Part shown: piece after piece, positions 1 through 54,526 of the stretch
Position numbering within the stretch: position 1 is the stretch's first letter
Layout of the letters: every line of letters begins with the position of its first letter
Source of the DNA: Parcubacteria group bacterium GW2011_GWA2_38_13b
GTDB taxonomy: Bacteria > Patescibacteriota > Minisyncoccia > GWA2-38-13b
Assembly: GCA_000992445.2 (NCBI GenBank)
Contig: LBUF02000001.1
Location: 126,393 to 180,918, forward strand
Direction of reading: 5' to 3'
DNA: 54,526 bases
The notes under the pieces: generated by a model
Told to the model about the DNA's origin: nothing
The model's database searches: none
What the model saw: the letters and a program-made list of their open reading frames with translations, nothing else
Made by a program: the position numbers and the translations under genes

Positions 1-6
1 TTATTT

Positions 7-342
7 ATGTTAAAATTTTTATTAAATACGGCAATAAATACAGTTTATGCTCAACCGATTGAACCGCCCACGGAATCAAATGTAGGCGACTTGGATGCAA
101 TATACGCTCTTTTTAAAGTAGCGTTGAACTGGTTCTTTGCCTTTGCCATTATATTGGCGGTTATTATTCTTATTTTTTCCGGCATTCAATGGATGAGTTC
201 CGGCGGTAACGACGAAGCACGAAAAAGCGCTTTATCACGGATAATGTACACCATGGCTGGCGTTGCAATCGTATTCTTGGCATGGATAATAGTAATGCAA
301 GTGATTCCTTCATTCTTAGGCATCGATGTTACTGGAGCATAA
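7..342 (+). CDS. TrbC/VirB2-like small membrane (pilin-type) protein
   Basis: A 111-residue protein with an N-terminal signal-like hydrophobic stretch ending near residue 15 (TVYAQP), a short polar segment, and two strong transmembrane helices at about residues 38-61 and 79-102. The loop between them carries the polar run SSGGNDEARKSA. This layout (cleavable signal, two helices, tiny size) is that of TrbC/VirB2-type pilins of type IV secretion systems, which occur in many copies in Patescibacteria. The family call rests on architecture and on the GIQWMSSGGN-type loop, not on a catalytic motif. The gene sits at the left edge, so an upstream operon cannot be judged; a strong hairpin follows 56 bases after the stop. 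Confidence 0.6.
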   Translation: MLKFLLNTAINTVYAQPIEPPTESNVGDLDAIYALFKVALNWFFAFAIILAVIILIFSGIQWMSSGGNDEARKSALSRIMYTMAGVAIVFLAWIIVMQVIPSFLGIDVTGA

Positions 343-398
343 AAACCGTTATTTCCGACAACGATAGTGTTTAGTCGCAAAAAATATTTTAAACCGTA

Positions 399-437
399 AA
401 ATCAATCCGCCCGCCAAATTGGCGGGCGGATTGATTT
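399..437. terminator. Perfect 18-bp inverted repeat between pilin-like gene and tRNA-Leu
   Basis: Arms at 399-416 and 420-437 are exactly complementary with a 3-base AAT loop. The core is GC-rich (CCGCCCGCCA) with AAAT/ATTT ends, so it can act as an intrinsic terminator for the gene on the left. It starts 10 bases before the tRNA-Leu, so it may instead belong to the GC-rich palindrome family seen elsewhere in the window (10059-10092, 16808-16838, 19795-19843). Confidence 0.6.
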
Positions 438-446
438 ATACAATGC

Positions 447-533
447 GCCTTGGTGGTGGAATTGGCATACGCGCTAGGTTTAGGACCTAGTTCCCGCAAG
501 GGATTGGGAGTTCGACTCTCCCCCAAGGCACCA
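447..533 (+). tRNA. tRNA-Leu (anticodon UAG), CCA encoded
   Basis: Acceptor GCCTTGG (447-453) pairs with CCAAGGC (523-529). The anticodon loop with TAG is flanked by the CGCTAGG and CCTAG sides, there is a long class II variable arm, and the T-arm contains GTTCGACTC. The gene encodes its own 3' CCA (531-533), unlike the other three tRNAs in the window. It reads CUA and, by wobble, CUG codons. Confidence 0.95.
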
Positions 534-632
534 ATACAGAAAAAAGATATAGCAAGAAAAGGTAAAAACTGCTAAAATAAATCTAACGAGAACATCCACA
601 GGTCAGAGGTCAGACACTAGCTGCTTTTTTCT

Positions 633-676
633 GATAACAGTTATCTATTTAGCAATAAGTTGGGAAATCCTAACTT
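633..676 (+). promoter_or_regulatory. Two palindromes upstream of the dihydroorotate dehydrogenase gene
   Basis: GATAAC-A-GTTATC (633-645) is a perfect 6-bp palindrome with a one-base centre. AAGTTGGGA-AA-TCCTAACTT (657-676) is a 9-bp inverted repeat with one G-T pair. Both lie within 85 bases of the start codon and look like operator half-sites or small RNA hairpins. No known riboswitch or repressor site is recognised. Confidence 0.35.
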
Positions 677-714
677 AATTTGTACCTTACAACACAAAAA
701 GGAGGTGAATAACC

Positions 715-1578
715 ATGATAAGGCTTTCTAATGGTCATGACTTTGAATACATGACCGCAAGCGGTGCGTTGAGTTTTGACGGAAAAGGTTGGCCATGGGA
801 ACAACCTTGGCGCTGGATCAGGCTTCTCGACCCGACACTCTTTACCTCGGTAACTAAAACATTGACACTTCGACCAACGGAAGGAAATCTGCGATGGTAT
901 AATCCTTTCCGGTGTTTGCGATTAGTTCGTGGCGGAGTCGTTAATGCAGTTGGCCTGTCAAATCCTGGAATTGATTGGTGGTGCAGGGAAATTGGGCCAT
1001 CAGTCAATTCAACAAAAATTCCTCTGGTTGCTTCGATTTTCGGAGAGCCGGAAGAATTAGCGGAAATGGCAGGGATATTGAACGGCTTTGACTTGGTTGG
1101 GTTGGAAATCAACGCTTCATGTCCAAACACTGAAACTTGCATCTTGCAAGACACCGCGAGAGTCATTGCAAGTTGCGAAGCGGTCAAAACCAATTCTCGT
1201 CTGCCGTTGATTCTGAAAGTGTCTGTTACTCACGATATTTCGCAAATCGTGAAAGAGGCCGAGAATTTTGTCGAAGCCATTTCTGTCAACAGCGTCCCTT
1301 GGGCAATAGTTTTTCCAAATCGCCAGAACCCTCTCGAAAATCTTGGAGGCGGCGGTGTATCTGGAAAGATCGCCCAACCATTTACCTGGGATTTGGTCAA
1401 GAAACTTGCCGAGTTGACAACAATTCCGGTAATCGGACCGAGCGTGTGGGATTTCAACGATCTCGAAAAAATCAGAAGTCTCGGCGCGAAAGCCGTCAGC
1501 TTCGGTTCTGTTTTCTTGTGCCACCCTTGGCGACCAACGCTGTACGTTCGAAAAGAACTTGAACAAATGAGGGTTTAG
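715..1578 (+). CDS. pyrD: Dihydroorotate dehydrogenase family protein (class 1 type)
   Basis: The 287-residue product matches the FMN-binding TIM-barrel dihydroorotate dehydrogenases, which oxidise dihydroorotate to orotate in pyrimidine synthesis. Visible family blocks are TASGALSF near the start, SVTKTLTLRPTEGN (45-58, with the substrate/FMN lysine K48), GLEINASCPNT (129-139), LKVSV with K168, GGGGVSGKIAQP (211-222) and IPVIGPSVWDF (237-247). The last corresponds to the phosphate-binding part. The start is fixed by an excellent Shine-Dalgarno AAGGAGGTG (700-708). No other pyrimidine gene is nearby. The gene is clearly richer in G+C and uses different codons from its neighbours, and it sits just after a tRNA, which suggests transfer. 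A related FMN oxidoreductase specificity cannot be excluded. Confidence 0.85.
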   Translation: MIRLSNGHDFEYMTASGALSFDGKGWPWEQPWRWIRLLDPTLFTSVTKTLTLRPTEGNLRWYNPFRCLRLVRGGVVNAVGLSNPGIDWWCREIGPSVNSTKIPLVASIFGEPEELAEMAGILNGFDLVGLEINASCPNTETCILQDTARVIASCEAVKTNSRLPLILKVSVTHDISQIVKEAENFVEAISVNSVPWAIVFPNRQNPLENLGGGGVSGKIAQPFTWDLVKKLAELTTIPVIGPSVWDFNDLEKIRSLGAKAVSFGSVFLCHPWRPTLYVRKELEQMRV

Positions 1579-1613
1579 CGACACCATGTCATAAATGACA
1601 AAGTCGCTTTTTT
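1577..1613 (+). terminator. Probable intrinsic terminator after pyrD-like gene
   Basis: AGCGAC (1577-1582) pairs with GTCGCT (1603-1608), there is an inner GTCAT...ATGAC hairpin, and TTTTTTCTTT follows at once. It overlaps the stop codon of the dehydrogenase gene. Confidence 0.55.
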
Positions 1614-1899
1614 CTTTCCCGAAAAAGAATTTACCGCCAAAGCAGTAAATTTTTCAAGTTCATTTTTCTTAAAGAATTTACTGTAATGAGTTATGATTAA
1701 CTCATAGAAAAACTTGAAATTGTCAAAGATTGTGGCGAAGCCGCTCAAATTTTGGGGGGCTGGCCGTCGCCGCAGGCGGCGAAATGCGTTCGAGCTATTT
1801 TAAAAATACAGCACCAGAATAGAAAATTGCGAGACAAATACAATTATGCTAAAATTAAAATAATTATATAATCAAATTTATGATTTTATTCTAATTAAT
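1614..1899. other. Non-coding stretch with nested inverted repeats
   Basis: No credible gene lies here. It holds CAGTAAATT (1643-1651) pairing with AATTTACTG (1675-1683), a perfect 8-bp hairpin ATGAGTTA-TGAT-TAACTCAT (1686-1705), a TTTTCAAGTT/AACTTGAAA pair enclosing it, and a GC-rich hairpin TCGCCG-CAGG-CGGCGA (1767-1782). The GC-rich part resembles the structured block at 14.8-15.0 kb in style. Confidence 0.5.
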
Positions 1900-2223
1900 A
1901 TGGACCCAAATAATAACAATGAAGAAATTGACTTGAGCGATACGCTCCAAAATACCGACAATAGCGTAAAATTTCAAGACGAACAACGAATATCCGTTCC
2001 GGTTTTTTATCCTGGAACATCAAAAATAATCCGATGGTTAATTAAATATTCCGGCGGAACAATTAAAGATGAAAAACAGGCAAATTATGTTTTAATCGGA
2101 ATCGCAGTAATAGCAATTACAATCACAATATTTTTAATATTTAACAAAAATTTCGATCCATCTTTAGATCAAAAAGCAATGAATGAAATGCTAAAACTGC
2201 ACCCGGAATTAATCAATCAATAA
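1900..2223 (+). CDS. Hypothetical single-span membrane protein
   Basis: A 107-residue protein with an acidic, Asn-rich N-terminus, a basic stretch near residues 42-62, one transmembrane helix at about 64-82 (LIGIAVIAITITIFLIF) and a short tail ending LKLHPELINQ. I do not recognise a family. The charge pattern predicts one membrane span, but topology is uncertain. The start is the only ATG that gives the whole reading frame; no clear Shine-Dalgarno is seen. Confidence 0.55.
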   Translation: MDPNNNNEEIDLSDTLQNTDNSVKFQDEQRISVPVFYPGTSKIIRWLIKYSGGTIKDEKQANYVLIGIAVIAITITIFLIFNKNFDPSLDQKAMNEMLKLHPELINQ

Positions 2224-2317
2224 ACATTTATACTGAAGAAAAAACAGAAGATTTGCCTTAACAGAGTTCTTATATGTCGGCAAATAAATCGCCGAAAAAT
2301 TGTAAAGTATAATTCTA

Positions 2318-2368
2318 GCGGGTATGCCTAGGTTCAAACCGGGGACTCCGGTCTTACCATGTCCGACC
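2318..2368 (-). pseudogene. Possible degraded tRNA 3' part (Thr GGU-like)
   Basis: Read on the minus strand, the sequence gives an anticodon arm CGGAC-ATGGTAA-GACCG (one A-A mismatch, T33 present, anticodon GGT). This is followed by a 5-base variable loop, a T-arm CCCGG-TTTGAAC-CTAGG with one mismatch and a C56T change, and a 7-base acceptor strand CATACCC. The spacing is exactly that of a tRNA. The D-arm and 5' acceptor strand are missing because tRNA-Ile ends only 12 bases upstream. It is most simply a decaying tRNA fragment, perhaps an old attachment site. Confidence 0.3.
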
Positions 2369-2380
2369 TTGCCTTAATTT

Positions 2381-2454
2381 TGCGCATACTTGGATTCGAA
2401 CCAAGGACCTATGGCTTATAAGACCATTGCTCTGACCAACTGAGCTATATGCGC
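2381..2454 (-). tRNA. tRNA-Ile (anticodon UAU)
   Basis: Acceptor GCGCATA pairs with TATGCGC. The D-arm is GCTC-AGTTGGTCA-GAGC, the anticodon arm ATGGT-CTTATAA-GCCAT puts T33 before the anticodon TAT, and the T-arm is CTTGG-TTCGAAT-CCAAG. CCA is not encoded. UAU decodes AUA directly; most bacteria instead use a CAU anticodon modified to lysidine by TilS. The 62-residue reading frame across this region (SSVGQS...VRIQ) is a well-known translation artefact of tRNA genes. Confidence 0.9.
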
Positions 2455-2513
2455 ATTCATATAATAAATATATATCACAAAATTTTAAATAACAAAAGAG
2501 CGTTATCTTACAA

Positions 2514-2557
2514 AACACAACGACCCGATCGTCGATTGACAACAGGGTCGTTATGTT
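2514..2557 (-). terminator. Terminator of ftsH
   Basis: Arms AACACAACGACCC (2514-2526) and GGGTCGTTATGTT (2545-2557) form a 13-bp stem with one G-U pair, 20 bases past the ftsH stop on the minus strand. The T-run after it is weak. Confidence 0.55.
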
Positions 2558-2576
2558 GATTAATAGACTATTTTTA

Positions 2577-4388
<1,812 letters not shown>

Positions 4389-4391
<3 letters not shown>

Positions 4392-4531
4392 CCCGTTAGA
4401 AGCTTGTCTTCACCCCATTGGAAACATTGTTTCTAATGGGGTTTATACAATTAATTGGTTAACTTCCGACAAATATTTAATTAAATTACTTTATTTCCCG
4501 TTAGCGAAAAACTTCCAACGGGGTTCATGTG
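4389..4531 (-). promoter_or_regulatory. ftsH leader with competing inverted-repeat arms and a short upstream ORF
   Basis: On the minus strand, the leader first carries arm AACCCCGTTGGAAG (about 4512-4525), which can pair with CTAACGGG (4498-4505). A 14-bp hairpin follows, ACCCCATTAGAAAC-AAT-GTTTCCAATGGGGT (4412-4442). The last arm, CTTCTAACGGGGTG (4389-4402), contains the ftsH GTG start and can instead pair with the first arm. A 15-codon ORF beginning MNPVGSF (4528 to 4481) spans the first arms. Mutually exclusive pairings that expose or hide the start are therefore possible. Confidence 0.55.
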
Positions 4532-4546
4532 ATAATGATATTTTTT

Positions 4547-4575
4547 ATAGTAATATAAAAAAATTATTAAGTCAA
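4547..4575 (-). promoter_or_regulatory. Probable sigma-70 promoter of ftsH
   Basis: On the minus strand, TTGACT (4570-4575), a 17-base spacer and TACTAT (4547-4552) place the transcript start near 4540, about 12 bases before the short leader ORF. Confidence 0.5.
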
Positions 4576-4616
4576 TTCTTGGCGTTTTTGTGGTAATTTT
4601 GCGAAATAAAATATAA

Positions 4617-4645
4617 AACAGCCGATTAAATCGGCTGTTGTGCGC
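4617..4645 (-). terminator. Terminator after SPFH gene
   Basis: AACAGCCGAT-TAA-ATCGGCTGTT is a perfect 10-bp hairpin (4617-4639) 20 bases past the stop of the minus-strand SPFH gene, followed on that strand by TTATATTTTATTT. Confidence 0.7.
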
Positions 4646-4659
4646 ATTTATTTATGTGT

Positions 4660-6450
4660 TTATTTTTTTTCTGTATTATTTTTTTTCTGTTTTTCTTGGT
4701 TTGAGCTCAAAAAATCTCCTAGTATTCCCGCCGCGCTAGTTAAACCATTATTCTCTGAACTTATAGTAAATATTCTTTCTGGTACAAACTTGTGGGCGTT
4801 GGATAGCGCTTCTGTTAATACCTCGGGGTGTTTATCAAAATAATTTACCAAAGTGGTTAAAAGCAGTTCATATTTTCTTAATTCAACCACCCTGTCTTGT
4901 CCTAAAATTTCCGATTGTTCTTTTTGCGCTTGGGTAATTAAAGTTAATTTGTTTTTTTCACCAAGCCCTTCGTTTTCTTTTGCTATGGCTATTTGTTCGG
5001 ATCTTTTTACTTCAATTTCCGATTCTACGAGTTTTGATTGCTGATCAGCGGTCGCTTTGGCCTTTTCAGCAGTTATTCTTTCGTCTTGCGCGATTTTTTC
5101 CTGCGTGTAAGCTTTTTTTAACTGTTGCGCCAATTGTTCTCTTTGCCACGCAAGAAGCAATTCCGGAGGAATGGCCGGATCACCAAATCTTATTTCTTTT
5201 ATATCAACTCCGGCCTTTAAACTCTCTGGTCGTATTAAATCTTCTATATTTTGTTCCAAAACATCTCTGTTTATCATTAAATCAAGAACTCTGGTTGGGC
5301 GGTTAATTAATTTTCCGGGAGAGTTTTCATCAGGAACATGAATTGTTCCGCCGGTTACATTTCGTACAACCGAACGGATAATCGGAGTTAAAATATTGTC
5401 TTCAACTTCTTGAAGTCCGCCTACGGCAGCGACTACATATGGGGCATTATCCGGTGAAACCTGGACTAACGCTCGCAGTTCTAATGGTATTGGCCATCCT
5501 TCAACCTTTACTTCAATGGCCGGATCGGCGGCATTTTCGGGAATAGGTACATTGGTTTCCCATTCTTTTTGGGTTATTATTCCCTTATCATCTATTACTA
5601 GATCAATATAACGTCTTTTGTAGCCCCCTTTGTATTCCCAGGTATTAGCTTTTATGTTAAATAAAATAACTTTATAAGCATGTTCATTTATGTAGTACTT
5701 GCCTTGATTCAATGCTTTTTCCCATATTCCAATGGCTCCAACAGGCACAAGGGGAACTTTTAGATCCCTTCCGGTAAATTCATCTATTTTTATAAGAGAA
5801 ATATTTTCTGGTTTTTCTGTTTTAAGATTGCCGAAATCTACTCGTGACCAAACATTTGATTTAATGACAGCCACAAATCCCTCTGGGATTTCCGTAACAT
5901 CGCCGAGTTTTACATCCCAAAGGAATTTATTTAAACGATGAGTGCCTGGCGTTAAAACTGTTGTTTGCGGACCTTTCTGTCCATTATGTTCCAAAAAATA
6001 TCGGGCATCATAAATCATGCCTCGTAATTCGTTTGGATTAAAAGCGTCTGCGTACGTTTGGTCCGGGCGCATTGGCATTCCATCTTTCGCAATAAGAAAA
6101 CCGTATTTATTTTCGGGTACAATAAAAACCTGTTCTTTTGATACTTTGTAAATAATTCTCAAAAGCGGTCTGAAATGAAATCCCGGCGTTAAAATATCCG
6201 CTTGCGGTCCCTTTTCTCCTTGAGTAGCTATAATCGCTCCGTCTTCCAAATTCTTTCCGCCATAAATTTTATGGAAATGTCCCGTTTCGTTTTCGCCAAT
6301 AAGAACAAAAGATACGGACGAGATTAAAATAACAGCTATCGTTCCGCATATAACCCTTGTGCCAAGCGTAACTAATTTATTTTTTGTATCTATTTTATGC
6401 GCGAATAAAGTCGCTAAAAGAAATAAAAAACCAAATATTAAATAAAACAT
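4660..6450 (-). CDS. SPFH/band 7 (flotillin-like) membrane protein
   Basis: The 596-residue protein has two N-terminal transmembrane helices (about 1-17 and 32-52). A long SPFH/prohibitin-type region follows, with repeated ILTPG(F/T)H segments (LTPGFHFRP near 90, VLTPGTHRL near 170). The C-terminal half holds a charged Ala/Glu/Lys/Gln-rich coiled coil (about 440-530; EKIAQDERITAEKAKATADQ) as in flotillins and HflK/C-type proteins. Such proteins scaffold membrane microdomains and often regulate FtsH, whose gene is the next one downstream here, though it has a separate promoter and terminator. The start is supported by AGGAAAGGA about 9 bases upstream. Exact subfamily is uncertain. Confidence 0.85.
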   Translation of the reverse strand: MFYLIFGFLFLLATLFAHKIDTKNKLVTLGTRVICGTIAVILISSVSFVLIGENETGHFHKIYGGKNLEDGAIIATQGEKGPQADILTPGFHFRPLLRIIYKVSKEQVFIVPENKYGFLIAKDGMPMRPDQTYADAFNPNELRGMIYDARYFLEHNGQKGPQTTVLTPGTHRLNKFLWDVKLGDVTEIPEGFVAVIKSNVWSRVDFGNLKTEKPENISLIKIDEFTGRDLKVPLVPVGAIGIWEKALNQGKYYINEHAYKVILFNIKANTWEYKGGYKRRYIDLVIDDKGIITQKEWETNVPIPENAADPAIEVKVEGWPIPLELRALVQVSPDNAPYVVAAVGGLQEVEDNILTPIIRSVVRNVTGGTIHVPDENSPGKLINRPTRVLDLMINRDVLEQNIEDLIRPESLKAGVDIKEIRFGDPAIPPELLLAWQREQLAQQLKKAYTQEKIAQDERITAEKAKATADQQSKLVESEIEVKRSEQIAIAKENEGLGEKNKLTLITQAQKEQSEILGQDRVVELRKYELLLTTLVNYFDKHPEVLTEALSNAHKFVPERIFTISSENNGLTSAAGILGDFLSSNQEKQKKNNTEKK

Positions 6451-6623
6451 CTTCGCTATCCTTTCCTATAAATTACCTAAAATAATCACAATGCAATCTT
6501 TGGCGCATTATTCTCGTTGCATTATTTTAATTATCCTCCTTTCAGATTATTTAAATTTTTAATTTACTAATTCAAATATTACCAGACTTCTTTAAAATGT
6601 CAACGGCACCGGCAATTAAAAAA

Positions 6624-6632
6624 TGCTATAAT
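6624..6632 (+). promoter_or_regulatory. Extended -10 promoter giving a likely leaderless EndoQ mRNA
   Basis: TGCTATAAT is an extended -10 element whose expected start, 7 bases downstream, is the A of the ATG at 6639. No convincing -35 box is seen, as is common for extended -10 promoters, and there is no Shine-Dalgarno. Confidence 0.5.
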
Positions 6633-6638
6633 AAAATA

Positions 6639-7922
6639 ATGCGACTCATTGGCGATTTTCATATTCATTCAAAATATTCCCGCGCCACCAGTCCCAATAT
6701 GGATTTGGGGTATTTGGATTTGTGGGGGCAGATAAAAGGCATTGATGTAATTTCCGTCGGCGATTTTACGCATCCAGTTTGGTTTAAGGAAATAAAAGAA
6801 AAATTGGAGCCGGTAAACGGACTTTTTCGGCTTAAAAATAAATATAAAATTAAAAATAATGATTTTCCGAAGATTTTGAAAAACGATTTGCGATTTATTT
6901 TAACTACCGAAATAAGCTGCATATATTCCAAAAACAACAAAGTCCGCAAAATCCATATTATTGTTTTCGCGCCGGATTTTGAAGCGGTGGAAAAAATAAA
7001 TGTCCGACTCGGCCGAATCGGTAATTTGCATTCAGACGGCCGGCCGATTCTCGGTTTGGACGCGAAAGAACTGGCGAAAATCGTTTTTGGCGCGTCAACC
7101 GAGTGCCTTGTTATTCCGGCGCACGCCTGGACTCCGTGGTTTTCCATTTTTGGGTCAAAATCCGGATTTAATGCCATTGAGGAATGTTTTGACGAATACG
7201 CGAAACATATTTTTGCCGTTGAAACCGGTCTTTCTTCGGATCCTGCGATGAACAGGCGGCTTTCCAAACTCGACGATATTTCCTTGATATCCAATTCCGA
7301 TGCTCATTCTTTGCATAAAATCGGACGGGAAGCGAATGTTTTTGAAGTCACGGACACAAAAAAAACGAGCTATGCCGATATCGCGCGGATGATAAGAGAA
7401 AAAAATCCGAAAGAATTTATCTATACGGTTGAATTTTTTCCGGAAGAAGGAAAATACCATTACGACGGTCATCGGAATTGCGGCATAATATTTAGTCCGA
7501 AAGAAAGTAAGGCGAGTAATAATCTTTGTCCGAAATGCAAACATCCTTTAACTATCGGTGTTATGAACAGAGTGGATGAATTGGCGGATAGAAATAGCAG
7601 TAAAGTGCCGCGCGATGCCGTACCATTCAAAAATTTGGTTCCCTTGGAAGAAATTATCGGCGACGTTTATGGCGTGGGAACAGGCACGAAAACAGTATTT
7701 GAAAAATACAAAACATTGATAAACGGCTTCAACGACGAATTCAATATTTTGCTTGACGCGCCAATTAAAGATATCGCGCAAGTTTCCGATGTTAAGATTG
7801 CCGAAGGAGTAAAAAGGGTCAGAGAAGGAAAATTAAACATAATTCCGGGCTACGACGGCGAATACGGCAAAATCAGTATTTTTTCGGACAAAGAAAAAAA
7901 GCGCGTGAAAGAAGAAAAATAA
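6639..7922 (+). CDS. Endonuclease Q (PHP-domain, deaminated-base-specific nicking enzyme)
   Basis: A 427-residue protein with a PHP metal-dependent domain followed by a zinc-binding region. EndoQ enzymes nick DNA 5' of deoxyuridine, hypoxanthine and other deaminated bases. Metal-binding motifs seen are DFHIHSKYSR (H8, H10), GDFTH (41-45), TTEIS, PAHAWTPWF and NSDAHS. A zinc site follows with HRNCG and CPKCKHPL, then the helical segment NRVDELADR typical of this family. I chose the ATG at 6639 because family homology starts at MRLIGDFH; the longer frame from 6597 adds 14 unsupported residues. EndoQ is mainly archaeal and occurs in few bacteria, so its presence is notable. Convergent with the next gene, sharing a terminator. 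Confidence 0.88.
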   Translation: MRLIGDFHIHSKYSRATSPNMDLGYLDLWGQIKGIDVISVGDFTHPVWFKEIKEKLEPVNGLFRLKNKYKIKNNDFPKILKNDLRFILTTEISCIYSKNNKVRKIHIIVFAPDFEAVEKINVRLGRIGNLHSDGRPILGLDAKELAKIVFGASTECLVIPAHAWTPWFSIFGSKSGFNAIEECFDEYAKHIFAVETGLSSDPAMNRRLSKLDDISLISNSDAHSLHKIGREANVFEVTDTKKTSYADIARMIREKNPKEFIYTVEFFPEEGKYHYDGHRNCGIIFSPKESKASNNLCPKCKHPLTIGVMNRVDELADRNSSKVPRDAVPFKNLVPLEEIIGDVYGVGTGTKTVFEKYKTLINGFNDEFNILLDAPIKDIAQVSDVKIAEGVKRVREGKLNIIPGYDGEYGKISIFSDKEKKRVKEEK

Positions 7923-7937
7923 ACGAATTTATTTTGA

Positions 7938-7970
7938 AAAACCGTCATTTTTTAATTGACGGTTTTTTTG
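7938..7970. terminator. Bidirectional terminator between EndoQ and 169-aa gene
   Basis: AAAAACCGTCA and TGACGGTTTTT pair (7938-7948 with 7958-7968) around TTTTTTAAT. A-run and T-run on either side make it usable from both directions. The minus-strand gene's stop lies in the loop. Confidence 0.8.
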
Positions 7971-8461
7971 CCCATAAGTTGTAAAATGGCATACAATAAC
8001 GCTCGGATATGTCCGCGCGTGTACCACTGATCGGATTTAGCATCAAAAGGGATGATGCATCCTCTTATAAAAATTACATTGCCCTTTATTTCACTTTTTT
8101 TCAAACATTTTTTTACTTCTCGCATACATTTGGACCAGTGCAACCATTGATGAGCTATTATATATACATATAATGAGTATTCTTCATTTTGATTGATGAG
8201 TTCTTTTAAAAAATCAACTGCTTGAACCGTTACTTCTTCGGTATCTAAATATTCATTTTTTCTTTTGTGATTTTTTATTATCAACGACGGATTAAAATTT
8301 ACGCATTCTGCAATTTCTGTTTGCAGAATAGTAATATCAGGGGCTAGCATCTCATTTACAGTATTAGCCCACATAGCCAAAGCGCTATTACTTTTAGTTG
8401 GAAATCCATCCTTTCGCAAACCAAACGAATAACCAATCATTACCCTTAGTAATTTATCCAT
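7952..8461 (-). CDS. Hypothetical protein, possibly YdcF/DUF218-like
   Basis: A soluble 169-residue protein without signal peptide or membrane helix. The order of features recalls the YdcF/SanA (DUF218) fold: an N-terminal hydrophobic strand with GYSFGLRKDGFPTKSN, a middle ILQTE strand, a YIIAHQWLHWSKCMREV segment similar in placement to the conserved His/Arg block, and a C-terminal helix RGHIRALLYAIL. The sequence match is weak and no catalytic role can be claimed. AAAGGGG lies about 9 bases before the ATG. It is transcribed towards EndoQ. Confidence 0.55.
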   Translation of the reverse strand: MDKLLRVMIGYSFGLRKDGFPTKSNSALAMWANTVNEMLAPDITILQTEIAECVNFNPSLIIKNHKRKNEYLDTEEVTVQAVDFLKELINQNEEYSLYVYIIAHQWLHWSKCMREVKKCLKKSEIKGNVIFIRGCIIPFDAKSDQWYTRGHIRALLYAILQLMGKKTVN

Positions 8462-8572
8462 TCAACAATCCCCTTTCATTTTAAATTAAAATATTTTAAC
8501 GAACCATTTTCGCATTCTTTTTATTATATAGACTAATTCACAAAAGTCAAGACCAAAAAGCTAATTTCACAA

Positions 8573-9175
8573 TTAGTCTTTTATTATAATGCCGGATCTT
8601 GACGACATCCTTATGTGCTTACGCATCAATAACAATGTAGCGGTTCCGATTGAAGCCAAAACCCCGCTTATTATAAACAACGGAGTAAATCCGAAATTTT
8701 CCGTTATGAATCCGGCGGCCAAACCGGCGCCGGCTATGCTGAACCCGATAATTGAAGTTTCTATGCCCCATTCAAAGTTTTCGTAATTTTTATCCAGCGA
8801 TTTGGAAAAAAAGGCGTACCAGGGAGGAAAAGCGAAAGCGGCGCCTATGCCCATAAAAAATTGGATGGCGTAAATGTCATAAGGAGTTTTAGCGAAAATA
8901 TAAAGAAAATGAGCTGCGCTATAAATTGAAAAACCGATTATCATAGCGTAGAAGTCATCTTTTAAGCCGCGTTTTTTGTCCAGATAATACGAAATAGGCG
9001 GTTTGAGGATTGACTCAGTTAGCCAATAAATGGCGACTGCCATTCCGGCAAGGCGCGGCGATCCGCCTTCAATGGATTCAACCAAAAAAATGGCGAAAAC
9101 GGGCGTTACGAAACCCCATGCCCCCATTATGGTAATATCGGCGGCTATTAAAATTTTAATCACTTTATTTCCCAT
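8573..9175 (-). CDS. Half-size MFS-type membrane protein (six helices)
   Basis: A 200-residue polytopic protein with about six transmembrane helices and the MFS-like loop KPPISYYLDKKRGLKDDF between helices 2 and 3, corresponding to the signature loop of the major facilitator superfamily. It is only half the usual 12-helix length. The frame opens with a normal ATG and ends in a charged tail MRKHIRMSSRSG, and I see no degraded second half downstream. It may therefore be a genuine six-helix protein acting as a dimer rather than a truncated gene. Substrate unknown. Confidence 0.7.
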   Translation of the reverse strand: MGNKVIKILIAADITIMGAWGFVTPVFAIFLVESIEGGSPRLAGMAVAIYWLTESILKPPISYYLDKKRGLKDDFYAMIIGFSIYSAAHFLYIFAKTPYDIYAIQFFMGIGAAFAFPPWYAFFSKSLDKNYENFEWGIETSIIGFSIAGAGLAAGFITENFGFTPLFIISGVLASIGTATLLLMRKHIRMSSRSGIIIKD

Positions 9176-9211
9176 TTTTTAATTATATCAATTTGAGCGA
9201 TAAACAGCAAT

Positions 9212-9245
9212 AAAAAAAATCCGGCGAAAAACCGGATTTTTTTTT
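9212..9245. terminator. Terminator between tRNA-Lys and half-MFS gene
   Basis: AATCCGG and CCGGATT arms around CGAAAAA are flanked by A8 and T9 runs, a strong stem usable in both directions. It probably ends the minus-strand tRNA-Lys transcript. Confidence 0.7.
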
Positions 9246-9268
9246 ATTTATGCGCCCAGAGGGCATCA

Positions 9269-9318
9269 TCAGCCCGAGACCTGCCTACCGGCGGGCAGGC
9301 TGATCATCCTTGGGCTGA
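9269..9318. repeat. GC-rich nested palindrome
   Basis: Outer CAGCCC/GGGCTG arms enclose CCTGCC...GGCAGG with a CGGCGGG core. It lies between two terminator-like or tRNA signals and matches the style of the other GC-rich palindromes in the window. Confidence 0.5.
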
Positions 9319-9338
9319 AACCTTAATCTATTTAATAA

Positions 9339-9411
9339 TGCGTCCACCAGGAATCGAACCTGGAACCTTATGGTTAAGAGCCATCTGCTCTACCGATTGA
9401 GCTATGGACGC
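9339..9411 (-). tRNA. tRNA-Lys (anticodon CUU)
   Basis: Acceptor GCGTCCA pairs with TGGACGC. The D-arm is GCTC...GAGC, the anticodon loop CTCTTAA gives CTT, and the T-arm is CCAGG-TTCGATT-CCTGG. One G-A pair sits at the top of the anticodon stem. CCA is not encoded. It reads AAG. Confidence 0.93.
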
Positions 9412-9511
9412 AAAGCGAAATTAGAGAATAGTAACGCATTTAACACATTTTGATTTTACTATGAATTAAGTTTTTTGCGCAAGCAATGGATAAATTCTTA
9501 ATAAATAGAAT

Positions 9512-9540
9512 TTGACATTCAATTGCTTATAAAATAATAT
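9512..9540 (+). promoter_or_regulatory. Sigma-70 promoter of the coiled-coil gene
   Basis: TTGACA (9512-9517), exactly 17 bases, then TAATAT (9535-9540). The predicted transcript start (about 9547) is the A of an upstream 17-codon ORF. Confidence 0.65.
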
Positions 9541-9546
9541 AAAAGT

Positions 9547-9608
9547 ATGAACCCCGTTAGACATCGTGGTAGTATCTTACTGGATTATGATAATGTTTAG
9601 ACGAGGTT
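9547..9608 (+). promoter_or_regulatory. Leader with MNPV-type short ORF and imperfect inverted repeat
   Basis: ATGAACCCCGTTAGA opens a 17-codon ORF (9547-9600, beginning MNPVRHRG). Arm AACCCCGTTAGACAT (9550-9564) pairs imperfectly with ATGTTTAGACGAGGTT (9593-9608), which ends just before the next gene's start. It belongs to the same repeat family as the ftsH and tyrS leaders. Confidence 0.5.
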
Positions 9609-9620
9609 TAATTGAAAAAT

Positions 9621-10034
9621 ATGTTAAAAAAGCAACAAAAAATGTCTAATGGAGTAAAAGCAAAATCTAAAAAATCGAACGATCATAATCACGATGATAT
9701 TCGTCAAGATATTCGGGGCCTTGGTGTTTTAATAGAACGAGTTAATGATAACGTGAGCTTTGTGGCGGAACAATACGAGGATATTAAACAAGATGTTTCT
9801 TCAATTAAACAAGATGTTTCTTCAATTAAACAAGATGTTTCTTCAATTAAACAAACAGTAGATTCTCACACGGAAACATTAGGTCATCATACCGAAATGA
9901 TTGGTTCTATGAAGACCGATATGGAAATTATGAAAACCGACATTGAATTTATTAAAACTTCCTTGAAGAGAAAAGTGGATGTTGAAGAATTCGCGGTTCT
10001 TGAAAGGCGGGTGGCTGCGTTAGAAAGAGGATAA
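9621..10034 (+). CDS. Hypothetical coiled-coil protein with 7-residue repeats
   Basis: About 137 residues with a basic N-terminus (KKQQKMSNGVKAKSKK), a helical region with hydrophobics every 3-4 residues, three exact copies of a DVSSIKQ heptad (DNA unit of 21 bases at 9792-9854), and a C-terminal EFAVLERRVAALERG that is a typical coiled-coil end. It probably forms a parallel bundle. No enzymatic motif is present, and similar proteins are simply labelled hypothetical. The frame could also open at a TTG at 9612; I prefer the ATG at 9621. It is preceded by a good promoter and a structured leader and followed by a strong terminator, so it is a single-gene unit. Confidence 0.6.
   Translation: MLKKQQKMSNGVKAKSKKSNDHNHDDIRQDIRGLGVLIERVNDNVSFVAEQYEDIKQDVSSIKQDVSSIKQDVSSIKQTVDSHTETLGHHTEMIGSMKTDMEIMKTDIEFIKTSLKRKVDVEEFAVLERRVAALERG
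9792..9854 (+). repeat. Three tandem 21-bp repeats inside the coiled-coil gene
   Basis: The unit GATGTTTCTTCAATTAAACA plus one A is present three times without change. Because 21 is a multiple of 3, copy-number change would lengthen or shorten the coiled coil by one heptad without a frameshift. Confidence 0.85.
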
Positions 10035-10058
10035 ATTAAAGTTTATTTGGAATGGTCA

Positions 10059-10099
10059 AAATCCCGCCCCGCAGTACTGCGGGGCGGGATTTGTTTTTT
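10059..10099 (+). terminator. Strong terminator/palindrome after coiled-coil gene
   Basis: A perfect palindrome with arms AAATCCCGCCCCGCAG (10059-10074) and CTGCGGGGCGGGATTT (10077-10092), followed by GTTTTTTA. The core CCCGCCCCGCA...TGCGGGGCGGG closely resembles the palindrome inside the O-antigen ligase gene (19795-19843). Confidence 0.75.
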
Positions 10100-10136
10100 A
10101 CCGTTTTCGTGCTAATTTTAAGAAGTAATCGTCAGT

Positions 10137-11666
10137 ATGAAAAATATTATTCCGCAAGAAATTGTAAATATTTTGGAAAAATTGCAGGCATCCGGATACG
10201 ACGCTTATATTGTCGGCGGATGCGTGCGGGATTATTTGCTCGGCAGAAAGCCGAAGGATTGGGATATTACGACTTCGGCGAAGCCCGAAGAAATTCAAGA
10301 AGTTTTCCCTGGTTCTTTTTATGAAAATACGTTCGGCACAGTCACAATTTTGACGGAAAACGAAGACGCGGCATTAAGGGCGATAGAAATTACGCCGTTT
10401 CGCATTGAAGGTAAATATTCCGATCGCCGCCATCCGGATGAAATTAAATTCGCGAAAACATTAAAGGAAGATTTGTCGCGGCGCGATTTTACGATTAACG
10501 CGATGGCCATCAAGCAGAATAAAATTGCGGATTATTTCGAAGGCAAAGAGGATTTAGAAAAGAAAATCATAAAGACGGTTGGAAATCCCGACGAGCGTTT
10601 TCAAGAAGACGCTTTAAGAATAATGAGAGCGGCGCGTTTGGCAGCGGAACTTGATTTTAACATTGAGAAGAAAACAGCCGAAGCCATAAAAAATAATTCC
10701 GAATTGATAAAAGAAATTTCCGTTGAGCGCGTTCGGGACGAACTTGTAAAAATTTTATCCATTCCTTCTAAAAATCCGGTGGGGAAAATGAAATTTTGGC
10801 AGGAATCGGAATTAACGGATAGTGATTTGGCAAGCGGTGCCATAAAAGGGCTGGAATTACTTCGCGACCTGGGGATTTTAAAACATATAATTCCGGAACT
10901 GGAAGCCGGAATGGGAGTGACGCAAAACAAGCATCATATATTTACCGTTTGGGAGCATAATTTTCGGGCATTCGCTTATGCCGTTAAAATGGATTTTTCC
11001 TTTGAAGTTAAAATTGCAAGTTTATTTCACGACATAGGCAAACCGCATTCCAAACGCGGCGAAGGACCAGACTCCACTTTTTACGGGCATGAAGTTGTCG
11101 GCGCGAAAATAACATCCGGAATATTAAATCATTTGAAGTTTCCCAAAAACCAACGCGATAAAATCGTTAAATTGGTCCGTTGGCATCTGTTTTTGTCCGA
11201 TCCCGACAAAATAACCCTTTCGGCGGTAAAAAGAGTTGTGAGAAATGTGGGGCAGGAGAATATTTGGGAATTGATCAATGTCCGTAAAGCGGACAGAATC
11301 GGTTCTGGCGTTCCCAAAGCCGAACCGTTTCGTTTGCGGACATACAAAGCGCTGATTGACCAGGCGTTGCGTGAGCCGATCTCCCTCAAGATGCTGAAAA
11401 TTAACGGTGATTATATTATGAAAATTTTGAATATTCCGCCCGGACCGAAAATCGGATTGATTTTAAAGAGCATAATGGGCGAAGTGCTTGACGATGCTTC
11501 CAAAAACGATGAAGATTATTTGGAAAGAAGAATTAAAGAACTAAATGAATTGTCGGAAGAAAAATTAAAAAAATTGTCAGCGAGCGGTGAAGAAAAATGG
11601 GAAGAAATTGAAGAGGGGGAAATTAAAGAAATAAAGAAGAAGCATCACGTTGATAACGGGGTATAG
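10137..11666 (+). CDS. cca: CCA tRNA nucleotidyltransferase
   Basis: A 509-residue nucleotidyltransferase that adds or repairs the 3' CCA of tRNAs. The catalytic head has IVGGCVRDYLLGR (about 25-37) and the metal-binding DWDIT (41-45), then the RRDFTINAMA block, RMMRA-type RIMRAARLAAEL, and an HD-domain motif LFHDIGKPHSKR around 296-307, as in class II CCA enzymes with HD tails. This enzyme is needed here, since three of the four tRNA genes in the window do not encode CCA. Its last codons and stop overlap a truncated tRNA-Pro copy (11657 onward), and an intact tRNA-Pro follows. Confidence 0.93.
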   Translation: MKNIIPQEIVNILEKLQASGYDAYIVGGCVRDYLLGRKPKDWDITTSAKPEEIQEVFPGSFYENTFGTVTILTENEDAALRAIEITPFRIEGKYSDRRHPDEIKFAKTLKEDLSRRDFTINAMAIKQNKIADYFEGKEDLEKKIIKTVGNPDERFQEDALRIMRAARLAAELDFNIEKKTAEAIKNNSELIKEISVERVRDELVKILSIPSKNPVGKMKFWQESELTDSDLASGAIKGLELLRDLGILKHIIPELEAGMGVTQNKHHIFTVWEHNFRAFAYAVKMDFSFEVKIASLFHDIGKPHSKRGEGPDSTFYGHEVVGAKITSGILNHLKFPKNQRDKIVKLVRWHLFLSDPDKITLSAVKRVVRNVGQENIWELINVRKADRIGSGVPKAEPFRLRTYKALIDQALREPISLKMLKINGDYIMKILNIPPGPKIGLILKSIMGEVLDDASKNDEDYLERRIKELNELSEEKLKKLSASGEEKWEEIEEGEIKEIKKKHHVDNGV

Positions 11667-11700
11667 TATAATGGTAGTATGCACGCTTCGCCCCCATACT
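11657..11700 (+). pseudogene. Truncated tRNA-Pro-like 5' half
   Basis: CGGGGTA-TA-GTAT-AATGGTA-GTAT-G-CACGC-TTCG reproduces the 5' acceptor strand, D-arm, 5' anticodon stem and part of the anticodon loop of a tRNA-Pro, then breaks off. The sequence continues with CCCCCATACT, which forms a small AGTATG/CATACT hairpin instead of a 3' half. It overlaps the last 10 bases of cca and precedes the intact tRNA-Pro by 8 bases. Confidence 0.5.
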
Positions 11701-11708
11701 AAAAATAT

Positions 11709-11779
11709 CGGGCTGTAGTGTAATGGTAGCACGAGTCCTTCGGGAGGATTTAGTTCGAGTTCAAATCTCGGCAGCCCGA
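11709..11779 (+). tRNA. tRNA-Pro (anticodon CGG)
   Basis: Acceptor CGGGCTG pairs with CAGCCCG, D-arm GTGT-AATGGTA-GCAC, anticodon arm AGTCC-TTCGGGA-GGATT (anticodon CGG), T-arm TCGAG-TTCAAAT-CTCGG. CCA is not encoded. The island-like HTH/restriction-modification region begins 4 bases after it. Confidence 0.93.
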
Positions 11780-11783
11780 CTTT

Positions 11784-11975
11784 ATGAAAATAAACATAAA
11801 AAAATATCGAGATAAGCTCGGTGTTTCGCAAGACAAGTTGTCCAAACTTGCCAGTATCACTTTACATACAATTACCAAAATTGAATCCGGCTCAACGCCC
11901 AATCCGACTATTGAAACTATGGCCAAAATCGCCAAAGGGTTAGGTGTTTCAATCGATGATTTAATGAAAAAATAG
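11784..11975 (+). CDS. XRE-family helix-turn-helix regulator
   Basis: A 63-residue protein that is almost only a Cro/C1-type HTH domain: YRDKLGVSQDKLSKLASI (helices 1-2, turn), TLHTITKIESGSTPNPTIETMAKIAKGLGV (recognition helix and remainder), ending with DDLMKK. Size and position, 70 bases upstream of a restriction-modification gene on the same strand, fit a controller (C) protein that times expression of the enzyme. No C-box operator could be defined by eye. It starts 4 bases after tRNA-Pro, so it may be co-transcribed with that tRNA. Confidence 0.85.
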   Translation: MKINIKKYRDKLGVSQDKLSKLASITLHTITKIESGSTPNPTIETMAKIAKGLGVSIDDLMKK

Positions 11976-12045
11976 ATTAGCCAACATCCACTTGTGCCGA
12001 TTTTTTAAAAATGATAAACTATAAGTAGTCATAATTTTAAAAAAT

Positions 12046-14757
12046 ATGAGCGAAGAATTATTACAAAAATCTTTAAATAAGGGCGGTTTAATTTTAGGCC
12101 CGTTTGAGTACTACAATTTGGGTAGTACCACTCTTAATGATCTTAAAAAATATAAAATTATCCCAAGCAAAAATTACGACTCTTATGGTTTGAGAAAACC
12201 AGACGGTCTTTTAGTAGACAGAAGAAATAAAAAGAAATTAAGTGTTATTTTGGCAATAGAATGGAAAAAAGGTGAAAAATTCATAAACGAAAAAGATAAA
12301 ATTGATGCGATTGAACAATGCAACGATATCGCGCAGGAAATAGGAGCAAAAATCGGTTTAGCTACTGACGGACAAGATTTTATTTGGTTTAATCCAAACC
12401 ATAAAAACAAAGATAAAGAATATAAAGACCGTACAACTGGAAAAATTAGGAGTTATAGCTTGATAGTTAATAAAAATGATATTCCTCTAAAGGATGATTT
12501 TTTAGTGGATCAAAAAAATGACGAAGAAGACCTTGATAATCTAAAAACAAAAACGCAGGAAACCATAAAACTAATTCATAAAATTTTAAGTTTTATTGAT
12601 AATCAGCACTCTAAATTAGAAAAAGGTCAAATGATAAATCCGACCATTCTTGCTGGTCAAATTTGGCAGGATGTTTGGTCTGTGAGCGGTGCAACGCCAG
12701 AAAAATGTTTATACACCTTTGTTGAATTATTTATTTTTAAATATTTAAGTGATCTTGGTATTTTACAAGAAGACGACAAGGGAAATAAGGTAAATTTTGA
12801 TTATATTTTTAGTCTTAATCCCGATAAAGCATTTCGTAATTATAGCGATAATGTAAGACCATATTTAAAAGTAATGTTTCCTGCGAGCGAGGACGACCAA
12901 ACAACCATTATAAATGGTACGGTTTTAAATCCCGATGTTGATGAACATAGATTGGTTTTTCATAAAATTTTAAGTAAATTTAAAAAATTTGGTCCTCTCA
13001 AAAATATTGACCCAAGTTTTAAATCGCAGGTGTTCGAAGCTTTTATGAAGAGGAGTATCAGTCAGAAAAAATGGGGCCAATTTTTTACACCTCGTAATAT
13101 AGTTGACGCAATAATAAGTATTTCAGATATAGATAAACTACCAGTAGGATCAAAAATTTGTGACCCCGCTTGCGGAGTCGGAGGTTTTGTTTTGGAACCA
13201 ATTAGGGTGAAAGAAGAAAAGAAAGAAGACGGCTTAAATTTTTACTATAAAATCGAAGGTAAAGAAATTAAGCCTAAATATCAATTTTTTGGATTTGACA
13301 AGGGATTTGAAAGAGAGGAACAACTGACTATTGTACTCGCAAAAGCCAATATGTTGATTTTTGTTTCAGATCTTTTGAAACAAAATCCGAGTTTATCAAA
13401 AGAATTTTCTAAATTATTTAATAATACTTTCAAGCTTTTTAATAAATCTATTCTTGGTTCATTATCCAAAATAAATAGAAATTACTATGATTTGGTTTTA
13501 ACAAATCCCCCATATGTTATTCCCGGAAGTAGTAATTATAAAGAAGCTATAAAAAATAATGCCGAACTTAACGAATTTTATAAAATCAATGCTACAGGGT
13601 TAGAGGGGTTGTTTGTTGAGTGGATAATACGAAGTATAAAACCAAATGCAAAAGCATTTATAATTATTCCTGACGGAATTTTAAATAGATTAAGCGACGC
13701 AAAGTTGAGAAAATTTATTCAAGAAGAATGTTTTATTGACGGCATGATATCTCTACCGCAAGACGCTTTTTATACTACTTCGAAGAAAACTTATATTTTG
13801 GCACTAACAAAGAAAAATTCTAAAATAGATATACAAAAAAATTCAATTTTTGCCTATTTAGTAAGTAGTATAGGCGAAACATTGGATATAAACAGATTTT
13901 CTACACCAGAAAATAATGATTTGCCAGATATGGTAAACCAATTCAATCAATTCAAAGGTTCAAAAAATTCTTTTACTCCTCAAAATAGTAGGTGTAAAAC
14001 ATTGTCTTTTGAAAAATTTAATAATGCCGAGCATTGGGTGATAGATAGATTTTGGAACGATGAGGAATTAGTAGCTTTGGGCGTAAAAGAGGAAGTTAAA
14101 AATTTTTCCGTTGATGACTATATAAGCCTTATTCAACAGACAGAAAATTCTATTAGAAAATTAAAGAATGATTTGTTAGATTTAAGCTCTGAGCTTGAAA
14201 AAAGCAACAAAGACGAACAAATAGCTTATAAGACTATCGGTGGTGATAACGGCTTATTTAAAATTGAGAAGGGAAAATCAGAATATACAAAATCATATAT
14301 AAACAATAATAAAGGAGAATATCCAGTTTATTCTTCAAAAACTACAGAGGACGGAGTTATCGGGAATATTGATCATTACGATTATGAAACAAAATGCTTG
14401 ACTTGGACAACGGACGGCACATATGTCGGCACCGTTTATTATCGCAACGGGAAGTTTAGTATGACAACCCACTGCGGGGCTTTAATGCCAAAAGTAGACA
14501 AAGTTCATTTACCATACTTCCTTTATGTTCTTAATCGTGATTTGAGTAAGTATTACGCTGGAGAAGGAAGCAATAGGCGAATAACTGTTAATATAATTGA
14601 AGATGTAAGTGTTCCCGTCCCAATTAAAAAAGACGGAAGTTTCGATATTGACAAACAAATTGAAATAGCACAAAAATATAAAAAGTTAGAAGATATCAAA
14701 ACTACATTAAAAGAGGAAATGCAGATATTGTCGGAAGTGAAAATTAGTTTTGATTAA
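12046..14757 (+). CDS. Single-chain restriction-modification enzyme (nuclease, N6-adenine methylase, specificity domain)
   Basis: The 903-residue protein joins three activities. The N-terminus has a PD-(D/E)XK-like nuclease pattern, KPDGLLVDRR (D53) and LAIEWKKG (E72, K74), resembling type I HsdR N-terminal domains. The centre is an HsdM-type adenine methylase with GQFFTPRNIVDAI (344-356), S-adenosylmethionine motif DPACGVGGF (373-381) and catalytic NPPY (487-490). The C-terminus (about 700-903) holds a coiled coil (QQTENSIRKLKNDLLDL) and one HsdS-like target recognition domain with YPVYSSKTTEDGVIGN and YYAGEGSNRR. This is the type IIG/BcgI-like layout, with no separate subunits nearby. One TRD suggests a dimer or a short asymmetric target. 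The DNA is more A+T-rich than its surroundings. Confidence 0.85.
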   Translation: MSEELLQKSLNKGGLILGPFEYYNLGSTTLNDLKKYKIIPSKNYDSYGLRKPDGLLVDRRNKKKLSVILAIEWKKGEKFINEKDKIDAIEQCNDIAQEIGAKIGLATDGQDFIWFNPNHKNKDKEYKDRTTGKIRSYSLIVNKNDIPLKDDFLVDQKNDEEDLDNLKTKTQETIKLIHKILSFIDNQHSKLEKGQMINPTILAGQIWQDVWSVSGATPEKCLYTFVELFIFKYLSDLGILQEDDKGNKVNFDYIFSLNPDKAFRNYSDNVRPYLKVMFPASEDDQTTIINGTVLNPDVDEHRLVFHKILSKFKKFGPLKNIDPSFKSQVFEAFMKRSISQKKWGQFFTPRNIVDAIISISDIDKLPVGSKICDPACGVGGFVLEPIRVKEEKKEDGLNFYYKIEGKEIKPKYQFFGFDKGFEREEQLTIVLAKANMLIFVSDLLKQNPSLSKEFSKLFNNTFKLFNKSILGSLSKINRNYYDLVLTNPPYVIPGSSNYKEAIKNNAELNEFYKINATGLEGLFVEWIIRSIKPNAKAFIIIPDGILNRLSDAKLRKFIQEECFIDGMISLPQDAFYTTSKKTYILALTKKNSKIDIQKNSIFAYLVSSIGETLDINRFSTPENNDLPDMVNQFNQFKGSKNSFTPQNSRCKTLSFEKFNNAEHWVIDRFWNDEELVALGVKEEVKNFSVDDYISLIQQTENSIRKLKNDLLDLSSELEKSNKDEQIAYKTIGGDNGLFKIEKGKSEYTKSYINNNKGEYPVYSSKTTEDGVIGNIDHYDYETKCLTWTTDGTYVGTVYYRNGKFSMTTHCGALMPKVDKVHLPYFLYVLNRDLSKYYAGEGSNRRITVNIIEDVSVPVPIKKDGSFDIDKQIEIAQKYKKLEDIKTTLKEEMQILSEVKISFD

Positions 14758-15060
14758 AAATTCAGGTGGCACGCCAGTTTTACTGGCACGAAATTCGGCG
14801 GCGGCGGAAAAGTGAGGGCGGGCCCCGAAGGAGAAAATTCGTTTTCCTACGGGGTAAACAAAAATTCTTGCTTTTTGTGCTTGCCCCGTAGCAAGCCGAA
14901 GGATTTGCTATAGGGACCCGCCCGACTTGTCCGCCGAAGTTTCAACGCAGGTGGAGCGTTCGGTTTTCTGCTCCGCCTTTGGCGGAGCAATCAGTCAAAG
15001 TTTCGTTCAAAAAAGGTTCGAGCTTCGTTCAGTAATTGCGACCAATCATAGAAAATAATT
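14758..15060. other. GC-rich, highly structured non-coding block
   Basis: No gene is seen. GCCAGT-TTT-ACTGGC forms a first hairpin. A long irregular stem follows: CGGCGGA and TCCGCCG outside, GGGCGGGCCC with GGGACCCGCCC inside. It encloses a GGAGAAAA-TTCG-TTTTCC hairpin and a two-level hairpin TACGGGG...ACAAAAA...TTTTTGT...CCCCGTA. A separate perfect hairpin TGCTCCGCC-TTT-GGCGGAGCA lies at about 14970-14990. The base composition contrasts sharply with the A+T-rich gene to its left. It could be a non-coding RNA, a large palindromic repeat or the end of an integrated element. Confidence 0.5.
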
Positions 15061-15073
15061 AGCCGGAAGATTT

Positions 15074-16357
15074 ATGAGCTTATTGAATAAATTTTTTAAA
15101 GAAGCGGATAAAAAAGCGGCAATCTCGTGGGCGTTTTACGATTTTGCAAATTCTTCTTACGCATTATTGATTTTAAGTTTCGTTTTTCCAATTTATTTCA
15201 AAGAGGTAATTGTAGGAGTTGAAAGGGGTGATTTTTACTGGGGATTACTCGTAAGCATTTCTATTCTTATTGGGGGTTTACTCGCTCCAATAATTGGAGC
15301 AATAGCTGATTATGACTCGCGCAAGAAAATAAAATTTATTATTTTTGCTTTGGTGTCAATGGTCGGTACGGCTTTTCTATTTTTCAGCGGTTCAAATAAA
15401 TTATTACTTGTCTCACTGATTTTTCTGATTAGCAATGTTGCCTTTGAATTGGCGCAAACTTTGTACGATTCTTTTCTTGCGCGTGTTTCTACAAAAGAAA
15501 CTATTGGTAGGATTTCCGGACTTGCATGGGGACTTGGTTACATCGGCGGAGTTATTGCTATGCTTGCTTTCAAGCCATTATACGAAAATGGATATGCGGG
15601 GGATTTTGAATTTGGGTATAAGTTGGTGTTTCCATTGACCGCACTATTCTTTTTACTGTTTTCAATTCCATCTTTTATTTTTATTAAAGAAAAACCGGAA
15701 AATAAAAATAGAGAATCACTTTCCGTTCTTATAAAACATGGAATAAAAAGTGTTGTCGGAACCATAAAAAACCTAAAACGGCACAAAAATATCGCTTGGT
15801 TTTTGCTCGGCTTCTATTTTATGAACGACGCTTTAGTAATAATTTTTTCTTTTATTTCAATTTACGCCAGAACAACATTCGGGATGGAATTTAAAGAAAT
15901 TTTAACTTTGCTTTTAATTATCCAAATTATCGCTTTTCCTGCTGTAATTATTTTTGGTTTGTTGAGCGATAAAAAAGGATCAAAGAAAATTCTTTTATTT
16001 ACGATTGTAGTTTGGGCGATTATCGTTGTTTTATTGTCTATTGCCACTACAAAAACCATGTTTTATGTAATTGCGTTGTTGACTGCTCTTGTTATTGGTT
16101 CAAGCCAAGCGATAGCGCGTTCATGGCTTAGTAAACTTGTTCCTGACGAAAAACGATTTGAATTTTTTGGCTTCAATAGTTTTGCAAGTAAAATCGCGGC
16201 AACAACGGGTCCGGTTCTATTCGGCGTCGTTTCTGTAGCGACGGGCAATCAACGATTAGCCATGGCCGCCCTAGTACCATTTTTTATCGTCGCTTTCATA
16301 ATTTTTGCGAGAATTAAAGAAGAAAAAATTGAATCGTTGCCGCAGGTAAGCAATTAA
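15074..16357 (+). CDS. MFS transporter, UMF1/Atg22-like
   Basis: A 427-residue polytopic protein with about 12 transmembrane helices. The N-terminal ISWAFYDFANSSYALLI block is the hallmark of the UMF1 (Atg22-like) branch of the major facilitator superfamily. AIADYDSRKKIKF fits the MFS loop 2-3 signature, LARVSTKETIGRISGLAWGLGYIGG is another conserved block, and a second-half equivalent is GLLSDKKGSKK. UMF1 members are thought to export amino acids or other small metabolites; the substrate here is unknown. The preceding CGGAAGA gives a weak ribosome site. The next small membrane gene follows after 10 bases, so the two are probably co-transcribed. Confidence 0.88.
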   Translation: MSLLNKFFKEADKKAAISWAFYDFANSSYALLILSFVFPIYFKEVIVGVERGDFYWGLLVSISILIGGLLAPIIGAIADYDSRKKIKFIIFALVSMVGTAFLFFSGSNKLLLVSLIFLISNVAFELAQTLYDSFLARVSTKETIGRISGLAWGLGYIGGVIAMLAFKPLYENGYAGDFEFGYKLVFPLTALFFLLFSIPSFIFIKEKPENKNRESLSVLIKHGIKSVVGTIKNLKRHKNIAWFLLGFYFMNDALVIIFSFISIYARTTFGMEFKEILTLLLIIQIIAFPAVIIFGLLSDKKGSKKILLFTIVVWAIIVVLLSIATTKTMFYVIALLTALVIGSSQAIARSWLSKLVPDEKRFEFFGFNSFASKIAATTGPVLFGVVSVATGNQRLAMAALVPFFIVAFIIFARIKEEKIESLPQVSN

Positions 16358-16367
16358 TAAAAAATAA

Positions 16368-16775
16368 GTGTTTTCAAAAAAAATAATTTTCGTGTTTATA
16401 TCGGCGTTTTTTTTGAACTTGGTTTGGGAAAATCTGCATTCTTATTTGTATGTTCATTATCAGAGCGGACCGATAACGCAGGTCTTGCTTGCGCGCGCGG
16501 CGCTTGTTGACGCGTTTTTTATAACCACTCTGTGGTTATTTTTTCAATTTATCCCGTATTTAAAAAAAAGAATGTGGCTTGCCGCAATTTTTGCCGTTAT
16601 CGCGGCGATAATTTTGGAAAAATACGCTTTGAGTTCCGGCCGATGGGCGTATAATGAATATATGCCGATAATGCCCTTGCTTCGCATCGGTCTTACCCCG
16701 ACAATACAGTTGGGGGTTATATCCTTTTTTGCTTTTAAATATGTTGATAAGGTTTTTGGCAGAGGCGAGATATAG
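16368..16775 (+). CDS. Hypothetical four-helix membrane protein
   Basis: A 135-residue protein starting with GTG, 10 bases after the transporter gene. It has about four transmembrane helices (roughly 5-20, 38-60, 70-87, 105-125) and the conserved-looking motifs LVWENLHSYLYVHY and EKYALSSGRWAYNEYMPIMP, which place Trp, Glu, Tyr and Arg residues near the membrane surface. I have no family name for it. The promoter of the following peroxiredoxin gene overlaps its 3' end. Confidence 0.6.
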   Translation: MFSKKIIFVFISAFFLNLVWENLHSYLYVHYQSGPITQVLLARAALVDAFFITTLWLFFQFIPYLKKRMWLAAIFAVIAAIILEKYALSSGRWAYNEYMPIMPLLRIGLTPTIQLGVISFFAFKYVDKVFGRGEI

Positions 16776-16784
16776 TAGTATAAT
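16756..16784 (+). promoter_or_regulatory. Sigma-70 promoter of the peroxiredoxin-SOD pair
   Basis: TTGGCA (16756-16761), 17-base spacer, TATAAT (16779-16784). The -35 box lies inside the end of the upstream gene. The 5' leader of about 65 bases contains two hairpins (16808-16838). Confidence 0.7.
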
Positions 16785-16807
16785 ATAAATATAAATTTCT
16801 AATTTTT

Positions 16808-16838
16808 CCGCCCGTGGGCGGATCAGCCAGCGGGCTGA
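16808..16838 (+). promoter_or_regulatory. Two GC-rich hairpins in the peroxiredoxin leader
   Basis: CCGCCC-GT-GGGCGG (16808-16821) and TCAGCC-AGCG-GGCTGA (16823-16838) stand back to back between the promoter and the start codon. They could act as an attenuator or mRNA-stabilising structure, or be a member of the dispersed palindromes. Confidence 0.45.
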
Positions 16839-16858
16839 TAATTTCTAAACGATATTTT

Positions 16859-17422
16859 ATGATAAAAATTAATTCAAAAGTTGACGATTTTTCTTTGGAA
16901 GCGTTTCATAACGAAGAAATAAAAAAAATAAAACTTTCCGATTATGAAGGCAAGTGGCTGGTTATGCTTTTTTATCCGGCGGACTTCACTTTTATTTGTC
17001 CGACCGAATTGGAAGAAGCGGCGGAAAATTATAAAGAATTTCAGAAATCCGGCGCGGAAATATTGAGCGTAAGCACGGATACGGTGTTCGCGCATAAAGC
17101 GTGGCATGATCAGTCGCCGGCGATAAAGAAAATAAAATTTCCGATGCTGGCCGATCCGGCCGGAAAGGTTTGCCGTCAGTTCGGCGCTTATATTGAAGAA
17201 GAAGGTCTTTCGTTAAGAGGGACTTTTATTATTGATCCCAATGGCGTTTTGAAAGCAATGGAGATACACGATAACAGTATCGGCCGTTCGGCAAAAGAAA
17301 TTTTACGTAAACTGCGGGCAGCAAAATTCGTTAAAGAACACGAGGGGTTGGTGTGTCCGGCGAGTTGGGAGCCGGGCGGTAAAACATTGAAGCCCGGGCT
17401 GGATTTGGTGGGAAAAATATAA
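16859..17422 (+). CDS. Peroxiredoxin (AhpC/typical 2-Cys)
   Basis: A thiol peroxidase of 187 residues that reduces hydrogen peroxide and organic peroxides in the cytoplasm. The peroxidatic cysteine is C47 in FTFICPTE. The resolving cysteine is C166 in EGLVCPASW, typical of the AhpC/Prx1 group. The conserved LSVSTDTVFAHKAW and RGTFIIDPNG blocks are present. I start at the ATG at 16859 (MIKINSKVDDFSLEAF); the longer frame from 16814 runs through the leader hairpins. It has a clear promoter and is followed after 17 bases by superoxide dismutase, making a two-gene oxidant-defence operon: SOD makes peroxide, and this enzyme removes it. Its reductant (AhpF or thioredoxin) is not in the window. Confidence 0.95.
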   Translation: MIKINSKVDDFSLEAFHNEEIKKIKLSDYEGKWLVMLFYPADFTFICPTELEEAAENYKEFQKSGAEILSVSTDTVFAHKAWHDQSPAIKKIKFPMLADPAGKVCRQFGAYIEEEGLSLRGTFIIDPNGVLKAMEIHDNSIGRSAKEILRKLRAAKFVKEHEGLVCPASWEPGGKTLKPGLDLVGKI

Positions 17423-17439
17423 ATATAAATTTTCAAAAT

Positions 17440-18021
17440 ATGTATCAACCAAAAGATTTTAATTATTTATTGGGTCTTTCGGGTTTCAGCGATCAATTAC
17501 TGAAAAACCATTTTACTCTGTATCAGGGCTATGTTAATAATTTTAACAAGCTGAACGATATTTTGGTTGAAATGGAAAAAAATGATAAATTCGGAACGCC
17601 GGAATTCGCGGAATTAAACCGGCGTTTTGGCTGGGAATTCAATGGTATGCGCCTACACGAACTTTATTTCGGAAATTTAACCAAGGATAAAGAAGAATTT
17701 AACGGCGAATCGGCTTTTGCCAAAAAAATTATTGAAGAATGGGGTTCATATGAAATGTGGGAAAAAGATTTTAAATCAATGGGCGCAATGCGTGGCATCG
17801 GCTGGGTTGTTTTGTATTATGATCAGGGGGCGAGCCGTCTTTTTAATGTTTGGATTAACGAACACGATGTCGGTCATTTCGCCGGCGCTAAACCGCTTTT
17901 AGTTATGGATGTTTTTGAGCATTCTTTTTTAACCGACTATGGGCTTAAAAAAAATGATTACATTGAGGCATTTATAAAAACGATTGACTGGCAAACGGCG
18001 CAATCCAGATTTAATAAATAA
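17440..18021 (+). CDS. Superoxide dismutase, Fe/Mn family
   Basis: A 193-residue enzyme that converts superoxide to oxygen and hydrogen peroxide. The four metal ligands of the family are recognisable: H24 (KNHFTLYQGY), H73 (MRLHELYF), D157 and H161 (VMDVFEHSF). In most Fe/Mn SODs the last motif reads DxWEH; here the Trp is replaced by Phe, a change near the metal shared with some divergent members. WVVLYYD and the GHFAGAKPLLVMD stretch also fit. Metal preference cannot be told from sequence. The gene is second in an operon with the peroxiredoxin gene. Confidence 0.92.
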   Translation: MYQPKDFNYLLGLSGFSDQLLKNHFTLYQGYVNNFNKLNDILVEMEKNDKFGTPEFAELNRRFGWEFNGMRLHELYFGNLTKDKEEFNGESAFAKKIIEEWGSYEMWEKDFKSMGAMRGIGWVVLYYDQGASRLFNVWINEHDVGHFAGAKPLLVMDVFEHSFLTDYGLKKNDYIEAFIKTIDWQTAQSRFNK

Positions 18022-18114
18022 AAAATGCCCGAACTTTTTGCAAACGTCCGCCAAACAACGGATGTTTTTAGTTTTAAAATATTGTCCGAAATACCAAAAA
18101 ATATCCCCAAGCAC

Positions 18115-18143
18115 TTGACAAAATTTTTAATCAAGAGTATGCT
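18115..18143 (+). promoter_or_regulatory. Promoter of the 260-aa hypothetical gene
   Basis: A consensus TTGACA (18115-18120), 17 bases, TATGCT (18138-18143). A second candidate -10, TATAAA, overlaps at 18143-18148 but with a 22-base spacing. Confidence 0.65.
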
Positions 18144-18202
18144 ATAAAGTCAGCTTTATTGGTTGGTTGTTGTTTTTTGAAATTATATTTATAAAACTTT
18201 TT

Positions 18203-18233
18203 AGGAGGAGGTTTTTGAATGAAAAACCTCTAA
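18203..18233 (+). promoter_or_regulatory. Leader hairpin enclosing a ribosome site and a four-codon ORF
   Basis: A very strong Shine-Dalgarno AGGAGGAGG (18203-18211) precedes ATG-AAA-AAC-CTC-TAA (18219-18233). GAGGTTTTT and AAAAACCTC (18208-18216 with 18222-18230) form a perfect 9-bp hairpin that places this ATG in the loop and part of the ribosome site in the stem. The real gene's own AGGGGG site and ATG follow 11 bases later. Confidence 0.5.
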
Positions 18234-18244
18234 AGGGGGTTGCA

Positions 18245-19027
18245 ATGAACAAGAACGGGTTAAGAAACCGGCGCGAAAAAAAACAAATACTAGAAGATTT
18301 TTTAAAGAGAGCCGTGGAACAAGGTCAGCCAGTGGATAAAGAGACCCTGGTTGGGGGAAAGAAATTTTTCAGGAGGCCCCTCGGGTCTTCTGGGTCTTCT
18401 AGGTATAAAGGAGAGAAAAAAATGGAACAAAAGACGGGCGGATTTTTTTCAAGGGTAAATGCAACGTTGGGATTGGCTTATAATTTAGCCTCACAATACA
18501 GTGAAGCCAAAAAGAAAGAAAAAGAAACTCCGGAAGCCGTTAAGGTATTAACGGCGAGTGAAAAGTATAAAAAAGGGCTCGAGGAGCTGAAGGAAAAACT
18601 CGGCGAGTTTGATGTAAATGGGTTCAATAGCCTACGGAAAATCGGAATTGAACGCTTCTTAAAAGGAGTGATAACGGAAAAAGGGGCACTGGTACTCCTG
18701 GACAGAGAGGCGAAAAAACGTTACGAGACCGGAGAAAAGGTCCAAGGACGACCATTGGCTCAATTCGCCCCAGCGTTTAAAAGTGCGCTTAATGAATTAC
18801 CATCGAGTCTGAAAGAAGAAGAAGGAATTTATCCAACAATTTCACACTCAATGTTTTTGAAAACAGAGGGGGCATTGAAGAAAATCGATAAATTCCAGGC
18901 TGCCATGGAACTCGCAGAAAGAGTTCCAGAAAAATGGAGAAAACCATTTGAAACCAAAGAAACTCCAACCACGCCTACATCTGAGACACCAACAACTCCT
19001 CCCGTTGTTGAAATACCAATAAACTAG
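18245..19027 (+). CDS. Hypothetical protein with charged helical body and Thr/Pro-rich tail
   Basis: A 260-residue protein, basic at its N-terminus (NKNGLRNRREKKQ), with a central helical region rich in Lys and Glu (SEAKKKEKETPEAVKV, KYKKGLEELKEKLGEF) and a low-complexity tail TPTTPTSETPTTPP before VVEIPIN. No signal peptide or transmembrane helix is evident. I do not recognise a family. The start at 18245 is chosen because it follows AAAGGGGG; the frame stays open to 18167 but that part covers the leader hairpin. A consensus promoter, a structured leader and a strong terminator make it an independent, probably regulated unit. Confidence 0.6.
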   Translation: MNKNGLRNRREKKQILEDFLKRAVEQGQPVDKETLVGGKKFFRRPLGSSGSSRYKGEKKMEQKTGGFFSRVNATLGLAYNLASQYSEAKKKEKETPEAVKVLTASEKYKKGLEELKEKLGEFDVNGFNSLRKIGIERFLKGVITEKGALVLLDREAKKRYETGEKVQGRPLAQFAPAFKSALNELPSSLKEEEGIYPTISHSMFLKTEGALKKIDKFQAAMELAERVPEKWRKPFETKETPTTPTSETPTTPPVVEIPIN

Positions 19028-19048
19028 GTCAGGTTCGGGTAAAGACGA

Positions 19049-19084
19049 AAAACGGTTATTACGCAAAGTAGTAACCGTTTTATT
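19049..19084. terminator. Terminator between 260-aa gene and O-antigen ligase
   Basis: AAAACGGTTATTAC (19049-19062) pairs with GTAGTAACCGTTTT (19068-19081), a 14-bp stem with one G-U pair, followed by TTATTATT. It serves the plus-strand gene and, in reverse, the convergent ligase gene. Confidence 0.75.
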
Positions 19085-20489
19085 ATTCATCGCATTTTTT
19101 TAATATAAACGGGTATAAAATTCCAAAAACTACCCACATCATCAATGCTCCCTGCTGAAGCGTCCAAAAATAATGGTCCGCGAAACCTAAAAGCAGAAAA
19201 TAGAAAATAGAAAATAGAAAATAGAAAATAAACGCCTTGCTTTTCGGATTATTCGTATATCCAATTAAAAAAATACCTCTTGATAATAATCCGATAAACC
19301 CTAAAAATAAAACCAAGCCGAAAATTCCCGTTTCCGCCGCAATGAGCAAATATAAATTGTGAACCGGCTGATATTGCCAAAATTCCATATCGCCAAAATT
19401 TAATTTAAATTCATAAACAAAATTCCCGATTCCGACGCCGAAAACCGGCGATTTTTTAATAAAATCAAACGCGACTTTATTATACATTACTCGCAAATTA
19501 ACGGCCTGCTCTCCGATATCAATGTTAAACCGGCTTATAAGCAGTGGCTGCAATAATACAAATAAAAATGTTAAGCATAAAATAACGAATAAAATCAATT
19601 TACCGATTTCTTTTTTTTGGTTTAATTCCGCGTTTGAAAAATAAGAAAAAATCAAAAATACAAAGCTTAAAACGACAACCAACGCTATCGCTGAACGGGA
19701 AAAAGTTAAAAATAAACCCGTAAAAATAACGGATAGCATAAACCATAAAACACAACTCTTGATTTTACTTTTTCGCTCTTCATTCAACCGAACAGTTCGC
19801 CGCTCCCCGTCCCGCAATATTTGCGGGACGGGGAGCGGCGAACTTGGCGAATCAAAAAGCCAAAGCCAATAACAGCCGAAAATCGCTATTCCCAAAAATG
19901 CCGCCAATAAATTCGGGTGCGGAAATAATCCGTAAGCCCTGACGATTTTCAATCCGTCAATGTCAATTTTCGCCACGCCGTCTATCAACGCGCCAATCGG
20001 GCTTTCGTGAAAAATTCGCAATCCCAAATCACCTTGCTTGAAAAATTGCGCAATCGCGACAATTGATTGCGTAAAAGCGGAAACAACCCAAATCCACACA
20101 ACCAATACCGAACCGTTTTTTTTATTCAACGCCAAAAATTGTCTTGTGTAAAAAAATAAAAAAACCATTTCCGCCAATTTAACCCAGTGATAAACTCCCA
20201 AATAAAAATTTGCCGCGAAAAATACGCTAATCCCCGACCAAACAAGAAACGCAAATAAAAAATAATCAACGCCGGCTAACTTTATTTTTCCGACGCCCGC
20301 GATAATTCTTCTCGCCCAAAAAACAAACAACGCTAACGCTAAAATATCCATCGCGTATAAAGAAACTGCTGTCCACTCGTTAAATTCATTGCCCCAAAAA
20401 TAAAAAATCCTCCTTGTTTGTAGAGGAATTAAAAAAATAAATGCGTAAAAAACGCATTTTTCAATAAATTCTATCACATATCTGCGCAT
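19083..20489 (-). CDS. O-antigen ligase/polymerase family membrane protein
   Basis: A 468-residue polytopic protein with about 11-12 transmembrane helices and the Wzy_C-type large loop. The signs are FTFSRSAIAL-like (LTFSRSAIALVVV), the GVGIGNFVYEFKLNFG segment, and QPVHNLYLLIAAETGIFGL, where the conserved His sits in the periplasmic loop. Such enzymes join or polymerise surface glycans. Two unusual insertions are visible. A perfect 49-base palindrome (19795-19843) encodes about 16 extra hydrophilic residues (VPQILRDGERRTVR) in the loop between helices near 216-232. A 7-base tandem repeat (19195-19230) encodes FIFYFLFSIFYF in a late helix. It is last in a minus-strand cluster after the mgtC-like gene. 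Confidence 0.85.
   Translation of the reverse strand: MRRYVIEFIEKCVFYAFIFLIPLQTRRIFYFWGNEFNEWTAVSLYAMDILALALFVFWARRIIAGVGKIKLAGVDYFLFAFLVWSGISVFFAANFYLGVYHWVKLAEMVFLFFYTRQFLALNKKNGSVLVVWIWVVSAFTQSIVAIAQFFKQGDLGLRIFHESPIGALIDGVAKIDIDGLKIVRAYGLFPHPNLLAAFLGIAIFGCYWLWLFDSPSSPLPVPQILRDGERRTVRLNEERKSKIKSCVLWFMLSVIFTGLFLTFSRSAIALVVVLSFVFLIFSYFSNAELNQKKEIGKLILFVILCLTFLFVLLQPLLISRFNIDIGEQAVNLRVMYNKVAFDFIKKSPVFGVGIGNFVYEFKLNFGDMEFWQYQPVHNLYLLIAAETGIFGLVLFLGFIGLLSRGIFLIGYTNNPKSKAFIFYFLFSIFYFLLLGFADHYFWTLQQGALMMWVVFGILYPFILKKCDE
19195..19230 (-). repeat. Heptanucleotide tandem repeat inside O-antigen ligase gene
   Basis: About five head-to-tail copies of TAGAAAA (plus strand) lie in the coding sequence. 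Seven is not a multiple of three, so gain or loss of a copy shifts the frame and would remove the last 35-45 residues. Confidence 0.85.
19795..19843. repeat. Perfect 49-bp palindrome inserted in O-antigen ligase gene
   Basis: Arms of 23 bases (19795-19817 and 19821-19843) are exactly complementary around TAT. The core CCCGTCCCGCA/TGCGGGACGGG matches the intergenic palindrome at 10059-10092 apart from a C/T change. The reading frame passes through it without a stop. Confidence 0.85.
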
Positions 20490-20501
20490 AAAACTTTTAA
20501 A

Positions 20502-20933
20502 TTATTCCAACTTCAACTTTCTTAATACTCCCATTATTATAAAAGCAACGACCGTTCCTGCGATTGCCAAAAAATAAAGCTCCATTCCGACAGAAATACC
20601 AATAATCGCCGCCAGCCAAATTCCGGCGGCTGTTGTCAAACCCTCTACTTTTATACCTTGGTGAAAAATTAAACCGGCGCCTATAAAACCAATACTAACA
20701 ATGATATTGGAAATTATTCTTGAAGGGTCAAAGCTCGTTATACCGATATAATCATCAAAAGCGCCGATAGACACAACGGTCAACATGCAAGCCCCTAAAC
20801 CAATAAGACTATATGTCCTGAATCCGGCCGCTTTTTGCGCCCTTTGCCTTTCGATGCCAATGATGCCGGCTAAAAAAACGGCTAATAATAATTTTATTAT
20901 AATATCTGTTTTGTCGGGTATTAAAAAATTCAT
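20502..20933 (-). CDS. MgtC/SapB-family membrane protein
   Basis: A 143-residue protein with about five transmembrane helices. Family hallmarks are LLLAVFLAGIIGIERQRAQKAAGFRTY (GxERexxxKpAGlRT motif), GACMLTVVS and IGFIGAGLIFHQG...VEGLTTAAGIWLAAIIGI. It covers the transmembrane MgtC domain only, without the C-terminal ACT-like domain. MgtC proteins modulate ATP synthase and magnesium or acid stress survival in pathogens; the role in this organism is unknown. It lies 3 bases after the SLOG gene and 12 before the ligase, so all three are likely one operon. Confidence 0.92.
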   Translation of the reverse strand: MNFLIPDKTDIIIKLLLAVFLAGIIGIERQRAQKAAGFRTYSLIGLGACMLTVVSIGAFDDYIGITSFDPSRIISNIIVSIGFIGAGLIFHQGIKVEGLTTAAGIWLAAIIGISVGMELYFLAIAGTVVAFIIMGVLRKLKLE

Positions 20934-20936
20934 ATC

Positions 20937-21515
20937 CTATAAAATACTACTTTCTTCGTTTTTTATCAACTCCAAGACCTTTTCAACCAATACTTTCGGA
21001 TTACTGTCGTAAACCACTTGCGCTTCTTTTTCTCTGTGCGAAACCCTAATAATTTCACCGATCAATTCGGTGGTGCCGCCGCTTTCCGTTAAAATTCCAA
21101 TCGGTTTACGATCTTCAAAGGCAATGGTAAATTCATTCAATGTGCCCATTCTGCCGCAACTGAAAATCACCGCGTCGGCCGATCTCGTCAAAAGCAAATT
21201 ACGGCCGGAATACTCAAAGCCGGTATAAATTATCAAATCGAAATAATCAGCGGGAAGCCGATAGTGCGAAATATGCTCTTGTTTGTTTTTTGCCGGCGAA
21301 ATGCCGATGCTTATGCCGCCCGCTTCTTTGGCGCCGATAGCCGCCCAATACGGCGCACCAGTCGTGGCGCCAGTCAGTAAAACGCAATTATTTCTTACGA
21401 TTTCCTTGCCGATTTCTTTTGTCCGCTCTAAAATATCGGACGCACAATGCTCGGTTACCGCCGCTCCAGATACGCATATTTTGTATTTTAGATAATAATC
21501 TTTTTGCTGAATCAT
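20937..21515 (-). CDS. SLOG/TIGR00725-type Rossmann nucleotide-binding protein
   Basis: A 192-residue soluble protein with the SLOG (DprA/LOG-like) fold. It shows a first beta strand YKICVSGAAVTEHC, an ILLTGATTGAPYWAAIGAKEAGG block (phosphate-binding turn and helix), the middle strand SADAVIFSCGRMGTLNEF corresponding to PGGxGTxxE of LOG proteins, and IGILTESGGTTELI. The usual PGG is changed to CGR, so LOG-type phosphoribohydrolase activity should not be assumed. It may bind a nucleotide ligand. Three bases separate it from the mgtC-like gene. Confidence 0.75.
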   Translation of the reverse strand: MIQQKDYYLKYKICVSGAAVTEHCASDILERTKEIGKEIVRNNCVLLTGATTGAPYWAAIGAKEAGGISIGISPAKNKQEHISHYRLPADYFDLIIYTGFEYSGRNLLLTRSADAVIFSCGRMGTLNEFTIAFEDRKPIGILTESGGTTELIGEIIRVSHREKEAQVVYDSNPKVLVEKVLELIKNEESSIL

Positions 21516-21545
21516 AGCTTAAAATACTATTTTATTATAACACAA

Positions 21546-22892
21546 TCACAAATTAAAACTATCGCCAACATTGGGAACAATCGTTGCTACGCCCAAATTA
21601 TCCTGAATCAACGACGCCAACGCATGCGAAGCGCTTTCCTCTCCCTGCGTCAAAAAAATTTTCTTGAGTCCTTTTTTGGCTTTGCGAGCAAAACTTAAAA
21701 GCTGCTGCTGATCGGCATGAGCGGAATAACCGTCTATTCTTTGAACGCCGGCCCGAACCGGAATTTTTTCATTAAATATCTCTACTTCTCGCGCTCCGTC
21801 CAATAATCTCCTCCCTAAACTTCCGGGCGCCTGATAAGAAACAACCAAAAGAACGCTCTTATTATCCGGCAAATAACGCCTCAAATGATGCCATATCCTC
21901 CCGCCTTCCATCATTCCCGATCCGGCAATAATAACTTTTGGCGCCGGTGCATCATTGATCGACATTGACTCTTGTTTGGTTCGCGTAAGCTTAAGACCGG
22001 GAAAATTAAACAAAGCGTCGCCTGATTTTATCAAATCGCGCGCCGATTCATTATAATAATGCGGATAACGCTTGTAAATCGCAGTCGCTTCAATGGACAA
22101 CGGACTGTCTAAAAACATAGGGATACGGGGGATTCTGCGATTTTCCGCCAGTTCGTTCAATTCATATAATATTTCCTGCGTCCGTTCAATCGCAAAAGCC
22201 GGAATCATAACAACTCCGCCTTTATTGATAGTGTCCTCTAAAATCCGTTCAAGCGCCATTTTTTTATTATTTCCATTATACAACCTATCGCCGTAAAGCG
22301 ATTCCATAATCAAATAATCGGCTCCTTTCACCCATTCCGTCGGCTTTAATATGGAGGAAAACGGATTGCCCAAATCGCCGCTAAAAACAATTTTTTTATT
22401 GCCCAGGGATAATTCAATGATAGCCGATCCTAAAATATGGCCGGCATCCTTAAAATTTAAAACAATATTTCCGTTTAATTTTATTTTTTCGCCATAATCG
22501 CATCCGTGAAATAATTCCATAACCCCCCTAACATCGCTTTCTTTGTAAATAACTTTTGCTCTCATACTTTTCGCTTCACGCCCCAAGATGCTTTGACTGT
22601 CATAAAGTATCAATTCACTGAAATCGCGAGTCGGATGAGTACCAAAAATAAGCCCGCGAAAACCATCGCGATACAATTTTGGCAAACGGCCGACATGATC
22701 CAAGTGGCCATGCGTAATGAAAACATAATTGATTTCTTTCGGATTGAACGGAAAGGGTTTGTAGTTTTCTTTTTCCGCCACGCGATTTCCCTGCACCAAA
22801 CCGCAGTCAATCAAAATTTTAATATGCCCATCCTCTAGCAAATAACACGCGCCTGTAACGGATTTTGCTCCTCCGTAAAATGTTAGTTTCAT
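21546..22892 (-). CDS. Metallo-beta-lactamase/beta-CASP ribonuclease
   Basis: A 448-residue two-domain nuclease of the CPSF73/RNase J superfamily, closest to the bacterial TTHA0252-like group. The zinc-binding motifs are HGHLDH (61-66), the DAGHILGSA histidine, SGDLGNP aspartate, and the beta-CASP motifs MIPAFAIERTQE, SGMMEGGRIWHHLRRYL and GYSAHADQ (motif C histidine). It is predicted to cleave RNA in the cytoplasm. It is translated between the DUF3048 and SLOG genes on the minus strand. The substrate, whether mRNA decay or rRNA processing, is not known. Confidence 0.93.
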   Translation of the reverse strand: MKLTFYGGAKSVTGACYLLEDGHIKILIDCGLVQGNRVAEKENYKPFPFNPKEINYVFITHGHLDHVGRLPKLYRDGFRGLIFGTHPTRDFSELILYDSQSILGREAKSMRAKVIYKESDVRGVMELFHGCDYGEKIKLNGNIVLNFKDAGHILGSAIIELSLGNKKIVFSGDLGNPFSSILKPTEWVKGADYLIMESLYGDRLYNGNNKKMALERILEDTINKGGVVMIPAFAIERTQEILYELNELAENRRIPRIPMFLDSPLSIEATAIYKRYPHYYNESARDLIKSGDALFNFPGLKLTRTKQESMSINDAPAPKVIIAGSGMMEGGRIWHHLRRYLPDNKSVLLVVSYQAPGSLGRRLLDGAREVEIFNEKIPVRAGVQRIDGYSAHADQQQLLSFARKAKKGLKKIFLTQGEESASHALASLIQDNLGVATIVPNVGDSFNL

Positions 22893-22975
22893 AATAATTA
22901 ATCTTTAATTTATAATTTTCATTAAATTTTCAATATTTTAATTGAAAATTTAATCATTAAAAATTCGATAGAAAT

Positions 22976-24046
22976 TTATTTGCCCATACTCCACGATATT
23001 TTCTGATACGGTTCCACTATTTCTATTATAATCTTGCCAGGAGTAAATTTAACTTCCGCGCCATTATCGTCAAAAAAATAAAGCTTGCTCGCCGTATTTT
23101 CTTTGTCTTTTTTCCAATTACCTGAAATTTCAATGCCATTTTTATAAACCATCGCCCGACCGCCGCCCTCAACATCAACATCGTTATATTGATCGTCTAT
23201 CGGACGGGAGGCTGCGCGCATAATCACAATATTTTTCGCCTCCACTTGCGCGTTATTCAATTTATCAATTTCCGGATAACCATTACGAAAACGCGAATAA
23301 CTGTTTTTTACGGCATTATAATCATAATAAACATCATACGGAACAGGATAATCAACCGCTAAACGCCCATTTCGACAAACCTCGCATTTATCATAACCCG
23401 CAAAAAGATAACCATCAAATTTCGATTCGCTGCGATAACTCAATTTTCGAGAAGTAGTATCAAGACGATCAAAAGAAGTAAAACCATTATGAGGCGCCGG
23501 CAAACCGGATTTACGATAAAATGCCCCGAATGGATTATACAAAGCGTTGATATTATCAATAACTCCTTTATCCAGTTTATCCAAAGCGAAATGCGAACCG
23601 CCCCAATGAACAAAAATAGCGTCAAATCCCATTGCCAAGGGAATAAAATCGTGGCGCGCCGAACGCAAAGCTCCGATCTCCGTAGGATTGCCACAAACAA
23701 AAAAAGCCAAAATTCTTGTAATACTACCGGAAACAACAGGCATTTCAATTATTAAATCCACCGAAGAAATTCCCGAAAGCGGACGCGCCACCGGATCATT
23801 GGCCATCATAACGGCTATTGGCCGGCGGTTGTAATTTTCGCAAACAACGCCCGTTATGGGATTCGTCCCACCGCCTCCAAGAAAATAATTGGTGCTATTG
23901 CCGATTTCAACTTTAATATTTGCCTCAAATTCTTTATTTTTATTATAAATAAAAAAACTGGAATCATCTAATAAAAAAATCCCTGCTAAGAAAATTATAA
24001 ACAGCGAGAGGTAGAAAATTGATTTATAATGCTTTATTTTAAACAT
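22976..24046 (-). CDS. DUF3048 (YerB-like) exported protein
   Basis: A 356-residue protein with one N-terminal transmembrane helix (YKSIFYLSLFIIFLAGIFLL) and a long extracytoplasmic region with the DUF3048 blocks NRRPIAVMMANDPVARPLSGISSVDLIIEMPV, GALRSARHDFIP, FVHWGGSHFA and a C-terminal part ending in EPYQKISWSMGK. YerB-type proteins are surface lipoproteins of unknown activity; here there is no lipobox cysteine, so it is probably membrane-anchored by the helix. I place the start at ATG 24046, one base after the mutM stop; the longer frame to 24091 overlaps mutM. Translational coupling to mutM is likely. Confidence 0.85.
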   Translation of the reverse strand: MFKIKHYKSIFYLSLFIIFLAGIFLLDDSSFFIYNKNKEFEANIKVEIGNSTNYFLGGGGTNPITGVVCENYNRRPIAVMMANDPVARPLSGISSVDLIIEMPVVSGSITRILAFFVCGNPTEIGALRSARHDFIPLAMGFDAIFVHWGGSHFALDKLDKGVIDNINALYNPFGAFYRKSGLPAPHNGFTSFDRLDTTSRKLSYRSESKFDGYLFAGYDKCEVCRNGRLAVDYPVPYDVYYDYNAVKNSYSRFRNGYPEIDKLNNAQVEAKNIVIMRAASRPIDDQYNDVDVEGGGRAMVYKNGIEISGNWKKDKENTASKLYFFDDNGAEVKFTPGKIIIEIVEPYQKISWSMGK

Positions 24047-24047
24047 G

Positions 24048-24914
24048 TTATTTTTGGCAAACGGGACAAAAACACGAACCGCGCCCGCCAATCTTTAATC
24101 GTTTAATCGCGCTCGCGCATTTTAGGCATTTTTTTCCTTTGCGCCCATAAACAAAAAGATGATTTCCGTACATCCCTTTTTTACCGGCGGCGTCCCGAAA
24201 ATCGCTAATGCTGGTACCTCGCTTTTTAACGGCTTTTTTTAAAATATTCTTCATTGCCTTAAATATTTTTTTTAACGCAATTATGTTTAAAAAATTCGCT
24301 TTTCTTTCAGGATGAATTCCCGCTTTCCATAAAATCTCATCGCTGTAAATATTGCCGATTCCGGCAATAAATTTCTGATTCATCAAAACCTGCTTAACGG
24401 ATCCTTTTTCCCCCGCGATGTTTTTTTGAAAATCAGAAAATTCCACCGTTAAAGCGTCGGGACCTAAATTTTTAATTTCTTTTATTTCGCCGGCGCTGCG
24501 CACGTCAAACACCTCAACTTTAGCAAATTTTCGCAAATCGGAAAGCGCTATTTGCCGACCATTATTTAAATAAAAAATCAAATGGATGTAATTATTTACT
24601 TTTTCTTGAAACGGTCCTTTTAATAAACTTGAAATTTTTTCTTGCCCGTCGGATGTTTTTTCTATTTTCCATTTCCCATACATCAAATGTCCCGTCATTT
24701 TCTGATGAACAAGCATTATTTTCCCGCCGGTCAAAAAAAATAATATATTCTTGCCAAAACGCTTTATTTTTTCAATTTTATTGCCAACGATTTTTAATTT
24801 TAATTTTTCAACATCGAATCTTCCGATATCAGACCAAATATCCCGAATCCGAAGACCCGGGATATTTTTATTCAAATCATTGATAATCGTTTCCACTTCC
24901 GGCAGTTCCGGCAT
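24048..24914 (-). CDS. mutM: Formamidopyrimidine-DNA glycosylase
   Basis: A base-excision repair enzyme that removes 8-oxoguanine and ring-opened purines. The start MPELPEVETI places the catalytic N-terminal proline (P2) and E3 immediately after Met, which fixes the start at 24914. The H2TH domain region (MNQKFIAGIGNIYSDEILWKAGIHP) and the C-terminal zinc finger (CLKCASAIKRLKIGGRGSCFCPVCQ) are intact. At 288 residues it has a normal length. The frame stays open for another 66 codons upstream, but that part covers a structured element and GC-rich sequence and is not part of the enzyme. It is followed at once by the DUF3048 gene. Confidence 0.96.
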   Translation of the reverse strand: MPELPEVETIINDLNKNIPGLRIRDIWSDIGRFDVEKLKLKIVGNKIEKIKRFGKNILFFLTGGKIMLVHQKMTGHLMYGKWKIEKTSDGQEKISSLLKGPFQEKVNNYIHLIFYLNNGRQIALSDLRKFAKVEVFDVRSAGEIKEIKNLGPDALTVEFSDFQKNIAGEKGSVKQVLMNQKFIAGIGNIYSDEILWKAGIHPERKANFLNIIALKKIFKAMKNILKKAVKKRGTSISDFRDAAGKKGMYGNHLFVYGRKGKKCLKCASAIKRLKIGGRGSCFCPVCQK

Positions 24915-24987
24915 GCCAATTTTGCCCAAGAGAGCAAGCCGAACGAGTATCGCGAGGCGAAGCTCGATTGGCTGAAAAATTGAGCAT

Positions 24988-25094
24988 CCCGCACATATTC
25001 CAATCACATATTTTGATATACGATTATTTAAAAACGAAGTGGCTTTGCCTTCATACAATAAATAATCGATGTTCATTGCTGGAATATGTGCGGG
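24988..25094 (-). other. Structured 107-bp element upstream of mutM
   Basis: A perfect 15-bp outer stem CCCGCACATATTCCA (24988-25002) with TGGAATATGTGCGGG (25080-25094) encloses a perfect 10-bp stem CGATTATTTA (25021-25030) with TAAATAATCG (25059-25068). That stem encloses a GAAG-TGGC-TTT-GCC-TTC hairpin. The nested order suggests an RNA leader for mutM or a small mobile palindromic element. Confidence 0.5.
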
Positions 25095-25145
25095 GTAAAG
25101 ACCATTAACCAATTATTAATCCCTGCTATTTGACCGATTAAATTT

Positions 25146-25532
25146 TTAGAGTATTTCCTGAATTTTTTCAATAATTCCGCTGGGCGTAAAATGCGCTTTG
25201 ACGATATAAGCGGCGGCTCCTAATTCCAAACCTCTTTCCACGTCAAAATCCTGCCCCAAATTAGTCAAAAGAATGACAATAATCTTATTGGTTTTCTCGT
25301 TATCTTTAATTTTCTTCAAAACGCAAAAACCGTCCATTTTAGGCAAAACAATATCAAGTAAAACCAAATCAGGCATTTCTGATTTTACCTTTTGCAACGC
25401 ATCTTCGCCGTTATCCGATTCAAGCACTATTGCTTTTTCTTTTTTCAATTTCATTACAAAAAGATCGCGAAGGAATTGATCGTCTTCCACTATCAATATT
25501 TTTAAATTTTCCAACAGTTTAAAAGCAACCAT
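25146..25532 (-). CDS. Stand-alone response regulator receiver domain
   Basis: A 128-residue CheY-like protein. The acidic pocket is in ILIVEDDQF (E16-D18), the phospho-acceptor is D60 in LVLLDIVLPKMDG, the switch Thr is T90 in VILLTN, and the invariant Lys is K112 in AAYIVKAHF. There is no output domain, so it must act by protein contact. In Patescibacteria such single receiver proteins often go with twitching motility or pili, but no histidine kinase is present in the window, so the partner is unknown. It is isolated between polA and mutM. Confidence 0.92.
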   Translation of the reverse strand: MVAFKLLENLKILIVEDDQFLRDLFVMKLKKEKAIVLESDNGEDALQKVKSEMPDLVLLDIVLPKMDGFCVLKKIKDNEKTNKIIVILLTNLGQDFDVERGLELGAAAYIVKAHFTPSGIIEKIQEIL

Positions 25533-25608
25533 AAATATTCAACTTACTTTAATATAATAACATAACGCATTCTGCCAATACAACCATAGAACTTTCCGCA
25601 AAATAACC

Positions 25609-27843
25609 TCAAAATCGCGCTTCCATATCTTTCCAATTTTCTCCAATCGCCGCATTTACCCTTAACGGCACGGCAAGCTCAACAACATGCTCCATAATAT
25701 CCTTAATTAACGGCAGGTAATACTCCACTTTATTTTGCTTAATTTCAAAAAGCAATTCATCGTGAACCTGCAAAACCATCCGTAAAACATTCTCGTTTCC
25801 TTTGATTAATTTTTCGTAAATATCCACCATTGCCATTTTAATAATATCCGCAGCCGTACCTTGAATCGGCATATTTACCGCCATCCTTTCCGCCGCCTGC
25901 TTAAGGCGCCAATCTCCGGCATTAATATTTGGCAAGAACCTTTTGCGTCCCCACAGCGTTTCGACAAAACCAAATTGCCGCGCGTGTTCTTTTATATTCC
26001 TAATGTAAAAAGCGATACCCTGAAAATCCGCCATATACTCCTTAATGAATTTTTTGGCATCATCGCGCGAAACGCCGGCGCTTTCGGCAAATCCCTGAAT
26101 GGACATACCGTAAAGCACGCCGAAATTCAACGCCTTCGCCTGATACCGCATTTCGGAAGTAACTTCGTCCAATGCCACGTTATTAACTTCAGCCGCCGTA
26201 GCCTGATGAATATCCCGTCCCTCTTCAAAAATACTTATCATTTTTTTATCCTGAGCCAATGAAGCGGCAATGCGAAGCTCCACTTGCGAATAATCAAAAG
26301 ATGCCAAACAAAAACCTTCTTCAGCGACAAACGCTTTCCTGATTTCGCGTCCTATGCCAGTCCGCACCGGAATATTCTGCAAATTAGGATTATGGGAAGA
26401 AAAACGTCCAGTGGAAGCGCCAAGTTGATTAAAACTCGTATGTATTCTTCCGGTTTTAAAATTAATTAATACCGGCAATGCGTCAGTATAAGTCGTCTTA
26501 AGTTTCATTAATTCTCTATGCTCCAAAATGAAAGAAATAATTGGATGAAAATCTTTAATCTTATCAAGCTCCGAAGCGGCGGTGGAAACTACGCCGCCCG
26601 GCGTTTTACGCAATGAATTTTGTTTAATATTTAAATCATTAAATAAAATATCCGATAATTGCTGAGGCGAACTGATGTTAAAACTTTTTTTTGACAATTT
26701 GAAAATCTTCTTTTCCAGCGCCTCCAATTTCTTAACAATCCGTTTTGAAAGCATTGCCAAGCGCGCCTTATCCGTTTTAATTCCCGTTTTATGCATATGA
26801 TCAACCGCGGGTATCAAGTTTTTTTCCATTTCGTATATTTTCTGGGAAAAAATTTTATCCTGATACCATTTCTTGACAGTTGTCAAAATCGCCGGCTCGC
26901 CAAACGGCAAAGACTCTTTTTTGGCAATCGAAACAATATTGCGATCGCTCCCCGGCAATCTTCTTAACAAACTGGCAAATCCCAATTCAATAAACAATTT
27001 TTCAATTTCGTTTCTATCGTAATTTTGCCAAGCGCATTTTTTTAAATCAAACTCCAGCGGCACATTCAATTTTATCGTTGCCAATTTTTTGCTGAAAAAC
27101 GCCATTTCCTGATTTTCCGCCAATCTGTCTTTGAGCTTACCTTGAATTTTTTCCAGATTTATTTTTTTATACAAATTCTCCAAAGAACCGTATTCTTTAA
27201 TCAACGAAGAGGCGGTTTTTTCTCCAACCCCGGGCACGCCAGGAATATTATCGGAAGCATCCCCTTTCAAACCCTTGAAATCAACCACTTGGCAGGGTTC
27301 TATGCCATATCTGTCTTTAACCGCTTTTTTGTCATAAATTACGGTATCTTTGATACTTTTTCGCAAAGTATACACAAAGGTATTTTCATCAACCAATTGC
27401 AAGGTGTCCAAATCGCCGGTTGCTATGATAACTTTCAAATTTTCTTTTTTAACTTCAAGATTTTTGGATATTGTCCCTATCAAATCATCGGCTTCATATC
27501 CCGCCCGTTCAAAAATAGGTATCTTGAAACTTTCCAGCACATTTTTTATTAAAGGCAGTTGATCATATAATTCCTGTGGCGCTTTAATCCTGTGCGCTTT
27601 GTATTCCTTAAATTCTTCGTGCCGAAAAGTGGGAGCGGCCATATCAAAAGTCGCGACAACGAACTGCGGCTCTAATTCGTTTAAAACCTTCAGCAGTATG
27701 GAACTGAATCCGTATACCGCGTTCACAAGACGGCCTTTTGGATCGGTAAGCTCCGGCAAAGCGTGAAAAGCGCGATGCAAAAGAGCGTTGCCATCAATAA
27801 GCAATAACACTTTTTGCGATTTTTGTTTATTATCGTCAATCAT
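25609..27843 (-). CDS. polA: DNA polymerase I without proofreading domain
   Basis: A 744-residue enzyme for Okazaki fragment maturation and repair synthesis. The N-terminal 5' nuclease (about 1-290) has LLLIDGNALLHRAFHAL, YEADDLIGT and LDTLQLVD. Only a short linker separates it from the polymerase domain, so the 3'-5' exonuclease domain of the E. coli enzyme is absent. Polymerase motifs are FDYSQVELRI (A), YQAKALNFGVLYGMS (B) and LQVHDELLFE (C). Other Patescibacteria also have short polA genes. Its start overlaps the last 8 bases of tsaE, indicating an operon. Confidence 0.95.
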   Translation of the reverse strand: MIDDNKQKSQKVLLLIDGNALLHRAFHALPELTDPKGRLVNAVYGFSSILLKVLNELEPQFVVATFDMAAPTFRHEEFKEYKAHRIKAPQELYDQLPLIKNVLESFKIPIFERAGYEADDLIGTISKNLEVKKENLKVIIATGDLDTLQLVDENTFVYTLRKSIKDTVIYDKKAVKDRYGIEPCQVVDFKGLKGDASDNIPGVPGVGEKTASSLIKEYGSLENLYKKINLEKIQGKLKDRLAENQEMAFFSKKLATIKLNVPLEFDLKKCAWQNYDRNEIEKLFIELGFASLLRRLPGSDRNIVSIAKKESLPFGEPAILTTVKKWYQDKIFSQKIYEMEKNLIPAVDHMHKTGIKTDKARLAMLSKRIVKKLEALEKKIFKLSKKSFNISSPQQLSDILFNDLNIKQNSLRKTPGGVVSTAASELDKIKDFHPIISFILEHRELMKLKTTYTDALPVLINFKTGRIHTSFNQLGASTGRFSSHNPNLQNIPVRTGIGREIRKAFVAEEGFCLASFDYSQVELRIAASLAQDKKMISIFEEGRDIHQATAAEVNNVALDEVTSEMRYQAKALNFGVLYGMSIQGFAESAGVSRDDAKKFIKEYMADFQGIAFYIRNIKEHARQFGFVETLWGRKRFLPNINAGDWRLKQAAERMAVNMPIQGTAADIIKMAMVDIYEKLIKGNENVLRMVLQVHDELLFEIKQNKVEYYLPLIKDIMEHVVELAVPLRVNAAIGENWKDMEARF

Positions 27844-28300
27844 AATTTATGATTCTTTCCTTTTCGCTTTTATGTTTAAAACTAATACGAATAGTGTTTT
27901 TTGGCAATAAATCATTTATCCGCTCCGCCCATTCAATTAAAATTACGTTGTGGAAATCTTTTGCAATTTCATTAAAGCCCAGCTCAACCAAATCGCGAGA
28001 ACTATGTATTCTATAGCAATCAATGTGGTATAAATAAAGAATTTGATCCTGCCTGCTAAAATTTTTCTTTTGAAAAATTTTAGCAGGCAAATATTTTTTC
28101 ATTATCACGAAAGTCGGACTATTGGCTCTTTTTATGCCGAAATATTCCAAAAATCCTTGCGCGAAAGTAGTCTTGCCGCTTCCCAATTCGCCGGTAAGCG
28201 CGATAATTACGGCATTCCGCTTTTTTCTGCCAATTATTTTTTCAGCCATTTTCATTCCAATTTTCTTCATATTTTCGGCTAATTTTACAGTTGATTTCAT
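27836..28300 (-). CDS. tsaE: tRNA threonylcarbamoyladenosine biosynthesis ATPase TsaE
   Basis: A 154-residue P-loop ATPase that works with TsaB and TsaD to make t6A on tRNAs reading ANN codons. It has Walker A LTGELGSGKTT (about 35-45), SPTFVIMKKY, and the family block LYHIDCYRI followed by LGFNEI and VILIEWAERI. The segment between SPTF and YHIDCYR is longer than usual, because a perfect 40-base palindrome (28050-28089) encodes about 14 inserted residues (LPAKIFQKKNFSRQ). The insert falls in a variable surface loop, so the protein may still work. It overlaps polA by 8 bases and is divergent from the DHH gene. Confidence 0.92.
   Translation of the reverse strand: MKSTVKLAENMKKIGMKMAEKIIGRKKRNAVIIALTGELGSGKTTFAQGFLEYFGIKRANSPTFVIMKKYLPAKIFQKKNFSRQDQILYLYHIDCYRIHSSRDLVELGFNEIAKDFHNVILIEWAERINDLLPKNTIRISFKHKSEKERIINYD
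28050..28089. repeat. Perfect 40-bp palindrome inserted in tsaE
   Basis: Arms TGCCTGCTAAAATTTTTC (28050-28067) and GAAAAATTTTAGCAGGCA (28072-28089) pair completely around a TTTT loop. The frame continues through it. Confidence 0.85.
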
Positions 28301-28404
28301 AATTTCACTATAACACTGCTCATCTTATCCCGCCAGATTGACCAAACAACAATTTTCATATAAATTTATTTATCCTGCGTTTTAAATAATAAACTATTCT
28401 GCTT

Positions 28405-29556
28405 ATGCTTGACCAATTTTCCAAAAGCCAACAATTAATCAATCAAAACGGCAATATTTTGATAATTTCCGGTGAAGAAGTCAATGGAGATTCTCTCGGT
28501 TCGATGCTGGCGCTTTATCACGCGCTTAAAAAATCAAACGGCGCGGAAAAAAACTTCCATATTTGCTTGCCAGATAATATACCTTCGCGTCTGCAATTTT
28601 TAATAAATGCGGGAGAAATGGAAAAATCCGCTCCTTCGGCGAGAACAACGATCATATCGATAAATAACGAACTTGATAATATCGCGGCTCTTCACTACGA
28701 AAAACAAAACAATGCGTTAAAAATCATACTATCGCTAAATAAGGACCGCGCCATCCGACACGATGACATAAAAATTGAAACATCCTCGCTGAATTATGAC
28801 CTCGCCATAGTATTGGACACTTCCAATTTAATCAATCTGGGAAAAATCTATGAAAAATATTCGAAAATTTTTTCTAGAATACCGATAATAAACATAGACT
28901 GCCATAAAAATAACTGGCGTTTCGGCAACGCCAATCTGGTAAACCAGAACGCTTCGTCAACCGCCGAAATAACCAAAGAATTTATAAATTTTTTAAATAT
29001 CCCGTGTGATAAAACCATCGCTACCTGCCTTCTTTGCGGCATAATTGAAAAAACTCAAAGTTTCCGCAAACCGCAAACGCCGCCGCGAATATTCCGTTTA
29101 GCTTCGGAATTAATCGATCAAGGAGCGGATAAAGAGCTAATAATAAAACGCTTATATAAAACAAAACCTATCAATACCGTAAGGCTTTGGGGAGAAATTA
29201 TGAAAAACTTAAAGTATGACCGCCATAAAAAATTCGTTTCCTGTCTTATTCCAAAAATCGTATTCCAAAAAACCGAAACCAATCCCTCTTTTTTAAAACA
29301 ACTAGCCGATGATCTTGGAGAAAATTTTTCCGCCTGTGAAAATTTTTTAATATTGTGGGAATCCCGCGACAAAACATATGGCATTTTCACGACAAAATAC
29401 GCGAATCGCCTGAATAAAACCGAAAAACTGATAAAAAATACCGCCCATTCCGCCAGTTGCGCGATAAAAAACGACTATCTTATTTTACAAGTGCCGGAAC
29501 AGAATATTTATCGCGCCGAATCTTTGATTTTCAACTTGATAAATCGATGCGTTTAA
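28405..29556 (+). CDS. DHH-family phosphoesterase
   Basis: A 383-residue protein of the DHH superfamily, whose members cleave oligoribonucleotides, cyclic dinucleotides or PAP. The N-terminal ISGEEVNGDSLGSMLALYHAL corresponds to motif I (HxDxDGxxS-like, partly altered), AIVLDTSNLINLG to motif II, and INIDCHKNN to the DHH motif with the central His changed to Cys. The C-terminal third is DHHA1-like but weak. The altered metal ligands make NrnA-like activity likely but not certain. Its stop is 6 bases before the start of the double ATPase gene, so the two are one operon. Confidence 0.75.
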   Translation: MLDQFSKSQQLINQNGNILIISGEEVNGDSLGSMLALYHALKKSNGAEKNFHICLPDNIPSRLQFLINAGEMEKSAPSARTTIISINNELDNIAALHYEKQNNALKIILSLNKDRAIRHDDIKIETSSLNYDLAIVLDTSNLINLGKIYEKYSKIFSRIPIINIDCHKNNWRFGNANLVNQNASSTAEITKEFINFLNIPCDKTIATCLLCGIIEKTQSFRKPQTPPRIFRLASELIDQGADKELIIKRLYKTKPINTVRLWGEIMKNLKYDRHKKFVSCLIPKIVFQKTETNPSFLKQLADDLGENFSACENFLILWESRDKTYGIFTTKYANRLNKTEKLIKNTAHSASCAIKNDYLILQVPEQNIYRAESLIFNLINRCV

Positions 29557-29562
29557 AGTAAG

Positions 29563-32553
29563 ATGGTGGTAATGACAATACTTCCTCTTGATGAAAATCA
29601 AAAAGATATTATTGAAAAACTTCGGCACAAAGCCGAAGAAGACCACGCTCAAAAAGAAGCGAAAAAAATCGGACTTCCTTACCTCAATCTGTGGATTATT
29701 CCGCTTAATGTGGATAATCTCATTACGGTTCCCGAAGAAATTTCACGAAAATCCGACATTGCGATCATAAGCAAAATAGGCAAAAAATTATCTGTCGGCA
29801 TCAGAAGTCTGAATAATCCGGCAACAAATAAAATACTGGAAGATCTAAAACAAAGAGGCTATGAACTTCGCCTTTTTTTCATTTCCCAAAGAAGCATTGA
29901 AAAGGCATGGCAAAGATACAAAGACTACATACCGCCGGCGCCGTCATTAGAAGAAATATTGACAATTGAAAAACAAGAACTGGACGATTTTCAAAAAAAC
30001 ATAGAAGATATAAAAAAATTAAAAGAAAAAATCATCAGCATTTCAACTACGGAGCTTTTAAAGACTCTTATGGCCGGAGCCATAGAATCGCGCGCGAGCG
30101 ATATCCATCTTGAACCCCAAAACGAATCAATCCGCTTACGCTACCGTATAGACGGTTTTCTTCAAGATATTATGGAAATCAAAAAAGAAAACTACGCCTT
30201 CTTGGTTTCAAGAGTAAAACTATTATCCGGTCTGCATCTTAATATTCATACTATCGGCCAAGACGGCCGCTTCGCCGTTAAAATAAACGAAAATGGAAAA
30301 ACGATAAAAGAAATAGACAATCGCGTTTCCATTATACCGACCGGTTTCGGCGAATCAATCGTCATTCGACTCCTGGGAAGCGCGGTTTCCAAAATTAAAC
30401 TGAAAGAATTGGGAATCAAAGATTATGTCTACGAAATCATTATACAGGCAATTTCCAAACCAAATGGGATGATATTAAACACCGGACCGACCGGTTCCGG
30501 AAAAACCACCACTCTTTACGCCGCTTTAAATTTTCTCAATAAACCGGGAGTTAAAATAATGACTATCGAAAAACCGATTGAATACAAACTCAAAGGAATA
30601 ACTCAAACGCAAGTTAATGAAAAAGACGGCTACACTTTTTTGGCGGGGCTCAAATCGGCAATGAGACAAGACCCCGACATTATTATGGTTGGGGAAATCC
30701 GAGACAAAGAAGAAGCGGATACGGCAATCCACGCCGCCTTAACCGGCCATATTGTTTTTTCCAGCATTCACACCAACAGCGCCGCGGGCACAATCGTCCG
30801 TTTAATTGACATCGGAATAGACAAAAAAATAATACCATCGGCCGTCAACGCCGTTATTTCCCAACGACTTGTCCGCCAGCTTTGCCCGGAATGCAAAGAA
30901 AAATACCAACCGGATCCCAAAATCGTCAAATCGCTAAAACAAGCCCTTTCGTTGATTTCTCCAAGAGTGATCGTAAAAATACCGAAAGAAATACCTTTTC
31001 TTTATAAACCGAAAGGATGCCCTAAATGTTTTGGATTGGGATATTATAAACAAATAGGAATATTTGAAGTTTTTACCATCAACGACAAGATTGAAAAACT
31101 AACATTGGAGGGCGCCACTTCTTTTGAATTAACCGCCGCCGCGATTGAACAGGGGATGGTAACGTTATTGCAAGACGGAATACTGAAAGCCATAGAAGGA
31201 ATTACCAGTCTGGAAGAAATAACGAGAGTTGCCGGCGACTCCCAATATATTGAAAGTTTATACGGAGCGGCGGTAAGTTCCCTTTTGACGCGAAGTTTGG
31301 AAATAGATAAAGAAATGTTGGAAAAAACCAAAGATATATGGAACAAAAAAGAAAAATTCACCGAAATACTGCGCAATCTTCCGCCGGAAAAACTACTTGA
31401 ATGGATTACAACGGCCGCTATTTGGGCGCGGGCGACCGATATTCATCTTGAACCGCGCGAAAACGAATTTGTCATCCGCTATAGAATTGACGGCTTACTG
31501 GAAACAGCCGCCGAAATGCCCAAAGATTATTTTTTGCCAATAGTGGCGGATTTAAAAATACTAAGCGGGATGAAAACGGAAATTCATAAAAAAATACAGG
31601 AAGGAAGATTTAATATTCAGCTAGAAGGCGAGACGGAAAACAGAGATACGCGCGTTTCCATAATTCCCGGAGGATACGGCGAAAATATTGACATCCGTCT
31701 TCTGGCAAAAGGAATAGAAAAACTCAAAATGGAAACATTAGGATTTATACCGAAAGATATGGAAACAATAGATAGGGAAATCGCCAAGCCGAATGGAATT
31801 ATTTTAGTCACCGGACCAACTTCCGCCGGCAAAACGACAACTCTTTACGCTATGTTGAATAGCGTTAATAAGCCCGGCGTCAAAATTCTGACCGCCGAAG
31901 ATCCGATCGAATATCGTTTGCCCGGAATAATTCAAACTCAAATAAACGAAGAAGAGGGATACACATTCGCCAGCGCTCTGCGTTCCTTTTTAAGACAAAA
32001 CCCGAATATTATGCTTATCGGCGAAATCCGCGACAAAGAAACGGCCGACATAGCCATCCGCGCTTCTTTGACGGGCCATTTGGTTTTTTCGACATTACAT
32101 ACAAATAGCGCCGTGGAATCAATCCAACGACTCTTAAATATCGGCATAACGGCGCAAGACATAGCATCATCGTTAAATATCGCCATTGCCCAACGGCTGA
32201 TCCGCCGGCTTTGCCCGGAATGCCGCGAAGAATATGCTCCGACAACGGAAGAATTAAAATACATCCAAGAAAATCTGCCTCAAAATGATCAAAAAATTCT
32301 TAAATCACCGAAACTTTACAAACCGAAAGGATGTCCTAAATGCTCCCCAACCGGCTTTAAGGGACAAATCGGTATTTTTGAAATACTGATAAACGATAGT
32401 GAGATACAAAATTTAATTTCCAAAAATATTCCCGTCCAACAAATAGACATTGAATTAAAGAAAAAAAATATGGTCACAATGACGCAAGACGGAATAAAAA
32501 AAGCGCTGGCAGGAATTACCACACTTAATGAAGTAAGAAGAGTAACGGAATAA
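29563..32553 (+). CDS. Tandem GspE/PilB-type ATPase (two motor domains in one chain)
   Basis: A 996-residue protein. An N-terminal MshEN/GspE_N-like domain (about 15-125) is followed by two complete type II/IV secretion ATPase domains. The first has Walker A GPTGSGKTTT (308-317), Walker B IIMVGEIRD (373-381), SSIHTNSAAGTI, and the tetracysteine zinc site CPEC/CPKC (441-444, 486-489). The second has GPTSAGKTTT (751-760), LIGEIRD, LHTNSAVESI and its own CPEC/CPKC pair. Both keep the RASDIHLEP/RATDIHLEP motif. Such ATPases drive pilus assembly as hexamers; here one chain supplies two subunits. No pilin or platform gene is adjacent, so the system served is unknown. Confidence 0.92.
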   Translation: MVVMTILPLDENQKDIIEKLRHKAEEDHAQKEAKKIGLPYLNLWIIPLNVDNLITVPEEISRKSDIAIISKIGKKLSVGIRSLNNPATNKILEDLKQRGYELRLFFISQRSIEKAWQRYKDYIPPAPSLEEILTIEKQELDDFQKNIEDIKKLKEKIISISTTELLKTLMAGAIESRASDIHLEPQNESIRLRYRIDGFLQDIMEIKKENYAFLVSRVKLLSGLHLNIHTIGQDGRFAVKINENGKTIKEIDNRVSIIPTGFGESIVIRLLGSAVSKIKLKELGIKDYVYEIIIQAISKPNGMILNTGPTGSGKTTTLYAALNFLNKPGVKIMTIEKPIEYKLKGITQTQVNEKDGYTFLAGLKSAMRQDPDIIMVGEIRDKEEADTAIHAALTGHIVFSSIHTNSAAGTIVRLIDIGIDKKIIPSAVNAVISQRLVRQLCPECKEKYQPDPKIVKSLKQALSLISPRVIVKIPKEIPFLYKPKGCPKCFGLGYYKQIGIFEVFTINDKIEKLTLEGATSFELTAAAIEQGMVTLLQDGILKAIEGITSLEEITRVAGDSQYIESLYGAAVSSLLTRSLEIDKEMLEKTKDIWNKKEKFTEILRNLPPEKLLEWITTAAIWARATDIHLEPRENEFVIRYRIDGLLETAAEMPKDYFLPIVADLKILSGMKTEIHKKIQEGRFNIQLEGETENRDTRVSIIPGGYGENIDIRLLAKGIEKLKMETLGFIPKDMETIDREIAKPNGIILVTGPTSAGKTTTLYAMLNSVNKPGVKILTAEDPIEYRLPGIIQTQINEEEGYTFASALRSFLRQNPNIMLIGEIRDKETADIAIRASLTGHLVFSTLHTNSAVESIQRLLNIGITAQDIASSLNIAIAQRLIRRLCPECREEYAPTTEELKYIQENLPQNDQKILKSPKLYKPKGCPKCSPTGFKGQIGIFEILINDSEIQNLISKNIPVQQIDIELKKKNMVTMTQDGIKKALAGITTLNEVRRVTE

Positions 32554-32554
32554 A

Positions 32555-32594
32555 CCCCGTTAAAAATTTCTGCAAAACATTATTTCTAACGGAG
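32555..32594. repeat. CCCCGTTA-type inverted repeat after the tandem ATPase
   Basis: CCCCGTTAAAAAT (32555-32567) and ATTTCTAACGGAG (32582-32594) are imperfect inverted arms of the same repeat family as in the ftsH and tyrS leaders. A further single arm, CCCCTGTTAGAAAT, occurs at about 32793-32806. Confidence 0.6.
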
Positions 32595-32602
32595 TAAAAA
32601 CA

Positions 32603-32757
32603 CCGTTCCTTAATCTGTAGGCAACTACTTTAACCGTTGGGAGGCTAAAGCCAAGATTTTTCCGAGGAATAATCCAGCCGAAGCCAGATTATCCTTAACT
32701 GGGAGAAAATCCCTAAAAAATCAATAAAGACCTAATTGCCTACAGATTAAGGAACGG
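32603..32757 (+). ncRNA. Candidate structured non-coding RNA, 155 nt, with perfect 22-bp closing stem
   Basis: Arms 32603-32624 (CCGTTCCTTAATCTG...) and 32736-32757 pair perfectly over 22 bp. Inside, helices nest in order. CTTTA pairs with TAAAG (32628-32632 with 32725-32729), GGC-TAAA-GCC forms a hairpin (32643-32652), and GATTTTT pairs with AAAAATC (32655-32661 with 32716-32722). GGAATAATC pairs with GATTATCC (32666-32674 with 32687-32694), and GGGA-GAAAA-TCCC forms a hairpin (32701-32713). It fits no RNA family that I recognise (not SRP RNA, tmRNA or RNase P RNA). A small mobile element with long terminal repeats is the alternative. Strand is assumed from its neighbours. Confidence 0.45.
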
Positions 32758-32763
32758 ACTTTA

Positions 32764-32828
32764 TATAATACTTCTAAAACCACATGAAGTCAACCCCTGT
32801 TAGAAATTTTTATCACAATTTTAAGTAA
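32764..32828 (+). promoter_or_regulatory. Possible promoter and short leader ORF before ruvB
   Basis: TATAAT (32764-32769) lies 7 bases after the structured element. A 14-codon ORF starting at 32784 encodes MKSTPVRNF and contains a CCCCTGTTAGAAAT repeat arm, similar to the MNPVR leaders upstream of other genes. No clear -35 box is seen. Confidence 0.35.
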
Positions 32829-32948
32829 AAATAAAAAATATAAACAAATTCGTTTCCAAAAGACGGCATTAAAATAAACTTAATCAAATCTCTGGCGGGG
32901 TCAAGCATTTTAATTATTAACTTGTCATATTAACATAAATAACATACT

Positions 32949-33983
32949 ATGTCAATGAATTCCGACGACTTTTCCGTAATTTCCGCAAAAAAACAAACAA
33001 ATGACAAGAATCTGGATCTTTTTTTACGACCCCAAAATTTTGAAGAATATTACGGACAAGAAAAAATAAAAGAAAATTTGAAAATTCTCATTGAAGCGGC
33101 GCAAAAAAGAAAAGAAGCGCTTGAACACATATTGCTTTATGGTCCTGCCGGCATCGGCAAAACAAGCTTGGCTCATATTATAGCCAAAAGCACCGGCGCC
33201 AATTTAAAAATAACGTCCGGTCCGGCCATTGAAAAAGTGGGCGACCTGGCATCTATCTTAACAAACCTCGTAGACGGAGACATCCTGTTTATAGACGAAA
33301 TACACCGCTTAAATAAATTAGTGGAGGAAATTCTGTATCCGGCAATGGAGGATTATGTTTTGGACATAATCATCGGCAAAGGACCATCCGCCAAAACCCT
33401 ACAATTAAATCTTTCACGATTCACTCTTATAGGCGCCACCACCCGCATCGGACTCCTTTCTTCTCCTTTCCGAAGCCGTTTTGGCGTTACTCACCGGCTG
33501 GATTTTTACAACGACGGCGATATAGAAAAAATACTCAACCGATCAAGCAAAATATTAAACATAAAAACAGAAAAATCTGGAATAGAAACCATCGCCAAAT
33601 GTTCGCGTAAAACACCCCGGGTGGCAAACCGGCTTTTAAAAAGAGTCCGGGATTACGCCGAAGTAAAACGCAACGGCATCATACAAGAACAAACCGCCAA
33701 AGAAGCCCTAAAAATGCTGGAAATAGATGAGATAGGATTGGAACCGGCCGATAAAAGACTGTTAAAAATTATTATTGATAAATTCAATGGCGGACCGGTC
33801 GGACTACAAGCATTGTCAGCGGCTTCCAGTGAAGAAATAGATACAATAGAGGATATTTATGAACCGTTTTTAATGCAAATCGGCTTCATTGCCCGCACGC
33901 CACGCGGAAGAGTGGCAACAGAACACGCGTATAAACATTTAGGAATAAAATACGACAATAAAAAACAAAATATACTGTTATAG
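32949..33983 (+). CDS. ruvB: Holliday junction branch migration ATPase RuvB
   Basis: A 344-residue AAA+ motor that with RuvA moves Holliday junctions. The N-terminal RPQNFEEYYGQEKIKENL, Walker A GPAGIGKTS (65-73), SGPAIEKVGDLASIL, Walker B ILFIDEIHR, sensor GATTRIGLLSSPFRSRF and a C-terminal winged helix ending FIARTPRGRVATEHAY are all present and in order. ruvC lies about 1.9 kb downstream on the same strand, while ruvA is not in the window. The long upstream gap holds the 155-nt structured element and a CCCCGTTA repeat. Confidence 0.97.
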   Translation: MSMNSDDFSVISAKKQTNDKNLDLFLRPQNFEEYYGQEKIKENLKILIEAAQKRKEALEHILLYGPAGIGKTSLAHIIAKSTGANLKITSGPAIEKVGDLASILTNLVDGDILFIDEIHRLNKLVEEILYPAMEDYVLDIIIGKGPSAKTLQLNLSRFTLIGATTRIGLLSSPFRSRFGVTHRLDFYNDGDIEKILNRSSKILNIKTEKSGIETIAKCSRKTPRVANRLLKRVRDYAEVKRNGIIQEQTAKEALKMLEIDEIGLEPADKRLLKIIIDKFNGGPVGLQALSAASSEEIDTIEDIYEPFLMQIGFIARTPRGRVATEHAYKHLGIKYDNKKQNILL

Positions 33984-34133
33984 GATTAAAATTTCTAAAT
34001 CCTAACCAACCTAATCAAACCCCAATGAATAATGAAACAAATCCCAAAAAAATAATCCGGACATTGGTTTTTAGAAATTGGGATTTTATTAGAAATTAGA
34101 TTAGTTAAAATAATTAGAAATTCAACAAACCAT

Positions 34134-34340
34134 ATGTTTCTTATCTTGCTCGCTATAATTTTAATAACCGTCATTGTCTATCTGGTTGCCACCGTCGCCA
34201 TTGTTTACCATCTTAAAAAATACGGCGTAAAAGGGGATGCAACGTCAAAAATGGCTTGGGTTGCCATTGGCGCCGCAATAGCATTCATCGTGTCTCTGAC
34301 GATTCTATTGATCGGGACTCCCTGGGAAAATATAAGTTAG
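34134..34340 (+). CDS. Hypothetical small two-helix membrane protein
   Basis: 68 residues forming two transmembrane helices (about 2-25 and 41-62) joined by a basic loop (YHLKKYGVKGDATSK). No family is recognised. The upstream 150 bases carry AT-rich inverted repeats of AAATTTCTAAATCC type. It sits between ruvB and the PH-domain gene on the same strand. Confidence 0.5.
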   Translation: MFLILLAIILITVIVYLVATVAIVYHLKKYGVKGDATSKMAWVAIGAAIAFIVSLTILLIGTPWENIS

Positions 34341-34476
34341 ACATCCCCACCCTTCAAAAACACTAAGACAGGGAAAATCTGTAACCAACTTTAAAATAAA
34401 CTTCAAAACATAATCAATGATTCGTGGCATTAAATTTCTTATTATATTTTTTATTTATGTTTTTGAATGGCAGAAT

Positions 34477-34986
34477 ATGATTAACTTTTTAGAAAACGAA
34501 AATATTATATTGACGTTAAGACGCCATCCTTTGATTATCTATACAAAAATCGCGGCTATCATTATTGTCGCCGCCGCGCCTTTTGTTATTTATCCGTTTA
34601 TCCGCAATTTTTTCCCGCAAATCATAATATATCCGCGAAATATCTTGCTTATTATCGGCGCCATAATATATTATATGTTTATCTGGACTTATTTTTTGAT
34701 AATCTGGGTCGATTATTATCTGGATATGTGGATCGTAACAAATCAAAGAATTATGGACATAGAGCAAAAAGGATTATTTTCACGGGAGGTTTCGGAGTTT
34801 TCCATATCGCGCATCCAAGATGTAACGATAAATATTGTCGGCATCATACCAACATTATTCCACTATGGCGATGTCCATGTCCAAACCGCCGGGGAAGCAA
34901 GACAATTTATTTTTAAAGATATCAAAAATCCGGACAAAGTAAAAGATACCATATTAAACCTGCAATACAAAACACGAAACGAATAA
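34477..34986 (+). CDS. bPH2/DUF304-type PH-domain membrane protein
   Basis: About 169 residues: an N-terminal helix-strand LENENIILTLRRHPL, two transmembrane helices (about 21-45 and 52-75), then a bacterial PH-like domain with WIVTNQRIMDIEQKGLFSREVSEFSISRIQDVTI and a tail with VHVQTAGEARQFIFKDIKNP. This matches the common bPH2 (YdbS/DUF304) family, which is membrane-bound and of unknown function. Family members begin close to the LENE segment, so I prefer the ATG at 34477 over the upstream ATG at 34417, which would add a further hydrophobic segment. yebC begins 16 bases after its stop. Confidence 0.8.
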   Translation: MINFLENENIILTLRRHPLIIYTKIAAIIIVAAAPFVIYPFIRNFFPQIIIYPRNILLIIGAIIYYMFIWTYFLIIWVDYYLDMWIVTNQRIMDIEQKGLFSREVSEFSISRIQDVTINIVGIIPTLFHYGDVHVQTAGEARQFIFKDIKNPDKVKDTILNLQYKTRNE

Positions 34987-35002
34987 CCTAAAAAACATAA
35001 AT

Positions 35003-35734
35003 ATGTCAGGACATTCAAAGTGGGCAAATATAAAAAACAGGAAGGCCTCGGTTGATAAAAAACGAGGTAAACTTTTCAGTAAATTATCCAAAATTATCAC
35101 CGTGGCGGCTAAAGAAAGGGGGGGTGATATACAAATGAACCCCAGGCTGCGTACGGCCATAGAAACGGCGAAAGCCGCCAATATGCCGCAAGATAATATA
35201 GAAAAAGCGGTTAAAAAAGGCACGGGCGAACTGGAGGGCGCGATACTGGAAGAATTCATTTACGAGGCGTACGGTCCGGGCAATTCCGCCATAATAATTG
35301 AAGGCATAACCGACAACAAAAACCGGACCGTCTCGGAAATAAAACATCTTCTTGACCAATATAAAGGAAAATTCGCCAATCCGGGCAATGTTTTATGGAT
35401 GTTTGAAAAAATCGGCAAAATCACAATCAACGGCGTTGAAAATAACGAAATTATTGAATTGACGGCTATTGATGCCGGCGCGGAAGATATAAAAAAAGAA
35501 AGCGACCGAACAATAATATTTACCAAATTCGAAAATTTATATGAACTTAAAAAATCGCTGGAAGAAAATCCCGCGCTTAAAAATATCCGCATAGAATCAG
35601 CAAATACAGTATGGCGAGCAAAAAGCAACACAGAAATTATCGATGAAAAAATAAAAAATTCTTTAGAAAATTTATTGGAAGCGTTGGACGAACATGATGA
35701 CGTGCAAAATATATATTCTAATACCGGGGAATAA
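35003..35734 (+). CDS. yebC: YebC/PmpR-family regulator (TACO1-like)
   Basis: A 243-residue protein with the invariant N-terminus MSGHSKWANIKNRKASVDKKRGKLFSK, the middle RLRTAIETAKAANMPQDNIEKAVKKG block, and YEAYGPGNSAIIIEGITDNKNRT. YebC proteins were first called transcription regulators; recent work links them to relief of ribosome stalling at proline stretches. The gene order yebC-ruvC is conserved in many bacteria, which fits here. Confidence 0.96.
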   Translation: MSGHSKWANIKNRKASVDKKRGKLFSKLSKIITVAAKERGGDIQMNPRLRTAIETAKAANMPQDNIEKAVKKGTGELEGAILEEFIYEAYGPGNSAIIIEGITDNKNRTVSEIKHLLDQYKGKFANPGNVLWMFEKIGKITINGVENNEIIELTAIDAGAEDIKKESDRTIIFTKFENLYELKKSLEENPALKNIRIESANTVWRAKSNTEIIDEKIKNSLENLLEALDEHDDVQNIYSNTGE

Positions 35735-35850
35735 ATTTTCAATTTTCAATGACCAATTTTCAATGAATTTTCAATTTTCAATTTTTTAAACAACTTGAAA
35801 ATTAAAGCATTGACAACTGACTGAAAATTGAAAATTAAAAATTGAAAATT
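35735..35850 (+). repeat. AT-rich inverted and direct repeats between yebC and ruvC
   Basis: Several copies of AATTTTCAATTTTCAAT on the left and their complement ATTGAAAATTAAAAATTGAAAAT on the right make a long, A+T-only stem. The ruvC TTG start codon lies inside the right arm. Confidence 0.6.
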
Positions 35851-36321
35851 TTAGGACTGGATCCCGGCACCACGATTGTCGGCTACGGGATTATAGAAAA
35901 AACTCAAAGCGCTCTCTATTGTATTGATTACGGGGCAATAAAAAGCCCGATGACGCAAAATCGGGATAAGTTTTTAAATATTCACAATAAATTAAATGAA
36001 CTGATTAAAAAACACCGACCGGACGCCGCCGTTATAGAAAAATTATTTTTTTTCAAAAACCTGAAAACGGCCATTGCGGTCAGTGAAGCAAGGGGCGTCT
36101 TAATATTGACTTGCGTCTTAAATCATATACCATTGCAGGAGTATACACCGTTGCAAATAAAACAAGCGGTGACCGGCTACGGAAAAGCGGACAAACAACA
36201 AGTTCAAAAAATGGTTAAAATAATTCTTAATCTCGGCGCAATACCAAAACCGGACGATGCCGCGGATGCTTTAGCGGCCGCCATCTGTCGCGCCAATACC
36301 AACGATGACTTATTTCATTAA
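35842..36321 (+). CDS. ruvC: Holliday junction resolvase RuvC
   Basis: A 159-residue RNase H-fold nuclease that resolves Holliday junctions. The four catalytic acids are visible: D7 (LGLDPGTT), E66 (AVIEKLFF), D139 and D142 (PKPDDAADALAAA). The protein begins directly with KILGLDPG, so the start must be the TTG at 35842; there is no upstream ATG. It overlaps the following 7TM gene by 17 bases. Confidence 0.95.
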   Translation: MKILGLDPGTTIVGYGIIEKTQSALYCIDYGAIKSPMTQNRDKFLNIHNKLNELIKKHRPDAAVIEKLFFFKNLKTAIAVSEARGVLILTCVLNHIPLQEYTPLQIKQAVTGYGKADKQQVQKMVKIILNLGAIPKPDDAADALAAAICRANTNDDLFH

Positions 36322-36976
36322 TTATCTTTTAAATAACGGGGTGCCGCAAGAAACGATTGTCTTGATTTTAATGCTCCCGATCGTCGCGACGATCATCGCT
36401 TTTTCACGGCAAATTATCGGAATCAAAGCATTTGGCATATACACACCGCTTATAATTACTTTCGCTTTTCTCGTTACCGGCATCAAATACGGACTGATTA
36501 TTTTTATTATCATTCTACTGATAGGAAGTTTTGTGCGCGTCGTATTAAAACGCTTTCGTTTTCTCTATCTGCCACGGATGGCCATACTGATTATTCTTGT
36601 AGCCATAATGATACTACTAATGTTTTGGGCGGCAATCTATATAGATCAAATGGTGTTTACCGAAATTTCTATTTTCCCCATTCTTATTATGATAATTCTG
36701 GTTGAAAAATTTATCGCCGCGCAAATAGAAAAAGGATGGCATACGGCAATAATTCTTACTATCGAAACAATCATTATAGCCATAATTTGCTACTTTATTA
36801 TAAATTGGCAAGTATTAAGACTCTTTATATTAAATAATCCCGCCATCGCTATTTTTGGCGCTGTAGCCGTCAATATTTTTCTTGGAAAATGGACCGGTCT
36901 GCGCCTCGTTGAATATATTAGATTTAAAGACGTAATAAAATATGTGGAATTTCCTGAACAATCTTCAAAAAAGTAA
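36305..36976 (+). CDS. 7TM protein of the transglutaminase-associated family
   Basis: A 223-residue protein with about seven transmembrane helices. The segment VPQETIVLILMLPIVATIIAFSRQIIGIKAFGIYTPLIIT and the later FLYLPRMAILIIL match the family '7TM helices usually fused to an inactive transglutaminase'. Here the transglutaminase part is absent and the helices stand alone. In other bacteria this gene is neighbour to a RimK-related ATP-grasp ligase and a retropepsin-like protein; here the next gene is exactly that pair fused together, with a 35-base overlap. The three activities probably form one membrane-linked system. It also overlaps ruvC by 17 bases. Confidence 0.82.
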   Translation: MTYFINYLLNNGVPQETIVLILMLPIVATIIAFSRQIIGIKAFGIYTPLIITFAFLVTGIKYGLIIFIIILLIGSFVRVVLKRFRFLYLPRMAILIILVAIMILLMFWAAIYIDQMVFTEISIFPILIMIILVEKFIAAQIEKGWHTAIILTIETIIIAIICYFIINWQVLRLFILNNPAIAIFGAVAVNIFLGKWTGLRLVEYIRFKDVIKYVEFPEQSSKK

Positions 36977-38258
36977 ACATATACTCGGAATAAACGCAAG
37001 AAACATAAAATACATAACGCCATTTAATCATAAATCAGCGATCCGAATTGCCGATAATAAAATTCTAACGAAGAAAATACTGAAAAAAACGGGATTACCG
37101 GTAGCCATAACCCACGCTATTATTCATAGTCGAAAAGAACTGCAAAATTTCAGCTGGCAAACACTTCCAAAGTCATTTGTCATTAAACCAAACAGAGGAC
37201 TGGGAGGCGAAGGTATAATAGTTGTCTATGGCAAAAAAAAGAATCGAGATTGCTGGGTTAAAGCAGATGGAACCTTGATTACGATTCCTTATTTAATAAA
37301 CCATACATTGGGAATTCTTGACGGGGATTTTTCGCGCGTAAACATACCGGATATAACGATTTTTGAAGAAAGGATAAAAATACACCCCGCGTTAAAACCC
37401 TATGCGTTCTGCGGTCTGCCGGACATAAGAATAATCGTGTTCAATAATATACCGATAATGGCGCAACTGCGATTACCAACCAAGGAATCCGGCGGTACCG
37501 CCAATTTGCACAGAGGCGGCATTGGAGCCGGAATTGATATGGCAAACGGAATTACCACCAACGCCATTCAACGCGACAAAATTATAAATTTTATACCGGA
37601 ATCAATAATACCGGTAAGGGGAATTAAAATCCCGTTTTGGCAAGAAATACTTGAATTAGCCGTTGAAACCCAAAAAATAACGAAATTGGGATTTATGGGC
37701 ATTGACATCGCCATAGACCGCGATAAGGGACCGATAATACTGGAAATTAACGCCCGTCCGGGACTATCTATTCAAATAGCAAATATGGCGCCACTAAATG
37801 AACGCCTAGAACGAATAAAGGGTCTCCACGTAAGGACAACCAAAAAATCGGTACGGCTCTCTAAAGAACTCTTTGGCGGAGAAATTGAGGAAGAAATCGA
37901 AGAAATTTCCGGTAAAAAGGTAATTGGCGCGCGAGAACAGGTTAAAATATTCAGTTCCGATAACGAACAATACGAAACTGTGGCAAAAATTGACACCGGC
38001 GCTTATAGAAGTTCAATATGTTATTCCGTTGCCGATAAACTTAATTTGAATAAATCCATAAAAAAGAAATCAGTCAGAAGCGCGTTGGGAAACGAAGAAA
38101 GAGACATTGTTAGCTTAAAATTTATGCTGGACAATTCATTGATTGACACGGAGGCGTTTCTCGCGAAAAGAGAAAATATGAAACACGATATGATAATCGG
38201 CAGAAAAGACATTAAAAAACACCTTGTGGATGCCGCCAAAAATGTAAGATTAAAATAA
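36942..38258 (+). CDS. ATP-grasp (RimK-related) ligase fused to retropepsin-like domain
   Basis: A 438-residue two-domain protein. Residues about 30-290 are an ATP-grasp ligase of the RimK-related group, with FVIKPNRGLGGEGI (80-92), a Gly-rich loop GGTANLHRGGIGAGI (184-198) and the metal-binding ILEINARPGLSI (266-277). Residues about 325-438 are a retropepsin-like domain (RimB/PF05618 type) with AKIDTGAYRSSI, D351-T-G-A being the aspartyl protease signature, plus MIIGRKDI. ATP-grasp enzymes of this kind join an amino acid to a peptide or protein end; the protease-like domain may trim or reverse it. With the overlapping 7TM gene it makes a compact peptide-modification module of unknown substrate. 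Confidence 0.85.
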   Translation: MWNFLNNLQKSKHILGINARNIKYITPFNHKSAIRIADNKILTKKILKKTGLPVAITHAIIHSRKELQNFSWQTLPKSFVIKPNRGLGGEGIIVVYGKKKNRDCWVKADGTLITIPYLINHTLGILDGDFSRVNIPDITIFEERIKIHPALKPYAFCGLPDIRIIVFNNIPIMAQLRLPTKESGGTANLHRGGIGAGIDMANGITTNAIQRDKIINFIPESIIPVRGIKIPFWQEILELAVETQKITKLGFMGIDIAIDRDKGPIILEINARPGLSIQIANMAPLNERLERIKGLHVRTTKKSVRLSKELFGGEIEEEIEEISGKKVIGAREQVKIFSSDNEQYETVAKIDTGAYRSSICYSVADKLNLNKSIKKKSVRSALGNEERDIVSLKFMLDNSLIDTEAFLAKRENMKHDMIIGRKDIKKHLVDAAKNVRLK

Positions 38259-38283
38259 AATAGCGGTTAAACCGCTATTTTTA
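38258..38283. terminator. Bidirectional terminator between ATP-grasp gene and tyrS
   Basis: AAATAGCGGT-TAA-ACCGCTATTT is a perfect 10-bp hairpin with A and T runs. It ends both convergent genes and overlaps the ATP-grasp stop codon. Confidence 0.8.
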
Positions 38284-39496
38284 CGAATTTCCGTTTTCCC
38301 ACTTTTATTATATCGCTGTCTTTGACGATGATTTTTTTTCGCCAATCAGTTAAAGTTTTATTATCTATTTTAACCGCTCCCTGCTCAATTAAACGTTTGG
38401 CGTCGTTCTTTGAAGACGCTAATTTTAACAATGCCAAAAGTTCAAGCGGCGCGTATTCGCCCGCTTTTATTTTTATTTCCTCAATATCGTCCGGTGTTTC
38501 CTTTTTTTGAACGGTTTTAATAAAATACCGTTCGGCTTTTTGCGCCGCGTCATCGCCGTAAAATATTTTAGCGATTTCCAACGCTAACCGCATTTTTACG
38601 TCCCGCGGATTTTCTTGTTCCAAAATATTTTTTATTTCATCCAATGGCAAATAAGTATTGTTAGTAAATAATATTTCCAACATCTCGTCCGGCTGGGCCA
38701 TAATTTGGCCATACATATCGTCCGGCGAAGCGTCTAAAAAAACGCCAACGCCCCGACTTTTCGACATCATTTCGCCGGTTTTCGGATTTTCCATCAATGT
38801 AAGCGCCACCACATATTTATCTTTATTTTTTAATTTTTTTAGTAAAGTCCGCCCTGCCAGCGCGTTAAAAATTTGATCCGTCCCGCACACCTCCACATCA
38901 ACATCCATTGCCACCGAATCATAGCCCTGCATCAAAGGATATAAAAATTCGTGCAAATATATCGGCTTATTTTCTTTCAACCGTTTTTGGAACATATCGC
39001 GCTCCAATATTTGCTGAACGGTAAAATTGCTTGCCAAACCGACTAAATCCTCTAAATTTAATTTGCGAAGCCAATCGCCATTATACATTATCTTCGGGGG
39101 GTTATTTTTATCTTCAAAATCCATCAATGGTTTTATCACCCCCCGCCATTTTTTAACATTAACCGCCACTTCTTCACGCGACAATCGTTTGCGAATGGAA
39201 TCTTTATCGCTGGGATCGCCGATCGTTGCCGTAAAATCGCCGAAAAGAACAATAACTTCATGACCGAGTTTACGGATTTTTTCCAGAAACATAAAATTCT
39301 TGGCATGGCTTAAATGTAAATTGGGTGCCGTAGCGTCAAAACCGATGTAAAAACGCATCTTTTCGCCGCTCAAAAGTTTATTTCTAAATTCATCTTTTGA
39401 CGGCAAAATTTCCACGATCATGCCCCGATCCAATATTTCGTCTATCTTTTTATGATCAACAATTGTATTGTTCGCCCCGTTAGAGTTTTTACTCAT
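38267..39496 (-). CDS. tyrS: Tyrosyl-tRNA synthetase
   Basis: A 409-residue class I synthetase that charges tRNA-Tyr. It has YIGFDATAPNLHLSHAKN (HIGH-equivalent HLSH at 61-64), FGDFTATIGDPS, the specificity region LYPLMQGYDSVAMDVDVEVCGTDQ, the KMSKS loop as MMSKSRG, and a C-terminal S4 RNA-binding domain (AKRLIEQGAVKIDNKTL). It is of the longer bacterial TyrZ-like type. The first codons (MSKNSNGANN) contain a CTAACGGGG repeat arm that can pair with the leader, so the N-terminal sequence itself may be part of an RNA control element. Confidence 0.96.
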   Translation of the reverse strand: MSKNSNGANNTIVDHKKIDEILDRGMIVEILPSKDEFRNKLLSGEKMRFYIGFDATAPNLHLSHAKNFMFLEKIRKLGHEVIVLFGDFTATIGDPSDKDSIRKRLSREEVAVNVKKWRGVIKPLMDFEDKNNPPKIMYNGDWLRKLNLEDLVGLASNFTVQQILERDMFQKRLKENKPIYLHEFLYPLMQGYDSVAMDVDVEVCGTDQIFNALAGRTLLKKLKNKDKYVVALTLMENPKTGEMMSKSRGVGVFLDASPDDMYGQIMAQPDEMLEILFTNNTYLPLDEIKNILEQENPRDVKMRLALEIAKIFYGDDAAQKAERYFIKTVQKKETPDDIEEIKIKAGEYAPLELLALLKLASSKNDAKRLIEQGAVKIDNKTLTDWRKKIIVKDSDIIKVGKRKFVKIAV

Positions 39497-39582
39497 ATTG
39501 TTTTATTTCCCGATTTTTTAAACATAATTACGACTTTTTATTTGATGCCGCCGTTAATATTTCATAAAGCTTTAACGGAGTT
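39474..39582 (-). promoter_or_regulatory. tyrS leader with alternative inverted-repeat arms
   Basis: On the minus strand, arm A (AACTCCGTTAAA, 39571-39582) can pair with arm B (TATTAACGGCGG, 39548-39559) or with arm C (ACTCTAACGGGG, 39475-39486), which covers codons 4-8 of tyrS. A short ORF MNSVKAL starts in arm A. The layout (upstream arm, near partner, start-proximal partner, short MNxV ORF) repeats that of the ftsH leader. Confidence 0.5.
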
Positions 39583-39667
39583 CATCATAATTTAATAATA
39601 CTATAACAAGCGCGATAAATAAACAATTATTCTTGCTTCAATGATAATTTTATCTTAATGTAATGGT

Positions 39668-42253
39668 ATGGATTATCCTTATAAACATCGTTCGCGTAAA
39701 AAATACAGACATTTCATTAAAACCGCGCTGATAATTATCGCGGTAATGTTTATATTGCTACTTTTATTTATCGCGGGGATATTCGCCTATTTCGCCAAAG
39801 ACCTGCCGGATCCCGCCGAAATATCAGAAAGAAAAATCACCCAATCAACCAAAATTTACGACCGAACCGGCAAAATTCTTTTATATGATATTCACGGAGA
39901 AGAAAAAAGGACAATCATACCTTTTGACGAAATACCGCAATATGTTAAAAACGCGACTATTGTTGCTGAAGATGATGATTTTTACAAACACAGCGGTTTT
40001 GATGTTAAAGGTATAATCAGGGCACTTTGGATTGATATTAAAAATCGGCAAATACGGCAAGGGGGATCGACTATTACCCAACAATTTATCAAACAAGCCG
40101 TTTTAACGTCAGATAGAACATTTACAAGAAAAATCAAGGAAATAATACTGTCCCTGCAAATGGAACAAAAATATTCCAAAGATGAAATTTTGAGTTTTTA
40201 TCTGAATCAAGTTCCCTACGGATCAAACGCTTACGGCATTGAAGCGGCCGCCGTTACGTTTTTTAATAAAACCGCTAAAGATTTAACGTTGGGCGAATCG
40301 GCTATTCTTGCCACACTTCCCAAGGCGCCGACTTATTATTCTCCCTACGGCAACAATAAAAAAGATTTGAAAAACCGACAACTTTATATTTTAGAAAAAA
40401 TGTTTGCCCAAGGATATGTTACCGGGGAAGAATTGGAAAAAGCGAAAAACGAAGAAATGGAATTTTCCCAAGAATTCCGCAACATCCGCGCGCCACACTT
40501 CGTTATGTATATAAAATCCTACTTAGTTGAAAAATACGGCGAAGATGCCATAGAAACAAGAGGTTTTAAGGTGATAACGACGCTTGACTGGGATTTGCAA
40601 GAAAAAGCCGAAAAAATCGTTAAAGAACGGGTTGAAATAAACCGGCAAAGTCATAAAGCGAATAATGCCGCTCTGGTAGCCATAAACCCCAATAACGGAG
40701 AGATATTATCAATGGTCGGATCATACGATTATTTTGACCCCAAAAATGACGGAAATGTTAACGTAACAATCAGGCCGCGCCAACCCGGGTCATCTTTTAA
40801 ACCATTTGCTTACGCCCAAGCGTTTATAAAAGGATTAACGCCCGACACTCTAATATTTGATTTAAAAACGGAATTCAACGCCAACTGTTCCGCGGATGCG
40901 TCGCAAGAAAAAGATCAATATGGTCTTGAATGTTATCATCCGCAAAATTACGATTCGCGCCATAGAGGACCGGTAAAAATTCAAAGCGCGCTTGCCCAAT
41001 CATTGAATATACCGGCGGTTAAAGTTTTATATATAGCCGGTACAGAAGATACAATAAAACTTGCTCAAAAAATGGGAATCACGACATTAAACGATTCTAA
41101 TCGTTATGGCTTATCTTTGGTTCTCGGCGGCGGAGAAGTCACTCTTCTGGACGAAACGGCGGCTTACGGGGTTTTTGCGACCGAAGGAAAAAAATATCCC
41201 ATAAAGCCCGTAATTAAAATTGAGGACGGCAACGGAAAAATAATTGAAGAATTTAATCCGGAAAATACGCAAGGAGAGCAAGTTTTAGATGCCGAGATTA
41301 CAAGACAAATAACGGGCATTTTATCTTCCAACGACTTGCGCTCGCCAATATTCGGCGAATCAAATTATCTTAATTTGGGCAGTATACCGGCGGGAGTGAA
41401 AACAGGCACAACCCAAGAGTATCGAGATGCCTGGACAGTCGGCTACACACCGGATTTAGTTGTCGGCGTATGGGTCGGCAACAACAATAACGCGGCTATG
41501 ATCAAAGCGGACGGCTCTTCCGTTGCCGCTCCAATATGGAATGCTTTTATGAAAGAAGCGCTAAAAGACAAAGAAATAAAAATATTTAACGCTCCGCAAA
41601 AAGTTATTACCGGCAAGAATATTTTAGACGGCGATCTTGACGGCAAAACTTACAAAATTGACAAAATTTCCGGAAAAATCGCCACCGAATTGACGCCGCC
41701 CGATTTAATAGAAGAAAAAATTTATTTTGAAGCTCGCAGTATTTTATATTATATAAATACCGGCAATATCCGTGGGAGTTTTCCCGAAACGCCGGAAAAT
41801 AACCCGCAATTCGCCAATTGGGAATGGCCGATTGCCGAATGGTCAAAAGAGCCGCGCTGCATTAAAGAAAAAATTTCCATAGAAGATACGGAAAATTTTA
41901 ACGAGACGGAAAAATGTTTTGTTTTTAACCGGGAACTGCCGACAGAATACGACAACATTCACACATTGGAGAATAAACCAAAAATCAATATTCTATCTCC
42001 GCGCGAACAACAAACATACAAAAAGGGAGAGTTTAGCCGGATTGAAACTGATATTCAAAGCAATTATAAAATATCACAGGCGAATTTCTTTATTGATGAA
42101 AACCTTATCGGCGGCGACTCAACAAAACCATTCGCGGTGAATTTATTTATCTCCCCAAGCATTGATGCGGGGGAACACAAAATTAAAATCAAAGCCTACG
42201 ATATTTACGGCAACACGGAAGAAATAGAGACCGCGATAAATATCGCCGATTAA
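39668..42253 (+). CDS. Class A penicillin-binding protein (transglycosylase/transpeptidase)
   Basis: An 861-residue peptidoglycan synthase of the PBP1A type. It has a basic cytoplasmic tail, one transmembrane anchor (about 18-42), and a glycosyltransferase domain with catalytic EDDDFYKHSG (E101) and GGSTITQQ (132-139). The transpeptidase domain has PGSSFKPF (SxxK serine), AQSLNIPAVK (SxN) and VKTGTTQEYRDAW (KTG). After residue 760 there is an Ig-like extracellular domain (INILSPREQQTYKKGE...). It builds the cell wall at the outer face of the membrane. Its stop codon overlaps that of the convergent 880-aa gene, with no terminator between them. Confidence 0.95.
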   Translation: MDYPYKHRSRKKYRHFIKTALIIIAVMFILLLLFIAGIFAYFAKDLPDPAEISERKITQSTKIYDRTGKILLYDIHGEEKRTIIPFDEIPQYVKNATIVAEDDDFYKHSGFDVKGIIRALWIDIKNRQIRQGGSTITQQFIKQAVLTSDRTFTRKIKEIILSLQMEQKYSKDEILSFYLNQVPYGSNAYGIEAAAVTFFNKTAKDLTLGESAILATLPKAPTYYSPYGNNKKDLKNRQLYILEKMFAQGYVTGEELEKAKNEEMEFSQEFRNIRAPHFVMYIKSYLVEKYGEDAIETRGFKVITTLDWDLQEKAEKIVKERVEINRQSHKANNAALVAINPNNGEILSMVGSYDYFDPKNDGNVNVTIRPRQPGSSFKPFAYAQAFIKGLTPDTLIFDLKTEFNANCSADASQEKDQYGLECYHPQNYDSRHRGPVKIQSALAQSLNIPAVKVLYIAGTEDTIKLAQKMGITTLNDSNRYGLSLVLGGGEVTLLDETAAYGVFATEGKKYPIKPVIKIEDGNGKIIEEFNPENTQGEQVLDAEITRQITGILSSNDLRSPIFGESNYLNLGSIPAGVKTGTTQEYRDAWTVGYTPDLVVGVWVGNNNNAAMIKADGSSVAAPIWNAFMKEALKDKEIKIFNAPQKVITGKNILDGDLDGKTYKIDKISGKIATELTPPDLIEEKIYFEARSILYYINTGNIRGSFPETPENNPQFANWEWPIAEWSKEPRCIKEKISIEDTENFNETEKCFVFNRELPTEYDNIHTLENKPKINILSPREQQTYKKGEFSRIETDIQSNYKISQANFFIDENLIGGDSTKPFAVNLFISPSIDAGEHKIKIKAYDIYGNTEEIETAINIAD

Positions 42254-44892
42254 ATCAACTTCGTTTTTTGGGCCAGGCCCGCGAGAGATTTTATTTTCGC
42301 GAGAGAAGTATTGATAAAAACTTTTCTTTTATACAAAAAATGGCCCAGTAAATCAACCGCCGGAACGGGAGATCCAAGTTTTTGATGCAAAGAAAAAATA
42401 TCAATCAGTATGTTTTTTCTTATTTTATCTTTTTCATCGCCAATCATCCGGGATAATTTTTCCGAAATGGCGTAATAATTGGCTTCTTTGGTTATTTCCT
42501 GAGCCAATTTCACCAATAAGTCTTTTTTGGTTTTTTGGTATTCGTGTTTAGCGATTTTATACTCCGTTTTTTCAATCAATTTTGGTTTTCTGTATTTAAA
42601 ATAAAGATAGGCGACATTTATTCCGTAAAGTAATCCAAGTGTAAGAACATGGCCGATATACGCTTTCTTGCTTGGTTTAAAAAACGGTTTTAAATTATTT
42701 AATTTTTCTTTATGTTTTTTTAATTCCCCGTAAGCTTCTTCCGCGTCTACTTGAACCTCTTGAATATTTCGCGAATCAAATGATTCCACTTTCATATTCT
42801 TTATTTGATTTTCCCAATCCTCTATCTGTCTGACAACCGTTTTCGCTTCTTCTTTTCTGCCGGCATTAAAAAGCGCGTCGGCTTCTTTTTCCAAATTGAC
42901 TATTTTTTCCCTGATTTTTTCCGTTCTTATGCCGATTTCTTCTTTAGAAGCGGCTTTATCCGCCAATTCCGCCGCTTCTTTTGTTTTTCCGGCGTGCGCT
43001 AATTCGCGAAATTTTCTTTCCAAAAATTTTTTCGCTTCCTTTTGACGCATTTCTTCTAATTTCCCAAAGGCTTTTTCTTGTTTTTCTGGTTCATTGGATT
43101 GTAAAATTTTTCTTTTCAGCCATGGTTTTTGGGGCCGATCTTTCATTATTTCTAATTTATCGTCACGGTGTTTTTGTATATCATATTCTAAATTTTTAAT
43201 ATCCCTTTGCAATATCAACCTCTCCTCTTTTTTTGGTTCTTTTTGCAAAACAAGACCTTTTAATTCATACCGCAACCGCTCCATTTTTTCCTTTTTTGTT
43301 TCATATATCTCATTCTTTTTTTCATTAATAACGCCCCCTTTATCGTCGCCAAGGGCATCTTCTTTTTCACCCTCATTGCCGGTATTTATTGGAGGAATTT
43401 TTATCTCCGCGCCATTATCAACGCCAACAACCGATTCTTTTTTATCCAAATTGGGTTTTTCGATACTCATATTTTTTTTATTTAATTTATTATCATTATT
43501 TAAAACCTCCAAAATATATATTCCCTTTCTTTCGCCCGGATTAGAATCATACTTTACTCTTACACTATAACTCTTTCCGTCTTCCGGACGAAAACCAGAT
43601 GGAAATATCGCTATTTTATCAAAAAATCCCTTGGATGAAAAAATACCTTTTATTGGGGCGATATAACTATCACGTTCTTTGTTGTCTTTACTCAATATCG
43701 GTTTAAATAAAAATACATTATTTCTTATTTCCAAAGCGTTAACGGTTTTTTCCAGCTTGCCATATTTTTTAATATTCCCGCCCATTTTTTTTATAATTTC
43801 GCCGAGAGAAATATTTAACCGATCTTCGCTTATCGGCCTCATCACCATATTATTCTTTACCGCAATTCCTTGAGTAATATTTAATTTCGTTAAATCAGAA
43901 TTTTTTTTATCCCTCTCTTTAACAACAATAAAGAAGCTTTCCGATTTTTGATCAAAAAGCAAATAGCCATCGAGTCCGGCCGCCATGGCCGCTTCGCCGC
44001 CCAAATTCACTTTATGATCAATGTCTATAATAATTTTTCCAAACTCCGTATCTACGGCAAAACCGTCGTCTTTAAGCCGGTTTATTTCTTTTATTGAGTT
44101 TTCAATTTTCTTTTTTCTTTCTTTACTCGCTTCCACTAAACCAAATTTATCCAAATCGCTTTCGCTTAAAATATCATCCGGGCGCTTTCCGAATTTAAAA
44201 TAATCATAAAGTTGGTCAAAATTCATTTTTCTATAAAGACCGAAAACCATTTTATAACTATCCTTGAATAGTTTTTCTTGTTCCGGAAAAGCGGCGCGGT
44301 CAACTTGAGAAACAAATTTTGTCAGATTTTTAAGCGCCTCGTTTTTACCAAAAAAATGAAGCGCTCTTAAAAAAAGGTACGTTGAACGGGCCGCCGGAAG
44401 ATTTTTTTTAGTAATATCCCCTCCATGATGATCAAGCCAAGCTGTTTTTCTCTTTTTATCTCCCGCCGCTCCCTTCTTAAATCCGGTATCAAGATTAATA
44501 TAACCCGATAAAAATTCTCCCTGTTTAATAAATTTAACATTATCCGTGTTAAAACCGGCTTCCTTTAATAAACCAACAGACGTATTTCCGTCCGTATCCG
44601 ATTTTTTCCTTAACTCAACTTTGTTTTTTTTATCATCAAAACTTGATATCCCATGAACTGTAAAATCTTTCCAATTTTCCCGTATTTTGTCCTGGCATAC
44701 TTTTAAACACGCTTTATCGCCTGTTTTTTTCCATAAATCCCATTGATCTTTTATCTCCACATCTTTTTCAGATAAAAAATCAATGGCTTCCGACGCTATT
44801 TTATCTAAAAATAGTTCAAATTTCTCGTTTTTTGTTTTTTTGATGTCCTTTTTTTCCACAATCAACGATTTAACTAATTTAAATAAAAACAA
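42250..44892 (-). CDS. Hypothetical 880-aa protein with DHH-like motif, coiled coil and one membrane helix
   Basis: The N-terminal third contains SGYINLDTG (129-137) and AWLDHHGG (151-158), spaced like motifs II and III of DHH phosphoesterases, then VSQVDRAAF, a possible motif IV. The expected DxD motif I is not clear. The middle is an uncharacterised beta-rich region. From about residue 510 a long Lys/Glu-rich coiled coil follows (ERLILQRDIKNLEYDIQKH and onward). One transmembrane helix lies near 745-765 (LTLGLLYGINVAYLYF), then a helical C-terminus. Function is unknown. It follows the dciA-like gene with a 14-base overlap, making it the fourth gene of the dnaA-dnaN strand, which hints at a link to replication or the cell cycle. 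Confidence 0.6.
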   Translation of the reverse strand: MFLFKLVKSLIVEKKDIKKTKNEKFELFLDKIASEAIDFLSEKDVEIKDQWDLWKKTGDKACLKVCQDKIRENWKDFTVHGISSFDDKKNKVELRKKSDTDGNTSVGLLKEAGFNTDNVKFIKQGEFLSGYINLDTGFKKGAAGDKKRKTAWLDHHGGDITKKNLPAARSTYLFLRALHFFGKNEALKNLTKFVSQVDRAAFPEQEKLFKDSYKMVFGLYRKMNFDQLYDYFKFGKRPDDILSESDLDKFGLVEASKERKKKIENSIKEINRLKDDGFAVDTEFGKIIIDIDHKVNLGGEAAMAAGLDGYLLFDQKSESFFIVVKERDKKNSDLTKLNITQGIAVKNNMVMRPISEDRLNISLGEIIKKMGGNIKKYGKLEKTVNALEIRNNVFLFKPILSKDNKERDSYIAPIKGIFSSKGFFDKIAIFPSGFRPEDGKSYSVRVKYDSNPGERKGIYILEVLNNDNKLNKKNMSIEKPNLDKKESVVGVDNGAEIKIPPINTGNEGEKEDALGDDKGGVINEKKNEIYETKKEKMERLRYELKGLVLQKEPKKEERLILQRDIKNLEYDIQKHRDDKLEIMKDRPQKPWLKRKILQSNEPEKQEKAFGKLEEMRQKEAKKFLERKFRELAHAGKTKEAAELADKAASKEEIGIRTEKIREKIVNLEKEADALFNAGRKEEAKTVVRQIEDWENQIKNMKVESFDSRNIQEVQVDAEEAYGELKKHKEKLNNLKPFFKPSKKAYIGHVLTLGLLYGINVAYLYFKYRKPKLIEKTEYKIAKHEYQKTKKDLLVKLAQEITKEANYYAISEKLSRMIGDEKDKIRKNILIDIFSLHQKLGSPVPAVDLLGHFLYKRKVFINTSLAKIKSLAGLAQKTKLI

Positions 44893-45178
44893 TATCCCTT
44901 ATTTCTCCTTTATTTAAATACTTTAAACGATGGTTAATCTTATTTATTATGTTTATTTTTTTAAATCTTATTTCCGACGCCGCGCCGGAATTAGCGCACT
45001 TAATAAATAAATTACTATTTTGACTTTTTACTGGTTTAATAAAATCAACAATTTCTTCGCCAAATTCTTTTTTCACAACATCCTTAAAAACATCAAGGGC
45101 GTTTAAATTATAAACCTTATTTTTTTGATCTATTTTGTTTAAAAAACGCGGAAAAACGGATTTTAACGATATAAACAT
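44879..45178 (-). CDS. DciA-like (DUF721) protein
   Basis: A 99-residue protein with the core pattern of DUF721: a helix, then NLFIKCANSGAASEIRFKKINIINKINHRL, the strand-helix block that corresponds to L-V-v-x-s-x-x-W-a-x-e-L...ll-x-x-IN. DciA is the ancestral loader of the replicative helicase DnaB. Its position 7 bases after dnaN is that of dciA-type genes in many bacteria and supports the call. The aromatic residue typical of the motif is missing, so this is a divergent member. Confidence 0.65.
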   Translation of the reverse strand: MFISLKSVFPRFLNKIDQKNKVYNLNALDVFKDVVKKEFGEEIVDFIKPVKSQNSNLFIKCANSGAASEIRFKKINIINKINHRLKYLNKGEIRDIVFI

Positions 45179-45185
45179 AAATAAT

Positions 45186-46310
45186 TTATTGATTACGTAT
45201 TGGCATTACGATATAAAAATAATCCCTATCGTCCAAAACCCTTAAAAGAGCCGGCTGAGTCGGACCATTAAAACCCCAAAAAATTTTCTCGCCGCTCAAA
45301 CTATTAAGACCATCGATAATATATTTATAATTAAAAGTAACTTCCAAATCATCACCGGTGATTTCACCGCTTATCTTTGAAATATTTTCGCCGGCGCTAA
45401 AATCCTTAGCAGCAACATCTACCTCCTTTTTTGCGCCGAAAATACTGAACTTTACGTCATTTATCTTACCGCTAAAAACACTACTTATCTTTACGGCATT
45501 AAATAAATCATTTTTATTTATTATTAACTTAGTTTTAAAATCTTTCGGAATAAGCTGTTTATAGTCGGGAAAATTCCCATCTATTAAACGAGAAACCAAG
45601 TCAACTCGCGGTTCCTCTATATCATTATCCTTAATACTGAATAATATTTGATTTTTATTCATAACCAAATCAATTTCACCGTTTTTTTCACTTAAAATTC
45701 TCGATAATTCCTGCGCTCCTCTAATGGGAATAATAAAAGAAATGTTATTTTCCGTTTTTTTATTAAAATTAATTGTTTTTTCAGCAAGACGAAAACTATC
45801 GGTAGCCGCCATTATAATTTTACCTTTAACGATATTGATAAAAATGCCATTTATTTCCGGACGATTTTCGGCAAGAGAAGCGGCGCAAATAATCTGATTA
45901 AGCCCATTCTTAAAAACAGCCGCATTAATAGTAAATAATTCTTCTCCTGTTATCTTTGGTATAATGGGAAAATTATCAGCCGATTCTCCACTTATAGTAG
46001 CCTTATAGTTTAATAACTTCGCGCTAAGATTATTATTTTTTACTTCCAAAAAAATCTTGTCATTTGGCAGATTATTTACAAATCCGGAAAATAATTTAGC
46101 CGGAATTGTAATGTTTCCCGTTTTTTCTATCTTAGCGGATATACGGCAATTTATGCCGATTTCTAAATTTGTTGACGATATGCTCAATAACCCATTTTGT
46201 GTTTCCAATAAAATATTATTCAATATGGGCAACGTGGTATTTTTTCCAACTATTTTTTCCGCGATATTGAGACCTTTTTGTAAATTTTTTTGCAAACAAA
46301 CTAATTTCAT
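45186..46310 (-). CDS. dnaN: DNA polymerase III beta sliding clamp
   Basis: A 374-residue clamp. It shows the N-terminal MKLVCLQKNLQKGLNIAEKIVGKNTTLPILNNILLE, GISGESADNFP-type SGESADNFPIIP, and AATDSFRLAEK in the middle domain. The end is YFYIVMPIRNQ, equivalent to the usual VMPMRL terminus. It holds polymerases on DNA as a dimeric ring. It lies 266 bases after dnaA on the same strand, the usual order. Confidence 0.97.
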   Translation of the reverse strand: MKLVCLQKNLQKGLNIAEKIVGKNTTLPILNNILLETQNGLLSISSTNLEIGINCRISAKIEKTGNITIPAKLFSGFVNNLPNDKIFLEVKNNNLSAKLLNYKATISGESADNFPIIPKITGEELFTINAAVFKNGLNQIICAASLAENRPEINGIFINIVKGKIIMAATDSFRLAEKTINFNKKTENNISFIIPIRGAQELSRILSEKNGEIDLVMNKNQILFSIKDNDIEEPRVDLVSRLIDGNFPDYKQLIPKDFKTKLIINKNDLFNAVKISSVFSGKINDVKFSIFGAKKEVDVAAKDFSAGENISKISGEITGDDLEVTFNYKYIIDGLNSLSGEKIFWGFNGPTQPALLRVLDDRDYFYIVMPIRNQ

Positions 46311-46576
46311 ATTATTACAATAGTTTAAAAATATTTATTACTAATTATAGTAGTAGTAAGGAAATATTTTGTGGAAAAACTATATTTATAGCGTGATTTA
46401 CTGATTTTTAATGTTTAATAAAGTGTTGATATCTCTGTTTATAATATGTTGATTTTTTGCGCATCAATTTTATTAAAAAAAAATTCCTGTTATTATGTAT
46501 TTTTATAAACCATTTATAAGTAATATTATACACATAGTAATAAACGGTTTATTAACATTTTTTACACTGCATTTTT
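46311..46576. other. AT-rich gap between dnaA and dnaN with DnaA boxes (oriC candidate)
   Basis: A perfect DnaA box TTATACACA lies at 46526-46534, and on the minus strand TTTTCCACA (about 46368-46376) fits TTWTNCACA. ATATCAACA-like copies and long A/T stretches (AAAAAAAATTCC and surroundings), suitable for unwinding, lie between them. Confidence 0.45.
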
Positions 46577-47953
46577 TTACCGGACGTTAAGTAATTTTTC
46601 TTTTATTAACTTGATTTCCGATGACAATCTTTCGTTTTTAATAATTTCATTTGTTATTTTACTGCAAGCGTGAATAACCGTGGTGTGATCCCTGTTCCCT
46701 AGCTTATCGCCTATATTTGAATAGGAATAACCCAATTCTTCCCTTAAGAGATACATGGCGATTTGTCTTGGATAAACCAGGTTTTTTTTCCTGCTTTTAT
46801 TGCATAAATCTTCTATTTTTATTTCGTAAAATTCTGATACCCCCTTTAGTATTCTTATTGGGGTTATTGTTTGTAATGACGTTGCCGTAAATTCGGAAAG
46901 AATGCTTGGTAATTTTTCTTCATTAAAATCATTGTTTAATTTACAAACAGCCAATACTTTATTAAGGGCGCCTTCCAATTCCCTTATGTTTTTTGTTATA
47001 TTTAAGGCTATCCAATTTAGTGTTTTTTCGTTTATTTCCTGCAAAGATTCTTCTAGTTTTGTTTTTAGTATCGCCATTCTCGTTTCGTAGTCGGGCGGAG
47101 TTATATCAGCTACCATTCCTCCTTCAAACCTTGAGCGAAGACGGTCGTCTATTGTTGCTATTAGTTTTGGCGGCTGATCGGAGCTTAGGATTATTTGTTT
47201 ATTTTTTTCATATAAAGCATTGAATGTGTGAAAAAATTCTTCTTGCGTTTGTTCTTTTTTGGCTAAAAATTGAACATCATCGATGATTAAAACGTCGACT
47301 TTTCTGTATTTATCCTTAAAATTAGCGGTGCCGCCGTTTTTTAGCGCATCTATAAATTCATTTGTAAATTTTTCAGAATCCAGATATTTTATTTTTTTAC
47401 CCGGAGATTTTATTGAAATTTCATTGCCTATCGCTTGGAGTAGGTGGGTTTTTCCAAGTCCTGTTCCTCCATATATGAGTAATGGATTATAGGTTTTACC
47501 GAGGTTTTTTGCGACAGCTAAGGAAGCCGCGTAAGCAAGTTCATTGGAAGCCCCGACTATAAAAGAATTAAATGTATATTTTGGATTTAAATTAGTGTCG
47601 GTGTTTATTTTACTATCAACTAACCATAATTGATTTTTACCCGTATTATTATTCTGCGCTTGGTTGATTTTCACCGTTACGGTTCCCGATATTTCAAATT
47701 TTACCTCTTTTACTTCTTTGTCTATATTTCTAACCACCCTTAATATTAGTTTGCTATATTTATTTTCCAGCCACTCCTTAGAGAAGCCATTGGGAACGCT
47801 TATAACAACAACGCCATCCGTGTCGCGTTTGATTATGTGGGTGTATTTAAACCATGTAATAAAATTTGCTTTTGACAAATTGATTTCAATTTCTCCCAAA
47901 GCCGCTTTCCATAATTCGTCCAATGACGGCAAGCTAGTATTTATAGTAACCAT
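46577..47953 (-). CDS. dnaA: Chromosomal replication initiator DnaA
   Basis: A 458-residue initiator. Domain I (about 8-85), a short linker, and AAA+ domain III with YNPLLIYGGTGLGKTHLL (Walker A 162-170) and VDVLIIDDVQFL (Walker B 221-226). DNA-binding domain IV has GNRDHTTVIHACSKI, the DnaA signature. It binds DnaA boxes and opens the origin. It is divergent from rpmH, the classical arrangement at bacterial origins, and DnaA boxes are seen on both sides of it. Confidence 0.97.
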   Translation of the reverse strand: MVTINTSLPSLDELWKAALGEIEINLSKANFITWFKYTHIIKRDTDGVVVISVPNGFSKEWLENKYSKLILRVVRNIDKEVKEVKFEISGTVTVKINQAQNNNTGKNQLWLVDSKINTDTNLNPKYTFNSFIVGASNELAYAASLAVAKNLGKTYNPLLIYGGTGLGKTHLLQAIGNEISIKSPGKKIKYLDSEKFTNEFIDALKNGGTANFKDKYRKVDVLIIDDVQFLAKKEQTQEEFFHTFNALYEKNKQIILSSDQPPKLIATIDDRLRSRFEGGMVADITPPDYETRMAILKTKLEESLQEINEKTLNWIALNITKNIRELEGALNKVLAVCKLNNDFNEEKLPSILSEFTATSLQTITPIRILKGVSEFYEIKIEDLCNKSRKKNLVYPRQIAMYLLREELGYSYSNIGDKLGNRDHTTVIHACSKITNEIIKNERLSSEIKLIKEKLLNVR

Positions 47954-48127
47954 AGTGTTTGATTACGAATGTTTATTTTTATATAATAGCATATAATAGA
48001 GTGCCCTGGAAATATACAAATTTGTTGATAAGGTGTGAATTAACGGTGGATAACGGTTAAGATCCGTTTGGCATTGCCCTGTTTTGATTTTTGTGATAAT
48101 TTATATATATAAATATAAAAAATAAAT
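47954..48127. other. dnaA-rpmH intergenic region with DnaA-box-like sites (oriC candidate, divergent promoters)
   Basis: On the minus strand TTATCAACA (48023-48031) and TTATCCACC (48045-48053) are a DnaA box variant and an 8-of-9 match. TGTGATAAT (48092-48100) is a plausible extended -10 for rpmH and TATTAT-rich sequence nearer dnaA may serve that gene. Confidence 0.45.
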
Positions 48128-48265
48128 ATGAAAATAACGACATATAAACCAAGTAAGATAAAAAGAATCAGGCGTCATGGTTTTCGAAAGAGATTAAAGT
48201 CTCAAACCGGTCGGATTGTTTTAAGTAGGCGCAGGGCCAAAGGACGAAAAAAATTGACCGTTTAA
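48128..48265 (+). CDS. rpmH: Ribosomal protein bL34
   Basis: A 45-residue, very basic protein: [39 protein letters not shown] and RKKLTV read straight through to TAA. The [15 protein letters not shown] and [16 protein letters not shown] segments are the bL34 pattern (usual bacterial form NRKRxRxHGFRxRMxTxxGRxVLxxRRxKGRKxL). It is part of the large ribosomal subunit and stands, as usual, between dnaA and rnpA. Confidence 0.97.
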
Positions 48266-48293
48266 TTGGTTAAATGATTGAATTAATTATTTA

Positions 48294-48638
48294 ATGTTTT
48301 CAAGAAAGTATCGTATTACCAATAGCGCCGATTTTGATTATTTGTTTCAAAAAGGATATTTGCGAAGTAATTCTTTGTTTTATTTGAAATTTTTACCCAA
48401 TAAACTAAGCTATTCCAGGTTTGGTTTTGTGGTGGGGGTAAAGTTATTCAAGGAAGCCGTAAAAAGAAACAGGGTTAAACGGTTGATGAGGGAGTTTGTT
48501 CGTTCTAATTTAACAAAGATACGCGGAGGGTATGATATTGTTGTCGGTGTTAAATCTCGGAAATTTTACGGCATAAAATATGAGGAAGCGGAAAAATTAT
48601 TGTCAGCCTTTTTTGATAATAATAATTTTTTGGAATAA
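48294..48638 (+). CDS. rnpA: Ribonuclease P protein component
   Basis: A 114-residue basic protein that helps the RNase P RNA remove 5' leaders of tRNAs. It has SRKYRITNSADFDYLFQKG at the start, RFGFVVGVKLFKEAVKRNRVKRLMRE (the RNR motif) in the middle and YDIVVGVKS near the end. It lies 28 bases after rpmH in the conserved rpmH-rnpA-yidD-yidC order. Confidence 0.96.
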   Translation: MFSRKYRITNSADFDYLFQKGYLRSNSLFYLKFLPNKLSYSRFGFVVGVKLFKEAVKRNRVKRLMREFVRSNLTKIRGGYDIVVGVKSRKFYGIKYEEAEKLLSAFFDNNNFLE

Positions 48639-48660
48639 GTATTTTGTATTTATTGCTGAA

Positions 48661-48900
48661 ATGCTGAAAATAATCAGTTTAAAATTAATTAAATTTTATC
48701 AAAATACATTATCGGGGCATAAAGGATGCTTCGGTTTTTTGAATTTTTCCTGCAAATTTTATCCTATTTGTTCTGTTTATTGCTACGAAGCGATTGATAA
48801 ATTCGGTTTTTTTAAAGGAATCAATTTGAGCATTAAACGTCTTTTAAGATGCAATCCTTGTTCTGTGGGCGGGGTGGATGAACTGCCTTATAATGATTAA
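48661..48900 (+). CDS. yidD: Membrane protein insertion efficiency factor YidD
   Basis: A 79-residue protein with the YidD pattern: an amphipathic N-terminal helix (LKLIKFYQNTLS), then CKFYPICSVYCYEAIDKFGFFKGINLSIKRLLRCNP, the C-x-F-x-P-x-CS-x-Y-x-x-EA motif, and a short GGVDELP end. The ATG at 48661 is chosen because the family starts just before this helix; the frame open from 48580 overlaps rnpA. It assists YidC, whose gene follows after 16 bases. Confidence 0.93.
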   Translation: MLKIISLKLIKFYQNTLSGHKGCFGFLNFSCKFYPICSVYCYEAIDKFGFFKGINLSIKRLLRCNPCSVGGVDELPYND

Positions 48901-48916
48901 ATTATTTTTTTAAATT

Positions 48917-49624
48917 ATGGTTTCATTTTTTCGCATTATTTTATATGAACCGCTTTTTAACGCTTTGATATTGATATATAATTTTCTTCCCGGACACGAT
49001 TTGGGCGTAGCGATAATATTACTCACTTTGATTGTAAGATTTGCTTTGTTCCCTTTAAATAACAAGGCATTAAAATCACAGCTTAAATTAACGGCGCTTC
49101 AACCGAAAATAAAAGAAATTAAAGAAAAATATAAAGACGACAGGGCGCGGCAGAGTCAGGAATTTATAAAACTTTACGCTGAAAACAAGGTTAATCCGTT
49201 GGGCGGATGCTTGCCGATGCTTATACAGTTTCCGATTCTTATCTCCCTGTACTGGGTTTTTATTAATGGATTAAACCCTGAGAAAATAAACGGGTTTTAT
49301 GGGTTTGTTTCCAATCCCGGTTTGATAAATATGATGTTTCTTGGTATTTTGGATTTATCAAAACCAAGTTGGATTTTAGCGCTTTTAACCGGATTAGCGC
49401 AATTTTACCAGTCAAAATTAATGTTTAAAAACAAACCAAAAGCGCAATCATCCCCCAATGATATGGCTAATATGATGTCTTCGCAGATGACTTATTTAAT
49501 GCCGATGTTTATTGTTTTCATATCGTGGCGATTGCCGGCAGGACTTCCTTTATATTGGTTTATCACTACCCTATTTTCCGTTGCGCAGCAATATTTGATA
49601 AATCGGAAAAATGCGGTAATATAA
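48917..49624 (+). CDS. yidC: Membrane insertase YidC/Oxa1
   Basis: A 235-residue insertase with five core transmembrane helices and no large periplasmic domain, the Gram-positive/CPR type. The conserved positively charged groove residue is R41 in LIVRFALFPL. There is a charged cytoplasmic hairpin (LQPKIKEIKEKYKDDRARQSQE), NPLGGCLPMLIQFPI and the last helices (SSQMTYLMPMFIVF, PLYWFITTLFSVAQQ). No lipobox is present at the N-terminus. It inserts membrane proteins with or without SecYEG. Confidence 0.95.
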   Translation: MVSFFRIILYEPLFNALILIYNFLPGHDLGVAIILLTLIVRFALFPLNNKALKSQLKLTALQPKIKEIKEKYKDDRARQSQEFIKLYAENKVNPLGGCLPMLIQFPILISLYWVFINGLNPEKINGFYGFVSNPGLINMMFLGILDLSKPSWILALLTGLAQFYQSKLMFKNKPKAQSSPNDMANMMSSQMTYLMPMFIVFISWRLPAGLPLYWFITTLFSVAQQYLINRKNAVI

Positions 49625-49633
49625 TTTAAACTT

Positions 49634-50095
49634 ATGAACCATCAAGATGAAATAAAAGATATTATCTCTGGTGTTTTGGATTTTTTTAACGTTGATTACG
49701 GTATTGATATTGAGAAAGACGAAAGCGCCGATATTTTAATTTTTAACATAAAAACGCCTGAATCCGGTTTATTGATTGGCGCCAACGGCGACAATCTTAA
49801 CGCACTCCAATCTTTAATTAAAAGAATAGTTTTTAAAAAAATGGGAGATCGGCAAGAATTTTCATTCTCGTTGGATGTTAATGATTATAGAAAAGGCCGG
49901 ATTGAATTTATTAAAGAAATGGCGCGAAATTTTGCCAATAAAGCGGAGTTTACAAAAAAACCAGTAGTATTGCAGCCAATGTCTTCGTTTGAGAGGAGAA
50001 TTGTTCATTTAGAAATTATAGCGTATGGCGAAACGGTAATTACGGAAAGCGCCGGCGAAGGTTGCGAAAGGTGCGTTGTTATAAAACCGGTATAA
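49634..50095 (+). CDS. khpB: KhpB/Jag RNA-binding protein (KH and R3H domains)
   Basis: A 153-residue protein. A KH-type domain covers about 30-85 (with SGLLIGANGDNLNALQSLIKRIV, the GxxG-like loop), followed by an R3H domain with QPMSSFERRIVHLEI (R-x-x-x-H motif) and the end SAGEGCERCVVIKP. The N-terminal Jag_N domain found in Firmicutes is absent. KhpB binds RNA and influences cell elongation in other bacteria. It follows yidC by 9 bases, as in most genomes. Confidence 0.92.
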   Translation: MNHQDEIKDIISGVLDFFNVDYGIDIEKDESADILIFNIKTPESGLLIGANGDNLNALQSLIKRIVFKKMGDRQEFSFSLDVNDYRKGRIEFIKEMARNFANKAEFTKKPVVLQPMSSFERRIVHLEIIAYGETVITESAGEGCERCVVIKPV

Positions 50096-50124
50096 GTTAT
50101 TAGTATTTATAGAAAATGTTTTTT

Positions 50125-50141
50125 CGCAATAAATTATTGCG
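50125..50141. repeat. Small perfect hairpin between khpB and flippase gene
   Basis: CGCAATAA-A-TTATTGCG is an 8-bp stem without a following T-run. It could be a weak terminator or an RNA processing site separating the origin operon from the surface-glycan genes. Confidence 0.35.
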
Positions 50142-50159
50142 TATCGGCATTTTTTCAAA

Positions 50160-51590
50160 GTGATCGTCAGAAAAATCGCTTTTAATACCATTATATCCAT
50201 AATGGCTCGAATTGCGGGCACTATTATCGCTTTGGCGAATATCGGATTCATTACCCGTTATCTTGGCAAGGATATATTCGGAGAGTATGTTACTATTTTA
50301 TCGTTTATTTCCATTTTTAGCATTATTGCCGACCTTGGTCTTTATTCGTTGCTTGTCAGGGATATTTCGCGTCCGGGAGCCGATGAAAAAAAAATTATCG
50401 GGAATATTTTTTCTTTGCGTCTTATTTCTTTAATAATTGTTTTGGGGGCGGCGGCGGGTATAAGTCTTTTTTTTCCATACAGGAATATCGTAAAAAGCGG
50501 CGTAATTATCGGCGCTTTTTCTTTTTTCTTTCTTTCTTCATCCCAAGTGCTTATCGGTATTTTTCAGAAATATTTAAAAATGGATCGAGTGGCTTTGGCG
50601 GAAATTGCCGGCAGGATTGTTAATTTGGCGTTGGTTGTCTGGTTTATTCAAATGCAATTGGGGTTTTTGTGGATTGTCGCGGCTTTGACATTGGGAAGCT
50701 TTGTTAATTTTATAGTTATTTTCTTGTATGCCAGAAGTTTTGTTCCGATTGTTTTACAATTTGATTTTGTCTTTTGGAAAAAGATTTTTAAGGAAGCGTT
50801 GCCCATTGCCATTTCAATAGCGTTGACCGCGGTTTATTTTAGGTTGGCCATTATATTGCTTTCGGTTATGAAGCCGGCCGATCATGTCGGTATTTATGGA
50901 TTGGCGTATAAGGTTTTGGAGAATTTGATATTTTTCCCCGCGATGTTTGTTGGTGTTATGATGCCATTGCTGTCAGATTATGCTGTTTCCAATAAGGAAA
51001 AATTCAAGTTTATTTTTCAAAAAAGTTTTGATATTTTAGCGCTTGCGGTAATGCCGGTTGTTTTTGGCATTATTGTATCGGCTAAATCCATTATACTTTT
51101 GATCGGCGGACCTGATTTTTTAACAGATACTCCCCTTGTCTTGCAGATACTGGCTTTTGCCATCGTGTTTATATTTTTCGGTAATTTGTTCGGTAATTCT
51201 ATTATCGCTTTGGGACGTCAAAAAACAGCGGCTTGGATATACGGCGCCGGCGCAATTTTTAATATCGCCGCCAATATTATTATAATTCCAAAATATTCTT
51301 ATTTTGGCGCGGCGATCAGCGCGATTTTTACGGAAATGCTGGTTACCATCTTGATGTTTGTTTTGATCTCCGTGAATATCAAATTTTTTCCGTCTATGAA
51401 AACGGCGCTCAAGGCATTGGTTGGAGCTTTGGTTATGTACGCGACGCTTAGTTTTATCGGCGATTTGAGTTTATTATGGGATGCAAGCATAGGCGCTTTC
51501 ATTTATTTCGTTGTTATTTATTTATTAAGGGCTTTAAATAAGAACGATTTAGCGTTGTTTTTTAAGGCCAGAGAACGCTCAAGACCGTAA
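50160..51590 (+). CDS. Oligosaccharide flippase (Wzx/MATE-like)
   Basis: A 476-residue polytopic protein with about 14 transmembrane helices. The N-terminal IAFNTIISIMARIAGTIIALANIGFITRYLGKDIFGEY is typical of the polysaccharide biosynthesis (RfbX/Wzx) family: a helix start, then the RYLGxxxFGxY motif. It probably flips a lipid-linked glycan across the membrane. It starts with GTG and lacks a strong Shine-Dalgarno; an ATG at 50202 is a second choice but would remove the first helix. Two glycan polymerase or ligase genes follow on the same strand, which makes a small surface polysaccharide cluster. Confidence 0.88.
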   Translation: MIVRKIAFNTIISIMARIAGTIIALANIGFITRYLGKDIFGEYVTILSFISIFSIIADLGLYSLLVRDISRPGADEKKIIGNIFSLRLISLIIVLGAAAGISLFFPYRNIVKSGVIIGAFSFFFLSSSQVLIGIFQKYLKMDRVALAEIAGRIVNLALVVWFIQMQLGFLWIVAALTLGSFVNFIVIFLYARSFVPIVLQFDFVFWKKIFKEALPIAISIALTAVYFRLAIILLSVMKPADHVGIYGLAYKVLENLIFFPAMFVGVMMPLLSDYAVSNKEKFKFIFQKSFDILALAVMPVVFGIIVSAKSIILLIGGPDFLTDTPLVLQILAFAIVFIFFGNLFGNSIIALGRQKTAAWIYGAGAIFNIAANIIIIPKYSYFGAAISAIFTEMLVTILMFVLISVNIKFFPSMKTALKALVGALVMYATLSFIGDLSLLWDASIGAFIYFVVIYLLRALNKNDLALFFKARERSRP

Positions 51591-51645
51591 TTGCAAAAAA
51601 GAATTAAGCACAGAAGAACAGTTTTTCTTGCGCTTAATATAAAAA

Positions 51646-53157
51646 ATGCTTTATTTTATTATTGTTTCCGTATTTTTATCGCTTTACGCGGTGTTATCGT
51701 GGCGTTATTTTCGTTACGGATTTTTTTTCCTTATTTTTTATTTCCCGTTTCAAATTGCCCTAAATCCTCCAGTTGCCGGTGTTGATATTGCCACCGGCAG
51801 ACTAATGATTATAACGTTATTTTTTATTTGTATTGCTAAATTTTTTAATTTGACAAAGGAATCGCGAACGCAATTATCAGTAAAAATAAAAAAAGATAAA
51901 ATTGGCTGGCTATTGCTGGTATTTTTATTTTTTAGCGCTTTATCTGTTTTGTGGAGCGAAAATTGGGTTTGGGGTTTGCGTAAGTGGTTGGTTTTCGTTT
52001 CCATAACTCCGTTTTATTGGGTGACGCTTTATGCGTTATTTACAGAAAGCGATGGCGGAAAAAATTCGTTGCGAACCGCTGTTGCGCCAAAATCAACCAT
52101 ATTTTTTATGTCATTGTCCGCGTTTTTGGCCGCCATTTCGGCTTTGGTTCAGTTTCTCGGTCAGTTTATTTGGAACGGCGACGTGGTTTTTCATTTTTGG
52201 GCGCGAAATTTTTTCCCTGTTTTTTTAGGACAGGAATTTGGCGCAACGGTTTTTCGCTATCAAAGTTGGTTTGCAGATATTTCCGGTAAAACAATTATGC
52301 GGGCTGTCGGATTTTTTCCCGATCCCCATACTTTCGGATTTTATATCGGTTTAACCGCGCCGTTGGCGCTTTCCGGAATATTTTATTTTTGGTCTGAAGA
52401 TAAAATTATTTATTTGGCGGGGATTTTATGTTTATTCGCGGCGACTGTTTTAACATTTTCCCGATCCGCTTATTTGGGCCTCATCGCGGGAATATTTATT
52501 TTTTTTATTTTACGGTTTAAAGGTGAAGCAAAAAAAAAGAGCGTTATTCTCGCGCTGATTTTCATAGCGATAATATTAAGTGGCGCGTTATACCCCCCTG
52601 TTTATAATCGTTTTCATTCTATTTTTAATGTTGAAGAAATTTCCAATGCCGGAAGATTAAAGAATTGGCGCGAGGCGTGGTCTGTTGTAGAAAAATATCC
52701 AGTATATGGTTCCGGTATTGGCAGTTATCAATTAAACCTTAATGAAAAAGAAGAAACATTAAATAATCTGAAGCGAAAAGATATTTTCAGCGGCGTCATC
52801 GCCGATTGGTTTTATGATAATAAAAGCGGCGATTATTTCGGGGATAATTACCGCACGCCCATATACGCGCACAATCTTTATTTGGATATTTGGGCGGAAA
52901 TGGGAATTATCGGTTTATTGTTGTGGATAGGAATTTTCGCGGTAATGTTTTGGGAAAACGCGAAGATTTTATTCAGCGGCATTATAATTGACAAACTTAA
53001 TACCGCGTATTTAATCGGAACAATGGCGGCGTTATTTTGGTTTATCGTCCAAAGTTTTTTTGACACGGCTATTTATTCCCCTATCGTTTTGCCGGTATTG
53101 ATGACAGTTTTGGCAATCAACGCATTTTTAACGCTAAATGTGAAACAGCGCGTATGA
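51646..53157 (+). CDS. O-antigen polymerase/ligase family protein
   Basis: A 503-residue membrane protein with about 12 transmembrane helices. The Wzy_C region is recognisable: AVGFFPDPHTFGFYIG, LTFSRSAYLGL, then the large loop with VYGSGIGSYQLNL and YAHNLYLDIWAEMGIIGLLLWIG, where the conserved HNLYLDIWAE motif lies. Such proteins polymerise or ligate surface glycans; which of the two cannot be told. The stop overlaps the start of the next, related gene by 4 bases (ATGA), so the two are translated together. Confidence 0.85.
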   Translation: MLYFIIVSVFLSLYAVLSWRYFRYGFFFLIFYFPFQIALNPPVAGVDIATGRLMIITLFFICIAKFFNLTKESRTQLSVKIKKDKIGWLLLVFLFFSALSVLWSENWVWGLRKWLVFVSITPFYWVTLYALFTESDGGKNSLRTAVAPKSTIFFMSLSAFLAAISALVQFLGQFIWNGDVVFHFWARNFFPVFLGQEFGATVFRYQSWFADISGKTIMRAVGFFPDPHTFGFYIGLTAPLALSGIFYFWSEDKIIYLAGILCLFAATVLTFSRSAYLGLIAGIFIFFILRFKGEAKKKSVILALIFIAIILSGALYPPVYNRFHSIFNVEEISNAGRLKNWREAWSVVEKYPVYGSGIGSYQLNLNEKEETLNNLKRKDIFSGVIADWFYDNKSGDYFGDNYRTPIYAHNLYLDIWAEMGIIGLLLWIGIFAVMFWENAKILFSGIIIDKLNTAYLIGTMAALFWFIVQSFFDTAIYSPIVLPVLMTVLAINAFLTLNVKQRV

Positions 53158-54365
53158 TATTTTATTTATTAAATTTTATTGTTTTTGCGATACCCGCTTA
53201 TTTGATCCGGTTTTCATTTTTTGGCGTGCCGTTTACTTTTCTTGAAATTTTGATTTATATTTTATTTATTGTTTGGCTTTTTCAATTCAAAAAGGGGCGG
53301 AAAATAAATTTTGATGCCAAAATTTGGATACCCGTTTTATTATTATTTTACGGCGCCACTCTTTCCACTATTTTTTCTTCAAATTTGATCGCGTCCGCCG
53401 GTATTTGGAAGGGATATTTTTTGGGTCCTTTATTGTTTTTTACCGTATTTCTTGATGTTTTTGGGCGTATGGACGCAAAAAAGCAGGACTTAAAGATTGA
53501 TATTTTATTGCGCTGGTTTTTGTTTTCCGGATATTTAGTGGCAATAATCGCTTCCGCGTATTTATTATCCGGAAATTTAACTTATGACGGCCGATTGAGC
53601 GCTTTTTACTTGTCGCCCAATCATTTGGCGATGTTTTTAGCGCCGGTTTTTTTGGTTAATTTATATTTTTTCTTTAAAGCAAATGGGACAAGAAAAGCGG
53701 TTTTATTTTTGGGAATGGCATTGATGGTTTTATTGCTTTACGCGACCGGTTCTTCCGGCGCGTGGGTCGGTTTATTCGTTGGCATATTGCTTTGGTTGTT
53801 TTTAAAATATCGGATATTTTTAAGATATCCGCAGTTGTTTAATAGAAAAGGGGTTGCTTGTTTTTTTGGTTTTTTGGTTCTTTTATCCGTTGCGGTAATA
53901 TTGAAGCTTTCGGCCGTTGCCGATTATTTTAACAATGGAGGCCGGTCGTCTTTGCATTCCCGTTTGATGATTTGGCGAAGCGCGACGAAAATTTTAAGCG
54001 ATAATTGGATTTTAGGCATTGGACCGGGAATGTTTCAGGAATATTATTTGGCATATCAAAAATACTTTATTCCCTATTTAGAGTGGGCCGTTTCCCAGCC
54101 TCATAATATTTTTTTGGCATTTTGGTTGCAAACCGGCGTTTTGGGGATAATTGGTTTTATATATATGATTATTATGCTGTATTCTAGCGCAAGTATAAAA
54201 AATTATAAGGAACTTTATTTGTTGGTTATTTCTTTTTTAACTTATTTTCTTGTTCATGGTTTAGTGGATACGATTTATTGGAAAAACGATTTGGCTTTAA
54301 TGTTTTGGTTTTTTGCGGGGATCGTGGTAATTTTTTCGTTTAGTGATAAGGTAAAAAATAAATAA
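53154..54365 (+). CDS. Second O-antigen polymerase/ligase family protein
   Basis: A 403-residue membrane protein with about 10-11 helices and the same Wzy_C pattern: FYLSPNHLAMFLAP, ATGSSGAWVGLF, SRLMIWRSATKIL, LGIGPGMFQEYY and QPHNIFLAFWLQTGVLGIIGF with the loop histidine. It is coupled to the previous gene by an ATGA overlap. Two consecutive but not identical members suggest one polymerase and one ligase acting on the glycan flipped by the upstream Wzx-like protein. A hairpin follows the stop. Confidence 0.85.
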   Translation: MIFYLLNFIVFAIPAYLIRFSFFGVPFTFLEILIYILFIVWLFQFKKGRKINFDAKIWIPVLLLFYGATLSTIFSSNLIASAGIWKGYFLGPLLFFTVFLDVFGRMDAKKQDLKIDILLRWFLFSGYLVAIIASAYLLSGNLTYDGRLSAFYLSPNHLAMFLAPVFLVNLYFFFKANGTRKAVLFLGMALMVLLLYATGSSGAWVGLFVGILLWLFLKYRIFLRYPQLFNRKGVACFFGFLVLLSVAVILKLSAVADYFNNGGRSSLHSRLMIWRSATKILSDNWILGIGPGMFQEYYLAYQKYFIPYLEWAVSQPHNIFLAFWLQTGVLGIIGFIYMIIMLYSSASIKNYKELYLLVISFLTYFLVHGLVDTIYWKNDLALMFWFFAGIVVIFSFSDKVKNK

Positions 54366-54404
54366 AAGAAACAATTCCGGTTGATAAAATCTGGATTGTT
54401 TCTT
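54365..54404. terminator. Convergent terminator-like hairpin
   Basis: AAAGAAACAATTCC (54365-54378) pairs with GGATTGTTTCTTT (54392-54404) with one bulged T. It lies between the plus-strand glycan gene and the minus-strand partial gene, so it can serve both. Confidence 0.55.
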
Positions 54405-54413
54405 TACCGCCGG

Positions 54414-54526
54414 TTAACGTTCAATAGCTTTATTGTAGTTTCCCACTTTTGTTATTCCGGATTCTATAAAATATTCTTTGATTGTTCCTTGGGTAGTTTT
54501 AGCTGTAAATGAAGCGCGGAACCAGT
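54414..54526 (-). CDS. C-terminal end of a gene cut by the window edge
   Basis: On the minus strand the last 37 codons of an open frame read WFRASFTAKTTQGTIKE, YFIESGITKVGN and YNKAIER, then TAA at 54414-54416. The sequence is not low complexity and codon use is like the neighbours, and it ends just before the shared hairpin. Its 5' end lies beyond the window. The family is not recognised from this tail. Confidence 0.45.
   Translation of the reverse strand, partial: WFRASFTAKTTQGTIKEYFIESGITKVGNYNKAIER

Follow-up and report, generated by a model that had tools for sequence, protein, structure and literature searches.

A putative single-copy structured RNA gene between pilB and ruvB, inherited across a large class of Patescibacteria

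The Patescibacteria form a vast group of bacteria with minimal genomes, most of them never cultured. The window analysed here, 54,526 nucleotides of one contig from Parcubacteria group bacterium GW2011_GWA2_38_13b, holds between a pilB-like ATPase gene and ruvB a 155-nt element with complementary ends, and the question is what this element encodes. An earlier note, made from the sequence alone, had described it as lying in a 395-base non-coding gap and had offered two answers: either the RNA is structured and new, or this is a miniature mobile element. The gap was confirmed (pilB-like stop at 32553 to ruvB start at 32949), and the perfect 22-bp closing stem reported for the element was likewise found (arms 32603–32624 and 32736–32757, no mismatch), lying within a 33-nt inverted repeat. 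As set out below, the locus is best read as an independent gene on the minus strand for a ~160-nt non-coding RNA (Table 1); that the gene and its fold are real is, in our judgement, almost certain.

Occurrence and copy number

The first homologue, on a Candidatus Portnoybacteria contig (L043), was obtained through an exact 17-mer match; another such match (L045) was inspected and judged to be due to chance, leaving L043 alone shown homologous. A covariance model built from two sequences (R1) was then run on 380 genomes of the phylum and detected nine clear homologues, all from the same class. When a second model (R2) was built from these nine, with the window and L043 left out, it found the window itself at E 8.2e-31 and matched 265 of the 384 genomes of the class, almost invariably once each, with E-values from short calibrations and in genomes that are mostly incomplete assemblies. 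Thirty class genomes taken as lacking a match (one of them, G249, did match R2, at E 2e-5) yielded 29 ruvB loci, and at 19 of these a third model (R3) found diverged matches, three of them weak, in the ruvB–pilB gap and on the expected strand. Since the ruvB loci of unmatched genomes hold diverged copies, the true prevalence in the class must exceed the 69% detected and, by extrapolation, is perhaps near 90%. The covariance search proposed in the earlier note thus reveals homologues throughout most of one large class.

The single copy bears directly on the second answer. If the element were a miniature mobile one bounded by terminal inverted repeats, this would explain both the perfect inverted repeat and the dispersed CCCCGTTA palindromes adjoining it, and further copies should then be found in the same genome. 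None was: the element is single copy, which argues against mobility, and it occupies the same place between the same flanking genes in dozens of families, its inner helices covarying. This reading is thereby refuted and can be given only a vanishing probability.

The CCCCGTTA arms were said to flank the element on both sides, which holds on the left, where they form a convergent pair (32553–32566 and 32583–32596), and fails on the right, where only one imperfect arm (ACCCCTGTTAGAAA, about 32794–32807) is present. We rejected these flanks as part of the RNA, as they belong to a dispersed repeat of the window genome and are absent from 303 kb of homologous loci of the class. This inverted repeat, ACCCCGTTAGAAA ... 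TTTCTAACGGGGT, occurs at 38 places in the window genome, compared with 4 for the reversed control, with copies at 4389–4443, 9550–9656 and 32553–32596 of the window and at L192:9637–9718 and L201:2456–2537. It forms 10 convergent pairs 41–99 nt apart and no divergent ones, often at gene ends and around unrelated DNA; a similar palindrome is present in L143.

Strand, promoter and fold

The 155 nt fold much more stably than dinucleotide shuffles on both strands (z = -8.5 for the plus strand and -9.6 for the minus strand, with 0 of 200 shuffles equal). The minus strand is the more stable of the two, by 12 kcal/mol in the window (-73 vs -61 kcal/mol) and by 19 kcal/mol in the nearest homologue, L043 (-68 vs -49 kcal/mol). 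In the paired columns of 69 aligned homologues, 478 cells hold G-U and 55 hold A-C, counts that would be swapped on the opposite strand and therefore fix the minus strand as the coding one. At least five nested internal helices had been drawn earlier on the plus strand; since the RNA is encoded on the minus strand, these are not the real ones.

A plus-strand TATAAT, also pointed out in the earlier note, is an unlikely promoter, the likely one being TTGACT-17-TATTAT on the minus strand (32793–32765). A promoter of at least 10/12 within 100 nt upstream is present in 55 of the 69 homologues, compared with 4.3% of shuffles and with 3/69 on the opposite side. At the other end, a run of at least five T behind the closing stem is found in 39/69 homologues vs 12% of random places, and in the window this run is the likely terminator. 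Fold energy, the G-U and A-C counts, the promoter and the U-run together rule out a plus-strand RNA and place the gene on the minus strand, with the promoter and U-run setting the predicted 5′ end near 32758 and the 3′ end near 32597. These signals suggest an independent gene, transcribed from its own promoter.

Table 1. Features of the RNA locus, in window coordinates
Feature	Position	Strand	Basis
-35 hexamer TTGACT	32788..32793	-	sigma-70 promoter of the putative RNA
-10 hexamer TATTAT, 17-nt spacer, 7 nt ahead of the RNA	32765..32770	-	sigma-70 promoter
Structured RNA gene, ~160 nt	32597..32758	-	covariance models R1–R3; strand from folding stability and G-U counts
P1 closing helix, 5′ arm, 22–24 bp	32734..32757	-	fold, inverted repeat, covariation
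P2, 5′ hairpin, optional: weakly formed in the window, absent from some homologues	32718..32733	-	fold
P3, conserved central hairpin	32653..32713	-	fold, covariation, conservation
P4, 3′ hairpin	32627..32651	-	fold, covariation, mutual information
P1 closing helix, 3′ arm	32603..32626	-	fold, inverted repeat, covariation
U-run UGUUUUUA behind P1, likely terminator	32595..32602	-	sequence; homologues
pilB-like ATPase gene, convergent neighbour	29563..32553	+	two ATPase units sharing a single reading frame
ruvB, next to the promoter end of the RNA and antisense to it	32949..33983	+	ORF, homologous loci

The minus-strand fold was evaluated on an alignment of the 69 homologues (A5), in which 44 of the 51 pairs have undergone compensatory changes on both sides. 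Paired cells amount to 92.5%, falling to ~50% when the structure is slid by one column, and the covariation score is 0.629 vs 0.243 in shuffles, all of this on an alignment that was fitted to the model structure and so favours it. The 18 strongest mutual-information pairs are all pairs of the model, and single-sequence folds of homologues agree with it. Compensatory changes in the outer stem and the inner helices, which the earlier note had named as support for an RNA, are therefore present in the minus-strand fold.

Across the family P1 spans ~20–27 bp, with a conserved inner end (CUGURGGC/GCCYACAG). P3, the best conserved part, contains an asymmetric loop, a bulge adjoining the invariant GG/CC pairs, and wobbles (U.G and G.U); it carries CCUCGG on its 3′ side and a mostly UNCG-like tetraloop with wobbles beneath, which in the window is UUCG (32679–32682). 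The conserved letters sit in helices, bulge and wobbles and not in open loops, and P2 and P4 vary in their loops.

Weaker R3 matches were detected in other classes, two of them adjoining ruvB (L149 and L157). In a second class, that of G331, 67 of 381 genomes give a match, in a diverged form of ~123 nt (L241–L268, L151 and L154; ~1501–1625) in which 40 of 48 pairs show double-sided changes among 28 aligned members. P1 of this form covaries around a 14-nt junction, CACGACAAGCAUGG, that is almost invariant in these members, and a 3′ UUCUUG is present here too. Most of its loci have neither ruvB nor pilB nearby; a few copies are close to ruvB or to the DHH-type gene, which in the window comes before pilB. 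The best reading of these sequences is a homologous, diverged form, in preference to an independent origin. Near-universal inheritance within the first class, with diverged relatives elsewhere, is apparent from the sequence comparison.

Comparison with known RNAs

The statement that the element resembles no common bacterial RNA holds against Rfam 15, none of whose 4227 families matches beyond chance. At curated cut-offs neither the element and its homologues nor the second-class forms gave a match, and similarities to microRNA- and snoRNA-like families, far under their cut-offs, were dismissed as chance hairpin likeness. Phage records contained no match to the element, and no description of such an RNA was found in the open-access papers searched. 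Like the candidate structured RNAs in Rfam 15, the element is conserved, was found by comparison and has no assigned function; unlike them, it belongs to no family there. Taken with the covariation, the near-universal single copies and the promoter and U-run, the lack of an Rfam match strongly supports the first answer of the earlier note, a new structured RNA. A riboswitch or other mRNA leader does not fit: no gene follows on the RNA's own strand, and in 67/69 loci the RNA points towards pilB from that gene's 3′ side.

Among known RNAs, 6S RNA (ssrS; RF00013) shares general features with the element, namely similar length, a long closing stem, an own promoter, a single copy and broad conservation, and RF00013 reaches its cut-off in 0/73 class genomes, so that a very remote 6S RNA deserves consideration. 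It differs in that RF00013 fails to match the element or any homologue even at E 5–10, and in that the large open central bubble typical of 6S RNA is missing, the predicted folds of members lacking P2 leaving hardly any 5′ nucleotides unpaired between P1 and P3. Two class genomes that carry the RNA also hold a separate 6S-like candidate elsewhere, below the cut-off. The element consequently falls outside the definition of 6S RNA, and we consider even a very remote member of that family improbable. The two candidates just mentioned (L143:1501–1649 and L144:1501–1653, both on the plus strand) score 33 bits vs a cut-off of 46.4 and have CACCCACCUGGA in common; in these bacteria 6S RNA may have diverged too far for Rfam to recognise it.

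A diverged SRP RNA (RF00169) is suggested by the likeness to a near-universal structured housekeeping RNA with a conserved, tetraloop-capped hairpin, and RF00169 was silent in 55 class genomes while detecting 11/14 controls. The Ffh-binding core (AGG ... tetraloop ... AGCAG) is missing from the consensus of 69 members, and no convincing core motif exists in the 874,960 bases read of the window genome. E. coli Ffh and FtsY found no match in these bases and motif scans were empty, in agreement with the reported failure to detect Ffh and FtsY genes in Parcubacteria (PMC4508563). The missing protein partner refutes this identity, unless it is encoded in the 5% of the genome that is missing, and hardly any chance is left to it.

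Neighbourhood and proposed role

In the 69 loci the RNA is always antisense to its neighbours, lying between ruvB on the promoter side (found in 61) and the pilB-like gene (67), the latter converging on it. In the window the pilB-like product has 996 aa and two PilB/GspE ATPase units, each half aligning to single-unit homologues. In one genome (L186; G223:C10:14242–15213) the ruvB match is reported with one in-frame TGA, which would reflect misassembly, recoding or loss of the gene's function as a pseudogene.

The conserved position between pilB and ruvB would also fit a role in cis, with the element, as an antisense RNA or a terminator working in both directions, stopping transcription of pilB, insulating ruvB or regulating either gene. 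A-rich and U-rich stretches flanking P1 on both sides in many members would suit such a terminator. A terminator requires P1 alone, whereas conservation is strongest in P3. Moreover, the RNA is retained without ruvB or pilB beside it (some such loci being contig ends) and with pilB 0.4–1.3 kb away, indicating that adjacency is not strictly required, and most second-class loci have neither gene nearby. We therefore hold a role in cis to be unlikely.

The placement of conserved letters within helices, bulge and wobbles instead suggests recognition by a protein. Together with the RNA's own promoter and its survival when separated from its neighbours, this leads us to favour a trans-acting, protein-binding housekeeping RNA with a hypothetical partner, a reading to which we give a probability of about one in two. 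Under this proposal, the sigma-70 promoter on the minus strand would drive a single-copy gene for a non-coding RNA of ~160 nt, with transcription stopping at the U-run behind P1. The transcript would fold into the long P1, a junction bearing the optional P2 and P4, and the conserved central P3. It would be stable, constitutively made and active in trans, with a protein partner docking on the core of P3 and on P1 at its inner end, as in 6S and other housekeeping ribonucleoproteins. The mode of action would be protein docking, as opposed to base pairing or control of the neighbours in cis.

Base pairing deserves separate mention, since the nearly invariant junction CACGACAAGCAUGG of the second class could serve it instead of protein binding. 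A base-pairing regulator or ribozyme acting through this junction or the P3 core would also be in line with the conserved internal-loop letters. The window's own class has no comparable conserved unpaired stretch, its P2 and P4 loops being variable, and no Rfam ribozyme family matches, making this alternative quite unlikely compared with the protein-binding role.

The RNA is absent from Rfam and previously unlisted. When most of a class with minimal genomes retains one copy of a structured RNA, and further classes have recognisable forms of it, that RNA is expected to be important; where the SRP has been lost, one may ask which central process employs a near-universal RNA. With a covariance model, a fixed location and a conserved core in hand, the RNA is directly testable in metatranscriptomes and in cultivated members. 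It is probably an unrecognised housekeeping ribonucleoprotein RNA of Patescibacteria, present once per genome, ancestral to at least two classes and as basic to these bacteria as 6S or SRP RNA is elsewhere.
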